From positions 5,828,001 to 5,892,000 of the forward strand of contig NZ_JAMZDZ010000001.1 of NCBI RefSeq assembly GCF_024172085.1: DNA of 64,000 nt. Reading direction: 5' to 3'. The notes beneath the pieces are model-generated. The model ran no database searches, was not told where the DNA came from, and was given only the letters and a program-made list of their open reading frames with translations. Source of the DNA: Hamadaea flava. GTDB taxonomy: Bacteria > Actinomycetota > Actinomycetes > Mycobacteriales > Micromonosporaceae. The stretch's first letter is position 1. Each line of letters begins with the position of its first letter. A program made the position numbers and the translations under genes. Shown here piece after piece: positions 1 through 64,000 of the stretch.

Positions 1-236
1 ACCGGTGCAACCTCGAACCCAGAGATTGACCGCCTGTCCGGTGTCAAACTCGCACCGTATGAGGCGGCGCACCGCGCGAGGCGGCGACGTCGCGGCGTGC
101 CGCCTCACCCGGGCAAGCGGCGAATAACAACGCCCAACCAGCGCGGTTGCATGTCAGAGGGCTTCAGCGGAAGCTCCCACGAGACTAAAGACCCGGCCTC
201 GCCGGCTTCGCGAGTTGCTTTGCCCTGCAGACAACC

Positions 237-1589
237 GTGGGTGACGATCGTCCGATGCCAGCACTGAGGAATGCCAGGCTCGAACAACTCCTGGGCGGCC
301 AGATCAATGACAACCTCACCTACGGTCAGATCAAAGCGCTGATCCCCAACGTTGGCGAGGCTCCCGACTTGGACTTCAAGCGCGATCTGTACGACACGAA
401 GGACAGCGGTCGCAAGTCGATGTGCAGCGACGTCGCGGCGCTCGCCAACGCCAACGGTGGGGTTCTGATCCTTGGCATGGACGAGGACTCGCAGGGCCGG
501 GCCCACACGGACACGGGTGTTTCGATCGCCGATAGCGAGAAGAGCCGAATCTGGCAGACCGTACTCGATGTCGTCCGTCCAAAGCCCCAGTTCGGGGTCA
601 TAGCCGTAGAAGACCCCGACAGACCTGGAACCGGCTTCCTGATCATTTGGGTCGCGCCCAGCGCCGACCCACCGCACGCCCTCGTCATGCCGAACAAGTC
701 GTTGCTGTACCCGCGCCGAATCGGCACCAGGACCGTTCATCTTTCGGAGACCGAAGTGGCGGAGGGCTATCGGGCACGGTTCGCCGGACTGGCTGACCGA
801 CTCGGGCACGCGAAACAGATCGAGAAAGACTTCGCGCCCAGCATCGACCCCAGCAGAGTGTTCGTCGTCGTGACACTCGTGCCCGACATCCCCGGCGCGT
901 TCTCGATCGACACGGCCACGTTCCGTGCGTTCGAGCAGAGCATCCTCACAAGAAGGCCATTGGCGTTTGGTATCCCTGTTGTCCGCGGGTTCACCCGCGC
1001 CACAGTGCGCCACCGGCGGCTCGTCGGAGTCTCATCGTGGCAGCCAGGCAAGCCATACCAGGGTGCCGCCTGCGAACTTCATCACAACGGAAACGGCGTC
1101 TACGCCGCCGAAGTCGAGTCACATGCGCGTGACCTGTCAGATACGCCTTCGCTGGTCGACAGCCAGCAACTGGTCCTGAACATTGGCGCCGCGTTGCGAC
1201 ACCTGGCGCTGCATGCACGTGACCGGACCAGCGCCGGGGGCATGGCGAATCTTCGCGCCACGATCATCGGTGGCCCGCGCCCTGGCTTGGCGCTCGTCTC
1301 GAACCTCAGCTATCAGAACGAGCAGGTCGGCACCCACGTAGCAACAGCCCAACCGGAAGCCGACGCTCTAGCGGACATCGACGAACTTTGTGAAGCCAAG
1401 GCTGGCCACGTAACGGCAACCTATCGGCTCGCGAGCGGTCTGTTTCAAGAATTCGGCAGGCCGGAAGCTCCGCTCCTAACGCCGAGCGGAGACATCCGAC
1501 TGCCTTACTGGGGTCGCGACGAACAGCGCATGATCTCAGCGTGGGCAGCGGAGTCCGGGGTCGGAACCGTTGCTACTGAGATCAACTAA
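237..1589 (+). CDS. AlbA_2 (Schlafen-type) domain protein
   Basis: 450 residues from a GTG start; an internal ATG at 255 is the alternative. The N-terminal third carries the AlbA_2 fold signature: an acidic-aromatic block DLDFKRDLYD near residues 47-56, then ANANGGVLILGMDED near 71-85. This is the usual E/D-F-K ... N..GG..LiGv pattern of the Schlafen AlbA_2 domain, a putative nucleic-acid or nucleotide-binding module found in stand-alone transcriptional regulators and in defence genes. The C-terminal 300 residues match no family I can name; they contain no membrane segment. It lies in the element that ends at the serine recombinase, so it is probably cargo. Domain call is solid; biochemical role unknown. 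Confidence 0.75.
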   Translation: MGDDRPMPALRNARLEQLLGGQINDNLTYGQIKALIPNVGEAPDLDFKRDLYDTKDSGRKSMCSDVAALANANGGVLILGMDEDSQGRAHTDTGVSIADSEKSRIWQTVLDVVRPKPQFGVIAVEDPDRPGTGFLIIWVAPSADPPHALVMPNKSLLYPRRIGTRTVHLSETEVAEGYRARFAGLADRLGHAKQIEKDFAPSIDPSRVFVVVTLVPDIPGAFSIDTATFRAFEQSILTRRPLAFGIPVVRGFTRATVRHRRLVGVSSWQPGKPYQGAACELHHNGNGVYAAEVESHARDLSDTPSLVDSQQLVLNIGAALRHLALHARDRTSAGGMANLRATIIGGPRPGLALVSNLSYQNEQVGTHVATAQPEADALADIDELCEAKAGHVTATYRLASGLFQEFGRPEAPLLTPSGDIRLPYWGRDEQRMISAWAAESGVGTVATEIN

Positions 1590-1743
1590 CGGCATCAACG
1601 ACCTCGGCGCACGGGCCGCGCGAGCTGCACAGACCTCGCATCTGCGTTCACAGATGCAGCCGAACAACGACCAACACGCGGGGCGGTGTCCCAACCGGAT
1701 GCCATCCCGCGTCAAGTTCGGACGACTGAGCTGGCTATGCGTA

Positions 1744-2616
1744 TCAGGCGGGCAACGTGAGCCTCACGTTCAGGCTGTCCGCGGAAGGCCGCAGCTCGAT
1801 CGGAGGGCGGATCGACGAGGCGCACTGGCGACCCAAATCGCCAAGGGCTCGCACCCAGATCGCCGCGTAGAACTCCCACCAGGACCCGAACGAGAGCACA
1901 AGGTGACGGCGAACCTTACTCGTCGTGTCCGCGTCGAGCAGCGACAGGTCGAGCGCGAGGGCGGTCCGAACGACTAGCTCGTCCCAAGCACGCTCTGGCG
2001 CGACGCGGGCGCGCGCTTCGTCCTCTGGCGTCACAGGATTGAGTTGCTCCGGAGCGATCTTGCCGTGTGCGCGGTCGAGATGATGGTAGCGCTCGCCTTC
2101 GCCGTAACGCCCCAGAATTGCGAGTAGTTCTCCGATCACTGGATCGGCGGCGACGAACTCAGCGAGCATCCGCAGCCATCCCCAGGTGGCTATGACGTCC
2201 TCGGCTGCTTCGGATACCGATCGGCGCACCTCGGGTTCGAACAGGTCAACACGGTGACCGCGGCGCTCGGGCGGGAGGGTGCCGTGGGCGTGCAAGTGCG
2301 CCAGGATGCGGGTGAGCTTGACCAGAGTCTCGCTGCCACGTGCCAGTGATTGAAGCACGACATCGAGATCAGGCGAGCGATACTCAGAGGAGGCGAGCAT
2401 CTGAAGGCCGTGCGTAAGATTGCGCTGTGTTGCGCTCATCTGCTCAATGAGGGCAAACAACTGCGGCCGAGGCAGAGAATCCACGCTTCCATTGTGCGCG
2501 ATTGTCGTAAGCGCGTCGTCAGGTTTGTCCGGTCGGTGATCATGACCCGCGCTGGCGCCCTTGGGGGAGCTGACCACTATGGGCCTTGTTGCGAACGTGG
2601 TCAGCTTCCAGCCCAT
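1744..2616 (-). CDS. hypothetical protein
   Basis: 290 residues on the minus strand with good actinobacterial codon bias. I recognise no family. The first ~44 residues are low in hydrophobic content and may be an over-extended start; a GTG near 2484 (before DSLPRPQLFALIEQM) is an alternative start. The rest is predicted mostly helical with leucine-rich stretches (residues ~50-110) and an aromatic segment WGWLRMLAEFV near 145-155. No signal peptide or membrane helix. It points towards the AlbA_2 gene and is followed upstream by two further minus-strand unknowns, all inside the presumed integrated element. Confidence 0.55.
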   Translation of the reverse strand: MGWKLTTFATRPIVVSSPKGASAGHDHRPDKPDDALTTIAHNGSVDSLPRPQLFALIEQMSATQRNLTHGLQMLASSEYRSPDLDVVLQSLARGSETLVKLTRILAHLHAHGTLPPERRGHRVDLFEPEVRRSVSEAAEDVIATWGWLRMLAEFVAADPVIGELLAILGRYGEGERYHHLDRAHGKIAPEQLNPVTPEDEARARVAPERAWDELVVRTALALDLSLLDADTTSKVRRHLVLSFGSWWEFYAAIWVRALGDLGRQCASSIRPPIELRPSADSLNVRLTLPA

Positions 2617-2673
2617 CGGTGGAAGACTCGTTCGTGTTGCCCAGAGACCACAGACAGGAGGGTGATGTGCCGG

Positions 2674-3522
2674 TCAAGCCGAGGTGGTAGTGGATGTCGC
2701 GTCCGCTGTGGCGAGACGACGATGAAATAGCTCCTCCAGCGTCTTGAACATCAGCTGGACGGACTCCACGTAATCCAGCACCACCCGTGGACTCGCCTCG
2801 AATTCAGCATCGAGGTCACCGCTTCCCCGGTCGTCTGCATCGAAGTTGCCCATGTTTATCCCTACTAGGGACTGCCCATGCGTCATACCGCTAGCTGTGG
2901 ACCAGGCCCAATAGGCGCGCAACTGCCCCAACTGCGGAATGTGTTCACCCGCAGCCGCCACGATAGATGTGAGTGCGAGCCGGCGATCAACCTCGACCCC
3001 TGTAGCTGCTGTAACCTGCGCAAGCCTTGCCCGAAGTTGATCACACGCAGCATCGTGTTCGTGAATGCCGGGGTAGTTCGGGTTCCCGGAGTACTTCTTC
3101 ACATTCCTGCCGAATTTCGCCGCATCGGATAGTTCCGACTCCCAGGAAGCGAGCGTCCGCTGAATGCGTACGGTGGAATCTTCCGGTCCGAGAATCCATA
3201 TCGCGGTCAGCAAATTCTCGATGATCGGCCGGAACAACATGTAGTCGACGTGCACCCCGAGTCCATGGTCTCTGAACTTGTACGACCATGAGCGAGTTGC
3301 CTCGCAGGCGGCGACCGTGGCGTAGATGGCCTTGGAGGAGACGCGGAATGGCGCAGTGAGAGCATCATCCTGTCCCAGGGCGCAGGCCGGATCGACAAGC
3401 GGGATGCCAGCTTGGAGCCAGGAGTCGGAGGTACGAAGTAGCTCGAACGCAAGCCTTTGTAGGGACGTAAACGCAAGAGCTTCTGCCTCATCGGAGGCTT
3501 TGCGTTGACTCACGACTGGCAC
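2674..3522 (-). CDS. hypothetical helical protein, related to the neighbour at 3776-4696
   Basis: 282 residues, GTG start. The central part has the pattern IIENLLTAIWILGPE (about residues 99-113), followed by a run of charged helices and then WSTASGMTHGQSLVG near 205-220. The protein at 3776-4696 has the same order of blocks: AVEFMTRSTWLLDP, then ALQAHPQGMSAS. Such R/E-x3-T-x2-W-hL-P plus H-G/S arrangement is typical of HEPN/DUF5677-like helical proteins of unknown function, but this is inferred by eye. No membrane segments. It sits in the presumed integrated element with the AlbA_2 gene and the serine recombinase. Confidence 0.55.
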   Translation of the reverse strand: MPVVSQRKASDEAEALAFTSLQRLAFELLRTSDSWLQAGIPLVDPACALGQDDALTAPFRVSSKAIYATVAACEATRSWSYKFRDHGLGVHVDYMLFRPIIENLLTAIWILGPEDSTVRIQRTLASWESELSDAAKFGRNVKKYSGNPNYPGIHEHDAACDQLRARLAQVTAATGVEVDRRLALTSIVAAAGEHIPQLGQLRAYWAWSTASGMTHGQSLVGINMGNFDADDRGSGDLDAEFEASPRVVLDYVESVQLMFKTLEELFHRRLATADATSTTTSA

Positions 3523-3775
3523 GTCTGCACGCTTCCTTCTGACGGAAACCGGGAAGAGGTCTCGGATTGGCTGATCAGTTCCGTCGCAGACTGGTCGGCG
3601 TGCCGACCTCCGAGCCTACCCGGTGAACCCTAGCGGCATTGGCGTTGGCATTCCGACCCAAACACGCGCCAATGTCATCCTCGATCAGGCGACCGATCGT
3701 CGGCTCGACGCCTTGGACGTCGAGCGCGGTGTGGGCCGCCGGCCCGCGACGATTGTCACGCCCAGGTGACGGGTG

Positions 3776-4696
3776 TTAGCTCCGGTCGGCGATGGCGCCG
3801 GGGAAGACGGAGTTCACATCGTCCGTCCACTTTTCAACGGGGGCGTCGTCGTGCCCGTGGAACTGCACGATATTCAACAGCGCTGTGTAGAACATCTGCG
3901 TCACAAGTCGGCCTATCTTAACGAGCTCCTCGAACTCGAACACCCGGGCGGCGGCACCATCACCGATATCGACAAGTTGCGCGACGCTGGCGCTCATGCC
4001 CTGCGGGTGGGCCTGCAACGCGAGGTATTCGTAGATGGCGCCGCCGTTGAGATCGATGCCGCATGCGGTCGCCCAGTGGGCGGCGACCTCGGTGAAGTTC
4101 AGGTACCTCTCGCCTTCGAGCGTGATGTTGAGCTTCACCTTCGGCGCGTCCTCCAGCCGGAACCATTTACCCAACTGCTTAATCAGTTCCTTCCGCTGCT
4201 TCTTGGTCTGCTTGCTCAGTTCGGAGGAGTCCCAGTCCTCGACCCGGTACTTGACGGCCGCCACCCTCATGTCGAAAGTGTTCAGCTCCGTGAGCCACTG
4301 CCGCGCGCAGCGCCTGCGATGACTGACGTTCGGGTCGAGGAGCCAGGTGGAGCGGGTCATGAACTCGACCGCGGCCCGCGCGAGCGTCACCGGTGACTCC
4401 ATGAACTCGCCCGCCTGGAACAGGATGCCGAGGCCGACGAGGTTGTTAACCGCCTGCTGGACCCAATTGATGGCGAGCTTGCTGGGCTCATGCGGAAGCC
4501 CGCTCGGCCAGGGCTCGTCCGCGTCGTGGCAGCGCTGGATGGCCTCGAAGTCCTGCGAGGCCGAAGATCCGGGCCTAGGTGTGCGAAGGCCAGAGTCCCA
4601 GACCTGGTAGAAGAGGTCGCGCGTCGACATGAGCAGGCGCCCGATCTCGGCCAGGCGCGCGGCCTGGCCCGAGTCCAAGGTCGTTTCGTACGGCAT
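3776..4696 (-). CDS. hypothetical helical protein (paralogue-like of 2674-3522)
   Basis: 306 residues from an ATG start; the gene ends about 250 bp from the start of its relative at 2674-3522 and begins 29 bp downstream of the recombinase gene, all on the same strand, so the two could be co-transcribed. The middle has AVEFMTRSTWLLDPN (residues ~107-121), a lysine-rich stretch SKQTKKQRKELIKQLGKW (~158-176) and a C-terminal helical block. Shared block order with the upstream relative suggests an old duplication. No catalytic motif is evident. Possible roles are a defence-associated or regulatory cargo protein; that is inference from context only. Confidence 0.6.
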   Translation of the reverse strand: MPYETTLDSGQAARLAEIGRLLMSTRDLFYQVWDSGLRTPRPGSSASQDFEAIQRCHDADEPWPSGLPHEPSKLAINWVQQAVNNLVGLGILFQAGEFMESPVTLARAAVEFMTRSTWLLDPNVSHRRRCARQWLTELNTFDMRVAAVKYRVEDWDSSELSKQTKKQRKELIKQLGKWFRLEDAPKVKLNITLEGERYLNFTEVAAHWATACGIDLNGGAIYEYLALQAHPQGMSASVAQLVDIGDGAAARVFEFEELVKIGRLVTQMFYTALLNIVQFHGHDDAPVEKWTDDVNSVFPGAIADRS

Positions 4697-4724
4697 GACC
4701 CAAGATGTTATGAGTCTGTGCGAC

Positions 4725-6389
4725 TCAAGTCGACCGAGTTTCGTCCTGGCTCACCGCTTGACGGTTCACCTTCGACTTCGCTGCTGGGCGCGGCTTGGCC
4801 GCCTGCAACGCTGCCGCAACCGGCTGCGCCGCCTGCTCGGTCAGCTCCGGCAGTTGCGCATCGTCGTCGGCCAGCTTCCACCGCCGCCACACCCGATGCG
4901 GGCCGAACGTGCGCGTGCCCTTCCCGACCGGGAGCAGCTTCAATTCGAGGACCTCGTTGATGATCTCCCGCTTGCGGGCCACGTCATCGCCGAGTTCCAA
5001 CCAGTGCTGCTCGGCGTGCGGGCCGATCATCCCGCGCAGCACCGGCGGCACGCCCGCCTCTTTCGCTTCGACCTCGGCTGCGGCGATCTTCTTCGACAGC
5101 CCTTTCTCGGCGCGGGCAAACGACACCGCCGTCACGTCGCCCTCCTCTGCCAGCCTGCGCCAGTCCTCCAGTTCGTTGCGCAGTCGCTCGGCCTCGGCGC
5201 GGGCTTCGGCCACACCCTGATCGTCGAACCTGCGGTGCAACTGCTCTGCCGTCTGCGGCAGGGCGCAGTAGGCCACCACGATCCTCTCGACGAACTCGTC
5301 CAGGTACTCCTTCTTCACCGCCGCGCACCGGCGCAGCATGCACGAGTACACCTGCCCGGTCCAGCCGTGCCGGTTGACATTGGTGCATTGCAGCGGCCCG
5401 TCGCAAACCCCGCACTTGACCATGTAGGACAGCAGATAGCGGGCACGGGCGGGCTTCCACGTCGTGCGCTCGGGGTTCTCCAGCATGTTGCGCACCGACC
5501 AGTACAGCTCCTCGCTCACCAGACCCTTCCACAGCCCGTCACCGACCACTTCGCCGCGCAACACCCGCTTGCCGATGTACGCCGGGTTCAAGGCGATCTT
5601 CCGCACGATGCCGCGCCGCCACACGCCACCCTGCGAGGCGGGGATACCCCGGTCGTTCAAGTCGTTCTCGATCCGGATCAACGGCACGCCCTGGGCGATC
5701 TTCTCGAAGATCTCCCGCACGATGCCGGCCTTCGTGAAGGTCTCCGAGGTGCCGCCCTTGCCGACCGCCGTGTGCGGCGTCTCGTCGGGCTGCTGGCGCA
5801 GGAACGCCTTCGTCCGCGAGTCGTGGATGCGCTCGTAGCCGTAGGTGAGCTTGCCGTGCGGGCGACCGGCCGCCGCCGCGCCGTCGATACCGCGCTTGAC
5901 GTTGTCGCGGATGTAGTCGGACTGGAACTCCGCCTGCACCGCCTGAAACCCCAGGAACATGCGGTCGTTGCGGTCGCGCAGGTCGAACAACTGCCCGCCC
6001 ACCAGCCAGAAGTACAGCCCCACCTCGTAGCACAGATCCCGGATCTGCACGTAGACGCCAAGGTCCCGCTCCTTGCGGGAGATCTCCCACACCACCAGCA
6101 CGTCATCGGTGCCGGTGCGGATGCGCTCCATCAGCTTCTCGAACTCGGGTCGGTCCTTGGTCGCGTGCCGCGACGCCGACCGGTCGTTGTCCCAGAACGA
6201 CTTCCCGTGCCGCCACCCGTGCCGGGACACCTCGGCAAGGTTCAGCTTGCGCTGATCCGTGACCGACTTGCCCTGCTCCTTCTTGTCCTGGCTGGCCCGC
6301 TCGTAAGTCAGCGCCGAAACCAGATCCCCGCCAGCGAGGAGGTCCGATTTGGATTCCCATACCCGCCGCCGCGTCGCACGTCGTACCAT
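4725..6389 (-). CDS. large serine recombinase (site-specific integrase)
   Basis: 554 residues. The N-terminal resolvase domain begins TYERASQDKKEQGKSV, where the Ser of R-A-S-Q-D (about residue 32) is the expected nucleophile; a conserved hinge block VVWEISRKERDLG follows near 93-105. A recombinase domain spans about 170-290 and a zinc ribbon (MVKCGVCDGPLQC ... SCMLRRC) about 320-350. A coiled coil of E/A/R-rich helices lies at 375-450, as in phage- and ICE-encoded large serine integrases. The C-terminal tail is basic and Ala/Lys-rich. The gene start is ~50 bp from a sigma-factor gene that loses its C-terminus exactly there, the normal position of an integrase beside its attachment site. It probably integrates the element that occupies 1-6440 and continues off the left edge. 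Confidence 0.93.
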   Translation of the reverse strand: MVRRATRRRVWESKSDLLAGGDLVSALTYERASQDKKEQGKSVTDQRKLNLAEVSRHGWRHGKSFWDNDRSASRHATKDRPEFEKLMERIRTGTDDVLVVWEISRKERDLGVYVQIRDLCYEVGLYFWLVGGQLFDLRDRNDRMFLGFQAVQAEFQSDYIRDNVKRGIDGAAAAGRPHGKLTYGYERIHDSRTKAFLRQQPDETPHTAVGKGGTSETFTKAGIVREIFEKIAQGVPLIRIENDLNDRGIPASQGGVWRRGIVRKIALNPAYIGKRVLRGEVVGDGLWKGLVSEELYWSVRNMLENPERTTWKPARARYLLSYMVKCGVCDGPLQCTNVNRHGWTGQVYSCMLRRCAAVKKEYLDEFVERIVVAYCALPQTAEQLHRRFDDQGVAEARAEAERLRNELEDWRRLAEEGDVTAVSFARAEKGLSKKIAAAEVEAKEAGVPPVLRGMIGPHAEQHWLELGDDVARKREIINEVLELKLLPVGKGTRTFGPHRVWRRWKLADDDAQLPELTEQAAQPVAAALQAAKPRPAAKSKVNRQAVSQDETRST

Positions 6390-6424
6390 GTCCGTATCAC
6401 CAGCCCATCGGTCTCTACCTGTTA

Positions 6425-6462
6425 GGGACCAGCTTAGCTGTTATCGACCCTTGGGAGTTCCC
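6425..6462. other. putative attachment-site junction (attL/attR) in a sigma-factor gene
   Basis: Reading the minus strand, the sigma-factor reading frame is normal up to the helix-turn-helix codons for G-I-S-A-G-T and then changes to P-K-G-R-stop, where SigE-type proteins have G-T-V-K-S. The break lies between the truncated gene and the serine recombinase promoter. The exact crossover dinucleotide cannot be read without the empty site or the other element end. Confidence 0.55.
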
Positions 6463-6878
6463 GCGGAGATCCCGAGCAGCTCCGCGGTCTCCTCGACCGA
6501 CTGGCCGAAGTAGAAGCGCAGGACGATCACGGCGCGCTGCTTCGGCGCCAGCCCTGCGAGCAGTTCGATGACGTCGCCGGAGTCGGCCGGTTCGGCGTAC
6601 GCGCCACTCGGTTCGGGTGGCGAATCGGTCGGATGTTCTCGCCGCCAGGGCCGCCGCCGCTCGTCGAGCCAGGAATGCGTGAGCATGCGCTGCGCGTACG
6701 CGTCGGGGTTGTTGGCCGCGGCCACCCGCCGCCAGTTCTGGTAGAGCTTGCCGATCACGACCGCCGTGAGGTCGTCGGCGAGATGCCAGTCGTGACAGAG
6801 CAGGTACGCCGCACGCCGCCACCGGTCCATCCGGGCCCGCACGAAGGCGCGGAACTCGATCTCGTCGGACTTGTTCAC
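6441..6878 (-). pseudogene. SigE-family RNA polymerase sigma-70 factor, truncated at the 3' end
   Basis: 145 residues from a GTG start preceded by GGGGAGG. Region 2 is present (FRAFVRARMDRWRRAAYLLC, HLADDLTAVVIGKLYQNW) and region 4 begins (LAPKQRAVIVLRFYFGQSVEETAELLGISAG). The protein stops four codons into the recognition helix instead of continuing with the usual ~25 further residues, so promoter -35 binding should be lost or altered. Family members are normally about 165-180 residues. The cut coincides with the end of the serine-recombinase element, so insertion of that element is the likely cause. The truncated product might still be made; calling it a pseudogene is inference. Confidence 0.75.
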
Positions 6879-7035
6879 TCAGCCTCCCCATCGTCGAACG
6901 AACGACGGAATCGACGCGGATTCAGGTTGCATCGAGCGAGCGGAAGACGCGCGGCGAAAGGGCGTCCGGGCGGACTCTGCAATCTGGGATAACTCGCCCC
7001 TGGAGGGGGCGGCTTCCCCGAATGGAGCATCGGCT

Positions 7036-7107
7036 CGCCTCGTGCTGCTGACGCTCGCTTCGGGTCAGTTCCTGATGGAGTTGGACAGTTCGGTCATGAA
7101 CGTCTCA
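7036..7107 (+). pseudogene. N-terminal fragment of a DHA2-type MFS drug transporter
   Basis: The frame reads LVLLTLASGQFLMELDSS followed by VMNVS, which is the first transmembrane helix and the D-S-S-V-M-N-V motif of 14-TM DHA2 multidrug transporters. The homology stops abruptly at codons for AERQRQ and no further MFS sequence follows before the GlxA-type regulator. It is a decay remnant lying between the truncated sigma factor and the regulator. Confidence 0.7.
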
Positions 7108-7212
7108 GCCGAAAGGCAGCGACAGCCCAGAGCCGTCCACCCGACTGTGATGTCCGGATCTTGCAGAACACCGTCATTGCCGCCAGCCGAGTCACCAGGT
7201 CAGGATGGGTTC

Positions 7213-8192
7213 ATGCCCAGCACCCGCCGCGTCGTCATCCCGGTGTTCCCGGGCGTCGACCTGCTCGACGTCACCGGCCCGGCCGAGGTCTTCGCGCTGG
7301 CCAACCAGGAGCGCGGAGACGCGGCCGGCTATCAGGTCGACCTCGTGGGGCGTACCCGTGGTGAAGTGCGGACGTCGGCGGGCCTGAAGCTGGTCGCGGA
7401 CCTGTCGTTCGACGAGATCGACGGGTGGACACGTTGCTGGTCCCCGGGGCGATCGACGCGGCCGCCAGTGGATCGACGGCGCGGGTGGACGCGGACGTGG
7501 TCGCGTGGATCGCTCGCGTCGCGCCGCAGGCTCGACGCGTCGTGTCGGTATGCGTCGGCGCGCACCTGCTCGCCGCGGCCGGACTGTTGGACGGCAAGAC
7601 CGCGACCGCGCACTGGTCGACGGCGGCGCAGCTGGCGGCCGACCACCCTGAGATCACCGTGGACCCCGACCCGATCTTCGTCCGCTGTGGCAGCGTCTGG
7701 ACCGGCGCCGGGATCAGCGCCTGCATGGATCTCGCGCTGGCGCTGGTCGCCGAGGATCTGGGGGAGGGGGTCGCCCTGACGGTGGCCCGGCAGTTGGTCA
7801 TGTATCTCAAGCGGCAGGGCGGCCAGAGCCAGTTCTCGGTTCCGCTGAGCCGACCGCCCGGGACCCGCCGCGACATCGACGAGCTGCGGATGTTCATCGT
7901 CGACCACTTGGACGGCGACCTGTCCGCCACCACCCTCGCGGCCCGGATGTGCCTGAGCGAGCGCCACTTCGCGCGGGTCTTCCGCCGCGAGACCGGGACC
8001 ACGCCGGGCGCCTATGTCGAGGCCGTCCGGGTGGAAGCGGCCCGCCGCCTCCTCGAGAGCACCGACCAGCCCTTGGCGCAGGTCGCCACCGCATGCGGGC
8101 TCGGCTCGGTGGAAACCCTCCATCGCGCCCTGCGCAAGCAGATCGGCACGACGCCGGCGGCCTACCGCCGACGATTCCGCCTGACCGCCTGA
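7213..8192 (+). pseudogene. GlxA-type transcriptional regulator (DJ-1/PfpI + AraC HTH) with a frameshift
   Basis: Two overlapping frames together make one ~326-residue protein. The first frame (from ATG 7213) reads RRVVIPVFPGVDLLDVTGPAE, the start of a DJ-1/PfpI amidase-like domain. At about 7420-7425 the phase moves by one base inside a G run (GACGGGTGGACACG); adding one G would restore V-D-T-L-L-V-P-G-A and the rest of the domain, including SVCVGAHLLAAAGLLDG. The C-terminal part has the paired AraC helix-turn-helix (LAARMCLSERHFARVF; VATACGLGSVETLHRAL). It is either a real frameshift or a sequencing error in a homopolymer. The MFS gene begins 70 bp downstream and may be its target. Confidence 0.85.
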
Positions 8193-8261
8193 CCCTCTTC
8201 CCTCGCCGGTCCGCGCGTCGCGCGAGACCGCGCTTCCCCCTGCCCAGAAAAGGTTCCGTCG

Positions 8262-9512
8262 ATGGTCTTTCCGCAATCATTGAGTACGCTGCGCGAGCGC
8301 CCGTATCGGCTGCTGTGGACCGCGCGCGGCGTCTCCGCGCTGGGCAACGCGATGATCCCGGTGACCGTGGTCTTCGCCATCCTTCGCTCCGGTGGCAGCG
8401 CCCTCGACGTCGGCCTCGTGCTGACCTGCCAAGCCGTCGGCCAGGTGGCGATGCTGCCGGTGGGCGGAGTCTGGGCCGACCGGCTGTCCCGCAAGCTCGT
8501 GCTGATGGCGACCGACGCCATCCAAGCCATCTGTTACGGCCTGCTCGCCGTGCTGACCTTCCTGCAGTACGTGGCGGTGTGGCAGTTCGCCGTCACCTAC
8601 ACGATCGCCGGGATGGCTTCCGCATTCTTCACCCCGGCGTCCCGGGCCGTCATCCCCGAAGTGGTCCGCGCGGAGCAACTGCAACCGGCGAATGCCCTGC
8701 TGGGTCTGACGGACAGCACCACCAAGGTGGTCGGCCCGGCGCTTGCCGCCCTGTTGTTGGCGATCTCCAGCCCCGGCACGGCGATCCTCGTCAACGCCGT
8801 CAGCTTCCTGCTGAGCTTCGTGCTGCTCGCCCGGATGCGCCCGCACCGGCAGCCGCAGCGCTCCGAGCGACAGAACTTCCTGGCAGATCTGCGCGACGGC
8901 TGGCGGGCGGTGGCCCAGCGCCGCTGGTACCTGGCCAACCTGCTCACCTGGGGTGTGTGGAACTTCGCGATCGCGTTCTTCTTCGTCCTGGGCCCGGTCG
9001 TGATGCAGGACGGCAACGGCGGAGCCACCGCCTGGAGCGCGATCATGGTCACCGGCTCGGTCGGCTCGATCGTCGGCGGGCTGGCAGCCTTGCACTACCG
9101 GCCCCGTCGTCCACTCGTCACCGCGAACGCGGTCGCCGTGCTCGGTGCCGGCCCGCTGGCCCTGCTGGCTCGGCCCGCCCCGGTCTACGCCATCGCGATC
9201 GCCGTGGCAGTGGCCTTCGCGATGACGTCGCTGGTCAACGAGGTTCTGGCGACCACACAGCAGCAGTTGTTCCCCGAGGAGTTGCTGGCCAGGGTCAGCT
9301 CGCTGGACTGGATGATCTCGATGCTCGCCATGCCCGCCGGCTACGCCGCTGCGGCGCCAGTCGCCGAACTGCTCGGTATGCGTACGACCCTGCTGGTCGC
9401 AGCGGTGCTCATCGGCACTCCGTGCCTGCTGCTGAACTTGCTGCCGGGGGTCCGTTCGGTCCAGCGTTTCCCCGACGGCACCATCGGCATCGCCGCATTC
9501 GCGAACCGTTGA
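8262..9512 (+). CDS. MFS transporter, probable drug exporter
   Basis: 416 residues, ATG start preceded by AAAAGG. Twelve hydrophobic helices are visible. The motif-A loop GGVWADRLSRKLVL lies near residues 66-80, and FFTPASRAVIPEVV near 117-130 is typical of the MFS_3/enterobactin-exporter-like family of actinobacterial drug exporters. It should reside in the cytoplasmic membrane and use the proton gradient. It follows the GlxA-type regulator by 70 bp on the same strand and is convergent with the MarR gene 18 bp away. Confidence 0.88.
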   Translation: MVFPQSLSTLRERPYRLLWTARGVSALGNAMIPVTVVFAILRSGGSALDVGLVLTCQAVGQVAMLPVGGVWADRLSRKLVLMATDAIQAICYGLLAVLTFLQYVAVWQFAVTYTIAGMASAFFTPASRAVIPEVVRAEQLQPANALLGLTDSTTKVVGPALAALLLAISSPGTAILVNAVSFLLSFVLLARMRPHRQPQRSERQNFLADLRDGWRAVAQRRWYLANLLTWGVWNFAIAFFFVLGPVVMQDGNGGATAWSAIMVTGSVGSIVGGLAALHYRPRRPLVTANAVAVLGAGPLALLARPAPVYAIAIAVAVAFAMTSLVNEVLATTQQQLFPEELLARVSSLDWMISMLAMPAGYAAAAPVAELLGMRTTLLVAAVLIGTPCLLLNLLPGVRSVQRFPDGTIGIAAFANR

Positions 9513-9530
9513 TGGGCACCGCGGCGGCGG

Positions 9531-9989
9531 TCAGCCGGCGTCGGTGAGCTTTCGCAAGAGCCGCATCAGCTGGCTACGTTCGTCCGCCGACAGCGGTGCA
9601 AGCACCCGTTCTTGGACTTCGTCGATGACGTGGTCGAGTTCGCGGAGCCGGGCGTCACCGGCGGCTGTGATCGAGACGATGTTGCGTCGCCGGTTGCTCG
9701 GGTTGACCGTGCGCTCGACCAGCCCGAGTTGCTCCAGGTCGCCCAGCACGGCGACGACGTCGCTGCGGTCGACGCCGGTCGCCCGCCCGAGATCGGCCTG
9801 ACCGACTGGCCCCCATTCCTCCAACGCGGCGAGCAGGCGGTAGTGGTAGCTGCGAAGCCCGGCGCCGTCCGCCGCGAAGCCGTCGTTCAGCAGGCCCCGG
9901 GAACGCTCGTAATTCCGGCTGATCAGCCAGGTCACCCGATCACGGATTCGGGACGGGACAGTCGCTGACGGCACTACCTGGTCGTGCAC
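9531..9989 (-). CDS. MarR-family transcriptional regulator
   Basis: 152 residues from a GTG start. The winged helix-turn-helix is clear at about residues 60-118: VGQADLGRATGVDRSDVVAV (helices), then LVERTVNPSNRRRNIVSI (the wing). Dimerisation helices flank it. Its start codon is 18 bp from a near-perfect 17-bp palindrome (10007-10023), so it probably represses itself. The same palindrome recurs twice at 11686-11726 upstream of an unlinked gene, defining a small regulon. The divergent GNAT gene may also be controlled. The inducer is unknown. Confidence 0.92.
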   Translation of the reverse strand: MHDQVVPSATVPSRIRDRVTWLISRNYERSRGLLNDGFAADGAGLRSYHYRLLAALEEWGPVGQADLGRATGVDRSDVVAVLGDLEQLGLVERTVNPSNRRRNIVSITAAGDARLRELDHVIDEVQERVLAPLSADERSQLMRLLRKLTDAG

Positions 9990-10006
9990 GAACGCAGCGT
10001 AGCACT

Positions 10007-10023
10007 TGTTGGTGTCACCAACA
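10007..10023. promoter_or_regulatory. MarR operator, TGTTGG-N5-CCAACA
   Basis: TGTTGGTGTCACCAACA is a palindrome of two 8-bp arms around one central base. It lies 18 bp upstream of the MarR start and 65 bp upstream of the divergent GNAT gene. Two further copies with the same outer arms occur at 11686-11702 and 11710-11726. Confidence 0.8.
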
Positions 10024-10087
10024 TCTGCGTCGACCGTGCGGCTTCAGGCGTACGGTGGCTTCGGGTGATCATGCTGAGGGGTGCTTT

Positions 10088-10603
10088 ATGGCGTACGCGA
10101 TTCGCAGGATCGAGCCAGGGGAGTGGCGGCAGTTGCGGGCGCTTCGGCTGGAGGCGCTGTCGAAGGAGCCGACCGCCTTCGGCATCCGGTACGCCGACGC
10201 CGCGGCGCTCGCCGACGAGGACTGGCGACAGCAGGCAGAAGAGCACGCGACGTTCGTCGCCACCGTCGAGGACGGCGGTTGGGTGGGGATGGCCGGGATC
10301 GCTCCGCTGGAGAGGTTTCCCGGTACGGTCTGCGTCCACAGCGTCTACGTGACCTCAGCTCATCGCGGTGGTGCGGCCAAGCTGGCCGCCCGGCTGATGG
10401 ATTCCGCGATCACCTGGGCGGCGGAGAACACCGACGCCGCCCGGCTCACCTTGGGCGTACACGAGGACAACCAGCGTGCACAGGCGTTCTACCGGCGCAT
10501 CGGGTTCACCGACACGGGCATGGTGGTTCCCTACAACCTCGACCCGGCCAAGCGACTGTTCATTCTCGGCTACGAAGGATTCCGTCAAGGGCTCGCGGAA
10601 TAA
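10088..10603 (+). CDS. GNAT-family N-acetyltransferase
   Basis: 171 residues. The ATG at 10088 is chosen because GAGGGG lies at a good distance upstream. The GNAT core is visible: VHSVYVTSAHRGGAAKLAARL (residues ~79-99) is the motif-A acetyl-CoA loop (R-G-G-A-A-K), and VHEDNQRAQAFYRRIGFTDTG (~127-147) is motif B with the N-x-A-x-x-F-Y-x-x-x-G-F pattern. The substrate is unknown. It is transcribed divergently from the MarR gene, with the MarR operator between them. Confidence 0.88.
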   Translation: MAYAIRRIEPGEWRQLRALRLEALSKEPTAFGIRYADAAALADEDWRQQAEEHATFVATVEDGGWVGMAGIAPLERFPGTVCVHSVYVTSAHRGGAAKLAARLMDSAITWAAENTDAARLTLGVHEDNQRAQAFYRRIGFTDTGMVVPYNLDPAKRLFILGYEGFRQGLAE

Positions 10604-10654
10604 GGTCAGGAACGTACAAGAAGCCTTCGCCGTCGGCGGTCCAGAATCGCTTCC

Positions 10655-11050
10655 ATGCAGACCGCGCCTGTCAATTTGACCGAAGCCCTGGCTACCTTCG
10701 ACGACGTCTACAGTCCCCGGATCGTGGCCCGGGTGAACGACTACGACGTACGGATCGCGCATACCGAGGGTGAACACGTCTGGCATGTCCACGACGACAC
10801 CGACGAGTTCTTCCTCGTCCTCGACGGCCGGTTCGACGTCGCGATCCGTGACGTCGACGGCAACGAGACCACGGTGGTGCTGCGCACAGGTGACACCTTC
10901 GTCGTGCCGAGGGGCGTCGAGCACAAGCCGTCGTCGCCGGGCGGGGCGATCCTCATGTTCGAACCGTCCGGGACCGCGACGACCGGCGACCGCCACGAGG
11001 GCGAGATTCCGGAGCACGTCGACAGCACCACTGGTCACCAGCTGACCTGA
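10655..11050 (+). CDS. cupin-domain protein
   Basis: 131 residues, a single cupin_2 domain. The metal-site motif 1 is HVHDDTDEFFLVLDGRF (about residues 45-61), with two His and a Glu in place, and motif 2 is PRGVEHKPSSPGGAILMFEP (~87-106) with the final His. Such small cupins serve as isomerases, dioxygenases or ligand-binding regulators; nothing here selects among these. It lies 51 bp after the GNAT gene on the same strand and could be co-transcribed. A strong hairpin follows it. Confidence 0.88.
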   Translation: MQTAPVNLTEALATFDDVYSPRIVARVNDYDVRIAHTEGEHVWHVHDDTDEFFLVLDGRFDVAIRDVDGNETTVVLRTGDTFVVPRGVEHKPSSPGGAILMFEPSGTATTGDRHEGEIPEHVDSTTGHQLT

Positions 11051-11053
11051 CTT

Positions 11054-11092
11054 CCGTCCCCGAACCTGCCGATGCGGCGGGCTCGGGGACGG
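11054..11092. terminator. bidirectional hairpin terminator
   Basis: CCGTCCCCGA (11054-11063) and TCGGGGACGG (11083-11092) form a 10-bp GC-rich stem between the convergent cupin gene and the secreted-protein gene. There is no long U tract, as is usual in high-GC actinobacteria. Confidence 0.7.
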
Positions 11093-11105
11093 TTCGCGAT
11101 GGTGG

Positions 11106-11579
11106 TCAGCCGTCCACGCTGGTGTGGGTGGCCGTGCCGCAGGACGAGCCGGTGGTGTCGCCGCTGCCGTCGACCAGGCAGACCTTCAGCTTCACGGTGT
11201 CGCCCGCCCGCACGTTGCCGTCGATGAACGGGTCCCAGATGACGTCGGCGCCCGCGACGCCGTTGCCGTTGTATTTCGACCCGAGGCTGTAGGTCAGGTC
11301 GCCGGCCGAGGTGTGCTCGGTGACCCAGGCCCACGCCCGGATCCCGTGGCTGTCGGAACAGTTGTCGCGGATCTGGACGTAGTCGTCGTTGTTACCGCCG
11401 CCGGCGGCACCCTCGCCGTAGTCGACGAAGATGGCCGACCCGCATGCGTTGGCGGTGGTCGCGGCGAACCCGTCGTTGTACGACGCGAACGCGGGGTTGG
11501 ACAGCAGCAGGACTGTGCCGATGCTCGCGGCGGCGAGGGTCGACACTCTGCGGGCGGACCGTCCGAACGGGAGTTTCAT
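11106..11579 (-). CDS. secreted hypothetical protein
   Basis: 157 residues if the ATG at 11579 is used (AAAGGTGG lies just upstream; a GTG two codons earlier is also possible). A classical signal peptide is visible: RSARR, then the hydrophobic STLAAASIGTVLLLSNPAFA, with cleavage expected after A-F-A. The mature part has four cysteines (near residues 46, 73, 138 and 147), enough for two disulphides. It is rich in Asp, Gly, Ser and Thr, like small extracellular beta proteins. I recognise no family. It is convergent with the cupin gene. Confidence 0.75.
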   Translation of the reverse strand: MKLPFGRSARRVSTLAAASIGTVLLLSNPAFASYNDGFAATTANACGSAIFVDYGEGAAGGGNNDDYVQIRDNCSDSHGIRAWAWVTEHTSAGDLTYSLGSKYNGNGVAGADVIWDPFIDGNVRAGDTVKLKVCLVDGSGDTTGSSCGTATHTSVDG

Positions 11580-11685
11580 GCGCACCCACCTTTGTGGAGA
11601 GACAATGAGCGGGTACTGATCATGACGGAGGTCGTTCCGTTGATCAAGAGTCGCCTCGTTGACTCTGCTGGTCGGGCGTGACGCT

Positions 11686-11726
11686 TGTTGGCATCACCAA
11701 CATGCAGTATGTTGGTGCTGCCAACA
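11686..11726. promoter_or_regulatory. tandem pair of MarR-type operators
   Basis: TGTTGGCATCACCAACA (11686-11702) and TGTTGGTGCTGCCAACA (11710-11726) both fit TGTTGG-N5-CCAACA, the palindrome also found at the MarR promoter (10007-10023). Their centres are 24 bp apart. They lie 30-70 bp before the ATG at 11756, where a promoter would be expected, so repression by the nearby MarR protein is likely. Confidence 0.8.
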
Positions 11727-11755
11727 TTGATTGCTCAGTCCGAGAAGGAGCCGAC

Positions 11756-12409
11756 ATGCTCACTGTGCCCATCGAAGCCGCCGACGCGGACCCCGTCGTC
11801 CGCGTACTGGCGATCGGGCGAAGCGAGAACGTGCTGACCGACCTGGTGGCGATCCTGCGAACCAACGGGCACGCAGCCGGTGCGACCAACGAGTTCGACC
11901 GCGTCCTCGACCTGTTCGACGTCAGCCGGCTCGACGTCGTCGTCTTCGGCGGAATGGTGCCGCCAGACACCAAGGCGTACCTCCGCGAACAGATCACGAA
12001 CCGGAACGCGGCCGTGACCTTCGTCCAGGGCTACGCGGGAATACCCGGGCTGGTGGCCATGCAGGTCGAGGCCGCCGTCGCCGACACCACCGACGAACCG
12101 GCCAGCTCGGTCACGTTCGACGCCGGGACGCGTACGCTCGACGTCTCGCTCGCCGCGCCTCGACAGGTGACTGTGGTCGCCTGGTGGCACACCTCGTTCA
12201 CGCCACCGGAACCGAGGAGCACCTCACGGGTGCTCGTCGACACGCGACTATCGGCCGGTCGCCACGACGTCGCCATTCCGGAGGACGTGCCCGCCCAAGC
12301 GTCGTTCGCGACGGTCTCCGTCGGCCCGGCCGTGCACACCTTCATCATGGGAGCCATGCCGACCGGGACGACCATGGCGCGATTCCCCGGCACGGCGGGC
12401 CCGGAATAA
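11756..12409 (+). CDS. hypothetical protein, MarR-operator-controlled
   Basis: 217 residues; the ATG at 11756 follows GAAGGAG. The first ~110 residues look like an alpha/beta receiver- or Rossmann-like fold: VVRVLAIGRSENVLTDLVAIL and LDVVVFGGMVPPDTKAYL. Residues ~120-217 are predicted all-beta (SVTFDAGTRTLDVSLAAPRQ and following). No catalytic motif is evident, and the Asp/Lys set of a true receiver is not convincing. Two tandem MarR operators precede it, suggesting it is the main target of the MarR regulator at 9531-9989. Confidence 0.75.
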   Translation: MLTVPIEAADADPVVRVLAIGRSENVLTDLVAILRTNGHAAGATNEFDRVLDLFDVSRLDVVVFGGMVPPDTKAYLREQITNRNAAVTFVQGYAGIPGLVAMQVEAAVADTTDEPASSVTFDAGTRTLDVSLAAPRQVTVVAWWHTSFTPPEPRSTSRVLVDTRLSAGRHDVAIPEDVPAQASFATVSVGPAVHTFIMGAMPTGTTMARFPGTAGPE

Positions 12410-12450
12410 ATCGATTGCCTCGGCTTGCCTCCTCGGGCCAGCATGCGCCG

Positions 12451-13443
12451 ATGGAGATCCGTCGGCTCGATCCGCACGACGCGACCGCCGCCGCCGGCTG
12501 GTACGAGGCGTTCCGCTCCGGTGGCGTCGCCGACCGCGAAGCGCCGACCTTCTTCGCCGCCGAATCGGTGCTCGGACCCTTGCGCGACAACGAAACGCGG
12601 CACGCGTACGGCGCTTGGGCGGGGGACACGTGTCTCGGTGCCGCCCTGCTCCACCTGGAAAAACCGCCCAACATGCACCTGGCGGAGATCGAACTCAACG
12701 TGCCTCCGGCGTACCGCAACCGCGGCGTCGGCGGCGCGCTGTTCGACACGGCGATCGGCGTGGCCGCCGACGACGGGCGGACCCGCTGCTCGACCGAACT
12801 CAACGTGCCCCGCGCGTACACGCTCGATTCGCATCCCGGCGGCCGGTTCGCTCTCGCGCGCGGCTTCACCAGCGTCTTGTCCGAGCAGCGCTACCTGCTG
12901 GATCTGCCGTTCGACGAGGCCGGCCTCGCGGTACTGTCCAGATCCGCGACGACCGGCTACACGGTCGAGTCCTGGACCGGCCCGGTCACTGCGGCCCGCG
13001 CGGACGTCTTCGCCCAGATGCGTACGCAGATGGAGCGCGACGTGCCGGCAGGCGAGCGCGATCACGAGCCGCCGACCTTCGACGCGGACCGGGTCCTCAG
13101 CGGTGATGCCGCGACCGCCGCGCGCGGCTGGGGACTGGTGACCACGCTGGTGCTCGACCCGGCCGGCGCCCCGGTCGGATACACGCGGATCTACGTCAAC
13201 GCCGACGGCGTTCACGCCCAGCAAGACGACACCTTCGTGCTTCGCGCGCATCGCGGCCATCGGCTCGGCACCCTGGCCAAGGCCACGAACATGCGACAGC
13301 TCGCCGCACAGCATCCGACCGTGCGGCATCTGCACTCGTGGACCGCCGACAGCAACACCGCGATGCGTGCCATCAACGCCCGTTTCGGATTCCGCCCGGT
13401 GGAAGCGATGCATGTGCTCGAAGCCGACCTGAGCCGACCATAG
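12451..13443 (+). CDS. tandem-domain GNAT acetyltransferase
   Basis: 330 residues containing two GNAT folds. The N-terminal domain has IELNVPPAYRNRGVGGALFD (about residues 79-98), a canonical acetyl-CoA loop R-N-R-G-V-G-G. The C-terminal domain has LRAHRGHRLGTLAKATNMRQL (~266-286) and NTAMRAINARFGFRPV (~302-318). Such Eis/MshD-like two-domain GNATs often keep only one active half. The first loop is intact here, and the second (R-G-H-R-L-G-T) is also plausible. MshD itself acetylates the mycothiol precursor, but I see no specific evidence for that function. It lies 41 bp after the MarR-regulated gene. Confidence 0.85.
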   Translation: MEIRRLDPHDATAAAGWYEAFRSGGVADREAPTFFAAESVLGPLRDNETRHAYGAWAGDTCLGAALLHLEKPPNMHLAEIELNVPPAYRNRGVGGALFDTAIGVAADDGRTRCSTELNVPRAYTLDSHPGGRFALARGFTSVLSEQRYLLDLPFDEAGLAVLSRSATTGYTVESWTGPVTAARADVFAQMRTQMERDVPAGERDHEPPTFDADRVLSGDAATAARGWGLVTTLVLDPAGAPVGYTRIYVNADGVHAQQDDTFVLRAHRGHRLGTLAKATNMRQLAAQHPTVRHLHSWTADSNTAMRAINARFGFRPVEAMHVLEADLSRP

Positions 13444-13600
13444 TGGACAGATGATCATGTCTTTGCGCAGTCGTCGCCGGTTCGCTCCAGCGGTCGTGCG
13501 TTCACTCGCCATGCTCTGAGCACAAGGCGCAAGCCATCGTCTACGTCATCGCGCAGCACGACGCGAACGTCGCCCTGCTGCAAGAGACGGAGAAGCCGGC

Positions 13601-13879
13601 AGTCAACTGAGCCTGCTCGCCGAAGACCTATACCGAGGCCAGGCCGACGCGACGTTCGCCGCGCGCACCGTCTTCGGTACGCGCGGCTGGACGCCCACCA
13701 ATCGCCCGCTGATCGCCGCCGGCGACGCCGACGGCAACGGGACGATCGACCTCTGGGCGACGGCAGGCGACGGGACGCTCCAGTTCTACGCCGGCGACGA
13801 CAGCTCCGGGACCCCCACCGACGGCCCCCGAACCCAGGTCGGCGACAGCGGCTGGGGCTCGATCACCCGGATCAGCTGA
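13601..13879 (+). pseudogene. C-terminal fragment of an FG-GAP/VCBS-repeat secreted protein
   Basis: An open frame ending with TGA at 13879 encodes LIAAGDADGNGTIDLWATAG followed by DGTLQFYAG, the calcium-binding FG-GAP repeat found at the C-terminus of many actinobacterial extracellular hydrolases and lectins. No start codon, signal peptide or upstream domain is connected to it. The 13444-13600 stretch upstream holds only short broken frames. It is the tail of a decayed gene. Confidence 0.65.
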
Positions 13880-13924
13880 CCATCCCAAAGGACGCCCTCT
13901 TCGGAACGCCCCGCCGCCCGGTGC

Positions 13925-14752
13925 TCATCGAAGGCCGGCGAACAGGTCGTCCTCGGGAGTCGGTACGCCGGTGGTGTCGTGCACCCGGATGAACGTCTCC
14001 ATGCCCATCAACTCGGTGAACTTCTCCTTGCCCATACGCAGGAAGAAGATGTTCTCCCCCTGACTGGCATGCGCGGCGAGCGCGTCGAACTTCTCCGACC
14101 CGTACGCCTTGGTATCCACCCAGGAGGTGACCTGGTCGTCCGGCGTACCCATCTCCGACCAGTCGATCTCCTGCTCGTCGTCGCGAGTGGGCTGCTCGTC
14201 CCACTCGACACCGAGCCCGGCCATCCGCTCCTGGAACCCCGCCATCCACGACCGCGGGATCGCCGACCAGTAGACCTTCGCCACCGGTGCCTGCTCCAGC
14301 GCCGCCATCGTGATCCGGTGCGTCTGAATGTGGTCCGGGTGACCATAGCCGCCACGCTCGTCGTACGTGACGATCACATCCGGCTCGTACCGCCGGATCA
14401 GCTCGGCCAGCCGAGCGGCAGCCGTCTCGACCGGCACAGTCCAGAACGAGCCGGGCGCGTCGTTGGTCGCCCAGCCCATCATCCCCGAATCGGGATAGCC
14501 GAGCAGCTCCAGATGATCAACCCCGAGTACCTTGGCCGCAGCCTCCAACTCGGCCCGCCGGAGGGTCGCGACCGCCTCCGGGTCATGCCCGGCATCACCG
14601 GGTTTGACCCCGTCGGGTCCGTCACCACACCGGCCGTCGGTGCAGGTTACGACAACTGTTCGGATGCCTTCAGCGGCATAGCGCGCGAGTACGCCGCCGG
14701 TGGAACTGGCCTCGTCATCGGGATGGGCGTGAACCGCCATGAAGGTAAGCAC
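13925..14752 (-). CDS. PIG-L family deacetylase (mycothiol S-conjugate amidase-like)
   Basis: 275 residues. The zinc-binding A-H-P-D-D-E motif is at residues 8-13, followed by TVVVTCTDGRCGD, and the third ligand block is GYGHPDHIQTH near 138-148. The length and the order of motifs fit MshB/Mca enzymes, which hydrolyse the amide of GlcNAc-Ins or mycothiol S-conjugates. Mycothiol is the thiol of actinobacteria, so the assignment fits the host. The absence of other mycothiol genes nearby leaves Mca versus a paralogous PIG-L protein undecided. Confidence 0.85.
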   Translation of the reverse strand: MLTFMAVHAHPDDEASSTGGVLARYAAEGIRTVVVTCTDGRCGDGPDGVKPGDAGHDPEAVATLRRAELEAAAKVLGVDHLELLGYPDSGMMGWATNDAPGSFWTVPVETAAARLAELIRRYEPDVIVTYDERGGYGHPDHIQTHRITMAALEQAPVAKVYWSAIPRSWMAGFQERMAGLGVEWDEQPTRDDEQEIDWSEMGTPDDQVTSWVDTKAYGSEKFDALAAHASQGENIFFLRMGKEKFTELMGMETFIRVHDTTGVPTPEDDLFAGLR

Positions 14753-14804
14753 GCTCCCGACCCTACGTCGCGCCTCCGACAGACCTGAGCCGTTTTCGAG
14801 GCGC

Positions 14805-15416
14805 TCAGTCTTGGGGCCAGGCGGCCAGCGCCAGTTCTGCCGTTTCGGAGAGCTCTGTGATCGTCGCGCCGTCGCGGGCGCGCTGTGACATGCCCTGGAT
14901 GACGGCGGCGAAGTACGCGGCCAGCGCGTGCGGGTTGGCCGCGGCGGACAGCTCTCCCTGCCGCTGCGCGGTCTTCAGGCGTGTCTCGAAGGCTTCCAGG
15001 TTCGCGTTGCGCAGGTCGCGCAGGAATTCCGCGACGTCGGCGTCCTGGACGGTGACGTTGGTGGTGGCGCTGATGGTCAGACAGCCGGCCGGGTGGGACG
15101 GGTCGGGGTAGACGACCGCCGCCTCGCGAAGGATGCGGCGGAACGCGTCACGGGCTGTGGGCTCCGCTTCCAGGGCGGCGCCGACGAACGCACCGACGGG
15201 GGAGCGTCCGTAGCTGCGGACGACCTCTTTGAACAGGGACTTCTTGTCCCCGAACGCCGCATAGAGGCTGCCGGGCTTGATGCCCATCGCGTGGGTCAGC
15301 TCGCCGATGGAGGTGGCCTCGTAGCCGTGCTCCCAGAACAGCAAGGTGGCGGCTGTCAGGGCAGTCGTGCGGTCGAACGACAACGGTCGTCCACGCTTCA
15401 CGCCTGGTGCACTCAT
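14805..15416 (-). CDS. TetR-family transcriptional regulator
   Basis: 203 residues. The N-terminal helix-turn-helix is IGELTHAMGIKPGSLYAAFG followed by DKKSLFKEVV (about residues 37-66), the usual TetR_N pattern. The C-terminal ligand domain resembles that of TetR_C_16-like regulators (RILREAAVVYPDPSHPAGCL). It is transcribed divergently from the SDR gene, and the gap holds a perfect inverted repeat (15461-15484) adjacent to the SDR start, so it most likely represses the SDR gene and itself. Confidence 0.92.
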   Translation of the reverse strand: MSAPGVKRGRPLSFDRTTALTAATLLFWEHGYEATSIGELTHAMGIKPGSLYAAFGDKKSLFKEVVRSYGRSPVGAFVGAALEAEPTARDAFRRILREAAVVYPDPSHPAGCLTISATTNVTVQDADVAEFLRDLRNANLEAFETRLKTAQRQGELSAAANPHALAAYFAAVIQGMSQRARDGATITELSETAELALAAWPQD

Positions 15417-15460
15417 GCCTCGATTCTAGAGCGAGCGCTCAAGAATTTGTGCTAGGTTTC

Positions 15461-15484
15461 TTTCTTGAGTCAACGCTCAAGAAA
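15461..15484. promoter_or_regulatory. TetR operator, perfect inverted repeat
   Basis: TTTCTTGAG-TCAACG-CTCAAGAAA has two perfect 9-bp arms around 6 bp. It lies between the divergent TetR and SDR genes, 20 bp before the SDR start. A related half-site, GAGCGCTCAAGAA, lies at 15433-15445, close to the TetR start, giving two sites in the 88-bp gap. Confidence 0.8.
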
Positions 15485-15504
15485 TGGGGAGGCGGGCGAC
15501 TGCC

Positions 15505-16278
15505 ATGGAAACAGGACCACTTGAGGGCAAGATTGCGCTGGTCACCGGCGGCAGCCGAGGCATCGGCCGAGCCATCGCCGAACGACTCGCCAAGGACGGC
15601 GCCACCGTTGGCGTCGCCTACGCCCGCGACGAGGCGGCGGCGAACGACACCGTCGAGCGAATCCACAAAGACGGCGGGCTGGCCTTTGCGGTGTGCGCGG
15701 AACTAGGACGGCACGGCGATGCGACCCGCTTGTGGGCCGCGTTCGACGCCGGGGGCAAGGACCACGTGCCTGACGGGAAGCTCGACATCATCGTCAACAA
15801 CGCCGCCATCGGACGCAGCGCGGCGCTGACCTCGTTGACCGAGGACGGGTTCGACGAAGTCTTCGCCGTGAACGTGCGTGCGCCGTTCTTCATCGTGCAG
15901 CAAGGGCTGTCCCGTCTGCGGGACGGCGGCCGGATCATCAACATCTCCAGCGGCGCGGCCAGCCTGGCCATGCCAGAGATCATCGCCTACGGCGCAACCA
16001 AGGGAGCCCTGGACACCTTCACCCTCAATCTCGCCAAGGAACTGGGCCCGCGGGGCATCACGGTCAACTCGGTGGCCCCCGGAATCGTCGATACGGACAC
16101 CAATGCGGGCTGGCTCCGTGGCAACCCGCAGGCCGAGGCGTACGCGGCATCCTTGGCTGCGCTAGGCCGGGTCGGGCAACCGGAAGACGTGGCCGACATC
16201 GTGGCCTTCCTCGCGTCCAACGATGCGCGCTGGGTGACAGGCCGGGTCGTCGACGCCACGGGAGGCGCCGGGCTGTGA
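15505..16278 (+). CDS. short-chain dehydrogenase/reductase
   Basis: 257 residues from the ATG at 15505, preceded by GGGGAGG. The Rossmann NAD(P) motif TGGSRGIG is at residues ~13-20, NNAA near 95, the catalytic Tyr-Lys pair in YGATKGA near 160-166, and the Ser in INISSGAAS near 143-151. This is a classical SDR oxidoreductase of the FabG/glucose-dehydrogenase type; the substrate is unknown. The divergent TetR gene and the palindromic operator in front of it indicate ligand-inducible expression. Confidence 0.93.
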   Translation: METGPLEGKIALVTGGSRGIGRAIAERLAKDGATVGVAYARDEAAANDTVERIHKDGGLAFAVCAELGRHGDATRLWAAFDAGGKDHVPDGKLDIIVNNAAIGRSAALTSLTEDGFDEVFAVNVRAPFFIVQQGLSRLRDGGRIINISSGAASLAMPEIIAYGATKGALDTFTLNLAKELGPRGITVNSVAPGIVDTDTNAGWLRGNPQAEAYAASLAALGRVGQPEDVADIVAFLASNDARWVTGRVVDATGGAGL

Positions 16279-16334
16279 ACCGCTCCTGCCTGGAGCGCGC
16301 TGCGCCAGGCTGATTCGGGACCACCGGGGCGCTC

Positions 16335-16376
16335 AGCGGTGCTGGGCACGTGTGCGATCACGGTCCCAGCACCGCT
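16335..16376. terminator. bidirectional hairpin terminator
   Basis: AGCGGTGCTGGG (16335-16346) and CCCAGCACCGCT (16365-16376) form a perfect 12-bp stem between the convergent SDR gene and the minus-strand operon that ends at 16482. Confidence 0.75.
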
Positions 16377-16481
16377 TCGGTTTCCAGTGAGTCCACACCG
16401 CAGCACGAGGGGTCGCCGCGACCGCGAGGGCCGTCGTTCTGCGGGTTCGCCCACCATCAAGCAGCTACGGGACGTCCAGCC

Positions 16482-16868
16482 TCAGGAAACACTGTCCGTG
16501 ACCACATAGGAGCACGGTGAGCACGCGGCTGGACCTTGCTCGGCGAACCATCGGCAGGAGCGGCGAATCGCACACTTCGGCAGGTCGAGCTGTGGCGCTC
16601 CGGTGCTCTGATATGACTCCACCGCCTTGGCTGCGAGTCCACAGTGTTCCCCCGTCCAGAAGCCGCAACCGGTGGTGACGCAGGGACCCGCGAACCGGTA
16701 ATTGCGCTCCAAAGGCCCCTGCGACTCGTCCAGGCTCTCCCGGATCGCGTCAAGCGGCACCTGAGGAGTCACGTACGCCACTGTCCGCGCCGGTGTGATC
16801 ATCCCGAGGAATACGGTGGAGTTCTCGACCGAAGTACTCGGGCACATCCGCTCCACGTCACCCGTCAT
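16482..16868 (-). CDS. cysteine-rich hypothetical protein, possible metal/Fe-S protein
   Basis: 128 residues, third gene of a minus-strand operon (12 bp after the 83-residue gene). Eight of its cysteines fall in an ordered array: CPSTS near residue 9, GPCVTTGCGFWTGEHCG near 61-76, LPKCAIRRSCRWFAEQG near 96-112, and AACSPC near 114-118. The spacing C-x4-C-x6-C ... C-x5-C ... C-x2-C suggests a zinc or iron-sulphur cluster domain. I have no family name for it. No signal peptide is present, so it is probably cytoplasmic. Confidence 0.7.
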   Translation of the reverse strand: MTGDVERMCPSTSVENSTVFLGMITPARTVAYVTPQVPLDAIRESLDESQGPLERNYRFAGPCVTTGCGFWTGEHCGLAAKAVESYQSTGAPQLDLPKCAIRRSCRWFAEQGPAACSPCSYVVTDSVS

Positions 16869-16880
16869 CTCGGCACCCGC

Positions 16881-17132
16881 CTACTGGTAGAAGCCGATGT
16901 CGTTGATCTTTTGGCCGATCTCGTCGGCGAAGGGACCGTGAATTACCACCAGGCCCCACCACTCCGGACGCAGCTTGATGTTGCTGTGTCCCACCATGAC
17001 AGGATTCGTCAGGCGGGCGACGTCCTGCAACGCGGCCAGGCCGGCCCGCTGAATCTCGGCGGAGATATGGGACTTGGCGGCCTCGTCCAGTTCGACCCCG
17101 TCGACGGCGAAGCGGAATTCGCTACGTGCCAT
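16881..17132 (-). CDS. small hypothetical protein (83 aa)
   Basis: 83 residues, second gene of the operon, 9 bp after the Tat-exported protein gene. It reads MARSEFRFAVDGVELDEAAK at the start, with an alternating beta pattern and a helix, ending in DEIGQKINDIGFYQ. There is no signal peptide and no cysteine. Its size, acidic character and position between a Tat substrate and a cysteine-rich protein are compatible with a substrate or scaffold role such as a RiPP-like precursor, but no leader/core division can be seen. Unknown function. Confidence 0.65.
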   Translation of the reverse strand: MARSEFRFAVDGVELDEAAKSHISAEIQRAGLAALQDVARLTNPVMVGHSNIKLRPEWWGLVVIHGPFADEIGQKINDIGFYQ

Positions 17133-17141
17133 GCGTACTCC

Positions 17142-17825
17142 TCACAGTTCTGTTCCGAGGCCGCGCCGAAGCGTGGCGCGGGTGAAATTCGCCCAGCCGG
17201 CGCGGCTGGTGATGCTGCCCTCGCGGCCGGACCAGCGGATAGCCCGGCCCGCCGCCTTCTCCCAGTCCGAAGACGCGTCTTGCCACACGGTGGCGAGCGC
17301 GGTCCGCACGAATCCGACCTGCGCGGGTGATCCGGAGAATCCGGCATGCCCGTCGCCGACCCGAATGTGCGTGTCGGCCAGCGTCACCGAGGAGAAGTGG
17401 TGGTAGAGGCTGGCGACCGTGGCCCAGTAGCGGGCATCGCGCTCGCGGGCGACGAAGCCGTCGTGACGGCGATCGGCGCGCGTGTACGCGATACCGGTCA
17501 GCAAGAACGCCTCGCCATCTGGCGTGGTCCCCGCCGATTGCACCTGGAACGGTGCGATCCAGCCGGTGGGTGCGTTGGCCCACCAGAATCGCAGCCATTC
17601 GCTGAGCCGCTCGTGGAAGTCCGGCGCGTACTGCAAGGTGACGCGACGCCCCTCCGGTGAAGTGGTGATGGCCTTGCCGAGCTGGTCCCGATCGACGAGT
17701 GCTGCGGCTGTTCGGACGTCAGCGCCTGTAGCGGCAACCGCCGGCGTGCCCAGCGCGAGGACCGAACCTGCGGCGGCCGCGCTGATGACCGTTCTTCGGG
17801 ACATCGCTGACGATGTGGGTCCCAT
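17142..17825 (-). CDS. Tat-exported hypothetical protein
   Basis: 227 residues, ATG start with AAAGGGGG upstream. The N-terminus has a twin-arginine signal: MSRRTVISAAAAGSVLALG then TPAVAA, with cleavage expected after A-V-A-A. The mature protein has several tryptophans (RLSEWLRFWWANAPTGW, WATVASLYHHF) and no recognised domain or catalytic triad. It is the first gene of the three-gene operon. The promoter region carries TGATC and GATCA half-sites around 17841-17869. Confidence 0.75.
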   Translation of the reverse strand: MGPTSSAMSRRTVISAAAAGSVLALGTPAVAATGADVRTAAALVDRDQLGKAITTSPEGRRVTLQYAPDFHERLSEWLRFWWANAPTGWIAPFQVQSAGTTPDGEAFLLTGIAYTRADRRHDGFVARERDARYWATVASLYHHFSSVTLADTHIRVGDGHAGFSGSPAQVGFVRTALATVWQDASSDWEKAAGRAIRWSGREGSITSRAGWANFTRATLRRGLGTEL

Positions 17826-17970
17826 AGGCCCCCTTTCGTTTGATCATACTGATGCATAACGATAGATCAATCAGCTCGAGCCCAGGTGTCGGAAAGTTGT
17901 CGTCATCGATATTGACAGGCGCCAGTGTCGTATGCGCAGTCTGGCGCGCGCCAGGTATCTGTTGATGCGT

Positions 17971-18035
17971 CATGATCAGGGGCAATTACGTGTCGCTACG
18001 GCACGCTATGGCGACGTGGAATGACCCTGATCATG
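17971..18035. repeat. long inverted repeat CATGATCAGGG ... CCCTGATCATG
   Basis: CATGATCAGGG (17971-17981) and CCCTGATCATG (18025-18035) are perfect 11-bp arms separated by 43 bp, between the Tat-protein operon promoter and the tRNA-Lys fragment. The arms could be paired operator sites or the stem of a large hairpin. Confidence 0.5.
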
Positions 18036-18079
18036 ATCGGTACAGGTAGCCGGCGTCGATGATTGCCCGAATAGCGGAA

Positions 18080-18103
18080 GAGCCGGTCGAAATCGACCGG
18101 CTC
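18080..18103. terminator. hairpin next to the tRNA-Lys fragment
   Basis: GAGCCGGTCG-AAAT-CGACCGGCTC forms a perfect 10-bp stem with a tetraloop. It lies just beyond the CCA end of the minus-strand tRNA fragment, where a tRNA terminator would sit. Confidence 0.65.
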
Positions 18104-18109
18104 AATCTT

Positions 18110-18160
18110 TGGTGCGCCGCCAGGGACTCGAACCCCGAACCCGCGGATTAAGAGTCCGCG
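18110..18160 (-). pseudogene. 3' fragment of tRNA-Lys(CTT), possible attachment-site remnant
   Basis: On the minus strand the anticodon arm GCGGA-CTCTTAA-TCCGC, the variable loop, the T arm CGGGG-TTCGAGT-CCCTG, the 3' acceptor strand GCGGCGC and the encoded A-CCA are all intact. The 25 bases upstream (towards 18185) do not form a D arm and lack T8, and the 5' acceptor strand has a mismatch. A tRNA 3' half with CCA but without its D arm is what tyrosine-integrase elements leave as an attachment-site copy. A tyrosine integrase lies 2.9 kb away. Confidence 0.6.
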
Positions 18161-18551
18161 TAGATTAGCCCATGCTTCGCCGCGCGGCTGTCAAGAGCCG
18201 CTGTTTGAGACTCTACGACGGTCGCACTCCAATGTCAACAGAGGAGCTTTGACCTGCTGTTTCATCACCGGATCGAGGTACGCGACGCCCTGACGTTAGC
18301 TGAGGGTTGAGATGGCCGATTTGGTGCTCCTGTCACCTCGTGCCAGCGCGTACCTTCCCCGTACACCGCATACGAGCACACGGCGAGCACACCGGTCGCG
18401 GTGTCTGCGGTACGGTCCGGGTGGTCCATAACAAGTGATCCACAACCCGGTGTACGTCGCGGCCTGGGGATACAGGTAGTTGGTCGGTGGGCGCGGAGAG
18501 CCCCATTCCAGTGTCGCGTACCGGCGGAGAGGGCGCGGCATACTGCCCGTC

Positions 18552-19085
18552 ATGGGATCGCATAGCGGTCGGCTTGCCGATGAACTCGACGAACTCGGAC
18601 TCTGGAGTCACCTGCCCGTGCACCAGCGACGAGGCGCCCATTCTGCTGTTGCTGAAGGCGGCTACCCGTTCAACATCAAGACGTTGATCGACTGGGTCTT
18701 CGTCGATGCGGACGTCATGGCGGAAGGCCGTGGGGAACAAGTGCTGGACGAGCTAGCGCCGATTCTTGAACGCCACGGCGTTCAGTTGGAGGTAGCCACG
18801 GTGCACGATCGCGGAGACGTACTTCTGATCATCAATGGAATCGGTTGCCGCGTCACCGATACGGTCAGTGATCCTCTACCGGCGACGTTGCAGCCTCTCG
18901 GAGTCGTCAACCATTTCCTCGAACGAAGTGGCGCTTCGACCCGGGTGCACCTGCTTTACGCTGGCACGAACTACGGCGTCGTACACCTTCTTCGTCCGGA
19001 GGTCGTCCAGGCTGTGCGACGCGCCGGAACCTTTCCTGACTACGAGATACCTGAGTTGGTCGAGCCTTATCTTGGACATCCCTGA
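18552..19085 (+). CDS. hypothetical protein
   Basis: 177 residues from an ATG at 18552; the frame is open further upstream, so the start is uncertain. It is a soluble mixed alpha/beta protein, with blocks NIKTLIDWVFVDADVM, VATVHDRGDVLLIING and RVHLLYAGTNYGVVHLL. Similar short proteins of unknown function occur widely in actinomycetes, but I cannot name a family. It stands alone between the tRNA-Lys fragment and the exonuclease gene. Confidence 0.6.
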   Translation: MGSHSGRLADELDELGLWSHLPVHQRRGAHSAVAEGGYPFNIKTLIDWVFVDADVMAEGRGEQVLDELAPILERHGVQLEVATVHDRGDVLLIINGIGCRVTDTVSDPLPATLQPLGVVNHFLERSGASTRVHLLYAGTNYGVVHLLRPEVVQAVRRAGTFPDYEIPELVEPYLGHP

Positions 19086-19342
19086 ACGACCGAGTTCTTA
19101 CCTGTGTACGACAAGGTCCGCAGCCCGTTCGAAGACGGCTAGCGAGCCGTGGGCGCCGAAGATGGCGTCGGGCTCGATGCGGTGTGCACCGGATGACGCG
19201 GGGACCCGATTAGGTCCCCAGGGGCTCTCTCGCCGATATGCCGGACATCCTTAGGGACCGTACCCTGCGGTTGGCGCTTAGCAGTTGAGCCTTTGAACGC
19301 CACGGCCGATCTTGAGGAGTCGCAGTGGACGGCCGCCGTCGG

Positions 19343-20569
19343 CTAGGCAGGTGCGAGCTGGTTGAAAGCATCAGGATGAATGATCGGGATTCCGTACTTG
19401 GCGGCCTGCTTCGCTTTGCCGGACATGGAATCCGGGTCAGCCGCGATCAGCAGCCGAGTGTGCTTGGTGACCCGCTCGGCGACGACCAGTCCCTTCGCGT
19501 GGGCGCGGGCTTCCCAGACGTCGCGGGGCTCGTCCATCTGACCGGTGAACACCACGGTGTCACCACGCGCCAACGTGAACCGCCCAGCCTGTGCGGGCGC
19601 CTGCTGGGGTGTGTTGTCACGGGTGGCCTGGCTGGCGGCGTCGATGGCCTGGTCGAGATGGTCCGGGCCGAGTCCGAGAAGGCTGGCAACTGCGACGAGG
19701 TCGTCGTGCTCGTCGTCGGTGACGACGCCGTCGGCTAGGGCGGCGAACGCGAGCGCCTGCAGATAGTTCTCGTGTAGGGCGATGACCTCGTAGTAGCCGA
19801 GGTCGAGCTGCTCGGCGACGAAGATGAGCGCGTCGGCCTCGGTGGTCGAGATGTGTCGGTCCAGCAGCGCCCGGTCGAGGACGTCGAGGTATGCGTCACC
19901 CTGCGGATTGTGTAGACGCGGCAGCCGGGCGACCAGCCGGGACAGAAAGTGTTCCGCCGGTTCGCCTGGCTGCTGACGCGGCACCGGGCGCACCCCGGCA
20001 GTGGACGTTATGGGCGGCCAGACCTGCGCAGGCGCCTGTGTGACCAGACCCGTCCAAGGTGCTGGTTGTCCGGCCGCGCTCAGATAGCGGGCGAGCAGGG
20101 TTGCGGCGGCGCGAGCGTCGTGCAGTGCCGAATGTGCGTTGTCATGGGCGATGCCGGCGACGTGGCAGCAGTCGAGCAGGCTTCGTCCGGCTGCTGGCAG
20201 GTATCGCTCGGCTAGGCTCATCGTGCATAGGCCGTAGTCGAAGCCGATCGGAACGTTGAACCCGAGGCGGTTGAACTCATGGCTGAGGAACTGGGCATCG
20301 AACCGCAGGTTGTGCGCGACCACCACCCGGCCCCGCAGAAGCTCCACAACGGAGCCGGCGAGCTGGGAAAACGTCGGCGCACGGCGAGCCTCGCCGGCGG
20401 TGATGCCGTGGATGGCTTGCGGACCCAGGTCCCGCTCCGGGTTGACCAGACTGCACCACTCGCGTTCGGCGTTGCCGGCCGCGTCGACGTGCACGATGGC
20501 GATCTCGACCACCCGGTCGTGCCAGCTCGGCCGCAGGCCGGTGGTCTCCAGATCCACTACCGCATACAT
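19343..20569 (-). CDS. DnaQ-like 3'-5' exonuclease with BRCT domain
   Basis: About 408 residues from ATG 20569, chosen because GAGGTGAG precedes it; upstream in-frame starts exist at 20587 and 20644. The N-terminal DEDDh exonuclease domain starts MYAVVDLETTG (the D-x-E motif), continues with VVAHNLRFDAQFL and closes with SALHDARAAATLLARYL (H-D-A-R). A helical, TerB-like middle region spans about residues 215-300, and the C-terminal ~75 residues are a BRCT domain (DTVVFTGQMDEPRDVWEARA ... GIPIIHPDAF). This exonuclease-BRCT architecture is known in actinobacteria and is associated with DNA repair or replication editing. Confidence 0.9.
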   Translation of the reverse strand: MYAVVDLETTGLRPSWHDRVVEIAIVHVDAAGNAEREWCSLVNPERDLGPQAIHGITAGEARRAPTFSQLAGSVVELLRGRVVVAHNLRFDAQFLSHEFNRLGFNVPIGFDYGLCTMSLAERYLPAAGRSLLDCCHVAGIAHDNAHSALHDARAAATLLARYLSAAGQPAPWTGLVTQAPAQVWPPITSTAGVRPVPRQQPGEPAEHFLSRLVARLPRLHNPQGDAYLDVLDRALLDRHISTTEADALIFVAEQLDLGYYEVIALHENYLQALAFAALADGVVTDDEHDDLVAVASLLGLGPDHLDQAIDAASQATRDNTPQQAPAQAGRFTLARGDTVVFTGQMDEPRDVWEARAHAKGLVVAERVTKHTRLLIAADPDSMSGKAKQAAKYGIPIIHPDAFNQLAPA

Positions 20570-21010
20570 GGGCTCACCTCGTGACATCCCTCGCCGCTGA
20601 CCTTCGCGCGCACGGCGGCTCGCGCGATGCTCCGCATCGGCCACCCCGCGCTAGCCTGGCCATGGCCCGCCATCAGCATCCGTGTCCAGAAGAGACTAGA
20701 TCCGCGTGCCCGTTGAGCAGGTCGTCCGGATGAGCAGACTGCTGGATTCCGCCGTCTGGCAAGACGCCGCTTCTGGGCGATCTGGACGGCTGATCGACGG
20801 AAGACAGTGGGCGAACCGGCGTCCCCCACACGGACGGTCGAACCACTCATGCGCGTGCTCTAAGCGTGCCGATGCGCACGGTCGTTCCTTCGGAGGGTTG
20901 TTCATCATGTTCTCAGCGGACTCTGCGGGTGATCGCAGCCAGCCACGGTAGCTTCGTTACCTGGTCAGAGTCTCTGACTCACCCCCCGGTAGAGGTCTCA
21001 CTGGAGGCGG
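20570..21010. other. intergenic region between exonuclease and integrase
   Basis: About 440 bp between divergent genes. It must contain both promoters. I see no convincing gene, structured RNA or repeat; several short frames overlap but none has a supported product. Confidence 0.5.
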
Positions 21011-22336
21011 GTGAGCGTGATGATCGACAAGGTGGGCGGGCAACCGGACGGCGTCTACCGGCGGTGTGGTTGCAAGGATCCGGCGACGGGCCGGCGGTGG
21101 GGGAGTCGTTGCCCACGGCTGGCAGATCCGGATCATGGGACCTGGTACTTCGCTGTCCAGGCCACCGATCCGCGCGGACACCGGATCCGGTTGCGCCGCG
21201 GCGGCTACGACTCACCGGCCGCGGCACAGGCGGCACGGAACGCGGTTGCCGATCACGATCTGCATGAGCGGTTCGGTGAGGTCGCCACGGTCCGTGATTG
21301 GCTGTATTCGTGGCTGGCCGATATCGAGGGCACGGTGCGGCCGACGACGTGGCAGGCGTACCGGTCGCATGTGGTCGAGTACCTGTCGCCGGGGATCGGC
21401 CGGATTCCGCTGCAGGAGCTGACCACGGGAGAGATCCAACACCTGTTCGACGGCTTGGGGAAACGGGTCAACCGGTATGCCGACCCGCTAGCTCCGGCGA
21501 CGTTGCAGCGGATCCGAGCCACGTTGCGCCGCAGCCTCAACATCGCTGTCCGTGAACAGGTGCTGCGATGGAATCCGGTCCTGGGCCTGGTCCTGCCGGG
21601 TGGTCGAAGGTCGCGGCCGACGGTGTGGTCGCGCAACCGGGTCGATGCCTGGCGCCTGGACGGGTGGCGTCCCGTGGTCGGGGTGTGGACCGTCGATCAG
21701 CTCGCCGGGTTCCTCGACGGCGTCGAAGACGATCCGCTGTACGGGTTGTGGCATCTGGCTGCCCTGACGGGGCTGCGGCGCGGGGAACTGCTTGGCCTGA
21801 AGTGGATCGACGTCGACCTCGACTCACGGGAGCTGACCGTGTGCCGGCAGCGCACCGAGATCACCGGGCAGATCATCGACAGCCTTCCGAAGACCGACGC
21901 CGGCGTCCGGACCATCGCCCTCGACCGGGACACCAGCCAGGCGCTGGAATGTCACCGGTTGTCGGACTGGTCGTCACCAGCCGCCGACGGGTTTGTGTTC
22001 TGCTGGCCCGACGGAAGACCGTTGCGTCCGGACTGGCTCACCCACCGGTTCGCCGAGCTCCTCAAACAGCTGAAGTTGCCACCGATACGGCTGCACGACC
22101 TGCGCCACGGCGCGGCAACCCTCGCACTGTCTGCCGGCGCGGACGTCCGGGTCGTGCAGGAGATGCTCGGCCACACCAACTACGCGTTCACCGCCGACAC
22201 CTATGTCAGTGTGCTGTCCGCGCAGAGCCGGGCGGCCGTCGACGGTGCCGCCGAGGCTGTGCGCGCCAAACGTGCACGCCCGCATCGCGCCATCACCAAC
22301 ACCGTGCACGACAGGGGCGGTCGACTTGGTGGCTGA
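21011..22336 (+). CDS. tyrosine-type site-specific integrase
   Basis: 441 residues. The N-terminal arm-binding/SAM-like region covers about 1-190 (YSWLADIEGTVRPTTWQAY, the phage_int core-binding block, near 100-118). The catalytic domain follows: first Arg in GLRRGELLGL (R256), H-x-x-R in HDLRHG (H362, R365), His in GHTN (H388) and the nucleophile Tyr in DTYVSV (Y398). All are present, so it should be active. With the downstream endonuclease and the tRNA-Lys fragment at 18110-18160 it marks an integrated element. Confidence 0.92.
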   Translation: MSVMIDKVGGQPDGVYRRCGCKDPATGRRWGSRCPRLADPDHGTWYFAVQATDPRGHRIRLRRGGYDSPAAAQAARNAVADHDLHERFGEVATVRDWLYSWLADIEGTVRPTTWQAYRSHVVEYLSPGIGRIPLQELTTGEIQHLFDGLGKRVNRYADPLAPATLQRIRATLRRSLNIAVREQVLRWNPVLGLVLPGGRRSRPTVWSRNRVDAWRLDGWRPVVGVWTVDQLAGFLDGVEDDPLYGLWHLAALTGLRRGELLGLKWIDVDLDSRELTVCRQRTEITGQIIDSLPKTDAGVRTIALDRDTSQALECHRLSDWSSPAADGFVFCWPDGRPLRPDWLTHRFAELLKQLKLPPIRLHDLRHGAATLALSAGADVRVVQEMLGHTNYAFTADTYVSVLSAQSRAAVDGAAEAVRAKRARPHRAITNTVHDRGGRLGG

Positions 22337-22431
22337 CGGCGCTGCAGTGGAACCGCCGCTAGCCGGTATGCGGTTCTGGTAGGCATGGTTCGATTGCGGT
22401 GGCTGTCGGCGGGTGATGCCAGAATCAGCGC

Positions 22432-23349
22432 ATGGCAGACGAAGCCACTGTCGGCCGGCATCCTGCGCTCGCTCGACTGGCCTCACTGCGGCAGCATCGG
22501 CGCGATGGGCGGCGTGCCCCGCACAAGCCGCTGCTGGTCCTGCTGGCGTTGGGCCACCTGGCGACGGCCGGGTCGAGCCGCTTGACGTGGGCCGACGCCC
22601 AGCGCAGCCTGGGCGACCTGATCGCCGAGTTCGGACCGGCGTCGAGGACCAGCCGGGTCCAAGCCGCCGCGTACCCGTTCACCCGGCTGCGCTCGGACGG
22701 CATCTGGATGCTCGACCACGAGGTGCCGATGGACGCCATCGGACCGCTGAACGCTGCCGGCGCCTGCGGCCAGCTCACGCTAAACCTCGAACAGGTACTG
22801 CTCAACGACCCGGCGCTCCTGCTATCCGCAGCGCGGACGCTCGTGGACAGCCACTTCCCGCGGTCGGTCGCCCCGGACATCCTGACAGCGGTCGGACTCG
22901 ACCCCGAGACCGTTCTGCGTGCTCCGAACGAAGCGCCCGACTCGATCACACCACGCCAGCGAGACCCCAAATGGCGTGACCTGGTCCTGCAAGCCTGGGA
23001 TCGTCAATGCGCCTTCTGCGGATTCGACGGCCAGGTCTACGGCGCAACGGTCGGGGTCGACGCCGCTCACGTCCGCTGGTTCGCCCTCGACGGTCCCGAC
23101 ACACTCGACAACGGACTGGCGCTGTGCACGCTGCACCACAAGCTGTTCGACCGTGGCGTCCTGGGCATCGACCACAACCTGCGCCTGTGCGTCTCGACCG
23201 TCTACACCGCGCGAACCACTGCCGGCAAGGCGGTCTACGACCTGCACGGCCAGCAGTTGCAAGGCAGGCCCGGCACACCACATCCGGCTCAGCCACACAT
23301 CGCCTGGCACCGCGAGCAAGTCTTCAAGGGGCAACCCCTCACCGCATGA
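22432..23349 (+). CDS. phosphorothioated-DNA-binding HNH restriction endonuclease (McrA type IV)
   Basis: 305 residues. The N-terminal half matches the sulphur-binding (SBD) domain of ScoMcrA/SprMcrA-type enzymes: RRDGRRAPHKPLLVLLALG near residues 23-41 and AAYPFTRLRSDGIWML near 78-93. The C-terminal HNH nuclease has CAFC near 193, DAAHVRW near 207-213, NGLALCTLHHKLFDRGVLG near 222-240, with the zinc cysteines and catalytic His. Enzymes of this family cut DNA carrying dnd-type phosphorothioate modification, as a type IV defence. It lies 96 bp after the integrase. No dnd genes are visible in the window. Confidence 0.88.
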   Translation: MADEATVGRHPALARLASLRQHRRDGRRAPHKPLLVLLALGHLATAGSSRLTWADAQRSLGDLIAEFGPASRTSRVQAAAYPFTRLRSDGIWMLDHEVPMDAIGPLNAAGACGQLTLNLEQVLLNDPALLLSAARTLVDSHFPRSVAPDILTAVGLDPETVLRAPNEAPDSITPRQRDPKWRDLVLQAWDRQCAFCGFDGQVYGATVGVDAAHVRWFALDGPDTLDNGLALCTLHHKLFDRGVLGIDHNLRLCVSTVYTARTTAGKAVYDLHGQQLQGRPGTPHPAQPHIAWHREQVFKGQPLTA

Positions 23350-23468
23350 CGAGCCGCAGCGGCCGCATCGCGGTGTGGCCGGCAATCTCCGATGCTGTCG
23401 AAGAACCGAGTCGCAGGCGCCGATGCGAGCGCAGTACGACAGCCTTGCTGCCGCGTTACGGTGTGGGC

Positions 23469-23810
23469 ATGGCCGCGATCACCGTCACCAATAGCACGCC
23501 GGGATGGCTCACATTGTGGATTGAGCCGCTTGGTGAGGACCGCTGGCTTCGACCGGGCGAAGCTTTCGTGGTCCGGTCCGACTACTCCGGTGACCAGTCG
23601 GCATTCACCGTCCAGTACTCGGTGAATGCCGGCGACCGTGCCGCTGGGATTGAGAACGTAACGGTGTGGATCGATCAGGGCGATATTTATGCAACCGTGG
23701 TCGACGACCAAGGCCGCGTCATCGAGTGCGGACATCAACGGCCCGCCGACATCAGCGCGAGGTGGCGTGCCAGCACGGACTTGGCTGGCGGAGGTAGAGC
23801 AGCGCGGTAG
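23469..23810 (+). CDS. hypothetical protein
   Basis: 113 residues from an ATG at 23469. The sequence is predicted all-beta (AITVTNSTPGWLTLWIEPLG, SAFTVQYSVNAG, VTVWIDQGDIYATVVDDQG) with no signal peptide. The last ~8 codons run into a tRNA-like sequence beginning at 23787. Family unknown. Confidence 0.6.
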   Translation: MAAITVTNSTPGWLTLWIEPLGEDRWLRPGEAFVVRSDYSGDQSAFTVQYSVNAGDRAAGIENVTVWIDQGDIYATVVDDQGRVIECGHQRPADISARWRASTDLAGGGRAAR

Positions 23811-23858
23811 CGCGCCAGCCATATAAGCCGGAGGTCGCAGGTAAATCCTGCCTCCCCA
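23787..23858 (+). pseudogene. degenerate initiator-tRNA-like sequence
   Basis: The order of elements follows actinobacterial tRNA-fMet: a D arm GAGC-AGCGCGGTA-GCGC, an anticodon arm CCAGC-CATATAA-GCCGG, then GGAGGTC and a T arm GCAGG-TAAAT-CCTGC. The T loop has lost two bases (normally TTCAAAT), position 33 is A instead of T, the anticodon reads TAT instead of CAT, and the acceptor stem has two mismatches. It is a decayed or highly unusual tRNA. Confidence 0.55.
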
Positions 23859-23871
23859 AATCCCAGTGGGT

Positions 23872-24309
23872 CTAGACGCGCTTCCAGTGCCATCGGCCGT
23901 CGCTGGAGTAGTACGAACACCGGTAGAGGTTGCCCGCCGCACTACGGCCGTACCAGCCGTGCTCGGAGTCGGGGCAGTACGCACCGGGGACCACTGTCCC
24001 GCTGTGGTTGTGTGTCGCCGACGTCTTCGGCGACGGTTTCGGAGACGGCTTGGTCGAGGTCTTCGGCGGTTTCACCGTGGTCGGTTTCGGTGAGACGACG
24101 ACCTTGGCGACCGTCGGTGAGACGGTGGGGGCCGCTGACGGCGAGCTGGACGTGGAAGCGGATGCCGTCGGTGTCGCGCTCGCGCTCACCGTGGCGTACG
24201 CGTCGGGCTGTTCCTTCTCCGAGGGGCTGCTGGCGCATCCGACGACGGCGATACATGCGGCCGCGATCGCGACCGCGATCCGGCGGTGTGACGAGTTCGC
24301 TGCGGGCAT
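23872..24309 (-). CDS. lipoprotein with Thr/Ser/Pro-rich linker
   Basis: 145 residues if started at the ATG 24309 (longer GTG starts exist). The signal has AVAIAAACIAVVGC, giving a lipobox V-V-G-C, so the mature protein is membrane-anchored. Residues ~30-105 are a Ser/Thr/Pro/Ala-rich, probably unstructured wall-spanning linker with a KPSPKPSPK repeat. The C-terminal ~45 residues contain two cysteines and many aromatic residues (CPDSEHGWYGRSAAG, YRCSYYSSDGRWHWKRV), a small folded tip, perhaps ligand-binding. No family recognised. Confidence 0.75.
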   Translation of the reverse strand: MPAANSSHRRIAVAIAAACIAVVGCASSPSEKEQPDAYATVSASATPTASASTSSSPSAAPTVSPTVAKVVVSPKPTTVKPPKTSTKPSPKPSPKTSATHNHSGTVVPGAYCPDSEHGWYGRSAAGNLYRCSYYSSDGRWHWKRV

Positions 24310-24394
24310 CACCGCACCGTACGGAGACAGCCCACGGCAAACAACCAACTGTCGGTGACACGACGCCAGGCGCGAGTCGGCATCGTCATATATC

Positions 24395-24456
24395 TATAGG
24401 TCAGCGGGCAGAGCATTCGCGCGACTGGTGAGGGGCAGTCGGTTCGAACTCGCCCG
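24395..24456 (+). pseudogene. tRNA-like sequence, possible Thr(GGT)
   Basis: It has a D-arm-like AGCGGGCAGAGC (24403-24414), a loop CTGGTGA with a GGT triplet in the anticodon position, and a T-loop TTCGAAC (24443-24449). The anticodon stem does not pair and the T stem has a mismatch and a wobble. The same D-arm motif recurs in the next tRNA-like sequence. Confidence 0.4.
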
Positions 24457-24551
24457 CGGACAGGCCTGATCAGGTGCCGTGCCGGCGCTTTGTCGGTCCA
24501 GGGCGGGAGTCTTCGAGGTCTTCGCGCAGATTTGGATCTCGATGCGAACGG

Positions 24552-24625
24552 TTCCCTTGTCGCCTAGCGGGTAGAGCGCACGGCTGTTGACTGACAAGTC
24601 GGAGGTTTGCATCCTCCTGATGGGG
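24552..24625 (+). pseudogene. tRNA-like sequence
   Basis: AGCGGGTAGAGC (24566-24577) is D-arm-like and GGAGG-TTTGCAT-CCTCC (24601-24617) is a perfect 5-bp T stem with a 7-nt loop, though the loop departs from TTCRANY. A clean anticodon stem is not visible. A strong hairpin follows 180 bp downstream. Confidence 0.4.
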
Positions 24626-24804
24626 CTTGTAAACGCAACAGCCTGCCGCGGCCACGCGGCGCCTGGCGAGCGGGGGTCCGTTCGTCAATCGTCGTTGCGC
24701 TGCTGGCGCAGCCAGGTGCTGGCGTCCTCCCGTTCGTCAGGACGTCCAGGACCTCGGCCTGGAGCAGTCGCGTCCAGCTCGTACGGGGATCGTGACCTGG
24801 ATCG

Positions 24805-24840
24805 AACGCACCCACCCGTCGGCCGACGGGTGGGTGCGTT
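24805..24840. terminator. perfect 16-bp hairpin terminator
   Basis: AACGCACCCACCCGTC (24805-24820), GGCC loop, GACGGGTGGGTGCGTT (24825-24840). No protein gene ends nearby on either strand, so it may terminate a transcript that covers the tRNA-like sequences. Confidence 0.75.
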
Positions 24841-25015
24841 CGGCAGGTTGACCCCTGTCGAGTTCGAGACCATCAGGAACCCAATAAGCCAGTCAGACCG
24901 CGTGACGACACATGCCACGGTGCAGCAGACCCGTTCGAGTGGCAATCGACGGCCAGTGCGGTGGCGGCACGGCTGAGAAAGCGGCCGTTTGAGGCGGTCC
25001 GACGTCAGGCACATA

Positions 25016-25042
25016 GCGTTACTGATAACGATTACGTAACGC
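25016..25042. promoter_or_regulatory. inverted repeat upstream of the giant TNT protein gene
   Basis: GCGTTAC (25016-25022) and GTAACGC (25036-25042) around an AT-rich 13-bp spacer, in an AT-rich pocket 230 bp upstream of the 25269 start. It is a candidate operator; no regulator can be assigned. Confidence 0.4.
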
Positions 25043-25268
25043 CTGCATATCTGCTGGTGAATGTCAAGATTCGACGACGGTCGCTGCGTGCGGCGATCAC
25101 TGAGAGTAATCGATCCTTGCGGTGAAGGGAAGGCTCATCGGGATCTGTTAATCAGGTTATGCATTCGAGCGAGGGCCGTTCGACTTGCCGAATGGCCGGG
25201 CGGCCCCCCAGCTGAGCAACGGTGTCGTTACTGTGCCGATCCGCTAGGTCGTTGATCAAGGAGCCGTC

Positions 25269-28200
25269 GTGGATCGTCTCAGCTCGTGCCGTCTGTCTGC
25301 GCGTAGGTCCAAGCCTGTACATCGCGTGAGTTTGCTTCTGGTGCTTGTAGCGGCGATGTCGCTGCTTCTGCAAAATGTGGTCGTACTTCCAGCGCGCGCT
25401 GCGTGGCTCTGGGACGATCCGCTGACTGGCGCGGCGTATGAGACGAGCGCGTTGGCACATTATCGGCTCGACACAGACTCAGGCTCCCAACTGAAGAACT
25501 GGGCGGTCAGCGGCAAGGACGCGGTTGTTCATGGCGACGTCCTGTTCGAGGCGAATCAAGGCTGGTCCATGACCGGCGGATCGTCGGCGACCCTCGATGG
25601 GGAGGGCGATTATCTGAGTAGCCCAGTGGTAGTCGACACCGCACGGTCTTTCACTGTCTCGGCCTGGGCATCGCTCAAGAAGAACTCAACGACAGCAGTC
25701 GTCGTCTCGCAGGATGGCACCGAGACTTCCGGTTTTGCGCTCGAGCTTGGATCGGACGGCAAGTGGGCATTCCGCATGCCTACGGCGGACTCGGCGGGTG
25801 CTGGCGCAGACTTCGTCGTAGGCCCACAGCCGAACCCCGACAACGGCCAGTCTGACAATGAACACTTCCGATGGGTTCAGCTGACGGGTGTCTACGATGC
25901 CGCCGCGAGCCATATGCGGTTTTATATCGACGGCACGAAGGTCGGCACCGCTCAGCACGCCGCGGCATGGAAGGCAACTGGCGGCCTGCAGATCGGGCGG
26001 GGGCAAACTGCTGGCAGCCCGTCTGGTTACTTTCCCGGCTACATCGACGACGTCCGGGCTTGGCAGCGTGCCCTGACCGAATCTGAGATCAGCGACCTCA
26101 CGGTGTCCGCGGTGGTAGCGCGACAGGATGCCTGCGCGGTCGCGTGGTGGTTGCATGCTGGCGCATCCGAGGTCAAAGCCACTGCGGCTCAAGCCCTACA
26201 AGGCACGCCCGCCGATCGTCACCTAGCTCTCAACGCAACATCCTCGGACAAGACGCTTCCAGCGGCACTTCAGCGCGACGATAATGCCAGACAGGGACGG
26301 GCCAGCAGCTTCGCGCAGGAGGCCTCCGGCTGGGAATCGCTCGTCAGCGGTTACCCGATCGCCGAGCGGCCTGCGGACTGGGCCAAGCCCCCGACCGATA
26401 TCTCCGACGAAGTTCGGCTCTACTACCAGCAGCGATCGGACTGGAATAGCAGCTACTACACCATCCCGAAGCCTTCCAAGGGCAACCCCGACCTGGTCGA
26501 GTCCGCTGTCGCGGTATTCCACCAGTTGGAGAAGAGCGACCCGTACATCTCCTGGTTCGTCAACGAGGAGATGATCCGCGATCCCAACAGCTGGTTCGCC
26601 GAGGACATTCGCATCTTCGTCCAGTACGGCGGATTCCCGACTACCGCGCCGACGCCCGGATCGACGACGTTCCGATCTGAAGTCGAAGCGCTCAAAACGC
26701 GGTGGGCCGGATGTGATCCCACCAATCCGATCGACAACAACCATGTGTGGACGGACGTCGTCAGCACCGCCCGCAACGAATACGAGGCGGAACTCGCGGC
26801 GGTCACGACACAGCGAGTCGGGATCGTGGACGCAGAGGCCAAAGCCTCCGTCCAGCTCCGGATCGCGACGGATGCGCTGATCAGGTCGCAGGCCCAGGCC
26901 TGGATCGCGCGGCAACTGCTGGACTGGCAACAGTATTGGACCGATCACAAGGATCAGTTCACCCAGAGCAACTACGACCCAGCGCTATTCGACGAGGCGA
27001 CCAGCGAACTCGCGGCGGCACAACGTCTTGCGTCCGAGCAAGCTCAAATCGCAGACGCCGCCGCAGCCGAAGCCAAGGTGCAGGCACAGCGGGTTGCTGC
27101 GGCGCAGGCGACCGCAACACAGACAGCGACCGTCAACGGCACCCCGATTGGGCGTGGCCTCGCCTACGCCCAGCAGTCGGCTCAGGTTGCCAAGGCGTCC
27201 GCCGCGGCGGCGCTGGCTGCGGCGAAGGCATCCGCGACCGCGGCAGCTGCCACCACGGCGACACTCGCTGACAGCGCCGCGTTGGCGACGTTGTCGTCGG
27301 TACAGGCGCAGGCCGTGCAGTCGGAGTTCCGCCGTGCGGCAGCGGTCGAAGCGGCCGACCAGGCACAAGCGGCCGCTGTTCAAGCCGCTGATCAGGCAGA
27401 TCGCGCCACAGCGGCGGCCAGCCGGGCACAGATCGCGAAGACCAAAGCCGGTCAGCTTGAGCAACTCGCGGGGGCGGCAGCGGCTAAATCGCGTGAACAG
27501 CGGTTGATCGCTGAGCAGGCCGGGACCGCGACCGCCGAGGCGCGCGCCAAGGCTCAGGCTGCCGCGACCGTGGCACAGAGCCAGTCGGCACAGGCCGCCC
27601 AAGCCGCGCAGGACGTCAAGGCATACACAGCCGAGGCCGACGACGCCGAATCGAAAGCCAAAGCTGCCGCGGAAGAGGCCAACACGGCAGCCGTTACGGC
27701 GCAGAAGGCCCAGACCGACGCGGACGCTGCCCGCAGTGCAGCCGACGCGGCGATGACCGAAAGCGCCAAGGTCGCAGGGCAGGCGTCCGCCGCGACCGCG
27801 GCGGCTGCTGCGGCGCGGGACGCGGCCGCCGCCATCGTGGCCGCAGCCGATGAAGCGATGGCGCAGGGATCGCCGTTCCGTCAGACCGATCAGACAGCTG
27901 GCCTGGCCGTTCTCGTAGCAGGCAAGGCTAGGACGTTTGGTCTGGCTCAGGCGGACATCGCGCAGGCACGGGCCGACGAGGCCAGCCGTGCCGCCGTCTC
28001 AGCCGAAGCGGTGGCGACGATGGCCAACGGCGACGCGAAGGTCGCAGCCTCCGCTGCTCAACGGGCTGCAGCAGACAGCGTTACCGCGGCGCAATGGCTC
28101 GTCACGGCCCATGACGCCGCCGCAGCAGCCACCACCGACGCCGAGTCCGTCCGGCAGTCCGACGCAAACATCGTCAACCTCGCCGACCAAGCCCGTGTCG

Positions 28201-31200
28201 ACGCCGACGCCGCAGCGCTCGCCGCCTCCGGCGGCACGCCGCAGCCACCAACCGGCGACATCAACTACAGCCCGATCAACGGCCTGGGCAGCGAACTTCG
28301 GCTGGAACAGTGCCGGGCCGGGCTCATTCTGCAGGCCGGCGGCCAGCACGTGCAGAACACGATCGCGGGTGCCTTGGCTGGTACGAGCGACGACGTGCAC
28401 AACGTCCTCAGCGCCGGCGGCTGGTCAGCCAGCGGCCCACTGGTCGACGCGTACCTCGCCGACGACGAAGCGACCCGCACCTACCTGGCCAACCGCGACC
28501 ATCGCTACCAGTCATGGGAGACGATCCTCGACCCGTACCCGATCTGGGGCGAGGACTTCATGACCTTCGACCGAGCCCAGCCGTTCGACCAGAACCTCGC
28601 CGACTTCCGTACCGAACGCGGGGAGCAGACTCTCAACGCCTGGAACGCCGATCTGACGACGCACGCCTCGCAGACCGAGCTGGACCGAGCGATCACCGTC
28701 ATGAGCGAGCAGGCCGGCGCCGACCCCATGGTAGATCTCGTCTACAACGGCGAATGGCTGCGCAGCTACGCCTCGGCCGATGACGTCCGCCTTATCCTGC
28801 AATACGGTGGCGCGCCGAAAACCGCGCCGGACAAGGGCTCGCTGGAGTACCGCAGCGAAGTCGAGGCGCTTAAAGCCCGGTGGGCCGGCTGCGACTACCA
28901 CGGTCTGCTCGACCCGTACAAGGTACTCACCGACGTTGCCGCCACCGCCCACAGCGAATGGCAGGCCGAGCTGAGCTCGCAGGCCACACAGCGGGCACAG
29001 ATCGTCACGGCGCAGATGCAGGCGACCAAGGATCTGCAAGCCGCCTCGGACGCCATGGTGGAGGCCATCGGACAAGCGTGGGTCGCCGCGCAGCTGCTCA
29101 AGTGGCAGAAGTACTGGTCGGGGCACATGGATGCATTCGATCAATGGGGCTACGACCACGCGTTGTTCGACCAAGCCACGGCTGAACTGGGCTCCGTCAG
29201 GACCCGCATTCAGGCCCAGATCGACATCGCCACGTCAGCCGCTCAATCGGCCAAAGCCCAAGCGGACGCAGCCACCGCGGCGCAGGAGCAGGCCCAGCAG
29301 ATCGCAGTCGGCAACGGAACACCCGTCGGCCGCGGCCTGTCGTACACACTACAGTCCGCCCAGGTGACAAAGGCCGCTGCCGCAGCTGCGCTCGCTGCGC
29401 AGAAGGCAGCTGAGACCGCCCTGAACACCGCCAAGGCGACCGCTGAAGACAGCGCCGCGCTGTACTCACTCGCGACCGTCGAAGCGAAGGCCCTGCAAGC
29501 CGAAGCCCGCCGCGCGGCCGCTCAAGAAGCCGCAGCCCAGGCAAAGGTCTCCGCCGACGCTGCCCGCGCTCAGGCCGACCAGGCCCAGGCCAACGCCGAC
29601 GCGGCCAAGGCCAGCATGGACGCGGCCAAGGCGGCCGAGAAGAAGGCCGAAACCTTCGCCGCCGATGCCCGCGCGAAGCGGCAGGCCGCCGAAGCCGAGC
29701 GGCCAAAAGCCGCCGCCGCTCGAGCAACGGCCGAGTCAGAACGTGCCAAAGCGGCAACCGCCGAAGCCCAGGCGCAATCACAGCGTTCGGTAGCGGATGC
29801 AGCAAATACCGACGCCCAATGGGCGGCAGAGACTGCCGACCAGAAACGCCGTGACGCTGAAGCCCAGGAAGCCAGAGCACATGAGGCTCGGCTCAACGCC
29901 GAAGAAGCCGAACGCAAACGAGACGCCGCCGAAGCACGCGCCGAAGCGCTAGAAGCCGCCGCGGCCGCCGCAGACGGCACCGACGACGCCGAAGCCGCTC
30001 GGGCCGCAGCAAACGCCGCTCGTGCGGCGGCCAACACCGCCGCCTCGGCAGCGACAGCCGCACGGTCTGCAGCCAACGAAGCCACGGCAGCAGCGGTCGC
30101 GGCACGCAAGGCGGCCACCGAAGCCACCGCTGCCGCCAAGCGGGCGCGAGCCGACGCCGACAGCGCCTGGGCCGACGCCGCACAAACCCAGGCACAGGCG
30201 GCGGCAGCGCACGCCGCGGCAGCTGACGCGATCCAAGCCGCCGACGCAGCAGCCCGCAACGTCCGCGCGGCCGAGCAAGCCTCCGCAACCGCATCGACCG
30301 AAGCCGCCAAGGCCCAATCGGACGCAGAAGCGGCGCTGACCGCCGCTAACGCCGCGCTTACTGAGAGCGCAGTCACCGCGGGCAAAGCCATCGCGGCAAG
30401 CCAGTCCGCACAGGCAGCAACCGGTTCAGCGTCCGCCGCAGCTACCGCAGCCGATGACGCGGTCCAGCTAGGCACCCCCTACCGCAACAGCGACGCCGCC
30501 GCCGGCCTCGCGGTGCTAGTCGGCCAAACCGCAATGACTCTGGCCGAGCAGCAGAACGCCGCAGCGAACGCCACAGCAGCCGAAGCCGAAGCAGCCGCAC
30601 AGCGGGCCGCCCAGCTCGCTGCTCAGGCAGCCGCAGACGCAAAGCTTGCCGCCCAGGCTGCCGCAGATGCTGCAGCTCAAGCGGCACGTGCCGCCCAAGC
30701 GGTTACCGAGGCACGCACGTCGGCGACCCAAGCGGCCCAGTACGCGGACGAAGCCAAGGCCGCAGCCGAACACGCTGGCAAACTCGTCGACCAAGCCATG
30801 GCCGACGCATGGCTGGCCGAACAGGCGGCCTTTGACGCCGAGCGCGACGCCGCCGTCGCACGCGCAGCTGCCTCCGAAGCGGAAAAGGACGCGGCCAGCG
30901 CACGCACCGCAGCTTCACAGGCCGCAGCCGAGGCCGCCTCCGCACGTACCGCAGCTAACGACGCAGACGCCGACGCCGACGCAGCCGAAGCGGCAGCCGC
31001 TAACGCACAAGCCGACGCCCAAGCTGCACAGGACGCGGCGACCCGCGCCGAGCAGAACACCAGCCAACAGCAGCAACAGGATTCCTCAACGTGGGACGGC
31101 AACGTCGCCGGCTTCGAGGGCGCGTGGATCATCCCGGACGAAGACTTCACCCAGGAGACCACGATCCTGGACTGGAGTTGTACCGGCTACCACGACCTAT

Positions 31201-32201
31201 CAGACCCCAACGACACCTGCGACATTCCGTACAAGATTCATGTTCGCGGGCATCTGCACTATTATGAGCTCACTTGCGCCTCCGCTGATGCCACCGGCAC
31301 CACCGCGTACTGCGACGCCGACTATGTCGGAACGTTCCTACTCGATGAGACTTACCCCGAGTCCGGATCAGCGATCGTCAAGGTTCCGGCGGGACAGCTC
31401 GTTGACCAGAAGATCGGAGGCTTGATTTCCAGCCTCACCCACGACTTCAAAGAATGCGCAAAGTGGCTGACCAGCCAATACGGAAGCGCGACAGCATGCG
31501 CCTGGGTCATCGCCATGCTAGCCGCACCGTACGGGTTCGCCGCAATCGCCAGAGGGCTGCGAGCCGCCCGATTCGCGATCCTTTCGGCTGATGGGATGGA
31601 GTCGGCGCTTGCGACGATCCGCGGCCTCAACCTCGACAGTGCGATACTGGCCCGACTCGAAAAGATGGTCGACTTCGCCCGACTGATCAAGCAGCTCAAG
31701 GTCGAGGGACTGCTCGGCGACGCGATCCCTTCTGAATTCGCTGCCCAGTTCAAGAGCTGGAGCCGTTACGGTTCCATGTCTCGTGAAGAGTTCATCAACA
31801 AATACTGGGACCCGGCGGCGTCCGGTCCATTCGGGATCACCGGTAACTGGCGGTATCCAAGCAACTACGCCGTCGCGGGCACGGAGCAGATTTACCGCCC
31901 TGCTGTTGGCCAAACCATGGACCGCTGGGGCTTTACCGGAGGAAAGTGGTTCTCGCCAATACCTGCGGGTGGGCCGTATGACTACGCGTCTCGTGCAATC
32001 GCGCCGTCCACCGTCAAAGACGGATATCATCAGTACCGCTGGATCAAAGAGTGGACCGCTGCCGATGAAGCCGCATACGGCACTTTCGAACGAAGTAAGG
32101 TTGCTCCGTGGTTCGAACAGCCAGGAGGTGCCTTGCAGATCAAGTCTCCCGTCTCGGCCGAGTGGCTCGAGACAAACGGGTACATTGAGCCGATCTCATA
32201 G
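25269..32201 (+). CDS. giant secreted LamG / Ala-rich coiled-coil protein with C-terminal TNT-like toxin domain
   Basis: 2310 residues, GTG start preceded by AAGGAG. Order of parts: signal/membrane segment about 18-45 (SLLLVLVAAMSLLLQNVVVL); LamG jelly-roll domain about 60-275 (SPVVVDTARSFTVSAWASL, HMRFYIDGTKVG, GYIDDVRAWQRAL). Two copies of a ~600-900-residue unit follow (from ~297 and ~1014), each with a folded head and a long Ala/Gln/Glu-rich coiled coil. The C-terminal ~115 residues (about 2195-2310) resemble tuberculosis necrotizing toxin: GQTMDRWGFTGGKWFSP (R2219), a central FERSKVAPWFEQPGGALQIK with Q2284/Q2290, ending WLETNGYIEPIS. TNT is an NAD(P)+ glycohydrolase. The 1-bp overlap with a small downstream gene, as in toxin/immunity pairs, supports a polymorphic-toxin role. 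Confidence 0.85.
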   Translation: MDRLSSCRLSARRSKPVHRVSLLLVLVAAMSLLLQNVVVLPARAAWLWDDPLTGAAYETSALAHYRLDTDSGSQLKNWAVSGKDAVVHGDVLFEANQGWSMTGGSSATLDGEGDYLSSPVVVDTARSFTVSAWASLKKNSTTAVVVSQDGTETSGFALELGSDGKWAFRMPTADSAGAGADFVVGPQPNPDNGQSDNEHFRWVQLTGVYDAAASHMRFYIDGTKVGTAQHAAAWKATGGLQIGRGQTAGSPSGYFPGYIDDVRAWQRALTESEISDLTVSAVVARQDACAVAWWLHAGASEVKATAAQALQGTPADRHLALNATSSDKTLPAALQRDDNARQGRASSFAQEASGWESLVSGYPIAERPADWAKPPTDISDEVRLYYQQRSDWNSSYYTIPKPSKGNPDLVESAVAVFHQLEKSDPYISWFVNEEMIRDPNSWFAEDIRIFVQYGGFPTTAPTPGSTTFRSEVEALKTRWAGCDPTNPIDNNHVWTDVVSTARNEYEAELAAVTTQRVGIVDAEAKASVQLRIATDALIRSQAQAWIARQLLDWQQYWTDHKDQFTQSNYDPALFDEATSELAAAQRLASEQAQIADAAAAEAKVQAQRVAAAQATATQTATVNGTPIGRGLAYAQQSAQVAKASAAAALAAAKASATAAAATTATLADSAALATLSSVQAQAVQSEFRRAAAVEAADQAQAAAVQAADQADRATAAASRAQIAKTKAGQLEQLAGAAAAKSREQRLIAEQAGTATAEARAKAQAAATVAQSQSAQAAQAAQDVKAYTAEADDAESKAKAAAEEANTAAVTAQKAQTDADAARSAADAAMTESAKVAGQASAATAAAAAARDAAAAIVAAADEAMAQGSPFRQTDQTAGLAVLVAGKARTFGLAQADIAQARADEASRAAVSAEAVATMANGDAKVAASAAQRAAADSVTAAQWLVTAHDAAAAATTDAESVRQSDANIVNLADQARVDADAAALAASGGTPQPPTGDINYSPINGLGSELRLEQCRAGLILQAGGQHVQNTIAGALAGTSDDVHNVLSAGGWSASGPLVDAYLADDEATRTYLANRDHRYQSWETILDPYPIWGEDFMTFDRAQPFDQNLADFRTERGEQTLNAWNADLTTHASQTELDRAITVMSEQAGADPMVDLVYNGEWLRSYASADDVRLILQYGGAPKTAPDKGSLEYRSEVEALKARWAGCDYHGLLDPYKVLTDVAATAHSEWQAELSSQATQRAQIVTAQMQATKDLQAASDAMVEAIGQAWVAAQLLKWQKYWSGHMDAFDQWGYDHALFDQATAELGSVRTRIQAQIDIATSAAQSAKAQADAATAAQEQAQQIAVGNGTPVGRGLSYTLQSAQVTKAAAAAALAAQKAAETALNTAKATAEDSAALYSLATVEAKALQAEARRAAAQEAAAQAKVSADAARAQADQAQANADAAKASMDAAKAAEKKAETFAADARAKRQAAEAERPKAAAARATAESERAKAATAEAQAQSQRSVADAANTDAQWAAETADQKRRDAEAQEARAHEARLNAEEAERKRDAAEARAEALEAAAAAADGTDDAEAARAAANAARAAANTAASAATAARSAANEATAAAVAARKAATEATAAAKRARADADSAWADAAQTQAQAAAAHAAAADAIQAADAAARNVRAAEQASATASTEAAKAQSDAEAALTAANAALTESAVTAGKAIAASQSAQAATGSASAAATAADDAVQLGTPYRNSDAAAGLAVLVGQTAMTLAEQQNAAANATAAEAEAAAQRAAQLAAQAAADAKLAAQAAADAAAQAARAAQAVTEARTSATQAAQYADEAKAAAEHAGKLVDQAMADAWLAEQAAFDAERDAAVARAAASEAEKDAASARTAASQAAAEAASARTAANDADADADAAEAAAANAQADAQAAQDAATRAEQNTSQQQQQDSSTWDGNVAGFEGAWIIPDEDFTQETTILDWSCTGYHDLSDPNDTCDIPYKIHVRGHLHYYELTCASADATGTTAYCDADYVGTFLLDETYPESGSAIVKVPAGQLVDQKIGGLISSLTHDFKECAKWLTSQYGSATACAWVIAMLAAPYGFAAIARGLRAARFAILSADGMESALATIRGLNLDSAILARLEKMVDFARLIKQLKVEGLLGDAIPSEFAAQFKSWSRYGSMSREEFINKYWDPAASGPFGITGNWRYPSNYAVAGTEQIYRPAVGQTMDRWGFTGGKWFSPIPAGGPYDYASRAIAPSTVKDGYHQYRWIKEWTAADEAAYGTFERSKVAPWFEQPGGALQIKSPVSAEWLETNGYIEPIS
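26160..31080 (+). repeat. internal tandem duplication within the giant protein gene
   Basis: Two diverged coding units, roughly 26160-28260 and 28310-31080, share QYGG...APxxGSxxxRSEVEA then LKxRWAGCD, a V-x-T-A-x-x-E-(Y/W)-x-A-E-L block, a Q-A-W-(I/V)-A-x-Q-L-L-x-W-Q motif, GRGL-x-Y-x-x-Q-S-A-Q-V and a long alanine-rich coiled coil. The second coiled coil is longer. They are paralogous at the protein level rather than DNA-identical. Confidence 0.75.
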
Positions 32202-32545
32202 TGAACACACTCGAGCTGCTGAATGCTCTTCGGGCTGCCGGCGTTCCCGACCGCGCCTACGGAGTCCCTGGTAAGCCCAGGCCGATCGGTGAAGGCGCGC
32301 TCTACCTCGCCAAGGAGGCCGACGGGCGCTGGGTGGTCGGTGTACATGAGCGTGCGCAATTCACCCCGGAGACCTATTTCGAGTCCGAGGAAAGTGCATG
32401 CCGGCATATGTACGAGCGCTTGACGCGGGTCAAGCCTGAACCCAGGGCACAGACCAAGAAAGAGCAAGAAGAGTCCGCTGCGGCCAACGCCGATTTCTTT
32501 GCTGATTATGAGCGGCGGCAATCCGAAAGGGGTACCGGCGAGTAG
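32201..32545 (+). CDS. probable immunity protein for the TNT-like toxin
   Basis: 114 residues, GTG start whose G is the last base of the toxin gene's TAG, so translation is probably coupled. It reads LELLNALRAAGVPDRAYGVP at the start, then LAKEADGRWVVGVHERAQF and an ESEESACRHMYERL helix. This is the typical layout of small cytoplasmic immunity proteins found after TNT-domain genes, and it ends in a charged helical tail. No signal peptide, consistent with action in the cytoplasm of the producer. Assignment is by position and shape; binding to the TNT domain is inferred. Confidence 0.75.
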   Translation: MNTLELLNALRAAGVPDRAYGVPGKPRPIGEGALYLAKEADGRWVVGVHERAQFTPETYFESEESACRHMYERLTRVKPEPRAQTKKEQEESAAANADFFADYERRQSERGTGE

Positions 32546-32710
32546 CGCGAATCGAACGGCATTTCTGGTCTCGGGAGGGCTCCGCAGTCTTGCGGGGCCC
32601 TCCCGATGACGGCCGGGCAGAACAGCTGACCGGACGTGTCAACGGCTGGCGGCAAGATTCGTTCGGGCGCAGCCGAAGTGGTCGGTGCCCGCTGGCCGTC
32701 GCGGCTGGTC

Positions 32711-33928
32711 TCACGCTTCCGCAGCGCCCGATCGGCGTCCCTTGGCGCGATATGATTCAAGGTCTGTGACGCCGAGCAGTTCTAGCTGCTCGTCATGTTG
32801 GCCACCGTTTGCTGTCTCTATGGGAGGCCGCCACTCGAACGTCGGCTTGCGAGACGTGGCGGTCCAGAAGATGTCTGCCGGCACTCGGCACTGGTCGGCG
32901 AGCACTCCGCCGTCGTAGCCGGCTTCCTCGAGAAGTTCCACGCTTCGCGCTAGCAGCGAGGGCTGTTCGGGTAGCGTTCCCTCGCCTGGCTCGTTGGTTC
33001 GCCAGCCTTTGGTGGACAGATTCACCATGGCGCGCTGGTAGGTGGTGTCGTTCATGACTTGCAGTTGACGGCAGCGCATGAGCAGCGCTTGGATGCTGAC
33101 GCCCCAGCGCTCCTTGAGTTCGAACAGCCGGGGCCAGTCGGTCTTTCGTGGCAGTTCGTGTTGAATGTCGATAGCTGGCATGAGGAACTCTGCCGCGAAC
33201 CGGTTGGCTTGATCCTCGGCGATCTTGTTGCCAGGCTCTGGATCTGAATGCATGACGAGATGACCGAGCTCGTGTGCGACATCGAAACGCTGGCGGGAGA
33301 AGTCGTACTTTGCCGGGTTGAGCAAGATCAGCGGCCACGGCTCGGCGTCGATGGAAAACGCGTCGATGGACACCGCTTGCGGGATGGAGTAAGCGACCAG
33401 GACGCCGTTGTTCTCGGCAAGCCGGATCAGATGACCAAGCGGTCCGCTTCCAACGGCCCACGCCTTTCGCAGTTCCATGGCGGCTACCTCAGGTTCATCG
33501 ACTGAGATTGTGTCCGGCTGAACGGGCAAACGTGGGGTGTTACGTGGCGGAAGCTCCACATAGCGATCTAGGAAGATCGCGATCTCGTGCACCAGGCGGC
33601 CATACGCATCGGCTTGGTCGCGAACGAGCTGCGTGGTCGTGCGCAGCGACCTGAAGTGTGGTGTTTGGGTCACCGCTTCATCGCCGCGGCCGCCGATGAA
33701 GAACGACGGGTCGACGCCGAGCGTGAGCGCTAGCTCTGCCACGGTGGACGGTGCCGGCCGCTTGCTACCGCTTTCATAGGCTGCTACCGCTGTCGCTGTC
33801 TTGCCGATCCTCTCGGCGAGTCCGTTCTTCCGCAGGCCTGACACTTGGCGTGCAAGTGTCAGGCGGCGGCCGCTGAACAGCCGCGCGACGTCTGCGAGTC
33901 GCGCGGCTGCTGGCTGGTCGCTCCTCAT
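32711..33928 (-). CDS. XRE-type regulator with ImmA/IrrE metallopeptidase domain
   Basis: 405 residues. An XRE helix-turn-helix occupies about 25-75 (GLAERIGKTATAVAAYESGS, AELALTLGVDPSFF). The ImmA/IrrE peptidase domain has FDVAHELGHLVMHSD near 214-228, the H-E-x-x-H zinc motif, with the third ligand glutamate in the EDQANRFAAEFLMP block. These proteins cleave or inactivate a partner repressor, as in ICEBs1 ImmA, or act as stress regulators. The upstream gene overlaps by 4 bp (ATGA) and is the natural partner; the pair resembles a toxin-antitoxin or prophage-type switch. Confidence 0.9.
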   Translation of the reverse strand: MRSDQPAAARLADVARLFSGRRLTLARQVSGLRKNGLAERIGKTATAVAAYESGSKRPAPSTVAELALTLGVDPSFFIGGRGDEAVTQTPHFRSLRTTTQLVRDQADAYGRLVHEIAIFLDRYVELPPRNTPRLPVQPDTISVDEPEVAAMELRKAWAVGSGPLGHLIRLAENNGVLVAYSIPQAVSIDAFSIDAEPWPLILLNPAKYDFSRQRFDVAHELGHLVMHSDPEPGNKIAEDQANRFAAEFLMPAIDIQHELPRKTDWPRLFELKERWGVSIQALLMRCRQLQVMNDTTYQRAMVNLSTKGWRTNEPGEGTLPEQPSLLARSVELLEEAGYDGGVLADQCRVPADIFWTATSRKPTFEWRPPIETANGGQHDEQLELLGVTDLESYRAKGRRSGAAEA

Positions 33929-34770
33929 TGTCCCTTAATATCCTGAGTTGCCCGCTTTTCGGTGATGCTTGGCCGAAGTCGCACCGGCGCGTCGGCGACG
34001 CTATCAGGATCTTGGGGACGAGGCGCGGGGCCATGCACGCGACTGGGCATGCCGTCGTCGCCGCGCCCGATCAGCTTCTCCAGCCAATCCCAGGACGGGC
34101 CGCCCTCGGTATTGAGGCGAGGCCGACCGAGGAAGACTTCGTCGAAGCCGGTCAGCGGCTCGATGGCGTGGGCGAGGATCAGCTGCACGACGCCGCCCGC
34201 AGACGCCTTCACGAGCTCCTCGGCGATCGTCCGGAAGTCGCCGGAGAGGTTCAGCGGCTGGTCCGGCCCGTCATACATCGGGATAACCAGCTGGTCGCGA
34301 TCGTTGCCGCCCATCCGCGCTGCGATGCTCTTCTTCGTCGGACTCTTCTGACCCCACGGGATCTGGCCGACCTCACCGTAGGTGTAGGACGCCAGAAACC
34401 ACTGATAGTTGTCGTAGCGCCAGCCGGGCGAACCGTTGAGGTTCTTTCGTATCACCGGGACGCTGATCTCGCGCGGCATCTCCTTCTGATCGCGGTCGGT
34501 CAAGCCTTCGATGAGGGTGTCGATCGCTTCGACCTCTGCTTCGGCGCCGTCGTCTACCGCAGGTCGTGCGTACTTCATGCACCGGAAGGCTCGATCCTGG
34601 CGATCCCGGATCAGGGCATGCGCGATGGTTCCGAGTACGACCAGATCGTGGCCGGTCTCAGGACGAAAGTCCTGGAAGGCCTGGGTGTGGGCAGAGCGCG
34701 CAGCCCACTCCAGGGCGTCGACGATACCCACTGCTCGAAGCGCGGCTAGTACATCTTCCTGCTCTGTCAC
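33925..34770 (-). CDS. hypothetical partner of the ImmA/IrrE protein
   Basis: 281 residues, first gene of a two-gene operon, overlapping the protease gene by ATGA. The N-terminal ~130 residues are helical (VLAALRAVGIVDALEWAARS, HDLVVLGTIAHALIRDRQDR). The central part has GSPGWRYDNYQWFLASYTYG and a short alpha/beta stretch. No DNA-binding, nuclease or membrane motif is evident. Translational coupling suggests the two proteins form a complex or that this one is the regulated substrate. Family not recognised. Confidence 0.65.
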   Translation of the reverse strand: MTEQEDVLAALRAVGIVDALEWAARSAHTQAFQDFRPETGHDLVVLGTIAHALIRDRQDRAFRCMKYARPAVDDGAEAEVEAIDTLIEGLTDRDQKEMPREISVPVIRKNLNGSPGWRYDNYQWFLASYTYGEVGQIPWGQKSPTKKSIAARMGGNDRDQLVIPMYDGPDQPLNLSGDFRTIAEELVKASAGGVVQLILAHAIEPLTGFDEVFLGRPRLNTEGGPSWDWLEKLIGRGDDGMPSRVHGPAPRPQDPDSVADAPVRLRPSITEKRATQDIKGQ

Positions 34771-34991
34771 GTCATGGATAGTAGCATTTCTTGAAGATTG
34801 CGTCCGAAAATGAACCAGAGTCTAGGCGGAATTTGGGAGGTACTGAGAGCTACCGGCGAGCAGCGCGGTGATGTGCCTGCGTTGCTCGCTGTGCGCGCCA
34901 CACCCCCAGCACCGTAGCTACGCGGTACGACAAGAAAGCCAGATACCACTGGGCCGGTCACGCGTTATAACTCCCGGCGGGCTGATCGGCC

Positions 34992-35714
34992 GTGGGAGGA
35001 ATGTTGAAACAGCGAAGGATGAGGTCGGACGGCGGCTCGAGCGACGGAGGCAAGAGCTGGATTCGTGTCAGCATCCGCCTCAGGGGCGCGCTAAGCGTGG
35101 GCGGTGTGGCTCTGGTGGGCCTGATCTCAGCGATCTTCGCGCTGAACCAAGACGCACGTGGAACCGGCGCTGGCCAGAACGCGAACGTGGCTGTCGCCGC
35201 CTCGCCGTCGCCGACCGGCATGAGCCCATCGCCATCGCCGTCAAGTCTAAAAACAACGCGGCCTAGGCGGCCTTCAGCACCTGACCCAGCCCCTAGCAGG
35301 TCGGCTATTCGGTCGCCGGCTCCGGAAAGCACAGTGGCTCCGTCTGCGAGTCACCCGATTTCGCTTGTTCGACCGGCAGAGCCGTTCGAACGCGGCAACC
35401 CGATCATGGCTCAGGTCGACCAGGCGACCACGACCACGTCCCGTCTGGCGCTCATCGGACACATCGCGAATGAACCAAACTGGACGGTCTTCGGAACGTG
35501 TGAACGAACGTCAGCGACCACGTTCCGCTGCTTTCTCGACCCGTGGCCGGACGCCCCCGCTGGCGCCCGATACTACGTTCGGGCGTTGCTGCTTACTGAT
35601 GCGGGCCTCGACCTGGCCGTGGCACTCGGCTGCATACCTGTTGGCGAGGTAGCTGAGCGTTTGGCTGGGGTCCTGATCGCTCAGGCGGAGCAGGTGTCCA
35701 TCTTGCTCGGATAG
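34992..35714 (+). CDS. membrane-anchored hypothetical protein
   Basis: 240 residues if the GTG at 34992 is used; ATG at 35001 is the alternative and sits only one base after GGGAGGA. A basic N-terminus is followed by one membrane helix (GALSVGGVALVGLISAIFAL, about 33-52), then a Pro/Ser/Ala-rich linker (~70-120) and a C-terminal globular domain (~135-240) with three cysteines (WTVFGTCERTSATTFRCFLD; ALGCIP). Type-II membrane topology with an extracellular domain is likely. It is divergent from the ImmA/IrrE operon. No family recognised. Confidence 0.65.
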   Translation: MGGMLKQRRMRSDGGSSDGGKSWIRVSIRLRGALSVGGVALVGLISAIFALNQDARGTGAGQNANVAVAASPSPTGMSPSPSPSSLKTTRPRRPSAPDPAPSRSAIRSPAPESTVAPSASHPISLVRPAEPFERGNPIMAQVDQATTTTSRLALIGHIANEPNWTVFGTCERTSATTFRCFLDPWPDAPAGARYYVRALLLTDAGLDLAVALGCIPVGEVAERLAGVLIAQAEQVSILLG

Positions 35715-35830
35715 AACCACACGGAGCGCGTGACCCGGAGTGCCTGGCAGTTTGCATGGCGTGCCACTTCGGCGGTGGCTCCAGGGCAAGCACGTCGCGT
35801 CACCCAGGGTTTGCCAAATGCCCGAACTGG

Positions 35831-35871
35831 ATGTCTCGCCGCCGACGGCGAATGTCTCGCCGCCGACGGCG
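35831..35871. repeat. 20-bp direct repeat in tandem
   Basis: ATGTCTCGCCGCCGACGGCG occurs at 35831-35850 and again at 35852-35871, one base apart (period 21 = two helical turns), in the gap between convergent genes. Each unit has an imperfect palindromic GC core. Possible tandem operator or decay product. Confidence 0.55.
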
Positions 35872-35919
35872 CTCCTAGCCGTGTCCGTTTCGTCGACCCG
35901 TGGCGTCAAAAGGCCGCCG

Positions 35920-36789
35920 TTACGCGGCCGCCAGCACCAAGCCGAAAAGGATTAGCAAGATCAGCAGCCATGTCACCGCCGTCAGGATGTGGCGCGGCGG
36001 CCGCAGCAGGCTCAGCCCGGGTGCTTCTTCCTGACGGATTTCGATCCATTCGCCGTGGTCGGTCATCTGCCAGTCGCGGATGGTTTCCATCGGCGGGGGA
36101 GGAGTGCGTCCGACGATCGTGTGGCCGGCGGTCGACAAGGCCGCCCACCGCGGTGTCGGTAGCTGCGCGTACCCGCGGTAGAGCGCCACCCACTGGTCGA
36201 GCCATGCCTTCTGCTGTTCGTCGGGTAGGTCGATGGCTTTGAGGAAGCTGGTCACGTTGGGTTTCGGGGGCAGCTTGTTCGGGTCTCCGCCGTTGGTGGC
36301 GCGGTGCCAACTGCTCTGCCGGAGCGTGGGGTGGTAGTTGCGCTCTACTGTGATCTTGTAGATCCGGTTGTAGCTGAGCCCGGACAGTTCGCGCAGCATT
36401 TTCAAGCCTTCGACGTACAGCTGTTTGGTGCTGCACGTGGTCGGGTCGGGCAGCGGCTGCCCGTGCCACCAGGGTGTGGCCGGCTGGACCGCTTCGGGCG
36501 GGCTGGCGGCGGCCTTAAGCCCAGCGGCGATCCGATCGCGGTGCTCGACGAACGCCTTCACGTCTGCCTTGCTGTCGCAGGCGCCGACGTAGGCCTTGAC
36601 CACCTCGACGGTGGGCAGCTGGTATCCGTGGTCGGCGGCGTGTAGCGCCGCCCGTGAGTAGTAGGTGCGCCGGGCCAGTTCGGCGTAGGAGTATCCGCCC
36701 TTTTGCCGCAGCTGCCGCAGCTCGTAGCCGAACTCGGCGATCGGCCCGTCGGCCGGGTCCGCGGGCGCCCGTTCGTTCTGCCGTGCCAT
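35920..36789 (-). CDS. membrane-anchored XRE-family helix-turn-helix protein
   Basis: 289 residues from ATG 36789. The XRE domain lies at about 17-70 (FGYELRQLRQKGGYSYAELA, RRTYYSRAALHAADHG). A helical middle follows (~120-200), including a second HTH-like stretch LRELSGLSYNRIYKITVERN. The C-terminus is one hydrophobic helix (ILTAVTWLLILLILFGLVLA), so the DNA-binding domain faces the cytoplasm from a C-terminal membrane anchor. This helix-turn-helix plus C-terminal tail architecture is common in actinobacteria and of unknown function. It follows the 88-residue membrane protein by 68 bp and may be co-transcribed. Confidence 0.8.
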   Translation of the reverse strand: MARQNERAPADPADGPIAEFGYELRQLRQKGGYSYAELARRTYYSRAALHAADHGYQLPTVEVVKAYVGACDSKADVKAFVEHRDRIAAGLKAAASPPEAVQPATPWWHGQPLPDPTTCSTKQLYVEGLKMLRELSGLSYNRIYKITVERNYHPTLRQSSWHRATNGGDPNKLPPKPNVTSFLKAIDLPDEQQKAWLDQWVALYRGYAQLPTPRWAALSTAGHTIVGRTPPPPMETIRDWQMTDHGEWIEIRQEEAPGLSLLRPPRHILTAVTWLLILLILFGLVLAAA

Positions 36790-36857
36790 GTCGTCGTCCC
36801 TTTCCCCGTGCGTGGAGGACGGGCCCACCATCCGGTGGGCCCGACTTCTCGCGTGGA

Positions 36858-37124
36858 TCAGCTGTTGGCCCGCTGGTGGATGCGTACTGCGGCCAGCCCG
36901 CCGGCGAGCGTCACGGCGACCGCGGCGTAGGGCGACACTCCGGCTGTCACGAGGAGGGTGACGAAGACGAGTACCACCACGATGATGGTCACGACCGCCG
37001 GGCGGCGGCGCGGGCGCAGGCAGTACGCCGTATACATGGCCACGAGGGCCAGGTAGCCGGGGATGGTCGCTGACCGGTCCGGCGCGGCGGGCAGAGCGGA
37101 TCCTGCCGGTGGGGTGAGGGACAC
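36858..37124 (-). CDS. small membrane protein (88 aa)
   Basis: 88 residues with three hydrophobic helices: IPGYLALVAMYTAYCL, AVVTIIVVVLVFVTLLVTAG and YAAVAVTLAGGLAAV. Charges sit at the loop RPRRRP, which should be cytoplasmic. Function unknown. It is the first gene of the unit that continues with the membrane-anchored XRE protein. Confidence 0.65.
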   Translation of the reverse strand: MSLTPPAGSALPAAPDRSATIPGYLALVAMYTAYCLRPRRRPAVVTIIVVVLVFVTLLVTAGVSPYAAVAVTLAGGLAAVRIHQRANS

Positions 37125-38076
37125 GTGCGTCTCCTAACGCGTTGTGTGTGTGGGTGTGCGATCCGGTTTGGCGGAGCTTGGGCACCGCGCGTCGGCGGGT
37201 GGTCGGACTTGGTCCCGTCAGGACTCACCCACGCGGTGATCTCTTCGCCGACACCACTTCACCCCGTGTGCGCCGGTGCCGGTAGTGCGACGCTGTCTGG
37301 AGTTACCTGTTCCAGCGAACCGAACACCGCGAGGTACGAAAATGTCGCTGTGCCCCGATTCGCGAGAATTGCTGACTCGGAACGGGACGGCTGAACGGCA
37401 GAGTCGGCTCGTATGTTCAGGGCGGCCGTTCTGGAACATGCAGACCTGAACGCCGGACCCCTTTCTGTCCCGTGTGGTGTGTCGGTAGACATGTGGCACC
37501 GCATTCAGCGGTGCTGCCGCCCGCTGCTCCTTACGGTGTGGCGGTGTGCGATCCCCTGTAACGAGACCGTCCGTTTGGTCCCGGGCGAGCTCACCGTTCA
37601 CGGCGTCATCTGCTGATATGGCCGTGAACTGCTCCATCACCCCGGTGCTTTTCGCCGGTCGGCGTGATGCGTTTCCATCTGCGGATCGCGGGTGCCGGGC
37701 TCGACGCACCGCCGCGGTCCCGCCTGCGGATCTGCGGCGGTGCTCAGAGCGGTTCTTCACGTCGCGTTCACCGCAGAGTGTTCCGGCGGTGGCAGGTGCC
37801 GATCCGTGCTGTGCCGATCCCGGTCCGTGACAGGCTCGCCGTGACGTCCGGTCGGCTGGACGGCGGCAGACCCGCGCAACCGTGATCGGATGGAAGTTCC
37901 GCCAGCCCGCGGTGACGCGCCCAACCTGGCCGGCCTCGCCCCGGCGCGGCCGGCCGCGAGGCGCCCCTGTCCTTCCGGCTCGTCGGCGAACATTCCCCGC
38001 CGGCTGAGGCTGGGGAGGTGGTCTGCCGCTCGGGTTCGTGGCGTCCGCCTGCGGGGTGGGTGTGGTCGCCTGGTCG
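37125..38076. other. 950-bp region without a supported gene
   Basis: Several overlapping open frames exist on both strands, but none has a recognisable product, good ribosome-binding site or coherent codon bias. It must contain the promoter of the 36858-37124 gene. I see no strong repeat or RNA structure. Confidence 0.5.
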
Positions 38077-39228
38077 TCATGGGATCCGGCTCATGGTCGT
38101 GTTTTCCAGGTACAGGACATAGTGGGCGGTGGCGACCGCGGTCCTCGTCTGACTGCCGGCGGCGGCCGGGGCGAGGAGGTCTTCCTCGTAGCTGAGTAGC
38201 GCCCCGGTTTCCTCGTCGATCACCATCAGGAAGCGGGTGGCGCTGGGGCCGTCGGTGTCGAGGTCGATACCGAACGCGATGCCGGGCCGGCCGGCCCGGT
38301 CGTGGACGTCACCCATGTAGCGCAGACCGCTCTCGGCCAGGATCGACAGGACGGCGGCGCGTTGGCGTGGGCTCAGGTGATGCTGCCGGTAGAGATCGGC
38401 GACCGCCCGCAAGGTGGCGGTGGTGCCCGTGGTGCCTGGGTGTGCCGCGGCCAGTTGCGCGGTGAGCTGGCTGGGGGTGTCGGCCGGGTCGGGGATCTGC
38501 AGCCGGATTCCGTCGTCGTTGCCGGTGCCGCTGCCGGGCAGGTCGCGGTAATCGCGCACCGGCTGGCCGGCGGGGATGGGTTCGTGCAGATACGGCTCGT
38601 CGAACACCCCGGCGGCCGGTGTGGGCAGGGTGACTCTGCGGGTGTGGGCGCTGCGGTCGGGAGCCCACCACACGTGCAGGTCGTATGCGATTTGGCTGCG
38701 GGCGTGGGTGGGGTCGGCGTCGCTGATGTCGGCCCAGTAGTCGCGTAGCCGGACGTAGGTGACGGGCAGAGCCGGTGGCGCCGTAAGGTCCCCGACATGT
38801 TCTGACATGGTGCGCAGCATCATGGTCCCGTCTTGGGAGATGCTCACCAGTTGCGGTGCTGGGGTGTCGGCCATCCGCGCCCGGGCGGTGGGGGCTGGTG
38901 ACGCGGTGGTCGCGACGGGCGACGCCGTGGGCGGGGTGGCGACGGTGTTGGCTGTGGTCGTCACGACCGCCGCCGTAGCCAAAGCGAGAAGCCCAGCCGC
39001 CGCGGACACCACCGCTGCCACCCGATTGCGGACGCGGTCGGTCAGCAGACGTGCCATCGACACCGGCTCCGGCAGCCAGTCGCCCCGCCGGGCACGTGCC
39101 ACCGGAATCGCCATGATCTGCTCCGGGGACGGCGGCGCCGCAGCAGGCCGCTCGGCGTCCGCGGCCGCGTGCAGGAGCGCGGCGACGTCGTCAGGGCTGA
39201 GCGCACGCCGGCGGTCTGTGCGCGTCAT
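38077..39228 (-). CDS. CU044_5270-family membrane protein, sigma-factor partner
   Basis: 383 residues from the ATG at 39228, which overlaps the sigma gene stop (ATGA). The N-terminal ~85 residues are cytoplasmic (SPDDVAALLHAAADAERPAA), a single membrane helix follows (VAAVVSAAAGLLALATAAVV, about 88-107), then a Thr/Pro/Ala linker and an extracellular domain with VTYVRLRDYWADISD, a block typical of CU044_5270 proteins, and VADLYRQHHLSPRQRAAVLS. These proteins are habitually coupled to ECF sigma genes and are thought to serve as anti-sigma or sensor components. Confidence 0.82.
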   Translation of the reverse strand: MTRTDRRRALSPDDVAALLHAAADAERPAAAPPSPEQIMAIPVARARRGDWLPEPVSMARLLTDRVRNRVAAVVSAAAGLLALATAAVVTTTANTVATPPTASPVATTASPAPTARARMADTPAPQLVSISQDGTMMLRTMSEHVGDLTAPPALPVTYVRLRDYWADISDADPTHARSQIAYDLHVWWAPDRSAHTRRVTLPTPAAGVFDEPYLHEPIPAGQPVRDYRDLPGSGTGNDDGIRLQIPDPADTPSQLTAQLAAAHPGTTGTTATLRAVADLYRQHHLSPRQRAAVLSILAESGLRYMGDVHDRAGRPGIAFGIDLDTDGPSATRFLMVIDEETGALLSYEEDLLAPAAAGSQTRTAVATAHYVLYLENTTMSRIP

Positions 39229-39815
39229 GCGTCGTCTCCTTTCCGTGGCTGGATGAGGCGAAGCCGTTGCAGGCGATGTATTTCCTGAACATGAGGGTCG
39301 GAGCTCAGCTTCTTCAGAGCTCGTTCCCGTCGCTTGGTGACCAGGTTCGCCGAGTACCGCACCCGGAAAATGCGGCCCATGATCGTGGCCACCTGTTCGT
39401 GTGGCCGTTTGTCGACGTCGGTGAGCCACAGCAGGATGCGGTCGACCGGTTTGAGCGGCCTGACGAGGTCCTGATAAGCGTCGTTGATGAGGATCTTCTC
39501 GTCCGGCTCAGCCGAAACCGGGTGCTCCGTGAGGCTTTCCAGGGGAGCTTGCCGGTCGCTGAACCGCTTCTCGTGCCGCCGGCGGGTGCGGGCCTTGTTC
39601 CTCGCGACGGCGTAGAGCCACCCCGTCGGATCCTCGTCCAATTCGCCGCGGCGCTGCACCGCCAAATGCAGGGCATCATTGACCGCGAGCGGAGCCAGGT
39701 CGACGAAGTTCGGATAGAGCATGTTGCTGATGAAACACACCAGTTCGGTGTAGTGAGCTGCCGTGAGTTCCCGTAGCCAGGTGTCGTCATCGGCACCGTC
39801 CGCACTGAGGGGCAA
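39225..39815 (-). CDS. RNA polymerase ECF-type sigma factor (divergent)
   Basis: 196 residues. Region 2 is recognisable: LVCFISNMLYPNFVDLAPLAVNDALHL, then PTGWLYAVARNKARTRRRHE. Region 4 is weaker: LKPVDRILLWLTDVDKRPHE, then QVATIMGRIFRVRYSANLVT. The recognition helix differs from standard ECF factors. It is translationally coupled to the CU044_5270 gene; a second such pair lies at 45136-46652, so the cell has at least two related systems. Confidence is lower for sigma activity than for family membership. Confidence 0.75.
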   Translation of the reverse strand: MPLSADGADDDTWLRELTAAHYTELVCFISNMLYPNFVDLAPLAVNDALHLAVQRRGELDEDPTGWLYAVARNKARTRRRHEKRFSDRQAPLESLTEHPVSAEPDEKILINDAYQDLVRPLKPVDRILLWLTDVDKRPHEQVATIMGRIFRVRYSANLVTKRRERALKKLSSDPHVQEIHRLQRLRLIQPRKGDDA

Positions 39816-40206
39816 GGGGATCTACTCCATCGTGTAAGCCCGGCAACCCGGCCATTGCCAGATCTGAGTGTCCTTCCACTTACCTCAGTGCCGGGTGATG
39901 CCCCCCAGATGACACCTGACCGTCACGAATCAGCAAGAAACCACGAATAGCCGAGTAGCCATCCACGTTGGTCGCTTGCCTGGTCACATAACATGAGGTC
40001 AGGATGATGACAATCACTCATGTATATTTTCGGTCAGTGTTCGCCGCCATTCGGATGACCCGGCATACGATCAGCGGACTCGTTGCCTAAAGCAATCGCA
40101 GCATCACTCAGAGGTGACGATCGTGAGGCTCTGGCCAAGCCTCGCACCGCGCGCGGGACCACAGTCTTCAGCGCCCACCGTGGCGCCATCCCATCCGGAG
40201 GCACAC
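39816..40206. promoter_or_regulatory. divergent promoter region with inverted repeat
   Basis: 390 bp between the divergent sigma factor and I36-type inhibitor genes. An AT-rich pocket at 39985-40035 contains ACATGAG (39991-39997) and CTCATGT (40017-40023), 7-bp arms 19 bp apart. Nothing else is supportable here. Confidence 0.45.
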
Positions 40207-40743
40207 ATGACCCCCCGCATCACCCGGCGCATCCTCGCCATCGTGCTGACCCTCGCCGCCACCGCCATCGTCGCCGACGCCGTCCAGCCCGAAGCCGCCA
40301 CCGCGGCCGGCACCACGAAGCTCCAGGCCGAGATCAACGCCTACCTCGTGAGGAACCCCGGCGGCACCCAGATCAACGCCACCGACATCTCCTACAGCGG
40401 CGGCGCCTTCATCGTCACCCTCGGCCGCACCACATCGCTGAGCCTGACCGCGGACTGCCCGGCCGGCTGGTTCTGCTTCTACGACGCCACCGACTACAAC
40501 GGCGCCCGCGGCCGGCTCTCCAGCTGCGGCTGGCAGGACCTGGCCCAATGGAACTGGAACGACCGCGTCGTGTCGGCCTACTTCAACACCCAGAAGTCCG
40601 GCTACGTCGACTTCCTCGACCACGCCGCCGGCTACACCTCCCACGGCCACGACACGAAACTGTTCACCGTCAGCGCCAGCTCACCCGGGCTGCGGCTCGT
40701 CCCGTACCCTTACCGCGCTGACCACGTCAACTACCACTGCTGA
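40207..40743 (+). CDS. peptidase inhibitor family I36-like secreted protein
   Basis: 178 residues; the ATG at 40207 is chosen for GGAGG upstream and because the signal peptide starts there (RITRRILAIVLTLAATAIVA, cleavage near AATA). The mature part has the I36 (SMI) core: CPAGWFCFYDATDYNGARGR with further Cys in LSSCGW, then VVSAYFNTQKSGYVDFLDHA and a terminal Cys. I36 proteins resemble beta-gamma-crystallins; the founder inhibits Streptomyces metalloproteinase. The target is unknown. It is followed by a strong terminator and stands alone. Confidence 0.85.
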   Translation: MTPRITRRILAIVLTLAATAIVADAVQPEAATAAGTTKLQAEINAYLVRNPGGTQINATDISYSGGAFIVTLGRTTSLSLTADCPAGWFCFYDATDYNGARGRLSSCGWQDLAQWNWNDRVVSAYFNTQKSGYVDFLDHAAGYTSHGHDTKLFTVSASSPGLRLVPYPYRADHVNYHC

Positions 40744-40758
40744 CCCCGCAACGCACGG

Positions 40759-40785
40759 GGTGGACGGCGGTGACCGCCGTCCACC
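40759..40785 (+). terminator. hairpin terminator after the I36-like gene
   Basis: GGTGGACGGCGG (40759-40770), TGA loop, CCGCCGTCCACC (40774-40785): a perfect 12-bp GC-rich stem 16 bp after the stop codon. The rest of 40786-41084 contains no gene I can support. Confidence 0.8.
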
Positions 40786-41084
40786 TCGGCCACCGGCGAG
40801 ACCTCGGCCGCGCACTCCGACGCCGGAACAGCACAACGCAGACGACGCTTTGAGCGCCGCAGCCCGGACATCCACATAGAACCGAGACGTACTCCGGCCT
40901 ATTCGCGCGGCGAGCGCCAGAGCGGCCAAGTGATTCGCGTCGGGCAGGCCATCGAAGATCTGTAGTTGATCGATCAAGTTGTCCACAGATCATGCGTAGG
41001 GTCTTGTCTATGGCTGACTCGTCTGCCTAACGTCGGCACGAGTGCCCCAGGGGGAGGGGTGCTGCGACGGGGGAGGTTCGCGAG

Positions 41085-42281
41085 GTGGGTAATCCGCTGG
41101 TAGCGCAGACACAGTCGTCAACCACCTGGTACACCGGGCTCGGCCTGATCGAAGACGCCGCCCAGATCACGAACGGCATCAAGAACGACAGCTGGGTCGA
41201 CGGCACGCTCGGCACCGTCGGCGGCGCCCTCGACGTCCTGGGCATGGTCATCGACCCGCTCGGGACGCTGGTCGCCTGGGGCGTGTCGTGGCTGATGGAG
41301 CACGTCAAACCGCTGAAAGAGGCCCTCGACTGGCTCGCCGGCAACCCCGACGAGATCTCCGCCCACGCCCAGACGTGGGAGAACGTCGCCAAACACGTCC
41401 TGGACACGCAGAAGTACTACGCCGACGCGGTCAAGACCGAGACCGCGTCGTGGATCGGCCCGTCCGGCGACGCCTACCGGCAGCACGCCGGCAACCAGCT
41501 CAACGTCATGGAAGGCATCGGCAAAGCCGCTCATGGCATCCACTACGCCGTGATGGGCGCCGGGCTGATCGTCGGCCTGGTGCGCGGCATCGTCCGGGAC
41601 CTGATCGCCCAGTTCATCGGCACCCTGGCCGCCCGGCTGCCGCAGTGGCTCGCCGAAGCCGGACTCACCCTGGGCCTGGCGACACCAGTGGTTATCGGCC
41701 AGGTCGTCTCGCTGGTCACCACCTGGGTCAACAAGATCCAGAAGTTCATCCGGGCGCTGCTGTCGAGCCTGCGCAAACTCATCCCGATGGTCAAGAAGCT
41801 CGGCGACATCCTGGAAAAGCTCAAGGACCTGCTGCGCAAGCTCGGCCGCACGGGCGCCGGCAAACACGGCGACGACCTGCCGACCTCGACGCCGAAAGGC
41901 CCGCCGAAGATCGACGACCCGGACTTCGCACCCCGCCCGTCACAGGTCGACCGGCACGGCAACCTCACCGACGGCACCTACCGGGTCAACAGCGCCGGCA
42001 ACAAACGCCACACCTACGGCGAAGCCCCCGAAGGCAAGAGCTACTTCAACGAGGGCACCGACGTCGACCAGCTCAGCATGGACGCCGCCCAATACGCCGA
42101 TCAGAAAGGCCTGTGGTACGGGCAAAACCCCGGCCACCCCAGCGACTACCCCAACAAAGCCAAGGTCGTCTACGACCAGCCCGTCGGCGTGCACGGCAGC
42201 ACCAACCAGCCCACCAATGTCGTCAACGTCTACCGTAAGAAGAACGGAACCATCCACGTCACACCGGGGAGCCCAGAGTGA
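41085..42281 (+). CDS. WXG100/ESX-type polymorphic toxin
   Basis: 398 residues. The N-terminal half is helical and WXG100-like: LKEALDWLAGNPDEISAHAQ, a helical hairpin, then TASWIGPSGDAYRQH near 120-134, the W-x-G-turn of ESX substrates. A hydrophobic hairpin follows (IHYAVMGAGLIVGLVRGIV; GLATPVVIGQVVSLVTTWV), as in actinobacterial toxins delivered by type VII secretion. A Pro-rich linker (~255-290) leads to a ~100-residue C-terminal domain (NSAGNKRHTYGEAPEGKSYF ... KAKVVYDQPVGVHGSTN ... NGTIHVTPGSP), presumably the toxin. I cannot name its fold. The 4-bp overlap with the next gene supports toxin/immunity. Confidence 0.75.
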   Translation: MGNPLVAQTQSSTTWYTGLGLIEDAAQITNGIKNDSWVDGTLGTVGGALDVLGMVIDPLGTLVAWGVSWLMEHVKPLKEALDWLAGNPDEISAHAQTWENVAKHVLDTQKYYADAVKTETASWIGPSGDAYRQHAGNQLNVMEGIGKAAHGIHYAVMGAGLIVGLVRGIVRDLIAQFIGTLAARLPQWLAEAGLTLGLATPVVIGQVVSLVTTWVNKIQKFIRALLSSLRKLIPMVKKLGDILEKLKDLLRKLGRTGAGKHGDDLPTSTPKGPPKIDDPDFAPRPSQVDRHGNLTDGTYRVNSAGNKRHTYGEAPEGKSYFNEGTDVDQLSMDAAQYADQKGLWYGQNPGHPSDYPNKAKVVYDQPVGVHGSTNQPTNVVNVYRKKNGTIHVTPGSPE

Positions 42282-42682
42282 TCAACCTCGACACCGCGCT
42301 GGCCCCGTTCCAGGACCCAGCCGCACACGCGGGCTGGTCCGGCGAACAAGCCAAGAAGGCCGCCGACATGGCCGCGGCCGAGGCCGGCTACGCCGTCACG
42401 TGGGAACCCGGCGACGAAGAATGGGTCCTGCTCGCCGACGACACCGCCTACCAGGCGATGGTGTCGGTCCGATACCCCCTGGCCCTGGCCACCCCGACCG
42501 CTGCGGTGTACCTGCGTGGTGGTGAAGTCCCCCTGACCCTGATCGAGATCACCGACTTCCTCGCCGAAGACCTCGAAGCAACCCCGGAACTGCTGACGAT
42601 GACCGTCCTGCCCTACGGCTGGGCCGACGACTTCGACCCCGGCGCGTTCTGTGCCAACGACCTGTTCGTCGAAAGCGTCTGA
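42278..42682 (+). CDS. probable immunity protein
   Basis: 134 residues, start ATG overlapping the toxin stop (ATGA). Acidic and small, with blocks WSGEQAKKAADMAAAEAGYA, YPLALATPTAAVYLRGGE and LIEITDFLAEDLEATPELLT. No signal peptide. High acidity, coupling to a toxin gene and lack of a partner domain are typical of immunity proteins. It probably binds the C-terminal domain of the WXG100-type toxin. Confidence 0.72.
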   Translation: MINLDTALAPFQDPAAHAGWSGEQAKKAADMAAAEAGYAVTWEPGDEEWVLLADDTAYQAMVSVRYPLALATPTAAVYLRGGEVPLTLIEITDFLAEDLEATPELLTMTVLPYGWADDFDPGAFCANDLFVESV

Positions 42683-42795
42683 GCAGACACGGCAGTGATG
42701 AACCAGCAGTCCACGAGTGCGTGGGCAGCTCTGCGGACCGCCGCACCCAATGCGCCTGACAGCCGCTGGCCAGGCGGCTATCAGGCTCCGCAGCA

Positions 42796-43419
42796 TCACA
42801 GCTTGTAGGACCGCAGGCGCCGGCGCATCTCAGCCGCGCGGTCGCGGAGAGCGACCGCGGCTTCGAACTGATCGATCGCCTGGCGGCCAATCACATGACT
42901 CGGCTGCGAAGCCGCGTCCGACATCGACCGCATACGCCGCCGCAGGTTCGACGGCTGTGGCAGGGCCGATCGGTCAGTCCCAGCAGGCGCACCCGGTGGG
43001 GGATCGAAGGGGTGGGCGAGCAGATCGAATACAAGGCCGGCCACGCCGCCTTCGTGACGACCAAGCTGAAGGTCATCACCAAGTCCCTGGTGAAGGTCTT
43101 TCGCCAGGACCTCCAGTTCCTCAGCCAGCTCGCGGATCCCGCTATGGTCGAGTTGTGCCCGGCTCAGCGGGATCTTATCGACAACAATCCTGCTCGTTTG
43201 CACCTCCACTCTGTTCAAGATCTCAATCGCGCGGTCGATCTCCGGCTCGTGCTGGCGGCAACGTGCTTCGAACTGCCGCTGCTTGGCTGCTTCTACTTTG
43301 TCCGCTCGCTGTTGCTTGCGGCTGCCGACAAGTCTGATCGCGCGAATCGCGCCCAGTACCACGGCGGCGCCGAACGAAGCGGCACCACCGAAGTTCGCCA
43401 CATCCTCAAGCGAAGACAT
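42796..43419 (-). CDS. membrane-anchored helical protein
   Basis: 207 residues from the ATG at 43419; the frame is open upstream to 43623 but the first ~68 residues of that extension have no protein-like character. The N-terminus is a hydrophobic helix (FGGAASFGAAVVLGAIRAIRLVG) followed by a basic, helical domain with a long predicted coiled coil (RKQQRADKVEAAKQRQFEAR, LAEELEVLAKDLHQGL). Function unknown. Confidence 0.55.
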   Translation of the reverse strand: MSSLEDVANFGGAASFGAAVVLGAIRAIRLVGSRKQQRADKVEAAKQRQFEARCRQHEPEIDRAIEILNRVEVQTSRIVVDKIPLSRAQLDHSGIRELAEELEVLAKDLHQGLGDDLQLGRHEGGVAGLVFDLLAHPFDPPPGAPAGTDRSALPQPSNLRRRMRSMSDAASQPSHVIGRQAIDQFEAAVALRDRAAEMRRRLRSYKL

Positions 43420-44084
43420 GTGCCATCCCCGGCGGGAGCGAGCGTGTCCGCACCACTCGGCGGTGCCCCGAACAGGGGTGATGTGCTGCTGTCGATGTGA
43501 ACCCATCGACGTCACAAGCCGCGGTGCGGACCGGCCCGCTGGCACTCGGCCCCACCCGCCGACCGGCGCGCAACCGGGCTTCGAGACCGGTGCAAGCGCT
43601 TGTGCCGCCAATCCCACGCCCACGACCGTCCCACGCCTGGCGCCGAACCCACGGTGCCACCTTCACGATTCTTCTCCTGTCACACCTCGCTGAGCGGCTG
43701 GAGGCGGTCGCCAAGCCAGACCGTGGAGCGCGTTGTCTCCGAAGACGAATGACCGCCCTGCCCGCCGAACTCGCTGAACTCGCTGAACTCAGTACGATCG
43801 GCGGCCCTCCGCTCGTGGCGGAGGTCGCCGTCGAACACTATGAAGAGGCTCCAGGCCAATGTCGACGGACAAGCAGTGCGACGGTGGCAGATGTTGGTCT
43901 CGTGAGTAAAGCGTGCGACGTGGGGATGTAGATCCAGACGGCCCTCGCGAGTAACCCCAATTGCGCAAGACTTTTAACTCACGGGTTCAACAACTGGGCG
44001 GCGATGCACCTACAGGTGAAACCGCTCCGGCACGTCATACCAGGCCGTGTCGACTGCACTGTAGAACAGGTAGCATCGGCGCGC
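43420..44084. other. region without a supported gene
   Basis: About 665 bp. Overlapping frames on both strands lack recognisable products. It includes the promoter of the downstream TetR gene; I see no clear operator palindrome. Confidence 0.45.
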
Positions 44085-44843
44085 ATGAGCGTAGGTGAGG
44101 GCATCCACCGTGACCCTCCCGCGCGTTCCCGCCTGCACACCGGCAGGCAAGATCGCATACTCTCGGCGGCCTACAAGGTGTTCCTCGTCGACGGCTATGT
44201 CGCGGCCAAGGTCGAAGACATCGCTGCCAGAGCAGAGGTCGCGAAGCCGACCATCTACAACTATTTCGGCACGAAAGAGCGTCTGTTCGACCAAGCGGTT
44301 GGCCGCGCCATCAAAACTCTCCGCGCCGAGCTGATCACCGTGACGGGCTCACTTCCGCATCGTCTGTGCGCCTACCACCTTCGTCCGGCGCTGACCCAGT
44401 GGGCGCAGGCAATCACCTCCACCTTCACCAGATCCGATGTCACCGAGCTGAGGCGTCTTCTGCTCATCGACGGCGTGCGCCTTAGCGGCTGGCCCCACGT
44501 CGGCCGCGACTTCATCGCTCATCCGTTCCCGATGACCATCCGAAGCTGCCTCGCCCGGCAGGTCCAATTGGGGAACCTGCTCGTGCGATCGCCAGAGGAG
44601 ATGTATCAAGCAGGTCAGCAATTTGTCTCCCTGGCCCTGGGCGACGTCGCCCAGCTCACCTTGATCGGTTTGGCGCCAGATGGCGACGGCGACCTCGTGG
44701 TGAACGCCGGGATCGAAACTTTCCTGGCCCGCTACGGTGCTCCCGCGACGGTGATCGGGCACCAAAGCGAGCCCCGCGATCATCAATACGTCTGGCATGA
44801 GGGTTGCCTGAGACCCGTTCCTTCAGCCTCCGTTTTGGGATGA
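44085..44843 (+). CDS. TetR-family transcriptional regulator
   Basis: 252 residues from ATG 44085. The TetR_N helix-turn-helix is clear at about residues 20-66: RILSAAYKVFLVDGYVAAKV, then EDIAARAEVAKPTIYNYFGT and KERLFDQAV. The C-terminal domain fits TetR_C_7/AcrR-like regulators (ITSTFTRSDVTELRRLLLID), with a ~40-residue tail. No obvious target lies next to it: the flanking genes are an unknown membrane protein and an ECF sigma factor. Confidence 0.9.
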   Translation: MSVGEGIHRDPPARSRLHTGRQDRILSAAYKVFLVDGYVAAKVEDIAARAEVAKPTIYNYFGTKERLFDQAVGRAIKTLRAELITVTGSLPHRLCAYHLRPALTQWAQAITSTFTRSDVTELRRLLLIDGVRLSGWPHVGRDFIAHPFPMTIRSCLARQVQLGNLLVRSPEEMYQAGQQFVSLALGDVAQLTLIGLAPDGDGDLVVNAGIETFLARYGAPATVIGHQSEPRDHQYVWHEGCLRPVPSASVLG

Positions 44844-45135
44844 CGCGCTACGCCGGTGTGCGGGCGGTGGTTGCCGTGCTGGTGGCGGACAGTTTGTCTG
44901 GCAGATGAGCGTGCCGCCGACCGGTGTCGCTGCCCGGCGTGGTGGAGGTACCAGCGTCGGCGATCAAGGTCCTCGTCGGGCCGGGTGCGGCGATCCAGCG
45001 GGTGCCACTGTTTGCTCGCCGAGCGAGCGCTGCCGTTCGCAGCTCGTGGAAGAGCCGCGAACTAAACGGTGGCCTCCTGGCAATGACTATGTAGAAGGGC
45101 GTCAGGGGAGGTTGTCTGGTGGGGGTTGAGCGGGG

Positions 45136-45735
45136 GTGGCGATGGGTGGGATGCCGCTGGTGACTGTTGAGGTGGAGTCCGATGCTGCGGTGCTGGCCGC
45201 GTCGGTTGTCGACGTCGGCCAGTTCGCCACGGTCTACGACCGGCATGTGTCGGCGTTGCTGCGTTACGCGGCGAGCCGGATGGGTGCTGAGACCGCCGAG
45301 GACCTGGTGTCGGAGACCTTCCTGGTGGCGTTCCGGCTGCGAGCGCGCTTCGACCAGAGGTATGCCAGTGCACGGCCGTGGCTGCTGGGGATCTTGACAA
45401 ACATGATCTCCCGGCATCGCCGGCGGGAGCGCGCGTATCTACGTCAGCTGGATGCGCTGGCGGCGCCGAGACCGGTGGACTGGCAGAGCGAGCTCGTGGA
45501 TGAGCTGGCGGCGGACGCGGTGCGGCCGGCGATCCGTGCAGCGTTGGCGCGGGTCCCGGCACGGGATCGCGATGCGCTTCTGCTGGTGGTGGTGGGTGAG
45601 CTGAGTTACGCAGAGGCTGCGGAGGCGATGAGGGTGCCGATCGGGACGATCCGCTCCCGGGTGAGCCGGGCACGACAGCGGTTACGGCGGCTACTCGGCG
45701 ATGTGATGGGTCAGGCGGGAGGGGAGGTTCGATGA
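45136..45735 (+). CDS. ECF RNA polymerase sigma factor
   Basis: 199 residues from a GTG; ATGs at 45142 and 45151 are alternatives. Region 2 is standard: FATVYDRHVSALLRYAASRM, then GAETAEDLVSETFLVAFRLR. Region 4 has ALARVPARDRDALLLVVVGE, then LSYAEAAEAMRVPIGTIRSR and VSRARQRLRRLL, an intact recognition helix. It should direct RNA polymerase to a small stress regulon. The next gene overlaps by ATGA and encodes its CU044_5270 partner. Confidence 0.92.
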   Translation: MAMGGMPLVTVEVESDAAVLAASVVDVGQFATVYDRHVSALLRYAASRMGAETAEDLVSETFLVAFRLRARFDQRYASARPWLLGILTNMISRHRRRERAYLRQLDALAAPRPVDWQSELVDELAADAVRPAIRAALARVPARDRDALLLVVVGELSYAEAAEAMRVPIGTIRSRVSRARQRLRRLLGDVMGQAGGEVR

Positions 45736-46652
45736 ACGACGAGGACCTAGACCGTGGTGTTCGGCTGGCGCTGGTGCCGGCTATGCAACCGACAGGAGAG
45801 CTTCGCAGGCGGGTGCTAGGACAGCTAGCGGAAGCGGGCAGCTCGCCCGAGGGGAGTCGGCGCGCGGGACGCCCGCTGATGGCGCTCGGGTTCGCGCTGG
45901 CTGCCGCGGCTGCGGTCGTTGCAGTGCAAGTGCTGCCCGGCGGCAGCACGGGGGGTACACGGGCCTATGCGGCGGGTGTGCTGCATGACGCCGCGGTGGT
46001 TGCCGCTTCGCAGGACGGGGCGGCTCCCGAAGGTGACCAGTTCGTGTTCACCGAGACGATGGCCGCCGCTCCGGCCAGATCCGGTAGCACGACGACGGTG
46101 CTGACGCGGATCTGGCGGTCGGCCGACGGCGCGTCGGATGGTCTGGTGTGGACGCAGGTGCCGAATGCGCAGGGGCGTACGCAGGTACCGCTACCGGGTT
46201 GCCGTGATGGCAAGGCCAGGTCGTGGCTGCCCGATGGGCAGCTGTCGGCGACCGCGGACCGTGCGTGTGTGGCTGAGCCTGGGTTCGCCGCACAGTTGCC
46301 GGCAAACGCTTCCGCGATGACCGACTATGTGCGGTCCTTGGGGCCGGACGTGTTCGCGCAGGTGGTCACTCTGCTGTCGACGAGCTACCTGACCGGGCCG
46401 ATGCGGGCGGCGCTGTTCGACGCGTTGGCTGGGTTGCCTGACCTGCATGTCATTGAGCGGGTCGACGACAGCGCGGGGCGCTCAGGGGTGGCCGTATATC
46501 AGGGCGAGTCGCAGGCGGCGTTGGCGCTGATCTTCGACCCGGCAACCAAGCAGTTGCTGGGCTGGCAGGTTGTGGGATCGGCGAGCGTGCAGCTGCGATC
46601 GACGGCGATCCTGCGTCAGGCCGTCGTCGACACTGCCGGCCAGCTGCCCTAA
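45732..46652 (+). CDS. CU044_5270-family protein, sigma-factor partner
   Basis: 306 residues, translationally coupled to the ECF sigma gene. The N-terminus is short and cytoplasmic (DLDRGVRLALVPAMQPTGEL), then one membrane helix (PLMALGFALAAAAAVVAVQV, about 47-66). The extracellular part has QFVFTETMAAAPARSGSTTT, ARSWLPDGQLSATADRACVA and the C-terminal YQGESQAALALIFDPATKQL, which is the CU044_5270 signature. It is smaller than its counterpart at 38077-39228. It probably transmits an envelope signal or sequesters the sigma factor. Confidence 0.85.
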   Translation: MNDEDLDRGVRLALVPAMQPTGELRRRVLGQLAEAGSSPEGSRRAGRPLMALGFALAAAAAVVAVQVLPGGSTGGTRAYAAGVLHDAAVVAASQDGAAPEGDQFVFTETMAAAPARSGSTTTVLTRIWRSADGASDGLVWTQVPNAQGRTQVPLPGCRDGKARSWLPDGQLSATADRACVAEPGFAAQLPANASAMTDYVRSLGPDVFAQVVTLLSTSYLTGPMRAALFDALAGLPDLHVIERVDDSAGRSGVAVYQGESQAALALIFDPATKQLLGWQVVGSASVQLRSTAILRQAVVDTAGQLP

Positions 46653-46671
46653 TGCGAGCCTGATGGACGCA

Positions 46672-46714
46672 CATCGGTGCCGACCCGGCTGGGAGATGCG
46701 GGTCGGCACCGATG
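46672..46714. terminator. bidirectional 16-bp hairpin terminator
   Basis: CATCGGTGCCGACCCG (46672-46687), 11-nt loop, CGGGTCGGCACCGATG (46699-46714). The stem is perfect and lies between the convergent CU044_5270 gene and the secreted-protein gene. Confidence 0.9.
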
Positions 46715-46734
46715 CTCACTGCGACATCACCCGG

Positions 46735-47229
46735 TTAGGGGTAGTAGACCGTCCAGCTGTTTGCGGTGCTCAGGTAATTGCCGGAGCCGTCGAAGAAGTC
46801 GACGATGGTGTACGCGCTACCGCTGCCGACGGAGGTCATCCAGACCGGGGACTGACCAGTGAAGTTGGTCAGGATGGTGCCCTTGTACAGCTCGCTGCCG
46901 TTGATGTTCTGGTAGACGTACGCGGTGCCGTTCGAGCTGATGCCGTTGAAGCTGTTGATGTAGAAGTCCGACCAGATCTTCGGGCTGTGGAAGCTGATGC
47001 ACGATCCGGCGCCCAGCGTGTCCCGGCAGCCACCGCCCGACTGCAGCGGCCCGATTCCGGCGGAGCCAACCGACGGATTATGCGGCTTGGGGTGAACCGT
47101 GGGGTCATACCACTGCGTAAACGTGGTGCTCTTGGCCGGTGTGCCGGCATCGGCCAGCGCCGCCGACGGCAACGCGAGCAGGGACAGCGCCGCGACAAAC
47201 GCCGTGGTCAACCGCTTGATGACAGACAA
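46735..47229 (-). CDS. secreted hypothetical protein
   Basis: About 164 residues from a TTG at 47229, chosen because GGGAGG precedes it closely and the signal peptide begins there (IKRLTTAFVAALSLLALPSA, then ALA); a 14-residue longer version is also open. The mature protein has two cysteines (GGGCRDTLGAGSCISFHSPK) and is rich in Ser, Asn, Thr and Tyr, with repeated beta-strand patterns (GTAYVYQNINGSELYKGTIL). Likely a small extracellular beta protein. No family recognised. Confidence 0.7.
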   Translation of the reverse strand: MSVIKRLTTAFVAALSLLALPSAALADAGTPAKSTTFTQWYDPTVHPKPHNPSVGSAGIGPLQSGGGCRDTLGAGSCISFHSPKIWSDFYINSFNGISSNGTAYVYQNINGSELYKGTILTNFTGQSPVWMTSVGSGSAYTIVDFFDGSGNYLSTANSWTVYYP

Positions 47230-48632
47230 AAATCCTCCCGTGTGCTGAGGGGAAACCTCAACTCCCAGCAAAGATCACAATAGTACATGTGTTCTAATCG
47301 CGCTAGATCTATTCCGGATAGAACGGTGGTCGGAGGGCGACGATCGTTGCTGGGCAATGTGAATCCTCGACCGCCCCATGCCGCCTTGCGTCCTTTAGGG
47401 CGTGACTGGCGCCTGCATCCCACGGTGTTAGGCGACAGCGGCAGTGGGGATTGCCGATGTAGTGATGTCGCGGGCGCGACGCGACGCTGCCATGATCTAC
47501 GGCGAGCTGTGGAGCCCAAGTTCCAGCGCGCCATGCACGGCTTCAGGCTGTCGGTCAACCGTGATCCCGACACTATCTGGGCGCCACGGCTGGCAGGTAG
47601 TGCTCCAGCCCGGCTCGATGTATCGACGTTGCGGCTCGGCCGGAAAGATCGAGGCAAACCAACCAATCGCGCAGCAGTCGACAGCGCGCCATTTCCCGAC
47701 CGAGTGGCAGGAGAGGGAACAATCCGTTGGCCGCCGGATCTGCGGGCGCCGAGCCATGCCTGGCCCTCGATCTGCCCCTTGATTGGCACGAGCTCCTAGC
47801 GGCTGAGTATCACCACGGTGCTCCATCCGGCGTAGGAGACCGGGTTTGCGCCGTCGTCACCCGCCATCTCGGGCTCGCCGACCAGCACTCCTCGCCATAC
47901 CTGTCGACCGCTGGCGACCTCGATACCAGCGAACTCACGTTCGACCCGCGCATCTTGGCCACGGGTAGTCGCCGGAATGTGGCCGAGCCTCATCGGCGTC
48001 AGCTACGCGGTCGAGTCGGCCTACCAGCAGGTTCTCATTCAGCGAAGGTGCGAAGCGCTCAACGTTGTCAAGGCACACAACAGTGCGGAGGTTGCCAGAG
48101 CCAATGCCGTGATCGCAGGCAAATAAACAGCCTGGCAAGCCCGCGGGCGGTTGGCTGGCTCGCGCCTATGACACCGCAGCTGAAGATCGACGGGCTCCTG
48201 TACCCAGGGCCTCACGACGTTGTCCGAAGTGACCACGGAGCAAAGGTTCCCCTCCCCTTCGACCAGTCTGGTGTTTCGGACGCCCAGGCACCCATCAGTG
48301 CGACCTCGAGAAGGAGCGCCGCCCTCGGCGAGCTCGCGAAGTATGCCTTCGAGGCTGGGCAAGGGCTGGACAACGCGCGACTCGGTGACTTCCGGCAGCG
48401 CGCAGCTACAGAGCGGCCCGGCGTGGAACGCCCCTTCGCAGTTGCCCGCCGGCGCGGCCTTCGAAGTCCCCACGTCGACACCGCCGGGCCGTCCCGGAGG
48501 CTGGCGTCAGGAGGCCTGACCCGACCTCATTGCGTATGCAGGTGTCCTGAAACGACAGTGCGTTGCTGGGCCGCGGAACCTTCAAGTCAACGCTCGAAGC
48601 TGCAAAGATCTAAACTTGTAAGTGTAGGGCTA
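47230..48632. other. 1.4-kb region without a supported gene
   Basis: Long but mutually overlapping frames on both strands (for example 47727-48659 plus, 48039-48473 minus) have no recognisable motif, ribosome-binding site or consistent codon bias. It may contain decayed genes. It separates the sigma-factor loci from the secreted-protein/ABC system. Confidence 0.5.
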
Positions 48633-48662
48633 TTGCGCTGGGTGAAGGTCGGTTGCTAGCTT
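48633..48662 (+). promoter_or_regulatory. promoter of the secreted-protein/ABC operon (copy 1)
   Basis: TTGCGC (48633-48638), 18-bp spacer, TAGCTT (48657-48662). The same arrangement with the same spacing occurs before the paralogous gene at 53853-53882, which argues it is the conserved promoter. Confidence 0.65.
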
Positions 48663-48677
48663 CACAAGGTCATTCGC

Positions 48678-48719
48678 GCGGGGGACGGTGCTGATGACAC
48701 CACCCCCCGCCGGTCATCA
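48678..48719 (+). ncRNA. predicted 5'-UTR pseudoknot (copy 1)
   Basis: GCGGGGG (48678-48684) pairs with CCCCCGC (48704-48710); GGTG (48687-48690) pairs with CACC (48698-48701) above it. The loop bases TGATGAC (48692-48698) can pair with GTCATCA (48713-48719) just 3' of the stem. This gives an H-type pseudoknot ending 21 bp before the ATG and close to the AGGAG site. The same elements occur in copy 2 (53896-53938), so the structure is conserved between paralogous leaders while the spacers differ. Confidence 0.6.
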
Positions 48720-48740
48720 TTGCACCGATTAGGAGCCGGT

Positions 48741-49130
48741 ATGACGACCAAAGGCATCGTACAGCGAGCCCTTCGAGCGGCGGCAGTGTCTGGAGCCGCC
48801 GCCACCCTCGCGGTGGTAACGATGCAAGGCCCAGCGTCCGCGTACGCGTTCGCTTCGATCCCGGGTGGCCTCGGGACTGCAGAAGCCGCGGTGGGAAACC
48901 GCTACTTTACGGCCTGCGACGGCAAGCCGAACGGCATCGGCGTATATGGACGGTTCCACACCAACAACAATGCGGACGTTGACGTCGCCGATCTGGACGG
49001 CCACGGCGGCAACTGCGGCGAGCTTGATTACTCCGATTCGCCCTACTATGCGGTGCGCATCCAGGCCATTCAGCGCGACGGCACCGCGTCTGCGTGGTCG
49101 AACACGACCGTGTGCCTTGCCGCCTGCTAG
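48741..49130 (+). CDS. small secreted protein, first gene of the ABC-linked operon
   Basis: 129 residues, ATG preceded by AGGAG. The signal peptide is VQRALRAAAVSGAAATLAVV followed by TMQGPASA, with cleavage after A-S-A. The ~100-residue mature part has four cysteines (FTACDG, GGNCGEL, TVCLAAC), several Tyr/Asn/Asp and IGVYGRFHTNNNADVDVAD. A diverged paralogue is at 53961-54332 (shared MTTK start, PNGIGVYGRF/ANGIGVYGRF, IQAIQRDGTASAW/LQAVQRDGTASAW). The size, secretion signal and linkage to a lipoprotein and a MacB-type exporter recall bacteriocin loci such as the lactococcin 972 type, but the sequence is not of that family. Confidence 0.8.
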   Translation: MTTKGIVQRALRAAAVSGAAATLAVVTMQGPASAYAFASIPGGLGTAEAAVGNRYFTACDGKPNGIGVYGRFHTNNNADVDVADLDGHGGNCGELDYSDSPYYAVRIQAIQRDGTASAWSNTTVCLAAC

Positions 49131-49138
49131 AAAGACTC

Positions 49139-49174
49139 GTCAGAGGTCGCAATCTGGTTATTGCGGCCTCTGAC
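49139..49174 (+). terminator. intercistronic hairpin (copy 1)
   Basis: GTCAGAGGTCGCAAT (49139-49153) pairs with ATTGCGGCCTCTGAC (49160-49174), 15 bp with one G-T, loop CTGGTT. It lies between the secreted-protein and lipoprotein genes and would reduce expression of the downstream four genes relative to the first. Confidence 0.75.
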
Positions 49175-49200
49175 ATGGTGGTTTAGGTGAGGATATCGGT

Positions 49201-50055
49201 GTGAAATTCTGGAACCGTCAGGCATTGGTCGTGACTCTCTGTCTCGCCACGATGTTCGCCACTGGCTGCTCCTCGCAGGAAGATCAGTCGCGCGAACCTC
49301 ATGCCGAGCCGTCGGTCGGGCCACTCGCACCCGTAGGATCCGCTGCCGAAGTCAGCCTGCCGTTGGAAGCCTATAAGCCGAGTCCTGAGCAGAAAATTCT
49401 CAACGCCCGCGGACGGGACATCCTTATTGCCGACTGCCTGCGTAAATCGGGCGAGACCTGGGGAAACAGCGAAGAGCAGTTCGCGATATCCGTGAGCAAC
49501 CGCAATAGCCTGCGACGAGAGACCCGATTCGGGCTCGTCGCGGAAACTGACGCCGCGCAATTCGGCTACCACGGAAATCCTCTGCTGAGGCATCCTCCAG
49601 GCGGACAAGGTGAGGTGTCGCCCGCCGGGGACAAGTGCATCAAAGAAGTGACGGCCAGCATAGCCGGGGACAAGTATCCGTCGCCCGATGATTTCATCAA
49701 GGCGGACAAACTCTCGGAAGAGGCTGCGGCCCGCACGAACAACGATAGCCGTTACATCGCGATGGCCCAGCTGTGGACAAAATGTATGGACGACAAGGGG
49801 TACGACTTCCAGTCGCCGGAAGATGCCTCGACGGATGTCCGCTGGCCCACAGAACAACCCACTGCGCAGGAAATCCAGGCGGCGACCGCCGACGTCAAGT
49901 GCAAGCACGACGTCGAGTACCTTCCACTGGTCGTGGCGCTGCGCACGGCGTATGAAAATCAGCTGATTGACGCGAGCGCCGAGGCGCTGCAGGGTGTCAA
50001 GGAGTACTACGATCGCCTGGCAAGGTTGATGGCGACGATCCTGGCTGGCAAATGA
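49201..50055 (+). CDS. lipoprotein of the secreted-protein/ABC operon
   Basis: 284 residues, GTG start preceded by GTGAGGA. The signal ends in a lipobox (LVVTLCLATMFATGC). The mature part begins with an acidic linker, then LAPVGSAAEVSLPLEAYKPS followed by a helical domain with paired cysteines (LIADCLRKSG, GDKCIKEV, KCMDDKGYDF, ADVKCKHD) and ends YLPLVVALRTAYENQL ... ILAGK. The L-P-L-x-A-Y lipoproteins are seen next to MacA/MacB-like exporters in other actinomycetes. A paralogue is at 54438-55283. It overlaps the adaptor gene (ATGA). A role in binding, protecting against, or handing over the secreted protein is plausible. Confidence 0.82.
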   Translation: MKFWNRQALVVTLCLATMFATGCSSQEDQSREPHAEPSVGPLAPVGSAAEVSLPLEAYKPSPEQKILNARGRDILIADCLRKSGETWGNSEEQFAISVSNRNSLRRETRFGLVAETDAAQFGYHGNPLLRHPPGGQGEVSPAGDKCIKEVTASIAGDKYPSPDDFIKADKLSEEAAARTNNDSRYIAMAQLWTKCMDDKGYDFQSPEDASTDVRWPTEQPTAQEIQAATADVKCKHDVEYLPLVVALRTAYENQLIDASAEALQGVKEYYDRLARLMATILAGK

Positions 50056-51386
50056 CAAGCGAGAATCAACAGGGCGGTACGCACCTCAACACCAGACGCA
50101 AGGTGCTGGCGGTGGCAGCTGGTGCCGGCCTGGTATCCCTGGGCGGCGTCATCGGTGCGGCATTCGTCAAATCGCCCGAGCAGTTCCGTGCAGAAGCTGC
50201 TGGTCCGGATGCGACTGTCTTGACAGCCCGAGTGGAAAAGCGGGTTCTGGCTTCAACGGTGATCACCCGGGGAGCCGTCGGCGCGACACACCAGGTGGAA
50301 GTCACGCCAGCCACGGCCGCAGGGGCGTCGACCGCGTTGGTCACCGGTGTTTACCGGGAGATCGGTGCCCGTGTGCAGCCGGGCGACCTGCTGCTAAGTG
50401 TGTCGGGGCGACCGCTGATCGCATTGCCAGGTCCGCTAGCCGCGTACCGGGATCTGCGGCCGGGAGACAGCGGACTGGACGTGGAACAACTGCACCGTGC
50501 GTTGCGGGCACTCAAGCACTACGCCGGTGGTGACCGCGTGGGTGTTTTCGGCCCAGCCACCAAACTCGCGGTGCGCCGCTTGTATCGACGTGTTGGTTAT
50601 GCGGTGCCCGACACCGGAGGATTCAACGGCCGCGGCGACCTGCCGGCGTTGCGTGCGGCCGCCGACGCGGTCGAGCTAGCCCAGGCCGAGGTCGACGCGG
50701 CACAGGCGAGCGTTGCTGGTCAAGGACAACTGGCGGCCGCGAAGCGGAAATTGGCCCGGGCCAAAGACGACCAGGCGGCGTTGATCGCGACTACAGGTCC
50801 CATGGTTCCCATGGCTGAACTCGCGTACCTGGCGGCCTTCCCGGCAACTGTCGTCTCGGTGGGCGCAGTCGGCCAGCCGGTGAAAGCCCCGCTGATCGTC
50901 CTGTCGTCCGGCGCGCTGGAGGTCGCCTGCCGGATGCGTCCGGACCAGGTCGGCGCCCTCCAGAATGGAATGAAGGCTCAAATCACTTCGGAATCGTTAG
51001 GCAACAGCACGTCCGGGACGATCACCTCGATCGGCCCGCTGACTACCGACACAGAAACGTCGGCCACCGGCGCAGCGCCAGTGTCCAGCGGTGCGGCATA
51101 CCGGCTGGTCACGGTCACGCCGACGAAGGCGCTGGGCAGCGAGTGGAATCGGCAGGATGTGCGCGTCGCCATCACCGCAGCGCAGACCCCCGGCGAGGTA
51201 CTGGTCGTGCCGGTGTCAGCGCTCAGCGCCGGCGCCGACGGGAAGACAACGGTGAGCGTTGTCGCAGGTGACGGCCAGCAGCGACTAGTCGAGGTGCGCC
51301 CGGGGATCTCCGGGGACGGATTCTTCGAAGTAACCCCGGTCAACGACGACCTGGTACCCGGCAGCAGGGTCGTGATCGGGAAGTGA
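50052..51386 (+). CDS. MacA/HlyD-like adaptor with peptidoglycan-binding domain
   Basis: 444 residues. A basic N-terminus precedes one membrane anchor (VLAVAAGAGLVSLGGVIGAA, about 17-36). A lipoyl/barrel hybrid follows (VYREIGARVQPGDLLLSVSG), then a PG_binding_1 domain LRPGDSGLDVEQLHRALRAL ... VFGPATKLAVRRLYRRVGYA (about 135-182), a helical hairpin (AELAQ-type, VELAQAEVDAAQASVAGQGQ) and a C-terminal beta-barrel/membrane-proximal domain (VLVVPVSALSAGADGKTTVS). This is the Gram-positive version of an ABC-exporter adaptor, tethered to the wall. Start and stop overlap both neighbours (ATGA, GTGA). Confidence 0.88.
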   Translation: MTSENQQGGTHLNTRRKVLAVAAGAGLVSLGGVIGAAFVKSPEQFRAEAAGPDATVLTARVEKRVLASTVITRGAVGATHQVEVTPATAAGASTALVTGVYREIGARVQPGDLLLSVSGRPLIALPGPLAAYRDLRPGDSGLDVEQLHRALRALKHYAGGDRVGVFGPATKLAVRRLYRRVGYAVPDTGGFNGRGDLPALRAAADAVELAQAEVDAAQASVAGQGQLAAAKRKLARAKDDQAALIATTGPMVPMAELAYLAAFPATVVSVGAVGQPVKAPLIVLSSGALEVACRMRPDQVGALQNGMKAQITSESLGNSTSGTITSIGPLTTDTETSATGAAPVSSGAAYRLVTVTPTKALGSEWNRQDVRVAITAAQTPGEVLVVPVSALSAGADGKTTVSVVAGDGQQRLVEVRPGISGDGFFEVTPVNDDLVPGSRVVIGK

Positions 51387-52048
51387 CCGCGGTGCTGCGG
51401 CTGAAAGGGATCGGCGTCACATACCCCGGCCCACCACCCGTCTGCGCCCTGCAGTCGGTCGACCTGACCGTTGAACCCGCCGAGCACCTGTCGATCGTTG
51501 GCCCCTCGGGCTCTGGAAAGTCCACCTTACTCAACGTTATTGGCCTGCTCGATCGGCCGACCACAGGTAGTTATGAGCTCGACGGCGTAGACACCAGTCA
51601 GCTCGGCGAAGCCGATCGGGCCGCATTGCGCGGATCGCGGATCGGCTTCGTATTCCAGGCGTTCCACCTGCTCGCCCACCGCACAGCGCTGGAGAACGTC
51701 GCCCTCGCCCAGCTCTACACCGGGCCGCCGGCGGCAGCGAGGCGAGAAGCCGCCCGCGTGGCACTGGACCAGGTTGGCCTGACGCATCGGTCGATGGCGT
51801 TGCCGACCCAGCTGTCCGGCGGCGAACGACAGCGCGTGGCAATCGCGCGCGCACTGGTCAACGAGCCGGCACTTTTGCTATGCGACGAGCCGACCGGCAA
51901 CCTCGACTCAGGCACCGCCGATGCTGTGCTCGCGCTACTGGACGCTGTACGCGACAAGGGATTCACCATCATCACAATCACGCATGATCCGCTTGTCGCC
52001 AGACGTGGAACGCGAACCGTCACCATCCGCGACGGAAAACTGCAATGA
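51383..52048 (+). CDS. ABC transporter ATP-binding protein (MacB/LolD type)
   Basis: 221 residues, GTG start within the adaptor's stop overlap. Walker A is GPSGSGKST (about residues 38-46), Q-loop FVFQAFHLLAHRTALENVAL near 91-110, signature LSGGERQRVAIARAL near 144-158, Walker B LLLCDEPTGNLDSGT near 164-178, and the switch His in ITHDP near 197. All are intact. It powers the FtsX-type permease encoded next (ATGA overlap). Confidence 0.95.
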   Translation: MTAVLRLKGIGVTYPGPPPVCALQSVDLTVEPAEHLSIVGPSGSGKSTLLNVIGLLDRPTTGSYELDGVDTSQLGEADRAALRGSRIGFVFQAFHLLAHRTALENVALAQLYTGPPAAARREAARVALDQVGLTHRSMALPTQLSGGERQRVAIARALVNEPALLLCDEPTGNLDSGTADAVLALLDAVRDKGFTIITITHDPLVARRGTRTVTIRDGKLQ

Positions 52049-53328
52049 TCCCCCGATCCCGATCCCGATCCCGATCCCGATCCCGATCCCGATCCCGATC
52101 CCGATCCCGATCCCGATCCCGATCCCGATCCCGGCTGCGGCTGCGGGACCTGCTCAGCGAGGCGCTGACTGGTGTGCTGCAGCGGCCCGCACGGTCCGCT
52201 CTCACCATGCTGGGGACAGTGCTTGGCATCGGCGCATTCATCGCCGTCGTGGGACTTTCGGCCACCGCGGGCGGTCAGATCGACAAACGCTTCACTGCGT
52301 TGGCCGCGACTTCGGTATCCGTCGAAGACGTGGCCAGAACCGACGCATCCGGCCTCACCACCCTCAGTTTTCCTGCCGATGCCAGCGACCGAGTACGACA
52401 GGTCGACGGCGTCGTCGACGGCGGTGTCTACTGGGCGCTGCCCGTGCAGAATCCACGAATCGCCGGCTCGCCGACCCAAACCGGCGGCAGTTCGGGTCTT
52501 GCGCTATATGCGGCAGATCCGGGTGCCATAGCAGCCATGCGACCGCATGTGACCGCCGGCCGAGTCTTCGACGGCTTCCACCAAGCCCAAGGCGCACGAG
52601 TGGCGATCGTAGGCAGAGCCGCCGCGCAGCGCTTGGGTATTCGCCGCCTGGACGCGCTTCCAGCCGTCTTCGTCAACGACATTCCCTACACCGTGATCGG
52701 CGTCTTCGACGACCTCCAGCGAGTACCCGAACTGCTGCTCAGCATCATCATCCCCACGTCAACGGCACTGGCCGCCTACGGGCCGCCCGTCGACCAACCA
52801 GCCCGAATGCTCGTGGAAACCCAACTGGGCGCCGCACCGGTCGTTGCCGGCCAACTCGCGGTCGCCCTGCGACCGGAAGCACCCGAAAGCTTTAAGATCA
52901 TCGCACCGCCCGACCCGAAAACCCTGCGCCACAACGTCACCGGAGACTTCGACGCGCTCTTCCTGCTACTGGCAGCCCTCAGCCTGGTCGTCGGTGCGGT
53001 GGGCATCGCGAACACGACATTGGTCGCCGTGATGGAGCGCATCGCCGAAATCGGTCTACGGCGATCGCTTGGCGCACGTGCTCGCCACATCGCCGCTCAG
53101 TTCCTGGCGGAGTCCGCCCTCATCGGGTCCTTCGGCGGATTGATCGGATCGAGCCTCGGCGTCGTCATAGTGCTCGCCGTCGCCATCGCCCGGCACTGGA
53201 CAGCGGTCCTACCGCCGTGGGCGGCAGTGTCGGCCCCGCTGGCCGGAGCCGTGGTAGGTGTAATCGCCGGACTTTATCCAGCGATTCGCGCAACGAAGAT
53301 CGAACCAGTCGAGGCTCTGCGCCGGTAG
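52045..53328 (+). CDS. ABC transporter permease, MacB/FtsX type, with Arg-Ser repeat N-terminus
   Basis: 427 residues. After M-I-P the protein has thirteen Arg-Ser dipeptides encoded by a perfect hexanucleotide array, then RLRLRDLLSEALTGVLQRPA. Transmembrane helix 1 (ALTMLGTVLGIGAFIAVVGL) is followed by the large periplasmic MacB_PCD domain (~60-285) and three C-terminal helices of the FtsX domain (LFLLLAALSLVVGAVGIANT, IGSFGGLIGSSLGVVIVLAV, LAGAVVGVIAGLYPAIRATK), with the typical RRSLGAR and P-A-x-x-A-T-x-I-x-P-x-E-A-L-R motifs. Such exporters use a mechanotransmission mechanism and work with the MacA-like adaptor. Confidence 0.92.
   Translation: MIPRSRSRSRSRSRSRSRSRSRSRSRSRSRLRLRDLLSEALTGVLQRPARSALTMLGTVLGIGAFIAVVGLSATAGGQIDKRFTALAATSVSVEDVARTDASGLTTLSFPADASDRVRQVDGVVDGGVYWALPVQNPRIAGSPTQTGGSSGLALYAADPGAIAAMRPHVTAGRVFDGFHQAQGARVAIVGRAAAQRLGIRRLDALPAVFVNDIPYTVIGVFDDLQRVPELLLSIIIPTSTALAAYGPPVDQPARMLVETQLGAAPVVAGQLAVALRPEAPESFKIIAPPDPKTLRHNVTGDFDALFLLLAALSLVVGAVGIANTTLVAVMERIAEIGLRRSLGARARHIAAQFLAESALIGSFGGLIGSSLGVVIVLAVAIARHWTAVLPPWAAVSAPLAGAVVGVIAGLYPAIRATKIEPVEALRR
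52054..52131 (+). repeat. hexanucleotide microsatellite (CGATCC)13
   Basis: Thirteen perfect CGATCC units at the start of the permease gene, in phase, encoding Arg-Ser dipeptides. Changes in copy number keep the frame and alter only the length of the cytoplasmic basic tail. Perfection of the array indicates recent expansion. Confidence 0.95.
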
Positions 53329-53852
53329 GCTCGAGCGCCGAAACGCACCGCGAAGCCTCCTTGCCAAGAGGAAGCGCAGCGCGTGCGACTCATCGCAACT
53401 GCCAAGCCAGCAGTTGGGACCAGAGCCCCGATCGGCAGCCTCTGCCGCATAGTGCTGCAGGCACGACATCGCCACGCCTGACCGCGCGGTGGGTCCCGAG
53501 CCACCAACATGGCGCCGTAGAGCAGCGGACTCGGTCTCCGCCGGGTTCCTGGATCTACGCCATCAAGCTCGCGCGACACGGGCCGGGAACGGTCGCGCTG
53601 CATAGGTCGATGCTGGTGGGCCAACACTGTCCGTCGTGGATCTGGTGAGGTGACCTGGCGTCGATAGCGCGTTTGTAGAAAGTGGACGGAAAGCAGGTGG
53701 CACAGAGCAAATTTGCGCAGCGGCCTAGCTGTGCGGCCCGCCGCTGACCTTCTGCCGGGCTCGCTGGTGCCGTTATGTCTGTCCTGTCAGGTCGGTCGGC
53801 GATGCAGCCGGCGAGCAGATCGGCGTAGCAGCAATCGCAAGATCGAAACTCA
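53329..53852. other. region without a supported gene
   Basis: About 520 bp between the permease stop and the promoter of the second copy. Overlapping frames on both strands have no recognisable product. A weakly tRNA-like string around 53515-53570 was not convincing. Confidence 0.45.
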
Positions 53853-53882
53853 TTGCGCTCGATGGCGCCGAGTTGTTAGATT
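53853..53882 (+). promoter_or_regulatory. promoter of the paralogous module (copy 2)
   Basis: TTGCGC (53853-53858), 18-bp spacer, TAGATT (53877-53882), flanked by CATTGCGCT and GTTGTTAGATTCAC that match the copy 1 sequence at 48630-48665. Confidence 0.65.
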
Positions 53883-53895
53883 CACTGGCAACGCC

Positions 53896-53938
53896 GCGGG
53901 GGACGGTGGTGATGACACCATCCCCCGCAGGGTCATCA
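53896..53938 (+). ncRNA. predicted 5'-UTR pseudoknot (copy 2)
   Basis: GCGGGGGA (53896-53903) pairs with TCCCCCGC (53921-53928), GGTG (53905-53908) with CACC (53916-53919), and loop TGATGAC (53910-53916) can pair with GTCATCA (53932-53938). Compared with copy 1, stem, loop and 3' partner are all kept; here the stem gains an A-T pair. Confidence 0.6.
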
Positions 53939-53960
53939 TCTATACCGTTTGGAGGCGGGT

Positions 53961-54332
53961 ATGACGACCAAGCCCATTGTAAGACGGAGTCTCCGGGCAG
54001 CAGTTGTGTCCGGAGTGGTGGCCACCCTAGCCATGGCAGGCTTGCAATCACCGGCGTTTGCTTATGGGAGAATGGACATTTCGGGTGGTCTCGGTCATGC
54101 CACCACCAACAACGTCAACGACGTGCTGTTCGGCTGCGATGACAAGGCCAACGGCATTGGCGTTTACGGTCGCTTCATCATGCAAGAGGGGAGTCTCGTC
54201 GACGTGCCCGATCCTGATGGCGAATCCGGAGGGTGCGGCGTAGACGACTGGCGCGGTACAGGCTACTACGCATACAAGCTTCAGGCGGTGCAGCGAGACG
54301 GCACAGCGTCAGCCTGGGGCTACACCTACTAG
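53961..54332 (+). CDS. small secreted protein (paralogue of 48741-49130)
   Basis: 123 residues, ATG with GGAGGCGGG upstream. Signal peptide VRRSLRAAVVSGVVATLAMA then GLQSPAFA. The mature part keeps GGLGHATTNN, DDKANGIGVYGRF and LQAVQRDGTASAW, but has only two cysteines (LFGCDDK, SGGCGVDD) and lacks the two near the C-terminus of copy 1, which suggests one disulphide fewer. It ends shortly after the shared block (GYTY). It is followed by its own lipoprotein gene but no transporter. Confidence 0.8.
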   Translation: MTTKPIVRRSLRAAVVSGVVATLAMAGLQSPAFAYGRMDISGGLGHATTNNVNDVLFGCDDKANGIGVYGRFIMQEGSLVDVPDPDGESGGCGVDDWRGTGYYAYKLQAVQRDGTASAWGYTY

Positions 54333-54371
54333 GTCGCAATTCACGTCGCCACGCTGACAATTGGTCAACCT

Positions 54372-54410
54372 GGACGGTCGCCCAGTCGTACAATGGCCGG
54401 GCGACCGTCC
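54372..54410 (+). terminator. intercistronic hairpin (copy 2)
   Basis: GGACGGTCGCCC (54372-54383) pairs perfectly with GGGCGACCGTCC (54399-54410) across a 15-nt loop. It occupies the same place as the hairpin at 49139-49174 but has unrelated sequence, so position rather than sequence is conserved. Confidence 0.75.
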
Positions 54411-54437
54411 AATTTCGATGCAGAGGGTATGGCTACT

Positions 54438-55283
54438 GTGAACCGTCTTGGATGGCGCGGGCTGACCGCGATTTTCTTGAGTGCTTCCGTGTCGATGGGA
54501 TGTTCATCTCACGACCAGAAGACGCAGTCCAATGTTATCGAACCGAGCATTGGTGTGCTTGCTCCCGTGAGTTCAGTGTCGAGTATCTCGCTGCCTCTCG
54601 ACGCCTACCGGCTAAGTTCAGAGCAGAAGCTTCTCGACGCGCAAGCTCAGGACCTTTTAATGAGTGATTGCATGCATAAGGCCGGAGCCTCTTTAGAGGG
54701 CGAATCAGTAACCTATTCCGTGGCCGTAAACGAGTACGTCCAGAAGCAGCGCGACAATTCGTTTGGACTAGTTGACGAATCGAAGGCTCAGCAGTTCGGC
54801 TATCATGGCGAGCCGATGCCGATTCCGGAGGAGAAGCAGTACTCGCCCTCGCCGGCTATGAGCCAGTGTTCCGCTGAAGTAAAGCAGTCCATGGCAGAGA
54901 AGGCGCCATCTGTCCAAGATTTTAGCAAGAGCTTCAGGCTTCCGGATGAAGCGGTGGCCCGTACCCGTAACGACAGTCGCTACCTCGCCATGGCCAGGCG
55001 TTGGTCGGACTGCATGAAAGACAAAGGCTACGTCTACGATTCGCCAGAGAGCGCGGCGACTGATTCCAATTGGCCAACCAGCAATCCGAGCGCAAGTGAA
55101 GTACAGACCGCGACCGCTGATGTCCGTTGTAAGGCGGAGACCGATTACCTTCCGTTGGTTGTTGCCTTGCGGACCGCGTATGAAATCCAGCTACTTGAGG
55201 AGAATGCTGAGGCGCTTCAGCGAGTCAAGGAGTATTACGATAGGCGGACGAGGTTGGTTGCAGGCATCTTGGCCGGCAAATGA
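54438..55283 (+). CDS. lipoprotein (paralogue of 49201-50055)
   Basis: 281 residues from the GTG at 54438, favoured over the ATG at 54429 because GAGGG lies 10 bases upstream. Signal and lipobox: LTAIFLSASVSMGC. It shares with copy 1 the blocks IGVLAPVSS, SLPLDAYRLSSEQKLLDAQA, MSDCMHKAG, ARTRNDSRYLAMARRWSDCM, PSASEVQTATADVRCK, YLPLVVALRTAYEIQL, VKEYYDRR and ILAGK. The paired cysteines are kept. Overall identity is perhaps half by eye. The gene ends 12 bp before a transposase remnant, so any transporter genes once linked to this copy may have been lost. Confidence 0.82.
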   Translation: MNRLGWRGLTAIFLSASVSMGCSSHDQKTQSNVIEPSIGVLAPVSSVSSISLPLDAYRLSSEQKLLDAQAQDLLMSDCMHKAGASLEGESVTYSVAVNEYVQKQRDNSFGLVDESKAQQFGYHGEPMPIPEEKQYSPSPAMSQCSAEVKQSMAEKAPSVQDFSKSFRLPDEAVARTRNDSRYLAMARRWSDCMKDKGYVYDSPESAATDSNWPTSNPSASEVQTATADVRCKAETDYLPLVVALRTAYEIQLLEENAEALQRVKEYYDRRTRLVAGILAGK

Positions 55284-55295
55284 GGGCTCACGAAC

Positions 55296-55754
55296 TTAGC
55301 GGGGGTCGAGGTGACCTCGGGCGCGTCGGGTGGTCGCGCAGCGGGTGTGTAGCCGCTGGTTGGCGGCATTTCTGAACCCGTAGGCAGCGCGGGCGACGGT
55401 CTTGATCACCCGGTTGGTGCCTTCGCTGCCGTCGTTCGTGATCCCGGTCTGCAGGAAGACCAGGACCTTCGGCCACCAGGTCTGCACTGTCATCGCGAGC
55501 CGTTCGAGCTCGGGCAGGCCGGACTGGCCGCGGCGTCTGTAGAACTGCCATAGGGCATCGACGATCTGTCCTCGGCTGGGGTAGCTGCGGGCCAGGGCAA
55601 GCAGATCGAGCAGGTCTTCCTTGGTGTTCCACGCGGCCAGGATCGGTTCGCGGACGTGCTTGGGCAGCAGTCTCAGGTCGGTCTGCAGTTCGGCCAGGTG
55701 CCGGTCGGATGGGCTGTCGGCGCGGGGGGTCAGGCGGTTGCGCAGCTCCCACTC
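55296..55754 (-). pseudogene. ISL3-family transposase, C-terminal fragment
   Basis: The minus frame reads LTPRADSPSDRHLAELQTDL, RLLPKHVREPILAAWNTKED, LARSYPSRGQIVDALWQFY and, at the end, TGITNDGSEGTNRVIKTVAR with AYGFRNAANQRLHTRCATTR. This is the C-terminal third of a DDE_Tnp_ISL3 transposase. The N-terminal two thirds and the terminal inverted repeats are missing; the fragment joins another broken gene at about 55755. The remnant cannot move on its own. Confidence 0.85.
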
Positions 55755-55780
55755 CCGAACAGCAGCTCAGCCGGGCTGGC

Positions 55781-55939
55781 TGGATGCAATCTGTCTGGGA
55801 AGGTCCGCGGGAGACCGCGCTGTACTTCTACGGAGGGTCAGCCGCCAGAATCCACTCGGCCATCGAGCCGCTCCTCGAAACGTATCCACTTGCCACACGC
55901 AGACGCGTTGTGGACCTGCCCACCGTCCCGAGCTGGTAA
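55781..55939 (+). pseudogene. C-terminal fragment of an unknown actinobacterial protein
   Basis: The frame reads WMQSVWEGPRETALYFYGGS, ARIHSAIEPLLETYPLATRR and RVVDLPTVPSW-stop. The E-T-A-L-Y-F-Y-G ... A-I-E-P-L-L pattern looks like a genuine protein end, but it has no start and begins where the transposase fragment stops. The gene was probably broken by the insertion or by the deletion that removed the rest of the IS. Confidence 0.55.
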
Positions 55940-56327
55940 ACCCAACAGTCGCCCGATGGGGAGGCAAGGCTGCAGCTGCACACGCGCCGTCTGGGCCGAG
56001 ACAACGCGACGCACAATGTTCAAATGCTGCGTCAAGTGCCCGCACCTTCCCAAACGTCGAGGGCATAACGATTTGGCGGCGACATGCCGCCGGTCCCGGC
56101 CGCCACGCCGCCGCCCATGAACCGAACGCATGTTCGAGGCATGTGGCAGGTCCGGCCATCGCGAAGGCGGGCTGCGGAACGACGTGAAGGAGTCGGCGAT
56201 GATCGTTTCCGTGTGATTTGTCGCGGCGGGCATCCACACAGCCCGTCCCCCGAGGGTCTTGTAACGATCGATCTCTTCTGCGATCGTGTGCGTCACATCT
56301 GGACGATCACGGGGGAGTGATTCCACA
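55940..56327. other. region upstream of the RHS gene
   Basis: 390 bp with no supported gene. It must hold the promoter of the RHS gene; GGGGGAG (56311-56317) is the likely ribosome-binding site. Confidence 0.45.
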
Positions 56328-59300
56328 GTGGTTACTCGCGGACATGGTTTGCTCAGTTGGGCACTCGGACGCGTGAGCGCGACGGTTCGAAGCGGAGCGG
56401 CGGCTGCAGAGCCGTCAAGCGTGATGAGACACGGACACCCTCCCAAGTTTCGTCGGCTGAAGGTTCCGCGGCCGGAGGTCGCACGCGACGTGGCGCGGCA
56501 CCTCGCTCGTGAGCGACGCAGCGGCGGGCGGCCTGCCCTCGCGGCGATGATGTCACTGGTTCTGGTCGCTGGCATGATCGTCGTGACTCCATCGCCGAGT
56601 TCCGCGAGGTCGGGTGATCCGGCGGGAAGTTCTCGCGCGGCGCCCGGACAGGCCACCGGTTCGGCTGCGGGCAGATCACATACTGCTACGGCTGCGTCCA
56701 CGGACGCCGACCCTGGTGAGCCAGGCACTCCTCCCGCACCACCGGGACTCACAGGAGTTGTCGGCCCTGAACGAAAGTACCCCGATCCGGTGCCCATGGA
56801 TGGCGCACAGTGCGTGAACTGCCCGCCGGGGACCATTCCGCGAGTGCAGCCCAAAGACGGCAAGGGCGTCGCGGTCGCCGAGCAGAAGCTATCGCCGGTG
56901 CAGTCGGCGCCAACGCCGCCGGTGTTCGACCAGGGCAGCGCAAGGGAGTTGGTCGACCAGCGGACGGAGACGTCCACGACGTTCCTGAACCCCGACGGCA
57001 CCAAGACGATCCGCATGTTTGCTGGTCCCCGGTACACCCGAGACGCCTCTGGACGATGGGTCGACGTCGACACCCGGCTGGCCACGGGACCAGGCGGACG
57101 GTGGAGGCCACAAGCTGCGATGGACCTGTCTATCGCTCCCACTGCGTCCGATCCGCAGCTAGCCTCGATGAACCTGCAGGACGTCGAACTGGGGTTCTCC
57201 GTGTCCGGCGCCTCCTCGTCGCAGGCGACGCCGTCGGGCTCGGCTGCGATGTTCAGTGACGTTCGGACGGCATCAGACCTGAAGCTGGAGGTGACCAACG
57301 GCGGGTTGAAGGAAAGCATCATCCTCAAGTCGGCTTCGGCGCCCACGACCTGGACGTTCCCGCTGACGGTACGAGGGCTGACGCCAACTCTGGTGTCGGA
57401 GTCAGGGCGTGTCGAGTTCCGGGACGCCAAGGGTGAGATTCGCGCGATTATCCCGCCCGGATTCATGGCGGACGCGGCGTTTGATTGGAAGACAAACCAG
57501 GGTCCGCACTCGACCAACGTTCACTATCGGCTGGTCCAGGATGGCCAGCGGTGGTCGCTGGAGGTCAGCGCTGACCGGGAGTGGATCTCCGACCCTTCGC
57601 GGAAGTTCCCCGTGATCGTCGACCCGTCCTTCGTCACCCATTATCTGTTCATCCACGACACCTTCGTGTCGAGTAAGACCTGGCCAAACCGCGACAACTC
57701 GGCGATGACCACGCTCAATGTGGGCCATTGGAGTGACGGCGAGAACGCGGCCACCTACATCCGCTTCACCGACGCCGAGACGGCCCTGCATAACAAGTAC
57801 ATCCTTGGCGCGACGCTCAACCTTTACTCGATCTGGGCACTGAACTGCACTAAGTCGGCCTTGAACGTGTATCCGGTGACGTACTCCTTCACCGAGGGTG
57901 ATCCGGCGACGTTCAAATGGCCAGGTCCGCCCTACGGTCCCCTCGTCGCCACCAGTTCCTTCGCACGTGGAGGACAATGCGCCAGCAACCCCGACGGGTA
58001 TGAGGGGATTTCGTTCAAGCCGGAGGGTCTCAAGACTTTCACCCGGTGGACACATTTCCAGGAGCCCTGGTATGGGTTCGCGTTGCGCGGCTCGACCACC
58101 GACAGCAACAGCCAGAAGATCTTCTACAGCGCCGAAAGTTCGAAGCAGCCGTGGCTGGACGTGTCTTATTCTGACGAAGGCGCCGCGTACCTGCTCCCAG
58201 ACTCCAAGTTCACCCCGCCCGTAACTCCCACGACTGCTGGGGGTATAGACGTAGTGGCGGAGAACCAGGGGTTCAACACCTGGTCCGGCAGCTATGCGAT
58301 GACCGGGAAGATCATCAACCTGGGCACGGGGGCAACCGTCCAGACGGTGGTGTCCAACGTCAGCAGCTGGGGTGTCGGCAATGTGTTGCCTTTGGACATA
58401 CCCCGAGTTCACCTCAGCATTCCCGCACTCGCCGCTGGCACATATCGGTTACGAATTTCGATGCGTAACGCCTCAGGGGTCGACTTCAACAGTGACGCAC
58501 TGGGAAAGATCCCTACCTTCGACGTGGACTTCCAGGTCTTGCCCGCAGCAAATCCAGAGCTGGTGTCGTGGTATCCACCGAACAACGCCCAATCAGGGTC
58601 CCTGACACCGTCGCTGTTCGCGCAATACTTCGATGCCGACAGCGCGCCAGGCGACCCGCGTTACTGGTTCAGGGTGTGCAACGGCACCGCGGCAGCACCG
58701 GTCGGCTGCCAGGAGTCGAACTGGATCGAAAACTCCTCATGGTCAGTGCCAGCCGGTGTGCTGTCGTGGTCAAAGACATCGTTCTGGTACGTGGCTCTGT
58801 TCGACGGAGCGAACATGACGCCGTTGATTGGCCCGTTCTATCTGACGCCGATCGTTGCGCAGCCAGCCATCACCCATCAGCTAGCCGGAGCGAACGACAA
58901 CGCAGATGTGCCAGGGGTCAATCCTCAAGTCGGCAACTATTCGACCACCGTCGTCGATGCAAGCGTCGCGACCCCAGGACTGCCACTGCGGATCGAACGC
59001 ACCTACAACTCTCAGGATCCGCGCGGTTTTGGGGCAAGCGGCAGCGTGGGTGCGTTCGGACCTGGCTGGACGACACCGCTTGATCAGCGCATTACCGTGG
59101 ACAGCGACGGCAGTGGCAACGTTGTGGCCACGCTGGCCAGCGGCAGGCAGTTGCGGTTCGGCCGTAACGCCGACGGCACCTACGCCCCGCCACCGGGAGT
59201 CGCGATCACGTTGGTGAAAGGCACCAGCACTTGGACGCTGCGGGATGTCAGCGGCGAGATGCGGATCTTTGACGGTTCTGGAAACCTTACGTCGATCACC

Positions 59301-62300
59301 AGCGTCGACGGATTGCAACAGCAGTACCTGTACACCAGCGGCCGGGTGTCGTCGATCAAGGATGTGGTCAGTGGCCGCAGCCTGTACCTGACGTGGACAA
59401 ACAACCGAGTGCAATTCGTAACCACTGACCGGCCTGCGGCAGGCGCAACCCAGCCGCTCTGGGAGTACGTCTATCTGAGCGGTCGGCTTCGTGCAGTATT
59501 CTGCCCGACCGAGGCGTGCGCCTTATATAGCGTCATTGACGGTTCGCACTATCGATCCACGATTCTCGACGACAATCCGCTCGCATACTGGCCATTGTCG
59601 GAGACCAGTGGAGGCACTGCGGCCAACGTCGCCGCTCGCAAGCCAGGAGAGCTGGCCGCCACCTATGCCAACGTCACTCTCAATCAGGCCGGCGCGCTCG
59701 CCGGCACTTCGGATGCAGCGGCCAGTTTCGATGGCACCAAATCAAGCCGGCTATCAGTGCCAGATCACCTGACCACGCCGTCAATGGCCTTCGCCGTAGA
59801 ATTGTGGTTCAAAGCCGCATCAGGTAAGAACGGTGTTCTATATGGCATTCAGAACACCGCGCTTGGGACAACACCCGCGCGCTACAGCCCGAGCCTGTAT
59901 GTCGGTACAGATTTCAAGCTTCACGGCAAGTTCTGGACCCCGACCGGCGGCACGCAAATGGTCTCCGCGGCGCGGGTGGACGACGGTGCCTGGCACCATG
60001 TCGTGCTCTCGGTCAACGTTGACGCGCAGACGCTATTCCTCGATGGAGTCACCGTGGGTGGCTTCACCGGTAACCCAGTAGCGCAACTGGACATGTCCAA
60101 AGCGGCGTTCGGATACGGCTACAGCACCGGATGGCCCGCCGCAGGCACGGGATACTTCCCGTTCGCCGGGCAACTGGACGACATCGCTGTCTACCGTCAT
60201 CCGCTCGGCCCGACACAGGTCGCCGCTCACTATGCAACACGTGTCGCCAGCCATCGGATGTCGCAGATCAAGGACGCGAATGCGGTCATCGCCACGATGA
60301 GCTATGACAATCTCACCGGCCGCTTGGCGACTCTCCAGGACCGCCACGGGGCGACCTGGGCGATCGCCCAGCCAGCGATCGGCGACGGCACTCGCAGTGT
60401 GAGCCTGTCGGCCACGGACCGCGAGACCATCACCTATGTGTTCGACGCTAACCGCGGCGACCGTCTAGTTAGCCGTCAAGACGGCGCCGGGACGGCTAGC
60501 TGGGGATACGACGCGAATGGGTTCGTCAACGCCTACACCGACGCAAATGGCCGTCTCACAGGAATGTCCCGCGATGCGCGCGGCAATGTGGTCATGACCT
60601 CGCAGAAGAAAGCCGGGGCGTGGCACTTCTCCGAAGCGGGCTACTACCTCAACCCGGCCAACCCTCTCGATCCCCGAAATGACAAGATCATCTATCAGTC
60701 GGGCACGCGCAACGCCTGGGACCTCGATCCAAAGAACCGGATCCGATACGACCTGTCAACCAGTGGCCGCATTACCAAGATCACCTATCCTCAGCCAGCG
60801 GGCACCACGGCGTTCCCGACGGAAACCTTCGCCTATGCGGCTGGCACGGAGGCCGCGGTGGGCGGCGGCACCGTCCCCGCAGGCATGCTCATACAGAAGG
60901 TCAGCAAACTCGGCGGCAGAACCGACTACACCTATGACGCCAAGGGCAACATGGTCACCAGCACCGAGCCGCTCGGACTGACCACCACGTTCACCCGGGA
61001 CCTGCTTGGCCGCGCCACTGGCCAGACCACCAGTGCGGTTGTCAGCGACACGACCGTCACCTACGGCACCACGTCGACCGCCTACGATGGCGCGTCACGC
61101 GTGCGCGTCGAAACGGGGCCTGCGGTCACCAACCCGATCACCGGCATCACACACACCGCTGAGACCACCTACACCTACAGCCGTGGCTTGTTGGCAGAAA
61201 AGCAGACTGTCGACATCACCGGCGGGGACCCGGCCCGCACCTGGTCCTACACCTATGACACTGCTGGACGTCTGCTGTCCACCACCACCCCGGACAATGT
61301 CACCACCAGCCAGGCTTGGAACACCGCCGGTGACCTTGCCTGGCAGACGCAGCCCAGCGGCCTCAAACTTGAATACGCCTACGACGACGCCCGCAGGCTC
61401 ATCGAGACCACCGCGGTCGGCGCCGGCGTCGACCCGACGAGCTCTCAGGCCACCCGCCTGGTCATCGAATCGCGGGCATATGATCCCGCAGGGCAGCTCG
61501 CGTCGAAGGTCGATGCCAACGGCCGCGAGACTACCTACACCTACTTCGATGACGGGCTGCTGGCTACCGAGAATCGTGTCACCCGCGATCCGCAAGGCAA
61601 CATCACGTCCACCGTCGTGCTACGTGAGAACGAGTATGATCACGGCACCAATCTGATCCGGGTGACCGAAGCCGGCGGCATCGTACGCGACATCGACTAC
61701 GACGACGCTGGCAACGTCGTGCAGGAAACCCTCGACCATGCCGGCATCGCCCGCTCGACGGTGCTGCGCTATAACGGCGCCAGCAAGGTCATCACCGAGC
61801 GACAAACCAGCGGGGCTACCTTTGTCACCGGCCGGACCGCCGAAACGCCATACCTGAGCAACAACAACGGATCACAGCTCGACGGCGCCGGAAGCCGCTA
61901 CGCCGACGGTGCCGCCACCATGACCTACAAATTCACCTTCCCGCAAGAAGCCGCCAACGGCACCATCACCCTGGAAGTCGACAACCAGTACCTGCTGGAG
62001 TACAGCACCGACAACCAAACATGGACCACCTGGCGCAGCGAGACCCGCGACATCCGCGACGGCTCCAACCGCGACACTTTCGCCCTGCCGCTGGCCAGCC
62101 TCCTCGCGAGTCAGAAGACGATCTATGTCCGCATCGGCGACAGTCAACCGGCAAACGGCTGGGGCGGTGCCCTCTCCCGAGTCTGGGTCGAATACGCCAG
62201 GGCCACGCAGCCTGCCGCCCAAACCACCAACACCTACGATCAGCTCGGTCGGATCACCAGCACGACAGTGGACAACGCCGGCGGCAACCCGACCTCGCTG

Positions 62301-64000
62301 ACCAGCTTCAGCCACCGTGATCCCCGCGGCCTCGTACGTCAGAGCATCGATCCGTCCGGCAACGTCACCGACTTCACCTATGACGCCAACGGCAGCCCGG
62401 CAACGGTGACCGAACCAGCCCGCACCGTGTGGCGTGATGGAGTGCGCACCGACAACCTTCGACCCGTCACCACTCTGGGCCGCGACACCTTCGGAGACCT
62501 CACCCAGCAGCGCGATCCATACTCTGCGACCATCACCGTCGGCTACGACCAGATGAGCCGTCCCACCACGATCACCCTGCCGACCTATACGCCACCGGGC
62601 GGGCTACCGATCACCGCCACAACCACCACCAGCTACTACCCCAACGGCAAGGTCAAAGACAGCACAGACGCACTGAACCGGCAGACCTCTTACACCTACG
62701 ACCTATACGGTCGCCCTGTCACCAAGATACTTCCCGACCCCGACGGCTCCGGCCCGAAAGGTCGTTCCCAGTGGATCTACACCTACGACCGATCCGGTGA
62801 ACTCGTCGAAAGGGTCGACCCCACCGGCGGGCGCACCTCCGCCACCTACAACAACCTCGGCGCCCTGGTCACCCAAACCCTGGTCGAACGCAGCGGCCCG
62901 GACACCTTCTACTACACCACCACCTACGGCCGAGACGACGCCGGCTACCTGACCAGCATCACCAGCCCCATCGCCGGGCACACCACTCAGTTCACCAACA
63001 ACCGCGCTGGTGAACCCACCAAGATCACCGACGGCGAAGGCGTCATCCGCGACCTGCGCTACGACCAGCTTGGCCAGATCACCACCCAAATCACCAGCGG
63101 CACCCGCGCCACCAGCTACACCTACGACACCGCCGGGCGGCTCAGCGCCACCGCCGACCACACCGTCACCAGCGGAACCCTGTCACCGCCGCTGCGAACC
63201 GGCACGTTCACCTACGACGCTTCCGATCGCCGCACCACCGTCACCAGCCCAGACGGTCGGATCACCCAGTACGGCTATGACGTCCACGACCAACCCACCA
63301 CGATCACCCAACGCACCAACCCAGCCGACCCGGGCACCGCGATCACCGTCAACCTCGGCTACGACGCACTCGGACGGCACACCCGCACAGTCGACGGCAA
63401 CGGCAACGCCACCGACTACACCCGCAACAGCTGGGGACTGATAACCGACGTCAACGAACCAGCCACCACCGCTCCCGCCGACCGAACCTTCACGACCGTC
63501 TACGACGCAGCCGGCCAGCCGATCAAAGACATCGCCCCCGGCAACGTGATCCGCACCCGCACCTTCGACGGACTCGGTAACCAGCTCACCGAGACCGGCA
63601 CGGGCACCAGCGCGGCCACCACCGACCGCGTCCTGGCCTACGACGCCCTCGGACGCATCACCAGCGCCAGCAGCCCCACCGGGACGATCACCTACACGTG
63701 GAACGACCGCGGCCTGCTCGCCGGCACCACCAGCCCGGCAGCCACGGCCACGTTCGCCTACGACGCCGAAAGCAACCTAACCACTCGCACGGACAGCAAC
63801 GGCACCACCAGCTTCACCTACGACAACGCCAGCCGAACCAAGACCATCACCGACCCACTGACCGGCAAAACCGCCACGAACACCTACAACACTCTTGGCG
63901 AGCTCACCGACACCAGCTACGGCCTCAACCAGCCCAGCCGCCACTACACCTACAACAACCGCGGCGACTTGACCACCGACACCCTCAACAACTCCACCGG
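56328..64000 (+). CDS. giant secreted RHS-repeat protein (DNRLRE, LamG), partial
   Basis: At least 2557 residues; the frame is open from GTG 56328 to the window edge, where it is cut off. ATG 56424 is a later possible start without a ribosome-binding site. Parts: signal/membrane segment (LAAMMSLVLVAGMIVVTPSP, about 72-92); DNRLRE-type beta domain about 435-620 (HDTFVSSKTWPNRDNSAMTT); RHS N-terminal DUF6531-like block about 845-1030 (VGNYSTTVVDASVATPGLPL, RTYNSQDP, FGPGWTT); a LamG domain about 1080-1300 (DNPLAYWPLSETSGGTAANV, DDGAWHHVVLSVNVDAQTLF). YD/RHS repeats run from ~1320 to the edge (SYTYDTAGRLLS and many similar), interrupted by a ~120-residue beta insertion near 1840-1960. RHS shells normally enclose a variable C-terminal toxin, which here would lie beyond 64000. 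Confidence 0.93.
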   Translation, partial: MVTRGHGLLSWALGRVSATVRSGAAAAEPSSVMRHGHPPKFRRLKVPRPEVARDVARHLARERRSGGRPALAAMMSLVLVAGMIVVTPSPSSARSGDPAGSSRAAPGQATGSAAGRSHTATAASTDADPGEPGTPPAPPGLTGVVGPERKYPDPVPMDGAQCVNCPPGTIPRVQPKDGKGVAVAEQKLSPVQSAPTPPVFDQGSARELVDQRTETSTTFLNPDGTKTIRMFAGPRYTRDASGRWVDVDTRLATGPGGRWRPQAAMDLSIAPTASDPQLASMNLQDVELGFSVSGASSSQATPSGSAAMFSDVRTASDLKLEVTNGGLKESIILKSASAPTTWTFPLTVRGLTPTLVSESGRVEFRDAKGEIRAIIPPGFMADAAFDWKTNQGPHSTNVHYRLVQDGQRWSLEVSADREWISDPSRKFPVIVDPSFVTHYLFIHDTFVSSKTWPNRDNSAMTTLNVGHWSDGENAATYIRFTDAETALHNKYILGATLNLYSIWALNCTKSALNVYPVTYSFTEGDPATFKWPGPPYGPLVATSSFARGGQCASNPDGYEGISFKPEGLKTFTRWTHFQEPWYGFALRGSTTDSNSQKIFYSAESSKQPWLDVSYSDEGAAYLLPDSKFTPPVTPTTAGGIDVVAENQGFNTWSGSYAMTGKIINLGTGATVQTVVSNVSSWGVGNVLPLDIPRVHLSIPALAAGTYRLRISMRNASGVDFNSDALGKIPTFDVDFQVLPAANPELVSWYPPNNAQSGSLTPSLFAQYFDADSAPGDPRYWFRVCNGTAAAPVGCQESNWIENSSWSVPAGVLSWSKTSFWYVALFDGANMTPLIGPFYLTPIVAQPAITHQLAGANDNADVPGVNPQVGNYSTTVVDASVATPGLPLRIERTYNSQDPRGFGASGSVGAFGPGWTTPLDQRITVDSDGSGNVVATLASGRQLRFGRNADGTYAPPPGVAITLVKGTSTWTLRDVSGEMRIFDGSGNLTSITSVDGLQQQYLYTSGRVSSIKDVVSGRSLYLTWTNNRVQFVTTDRPAAGATQPLWEYVYLSGRLRAVFCPTEACALYSVIDGSHYRSTILDDNPLAYWPLSETSGGTAANVAARKPGELAATYANVTLNQAGALAGTSDAAASFDGTKSSRLSVPDHLTTPSMAFAVELWFKAASGKNGVLYGIQNTALGTTPARYSPSLYVGTDFKLHGKFWTPTGGTQMVSAARVDDGAWHHVVLSVNVDAQTLFLDGVTVGGFTGNPVAQLDMSKAAFGYGYSTGWPAAGTGYFPFAGQLDDIAVYRHPLGPTQVAAHYATRVASHRMSQIKDANAVIATMSYDNLTGRLATLQDRHGATWAIAQPAIGDGTRSVSLSATDRETITYVFDANRGDRLVSRQDGAGTASWGYDANGFVNAYTDANGRLTGMSRDARGNVVMTSQKKAGAWHFSEAGYYLNPANPLDPRNDKIIYQSGTRNAWDLDPKNRIRYDLSTSGRITKITYPQPAGTTAFPTETFAYAAGTEAAVGGGTVPAGMLIQKVSKLGGRTDYTYDAKGNMVTSTEPLGLTTTFTRDLLGRATGQTTSAVVSDTTVTYGTTSTAYDGASRVRVETGPAVTNPITGITHTAETTYTYSRGLLAEKQTVDITGGDPARTWSYTYDTAGRLLSTTTPDNVTTSQAWNTAGDLAWQTQPSGLKLEYAYDDARRLIETTAVGAGVDPTSSQATRLVIESRAYDPAGQLASKVDANGRETTYTYFDDGLLATENRVTRDPQGNITSTVVLRENEYDHGTNLIRVTEAGGIVRDIDYDDAGNVVQETLDHAGIARSTVLRYNGASKVITERQTSGATFVTGRTAETPYLSNNNGSQLDGAGSRYADGAATMTYKFTFPQEAANGTITLEVDNQYLLEYSTDNQTWTTWRSETRDIRDGSNRDTFALPLASLLASQKTIYVRIGDSQPANGWGGALSRVWVEYARATQPAAQTTNTYDQLGRITSTTVDNAGGNPTSLTSFSHRDPRGLVRQSIDPSGNVTDFTYDANGSPATVTEPARTVWRDGVRTDNLRPVTTLGRDTFGDLTQQRDPYSATITVGYDQMSRPTTITLPTYTPPGGLPITATTTTSYYPNGKVKDSTDALNRQTSYTYDLYGRPVTKILPDPDGSGPKGRSQWIYTYDRSGELVERVDPTGGRTSATYNNLGALVTQTLVERSGPDTFYYTTTYGRDDAGYLTSITSPIAGHTTQFTNNRAGEPTKITDGEGVIRDLRYDQLGQITTQITSGTRATSYTYDTAGRLSATADHTVTSGTLSPPLRTGTFTYDASDRRTTVTSPDGRITQYGYDVHDQPTTITQRTNPADPGTAITVNLGYDALGRHTRTVDGNGNATDYTRNSWGLITDVNEPATTAPADRTFTTVYDAAGQPIKDIAPGNVIRTRTFDGLGNQLTETGTGTSAATTDRVLAYDALGRITSASSPTGTITYTWNDRGLLAGTTSPAATATFAYDAESNLTTRTDSNGTTSFTYDNASRTKTITDPLTGKTATNTYNTLGELTDTSYGLNQPSRHYTYNNRGDLTTDTLNNST

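Follow-up and report, generated by a model that had tools for sequence, protein, structure and literature searches.

Does a MacAB-type pump that is encoded beside a small secreted protein and a lipoprotein handle that protein at the cell envelope, and how far does such a gene set recur? The locus that raises this question lies in the window, a stretch of 64,000 nucleotides from Hamadaea flava, and all of its features are on the forward (+) strand. It begins with a small secreted protein of what we call the window type, SSP-A (48741..49130), whose signal-peptide-like start was read by eye and cut by script. The lipoprotein LIPO-A (49201..50055; lipobox cysteine 23, four conserved cysteines) comes next, then a MacA-like adaptor with a PG_binding_1-like domain (50052..51386), an ATPase of MacB/LolD type (51383..52048; PF00005, E 9.9e-34) and a permease of MacB/FtsX type (52045..53328). 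A second pair stands downstream: SSP-B (53961..54332) is 55% identical to SSP-A (E 2e-42), with two cysteines (59, 92) to the four of SSP-A (59, 92, 125, 129), and LIPO-B (54429..55283; LIPO profile E 1.4e-80) is a paralogue of LIPO-A at 50-51% identity. Coordinates and paralogy bear out the five-gene set and the second, diverged pair described by the first-pass annotation. Its tightly overlapped operon, in contrast, comprises four genes and not five, because a hairpin parts SSP from LIPO: overlaps of 4 nt are found at LIPO-A/adaptor, adaptor/ATPase and ATPase/permease, whereas SSP-A and LIPO-A are 70 bp apart without overlap. A six-frame hmmsearch with the LIPO profile also found the remaining 3' part of a third copy of LIPO (47989..48126, E 5.1e-9), covering profile positions 251-294 of 295. 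Pair duplication and decay were observed at another locus, L074, as well.

The hairpin between SSP-A and LIPO-A (49139..49174; gap fold z -4.1, stem score 15) has a counterpart between SSP-B and LIPO-B (54371..54411; gap fold z -3.4, stem score 16) of unlike sequence. Indeed, a strong hairpin is present in 54/60 SSP-LIPO gaps versus 21/100 control gaps (Fisher p 1.6e-18), its sequence varying from locus to locus. Since a strong hairpin stands between the two genes, SSP is probably made in excess. Upstream, leader element A (48678..48740; RNA fold z -2.5) consists of a hairpin (48678-48710), a GGTCATCAT box and a ribosome-binding stretch; leader element B (53896..53960) shares what is common to leader A and both leaders of G099, a genome of another genus, so that one element precedes SSP-A, SSP-B and both G099 SSPs. 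At up to 3 mismatches a 27-base leader pattern matches the genome of the window only twice, at leaders A and B (control pattern, 0). The common leader structure first noticed before the two pairs extends beyond the genus.

The permease carries a MacB_PCD outer domain (PF12704, E 5.4e-16) and an FtsX C-terminal domain (PF02687, E 2e-17), both above cut-off, and the ATPase is a separate protein of the LolD/MacB class whose best NCBIfam matches (MacB, LolD and FtsE) all fall below their own cut-offs. In the window's adaptor the match to PG_binding_1 (PF01471) has an E-value of 5.4e-4, below the Pfam cut-off, and that to TIGR00999 (NCBIfam, E 1.1e-6) is likewise below cut-off; among 16 aligned relatives PG_binding_1 is found in 15 at E <= 0.001 and HlyD_3 in four. 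No relative of the adaptor was found in the PDB by phmmer at E <= 0.1. The permease domains, the separate ATPase and the HlyD/MacA-like adaptor are those of a MacAB-type (type VII ABC) transporter. The Lactococcin 972-type ABC subfamily TIGR03608 was rejected, since the score of 178.1 bits falls short of its cut-off, 254.85. Early in the permease gene lies a hexanucleotide repeat of 13.7 copies (52052..52133) that encodes an Arg-Ser run at the N-terminus; this run is absent from the permease of the nearest relative, L070.

The proteins themselves had been placed in no bacteriocin family known to the first-pass annotation, and this stands: neither the window SSPs nor LIPO belong to a named Pfam family or have an NCBIfam match near cut-off, and neither window SSP matches the Lactococcin_972 bacteriocin family (Pfam and NCBIfam, E <= 1). 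The LPLxAY motif noted in the lipoprotein is a feature of the whole LIPO family (consensus LPLDAY), and the predicted structure of LIPO-A is all helical (pLDDT 87.4). The gene adjoining LIPO encodes a small protein with a signal-peptide-like start that falls into one of three classes with no relationship to one another: beta-gamma-crystallin/I36-inhibitor-like, SH3-like (a label of this analysis) and window type. Proteins of the first class are the commonest kind beside LIPO and account for the majority of recognised SSPs in the corresponding position elsewhere, with a match to PF03995 (Peptidase inhibitor family I36) in 26 of 71 SSPs and PDB profile matches to Protein S and other crystallins. 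The window SSPs fall outside this class (no PF03995 match in Pfam; hhalign probability against the class 0.07%).

The module is not local and is carried by many soil actinobacteria. A scan seeded with the permease, for which the LIPO sequence did not serve as a query, showed LIPO accompanying the pump in 72 of the best 80 loci, and the five-gene order recurs in another genus of the family, at L070, where one LIPO accompanies two SSPs; the conservation of gene order that the first-pass annotation proposed to check is therefore seen for the widespread LIPO-adaptor-ATPase-permease set and, with an added SSP, for all five genes. A recognised SSP class lies near LIPO in 46/60 LIPO-seeded and 44/80 permease-seeded loci. 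LIPO is the hub of the module, being found with SSP alone, with MacAB alone or with both: 19/60 LIPO-seeded loci have an SSP-LIPO pair without adjoining MacAB, and 26/80 permease-seeded loci have LIPO and MacAB without an SSP of the three classes, though some contain unclassified small genes. In three genomes with such pairs (G197, G241 and G223) the best permease scores are 208-228 bits, far under the >400 within the clade, with 80/115 candidates scored in G197 and 80/108 in G223. Of the loci found by searches seeded with window-type SSPs, 12 were fetched, and all 12 lack LIPO and MacA/MacAB within the fetched stretch, which argues against an obligate module. The co-occurrence on which the original proposal was made to depend consequently holds in part, seen from LIPO and not from the window-type SSPs.

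SSP class follows the LIPO tree with four changes over 86 labelled rows, compared with 9-12 in 200 shuffles. This suggests that SSP and LIPO are partners matched to each other and that the SSP has been replaced at least four times. This matching, the presence of an SSP next to LIPO in most LIPO loci and the joint duplication of SSP and LIPO in the window make it very improbable that SSP and LIPO-MacAB are transcribed as separate units without a functional link, even if the hairpin in the gap may terminate transcription fully and some SSP families are mostly free-standing. The same matching would also suit antagonism, in which SSP would be antibacterial or antifungal, with LIPO anchored in the membrane to give immunity to it and MacAB pumping for self-protection, as YknWXYZ guards against SDP (in the available text of PMC4887032); the SSP-B/LIPO-B pair and the remnant of the third copy would then reflect turnover of toxin-immunity pairs. 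Pairs that exist without a pump agree with this, as do the recurrent duplication and decay of pairs, both in the window and at L074, and the SSP pair of G099, where 149/150 leader bases are identical and dN/dS is about 0.08 in the signal and 0.87 in the mature part (Fisher p 0.008, counts). Yet dN/dS is higher for the mature SSP than for LIPO in only 5 of 11 usable related pairs (a twelfth, mis-matched by the script, was left out), and substitution rates give no sign of a general arms race; the largest class of SSPs is protease-inhibitor-like, and window-type SSPs often occur without LIPO. We consider antagonism rather unlikely. The bacteriocin-type locus in particular that was first suggested is not supported, in view of these rates, of the SSPs beside LIPO, which are most often I36/crystallin-like, and of the 19/60 loci lacking MacAB.

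In its C-terminal part LIPO shows a relationship to lipoproteins encoded next to other MacAB operons in the same genome (hhalign probability 97.3%; at most 2.6% with 20 column-shuffled profiles). Several of these lipoproteins are next to two-component genes, named by eye from translations. These neighbourhoods, and the 26/80 loci with LIPO-MacAB and no recognised SSP, would be expected if LIPO-MacAB pumped an antimicrobial peptide or cell-wall antibiotic like the genome's other MacAB operons, SSP being a stress-released decoy, sensor ligand or inhibitor. Such a stress role is unlikely, as it leaves the LIPO-SSP tree match and the 19/60 pairs without MacAB unexplained.

We favour, at a probability of roughly 40%, the envelope handling of a secreted SSP by LIPO and a MacAB-type pump. 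From the computed gene order, recurrence, partner matching, hairpins and homology we infer binding of SSP by LIPO, transport, its direction and its purpose. SSP, produced in excess, would leave the cell via Sec and lose its signal peptide; the helical, membrane-anchored LIPO, matched to the SSP class, would capture it on the membrane's outer face and dock it onto the MacA-MacB-type complex, where ATP-driven movement of the outer domains and the peptidoglycan-holding adaptor would push it out of the sub-wall space. The purpose may be export, self-protection against retained SSP, or both; where MacAB is missing, the pair would have to act by itself or through a general pump. An SSP that is the functional product, with the pump as its exporter or resistance pump, would fit the gap hairpin and the partner matching. 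Against envelope handling stand the pump-less pairs, the free-standing window-type SSPs, LIPO-MacAB without SSP and the two SSPs of L070, and, as far as we know, a thick wall lets 10-kDa proteins through without a pump. It is speculative, and somewhat unlikely, that single-membrane actinobacteria possess a two-step secretion route in which Sec-exported small folded proteins, their folds unrelated and swappable, pass to a dedicated LIPO receptor and on to a peptidoglycan-anchored MacAB that drives them through the wall, the receptor and not the pump fixing the cargo and cargo genes being exchanged as cassettes.

Among known systems, MacAB-TolC with the enterotoxin STII differs in that TolC is required, and the STII gene, unlike that of the co-encoded SSP, is not known to belong to the macAB operon. 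The likeness is that STII, a small disulphide protein exported by Sec, is taken from the periplasm by MacAB and exits through MacAB-TolC (as the accessible part of PMC5985334 has it). CexE/Aap of E. coli likewise crosses the inner membrane by Sec and is then secreted by the MacA/MacB-like Aat system (AatPABCD), the route proposed here for the module; Aat is Gram-negative, with an outer-membrane protein, an acyltransferase (AatD) and a substrate that is itself acylated, and the available sections of the paper describe no separate Cys-lipoprotein partner (PMC7943197). YknWXYZ of Bacillus, a Gram-positive MacAB-like set, has a further component besides adaptor, ATPase and permease, and the set protects against the secreted toxin SDP; this fourth component, YknW, belongs to the Yip1 family of membrane proteins and is not a lipoprotein, and neither a PG-binding domain nor a co-encoded SSP is described in the portion available (PMC4887032). 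Mr10EFGH/DD14-type enterocin transporters, according to the accessible text, combine adaptor, ATPase and permease to export a small protein encoded with them and to confer self-immunity; they differ in serving leaderless or circular bacteriocins and in an extra component, Mr10E, that is a transmembrane protein (PMC10598978). No paper describing the gene set was found in open-licence PubMed Central, among the top matches where result lists were large.

The gene set is probably a little-studied means by which secreted proteins are dealt with at the cell wall. Bacteria without an outer membrane commonly have MacAB-like pumps with adaptors; the module links one large clade of these pumps to LIPO, a lipoprotein family that has no Pfam name, as well as to co-encoded SSPs, many of I36 type.

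All seven genes of the first-pass annotation, a five-gene set and a second pair, are present in the window, which occupies C1:5828001-5892000 of the single-contig, 8.86-Mb genome of H. flava (G000). The "tightly overlapped operon" described there holds for the lipoprotein LIPO-A (49201-50055, +) and the MacA/MacB-like pump MacAB, comprising adaptor (50052-51386), ATPase (51383-52048) and permease (52045-53328), which overlap by 4 nt each, and not for the small secreted protein SSP-A (48741-49130, +), which lies 70 bp apart. SSP-B (53961-54332, +) and LIPO-B (54429-55283, +) are indeed diverged paralogues, with 55% identity between the SSPs and about 51% between the lipoproteins. Searching the genome with the LIPO query P0002 gave two matches and thus no LIPO besides those of the window, except for a 3' remnant (47989-48126, +; six-frame profile search, E 5e-9). 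With this third LIPO and the paralogous pairs, the locus displays pair duplication and decay. The permease gene carries a perfect hexanucleotide repeat (52052-52133, 13.7 copies), encoding an Arg-Ser run at the cytoplasmic start, and its reading frame would be preserved by any change in copy number. Upstream of the locus lies a small protein with a signal-peptide-like start (46735-47229, -; no Pfam match at E <= 0.1), and 3' of LIPO-B an open frame (55296-55493, -) that presumably resembles a transposase end.

Two-sequence profiles matched 79 (LIPO) and 26 (SSP) of 250 sampled family genomes, H. flava counted. Conservation of the five-gene order was borne out in another genus (G099), which has SSP, LIPO, adaptor, ATPase and permease in full and, beside them, a second SSP on the opposite strand. 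We fetched 60 LIPO loci, the stronger part of the matches rather than all of them, and tallied their contents in six frames, independently of gene calling: an SSP of one of three classes adjoins LIPO in 46, adaptor and permease are present in 28, SSP-LIPO occurs without them in 19, and neither SSP nor pump is found in 10. LIPO is the hub: its companion can be SSP, MacAB or the two together. An independent permease-seeded scan, a non-random sample because it took the best 80 of 574 confirmed loci, found LIPO in 72 (by record title, 66 Actinomycetes, 4 Acidimicrobiia, 2 unassigned; 38 from Streptomycetaceae); of the other eight, five were otherwise complete and three had the permease alone. Neither SSP nor MacAB accompanies one LIPO subclade (L093, L094, L099, L100, L106, L115), in which a 112-aa gene lies 3' of LIPO in each locus (translation inspected in four of the six), a different setting for the lipoprotein. 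The expected co-occurrence of SSP with LIPO was seen from the LIPO side, in the 46 loci, but for window-type SSPs not from the SSP side: LIPO and adaptor were absent from all 12 SSP-seeded loci that we fetched, so the window-type SSP family is mostly free-standing.

The SSPs are not one family. PF03995 (I36) was matched by 26 of 71 small proteins from beside LIPO (E <= 0.01), and the joint profile of these led to beta-gamma-crystallins in the PDB, best to Protein S (E 9.6e-9). Classing of 130 adjacent or related small proteins, their signal stretches removed by script, gave 75 crystallin-like, 20 window-type (the class of SSP-A and SSP-B), 6 SH3-like (our label from inspecting sequence, with no database match) and 29 others, many of which are not SSPs at all. 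The classes are disjoint: no protein belongs to two, and the profile-profile probability never exceeds 0.11%. Window-type SSPs adjoin LIPO in L070, L101, L103, L112, L113 and L206. Four SH3-like loci (L119, L120, L128, L129) have an extra conserved small protein of ~160-190 aa between LIPO and adaptor.

Tree matching gives the strongest sign of a link between LIPO and SSP. On a LIPO tree of 121 sequences (119 of 130 fetched, 200 aa or more, plus the window's two; 86 labelled with SSP class), the class label requires a minimum of 4 changes, against 9-12 in 200 label shuffles; this is a quick tree in which many forks are weak, and part of the pattern comes from whole loci being inherited together. 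SH3-like partners form one LIPO clade (SH-aLRT 85) and window-type partners are spread over three parts of the tree, the biggest group being a five-member clade (SH-aLRT 85). The pattern suggests that the two proteins belong together, with four or more replacements of the SSP partner.

A leader common to both window SSPs (48678-48740 and 53896-53960, +) and both G099 SSPs reads GGGGACGGTG-loop-CACCAYCCCC, then GGTCATCAT, then the ribosome site; scanned across 354 family genomes, it occurred beyond chance only at these SSPs, and it may be an operator or RNA element. The two G099 leaders are identical at 149/150 positions, and dN/dS between their SSPs rises from about 0.08 for the signal stretch to 0.87 for the mature protein (Fisher p 0.008), which fits recent leader exchange and fast mature-protein change. 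Mature SSP exceeded LIPO in dN/dS in just 5 of 11 usable pairs of related loci (L072/L074 excluded for a mis-assigned SSP, L188 counted twice); the rates thus show no arms race in general. That the locus encodes a toxin with its immunity, a reading on which both results bear, seems unlikely.

LIPO itself has a lipobox region, an LPLDAY-type motif and four later cysteines common to 42 aligned members. Across these, Pfam matches were inconsistent, scattered over five families with a single member apiece and E no better than 0.017, and a PDB sequence search gave a single chance-level match (E 0.34). The confident AlphaFold2 model (50 sequences) is all helical (pLDDT 87.4, pTM 0.81). The C-terminal part of LIPO is related to CMREHGV-motif lipoproteins beside other MacAB operons of H. 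flava (hhalign probability 97.3%; at most 2.6% for 20 column-shuffled profiles). In 14 listed permease-seeded loci whose layout is divergent, a short CxxxxG protein of this type mostly precedes the adaptor and the SSP-LIPO pair points the opposite way. LIPO is therefore a longer relative of the lipoprotein general to actinobacterial MacAB operons. Considering this kinship, a stress pump is also conceivable, if improbable. At least seven other H. flava lipoproteins carry CMREHGV-like repeats (loci L130, L131, L133, L135-L137), several directly 5' of an adaptor-ATPase-permease set with two-component genes close by; Pfam returned no family above cut-off for the three that were scanned.

Most gaps between SSP and LIPO contain a hairpin. 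Among 60 such gaps of 40-260 bp, 54 had a stem scoring at least 10 (median 14) and in 41 the fold z was below -2.5, compared with 21 and 12 of 100 other same-strand gaps from the same loci; since stem sequences vary between loci, structure rather than sequence is conserved. The hairpin is a terminator, attenuator or message stabiliser, each of which would give unequal expression of SSP and LIPO-MacAB, probably with SSP in excess.

Earlier work describes Gram-negative MacA/MacB-like pumps that export Sec-exported small proteins from the periplasm (PMC5985334, PMC7943197) and Gram-positive ones that serve self-immunity and export (PMC10598978, PMC4887032). Given these precedents and the hub position of LIPO, we prefer, at a probability of roughly 0.4, a reading in which LIPO would act as the receptor for SSP and MacAB would drive SSP out of the wall space.
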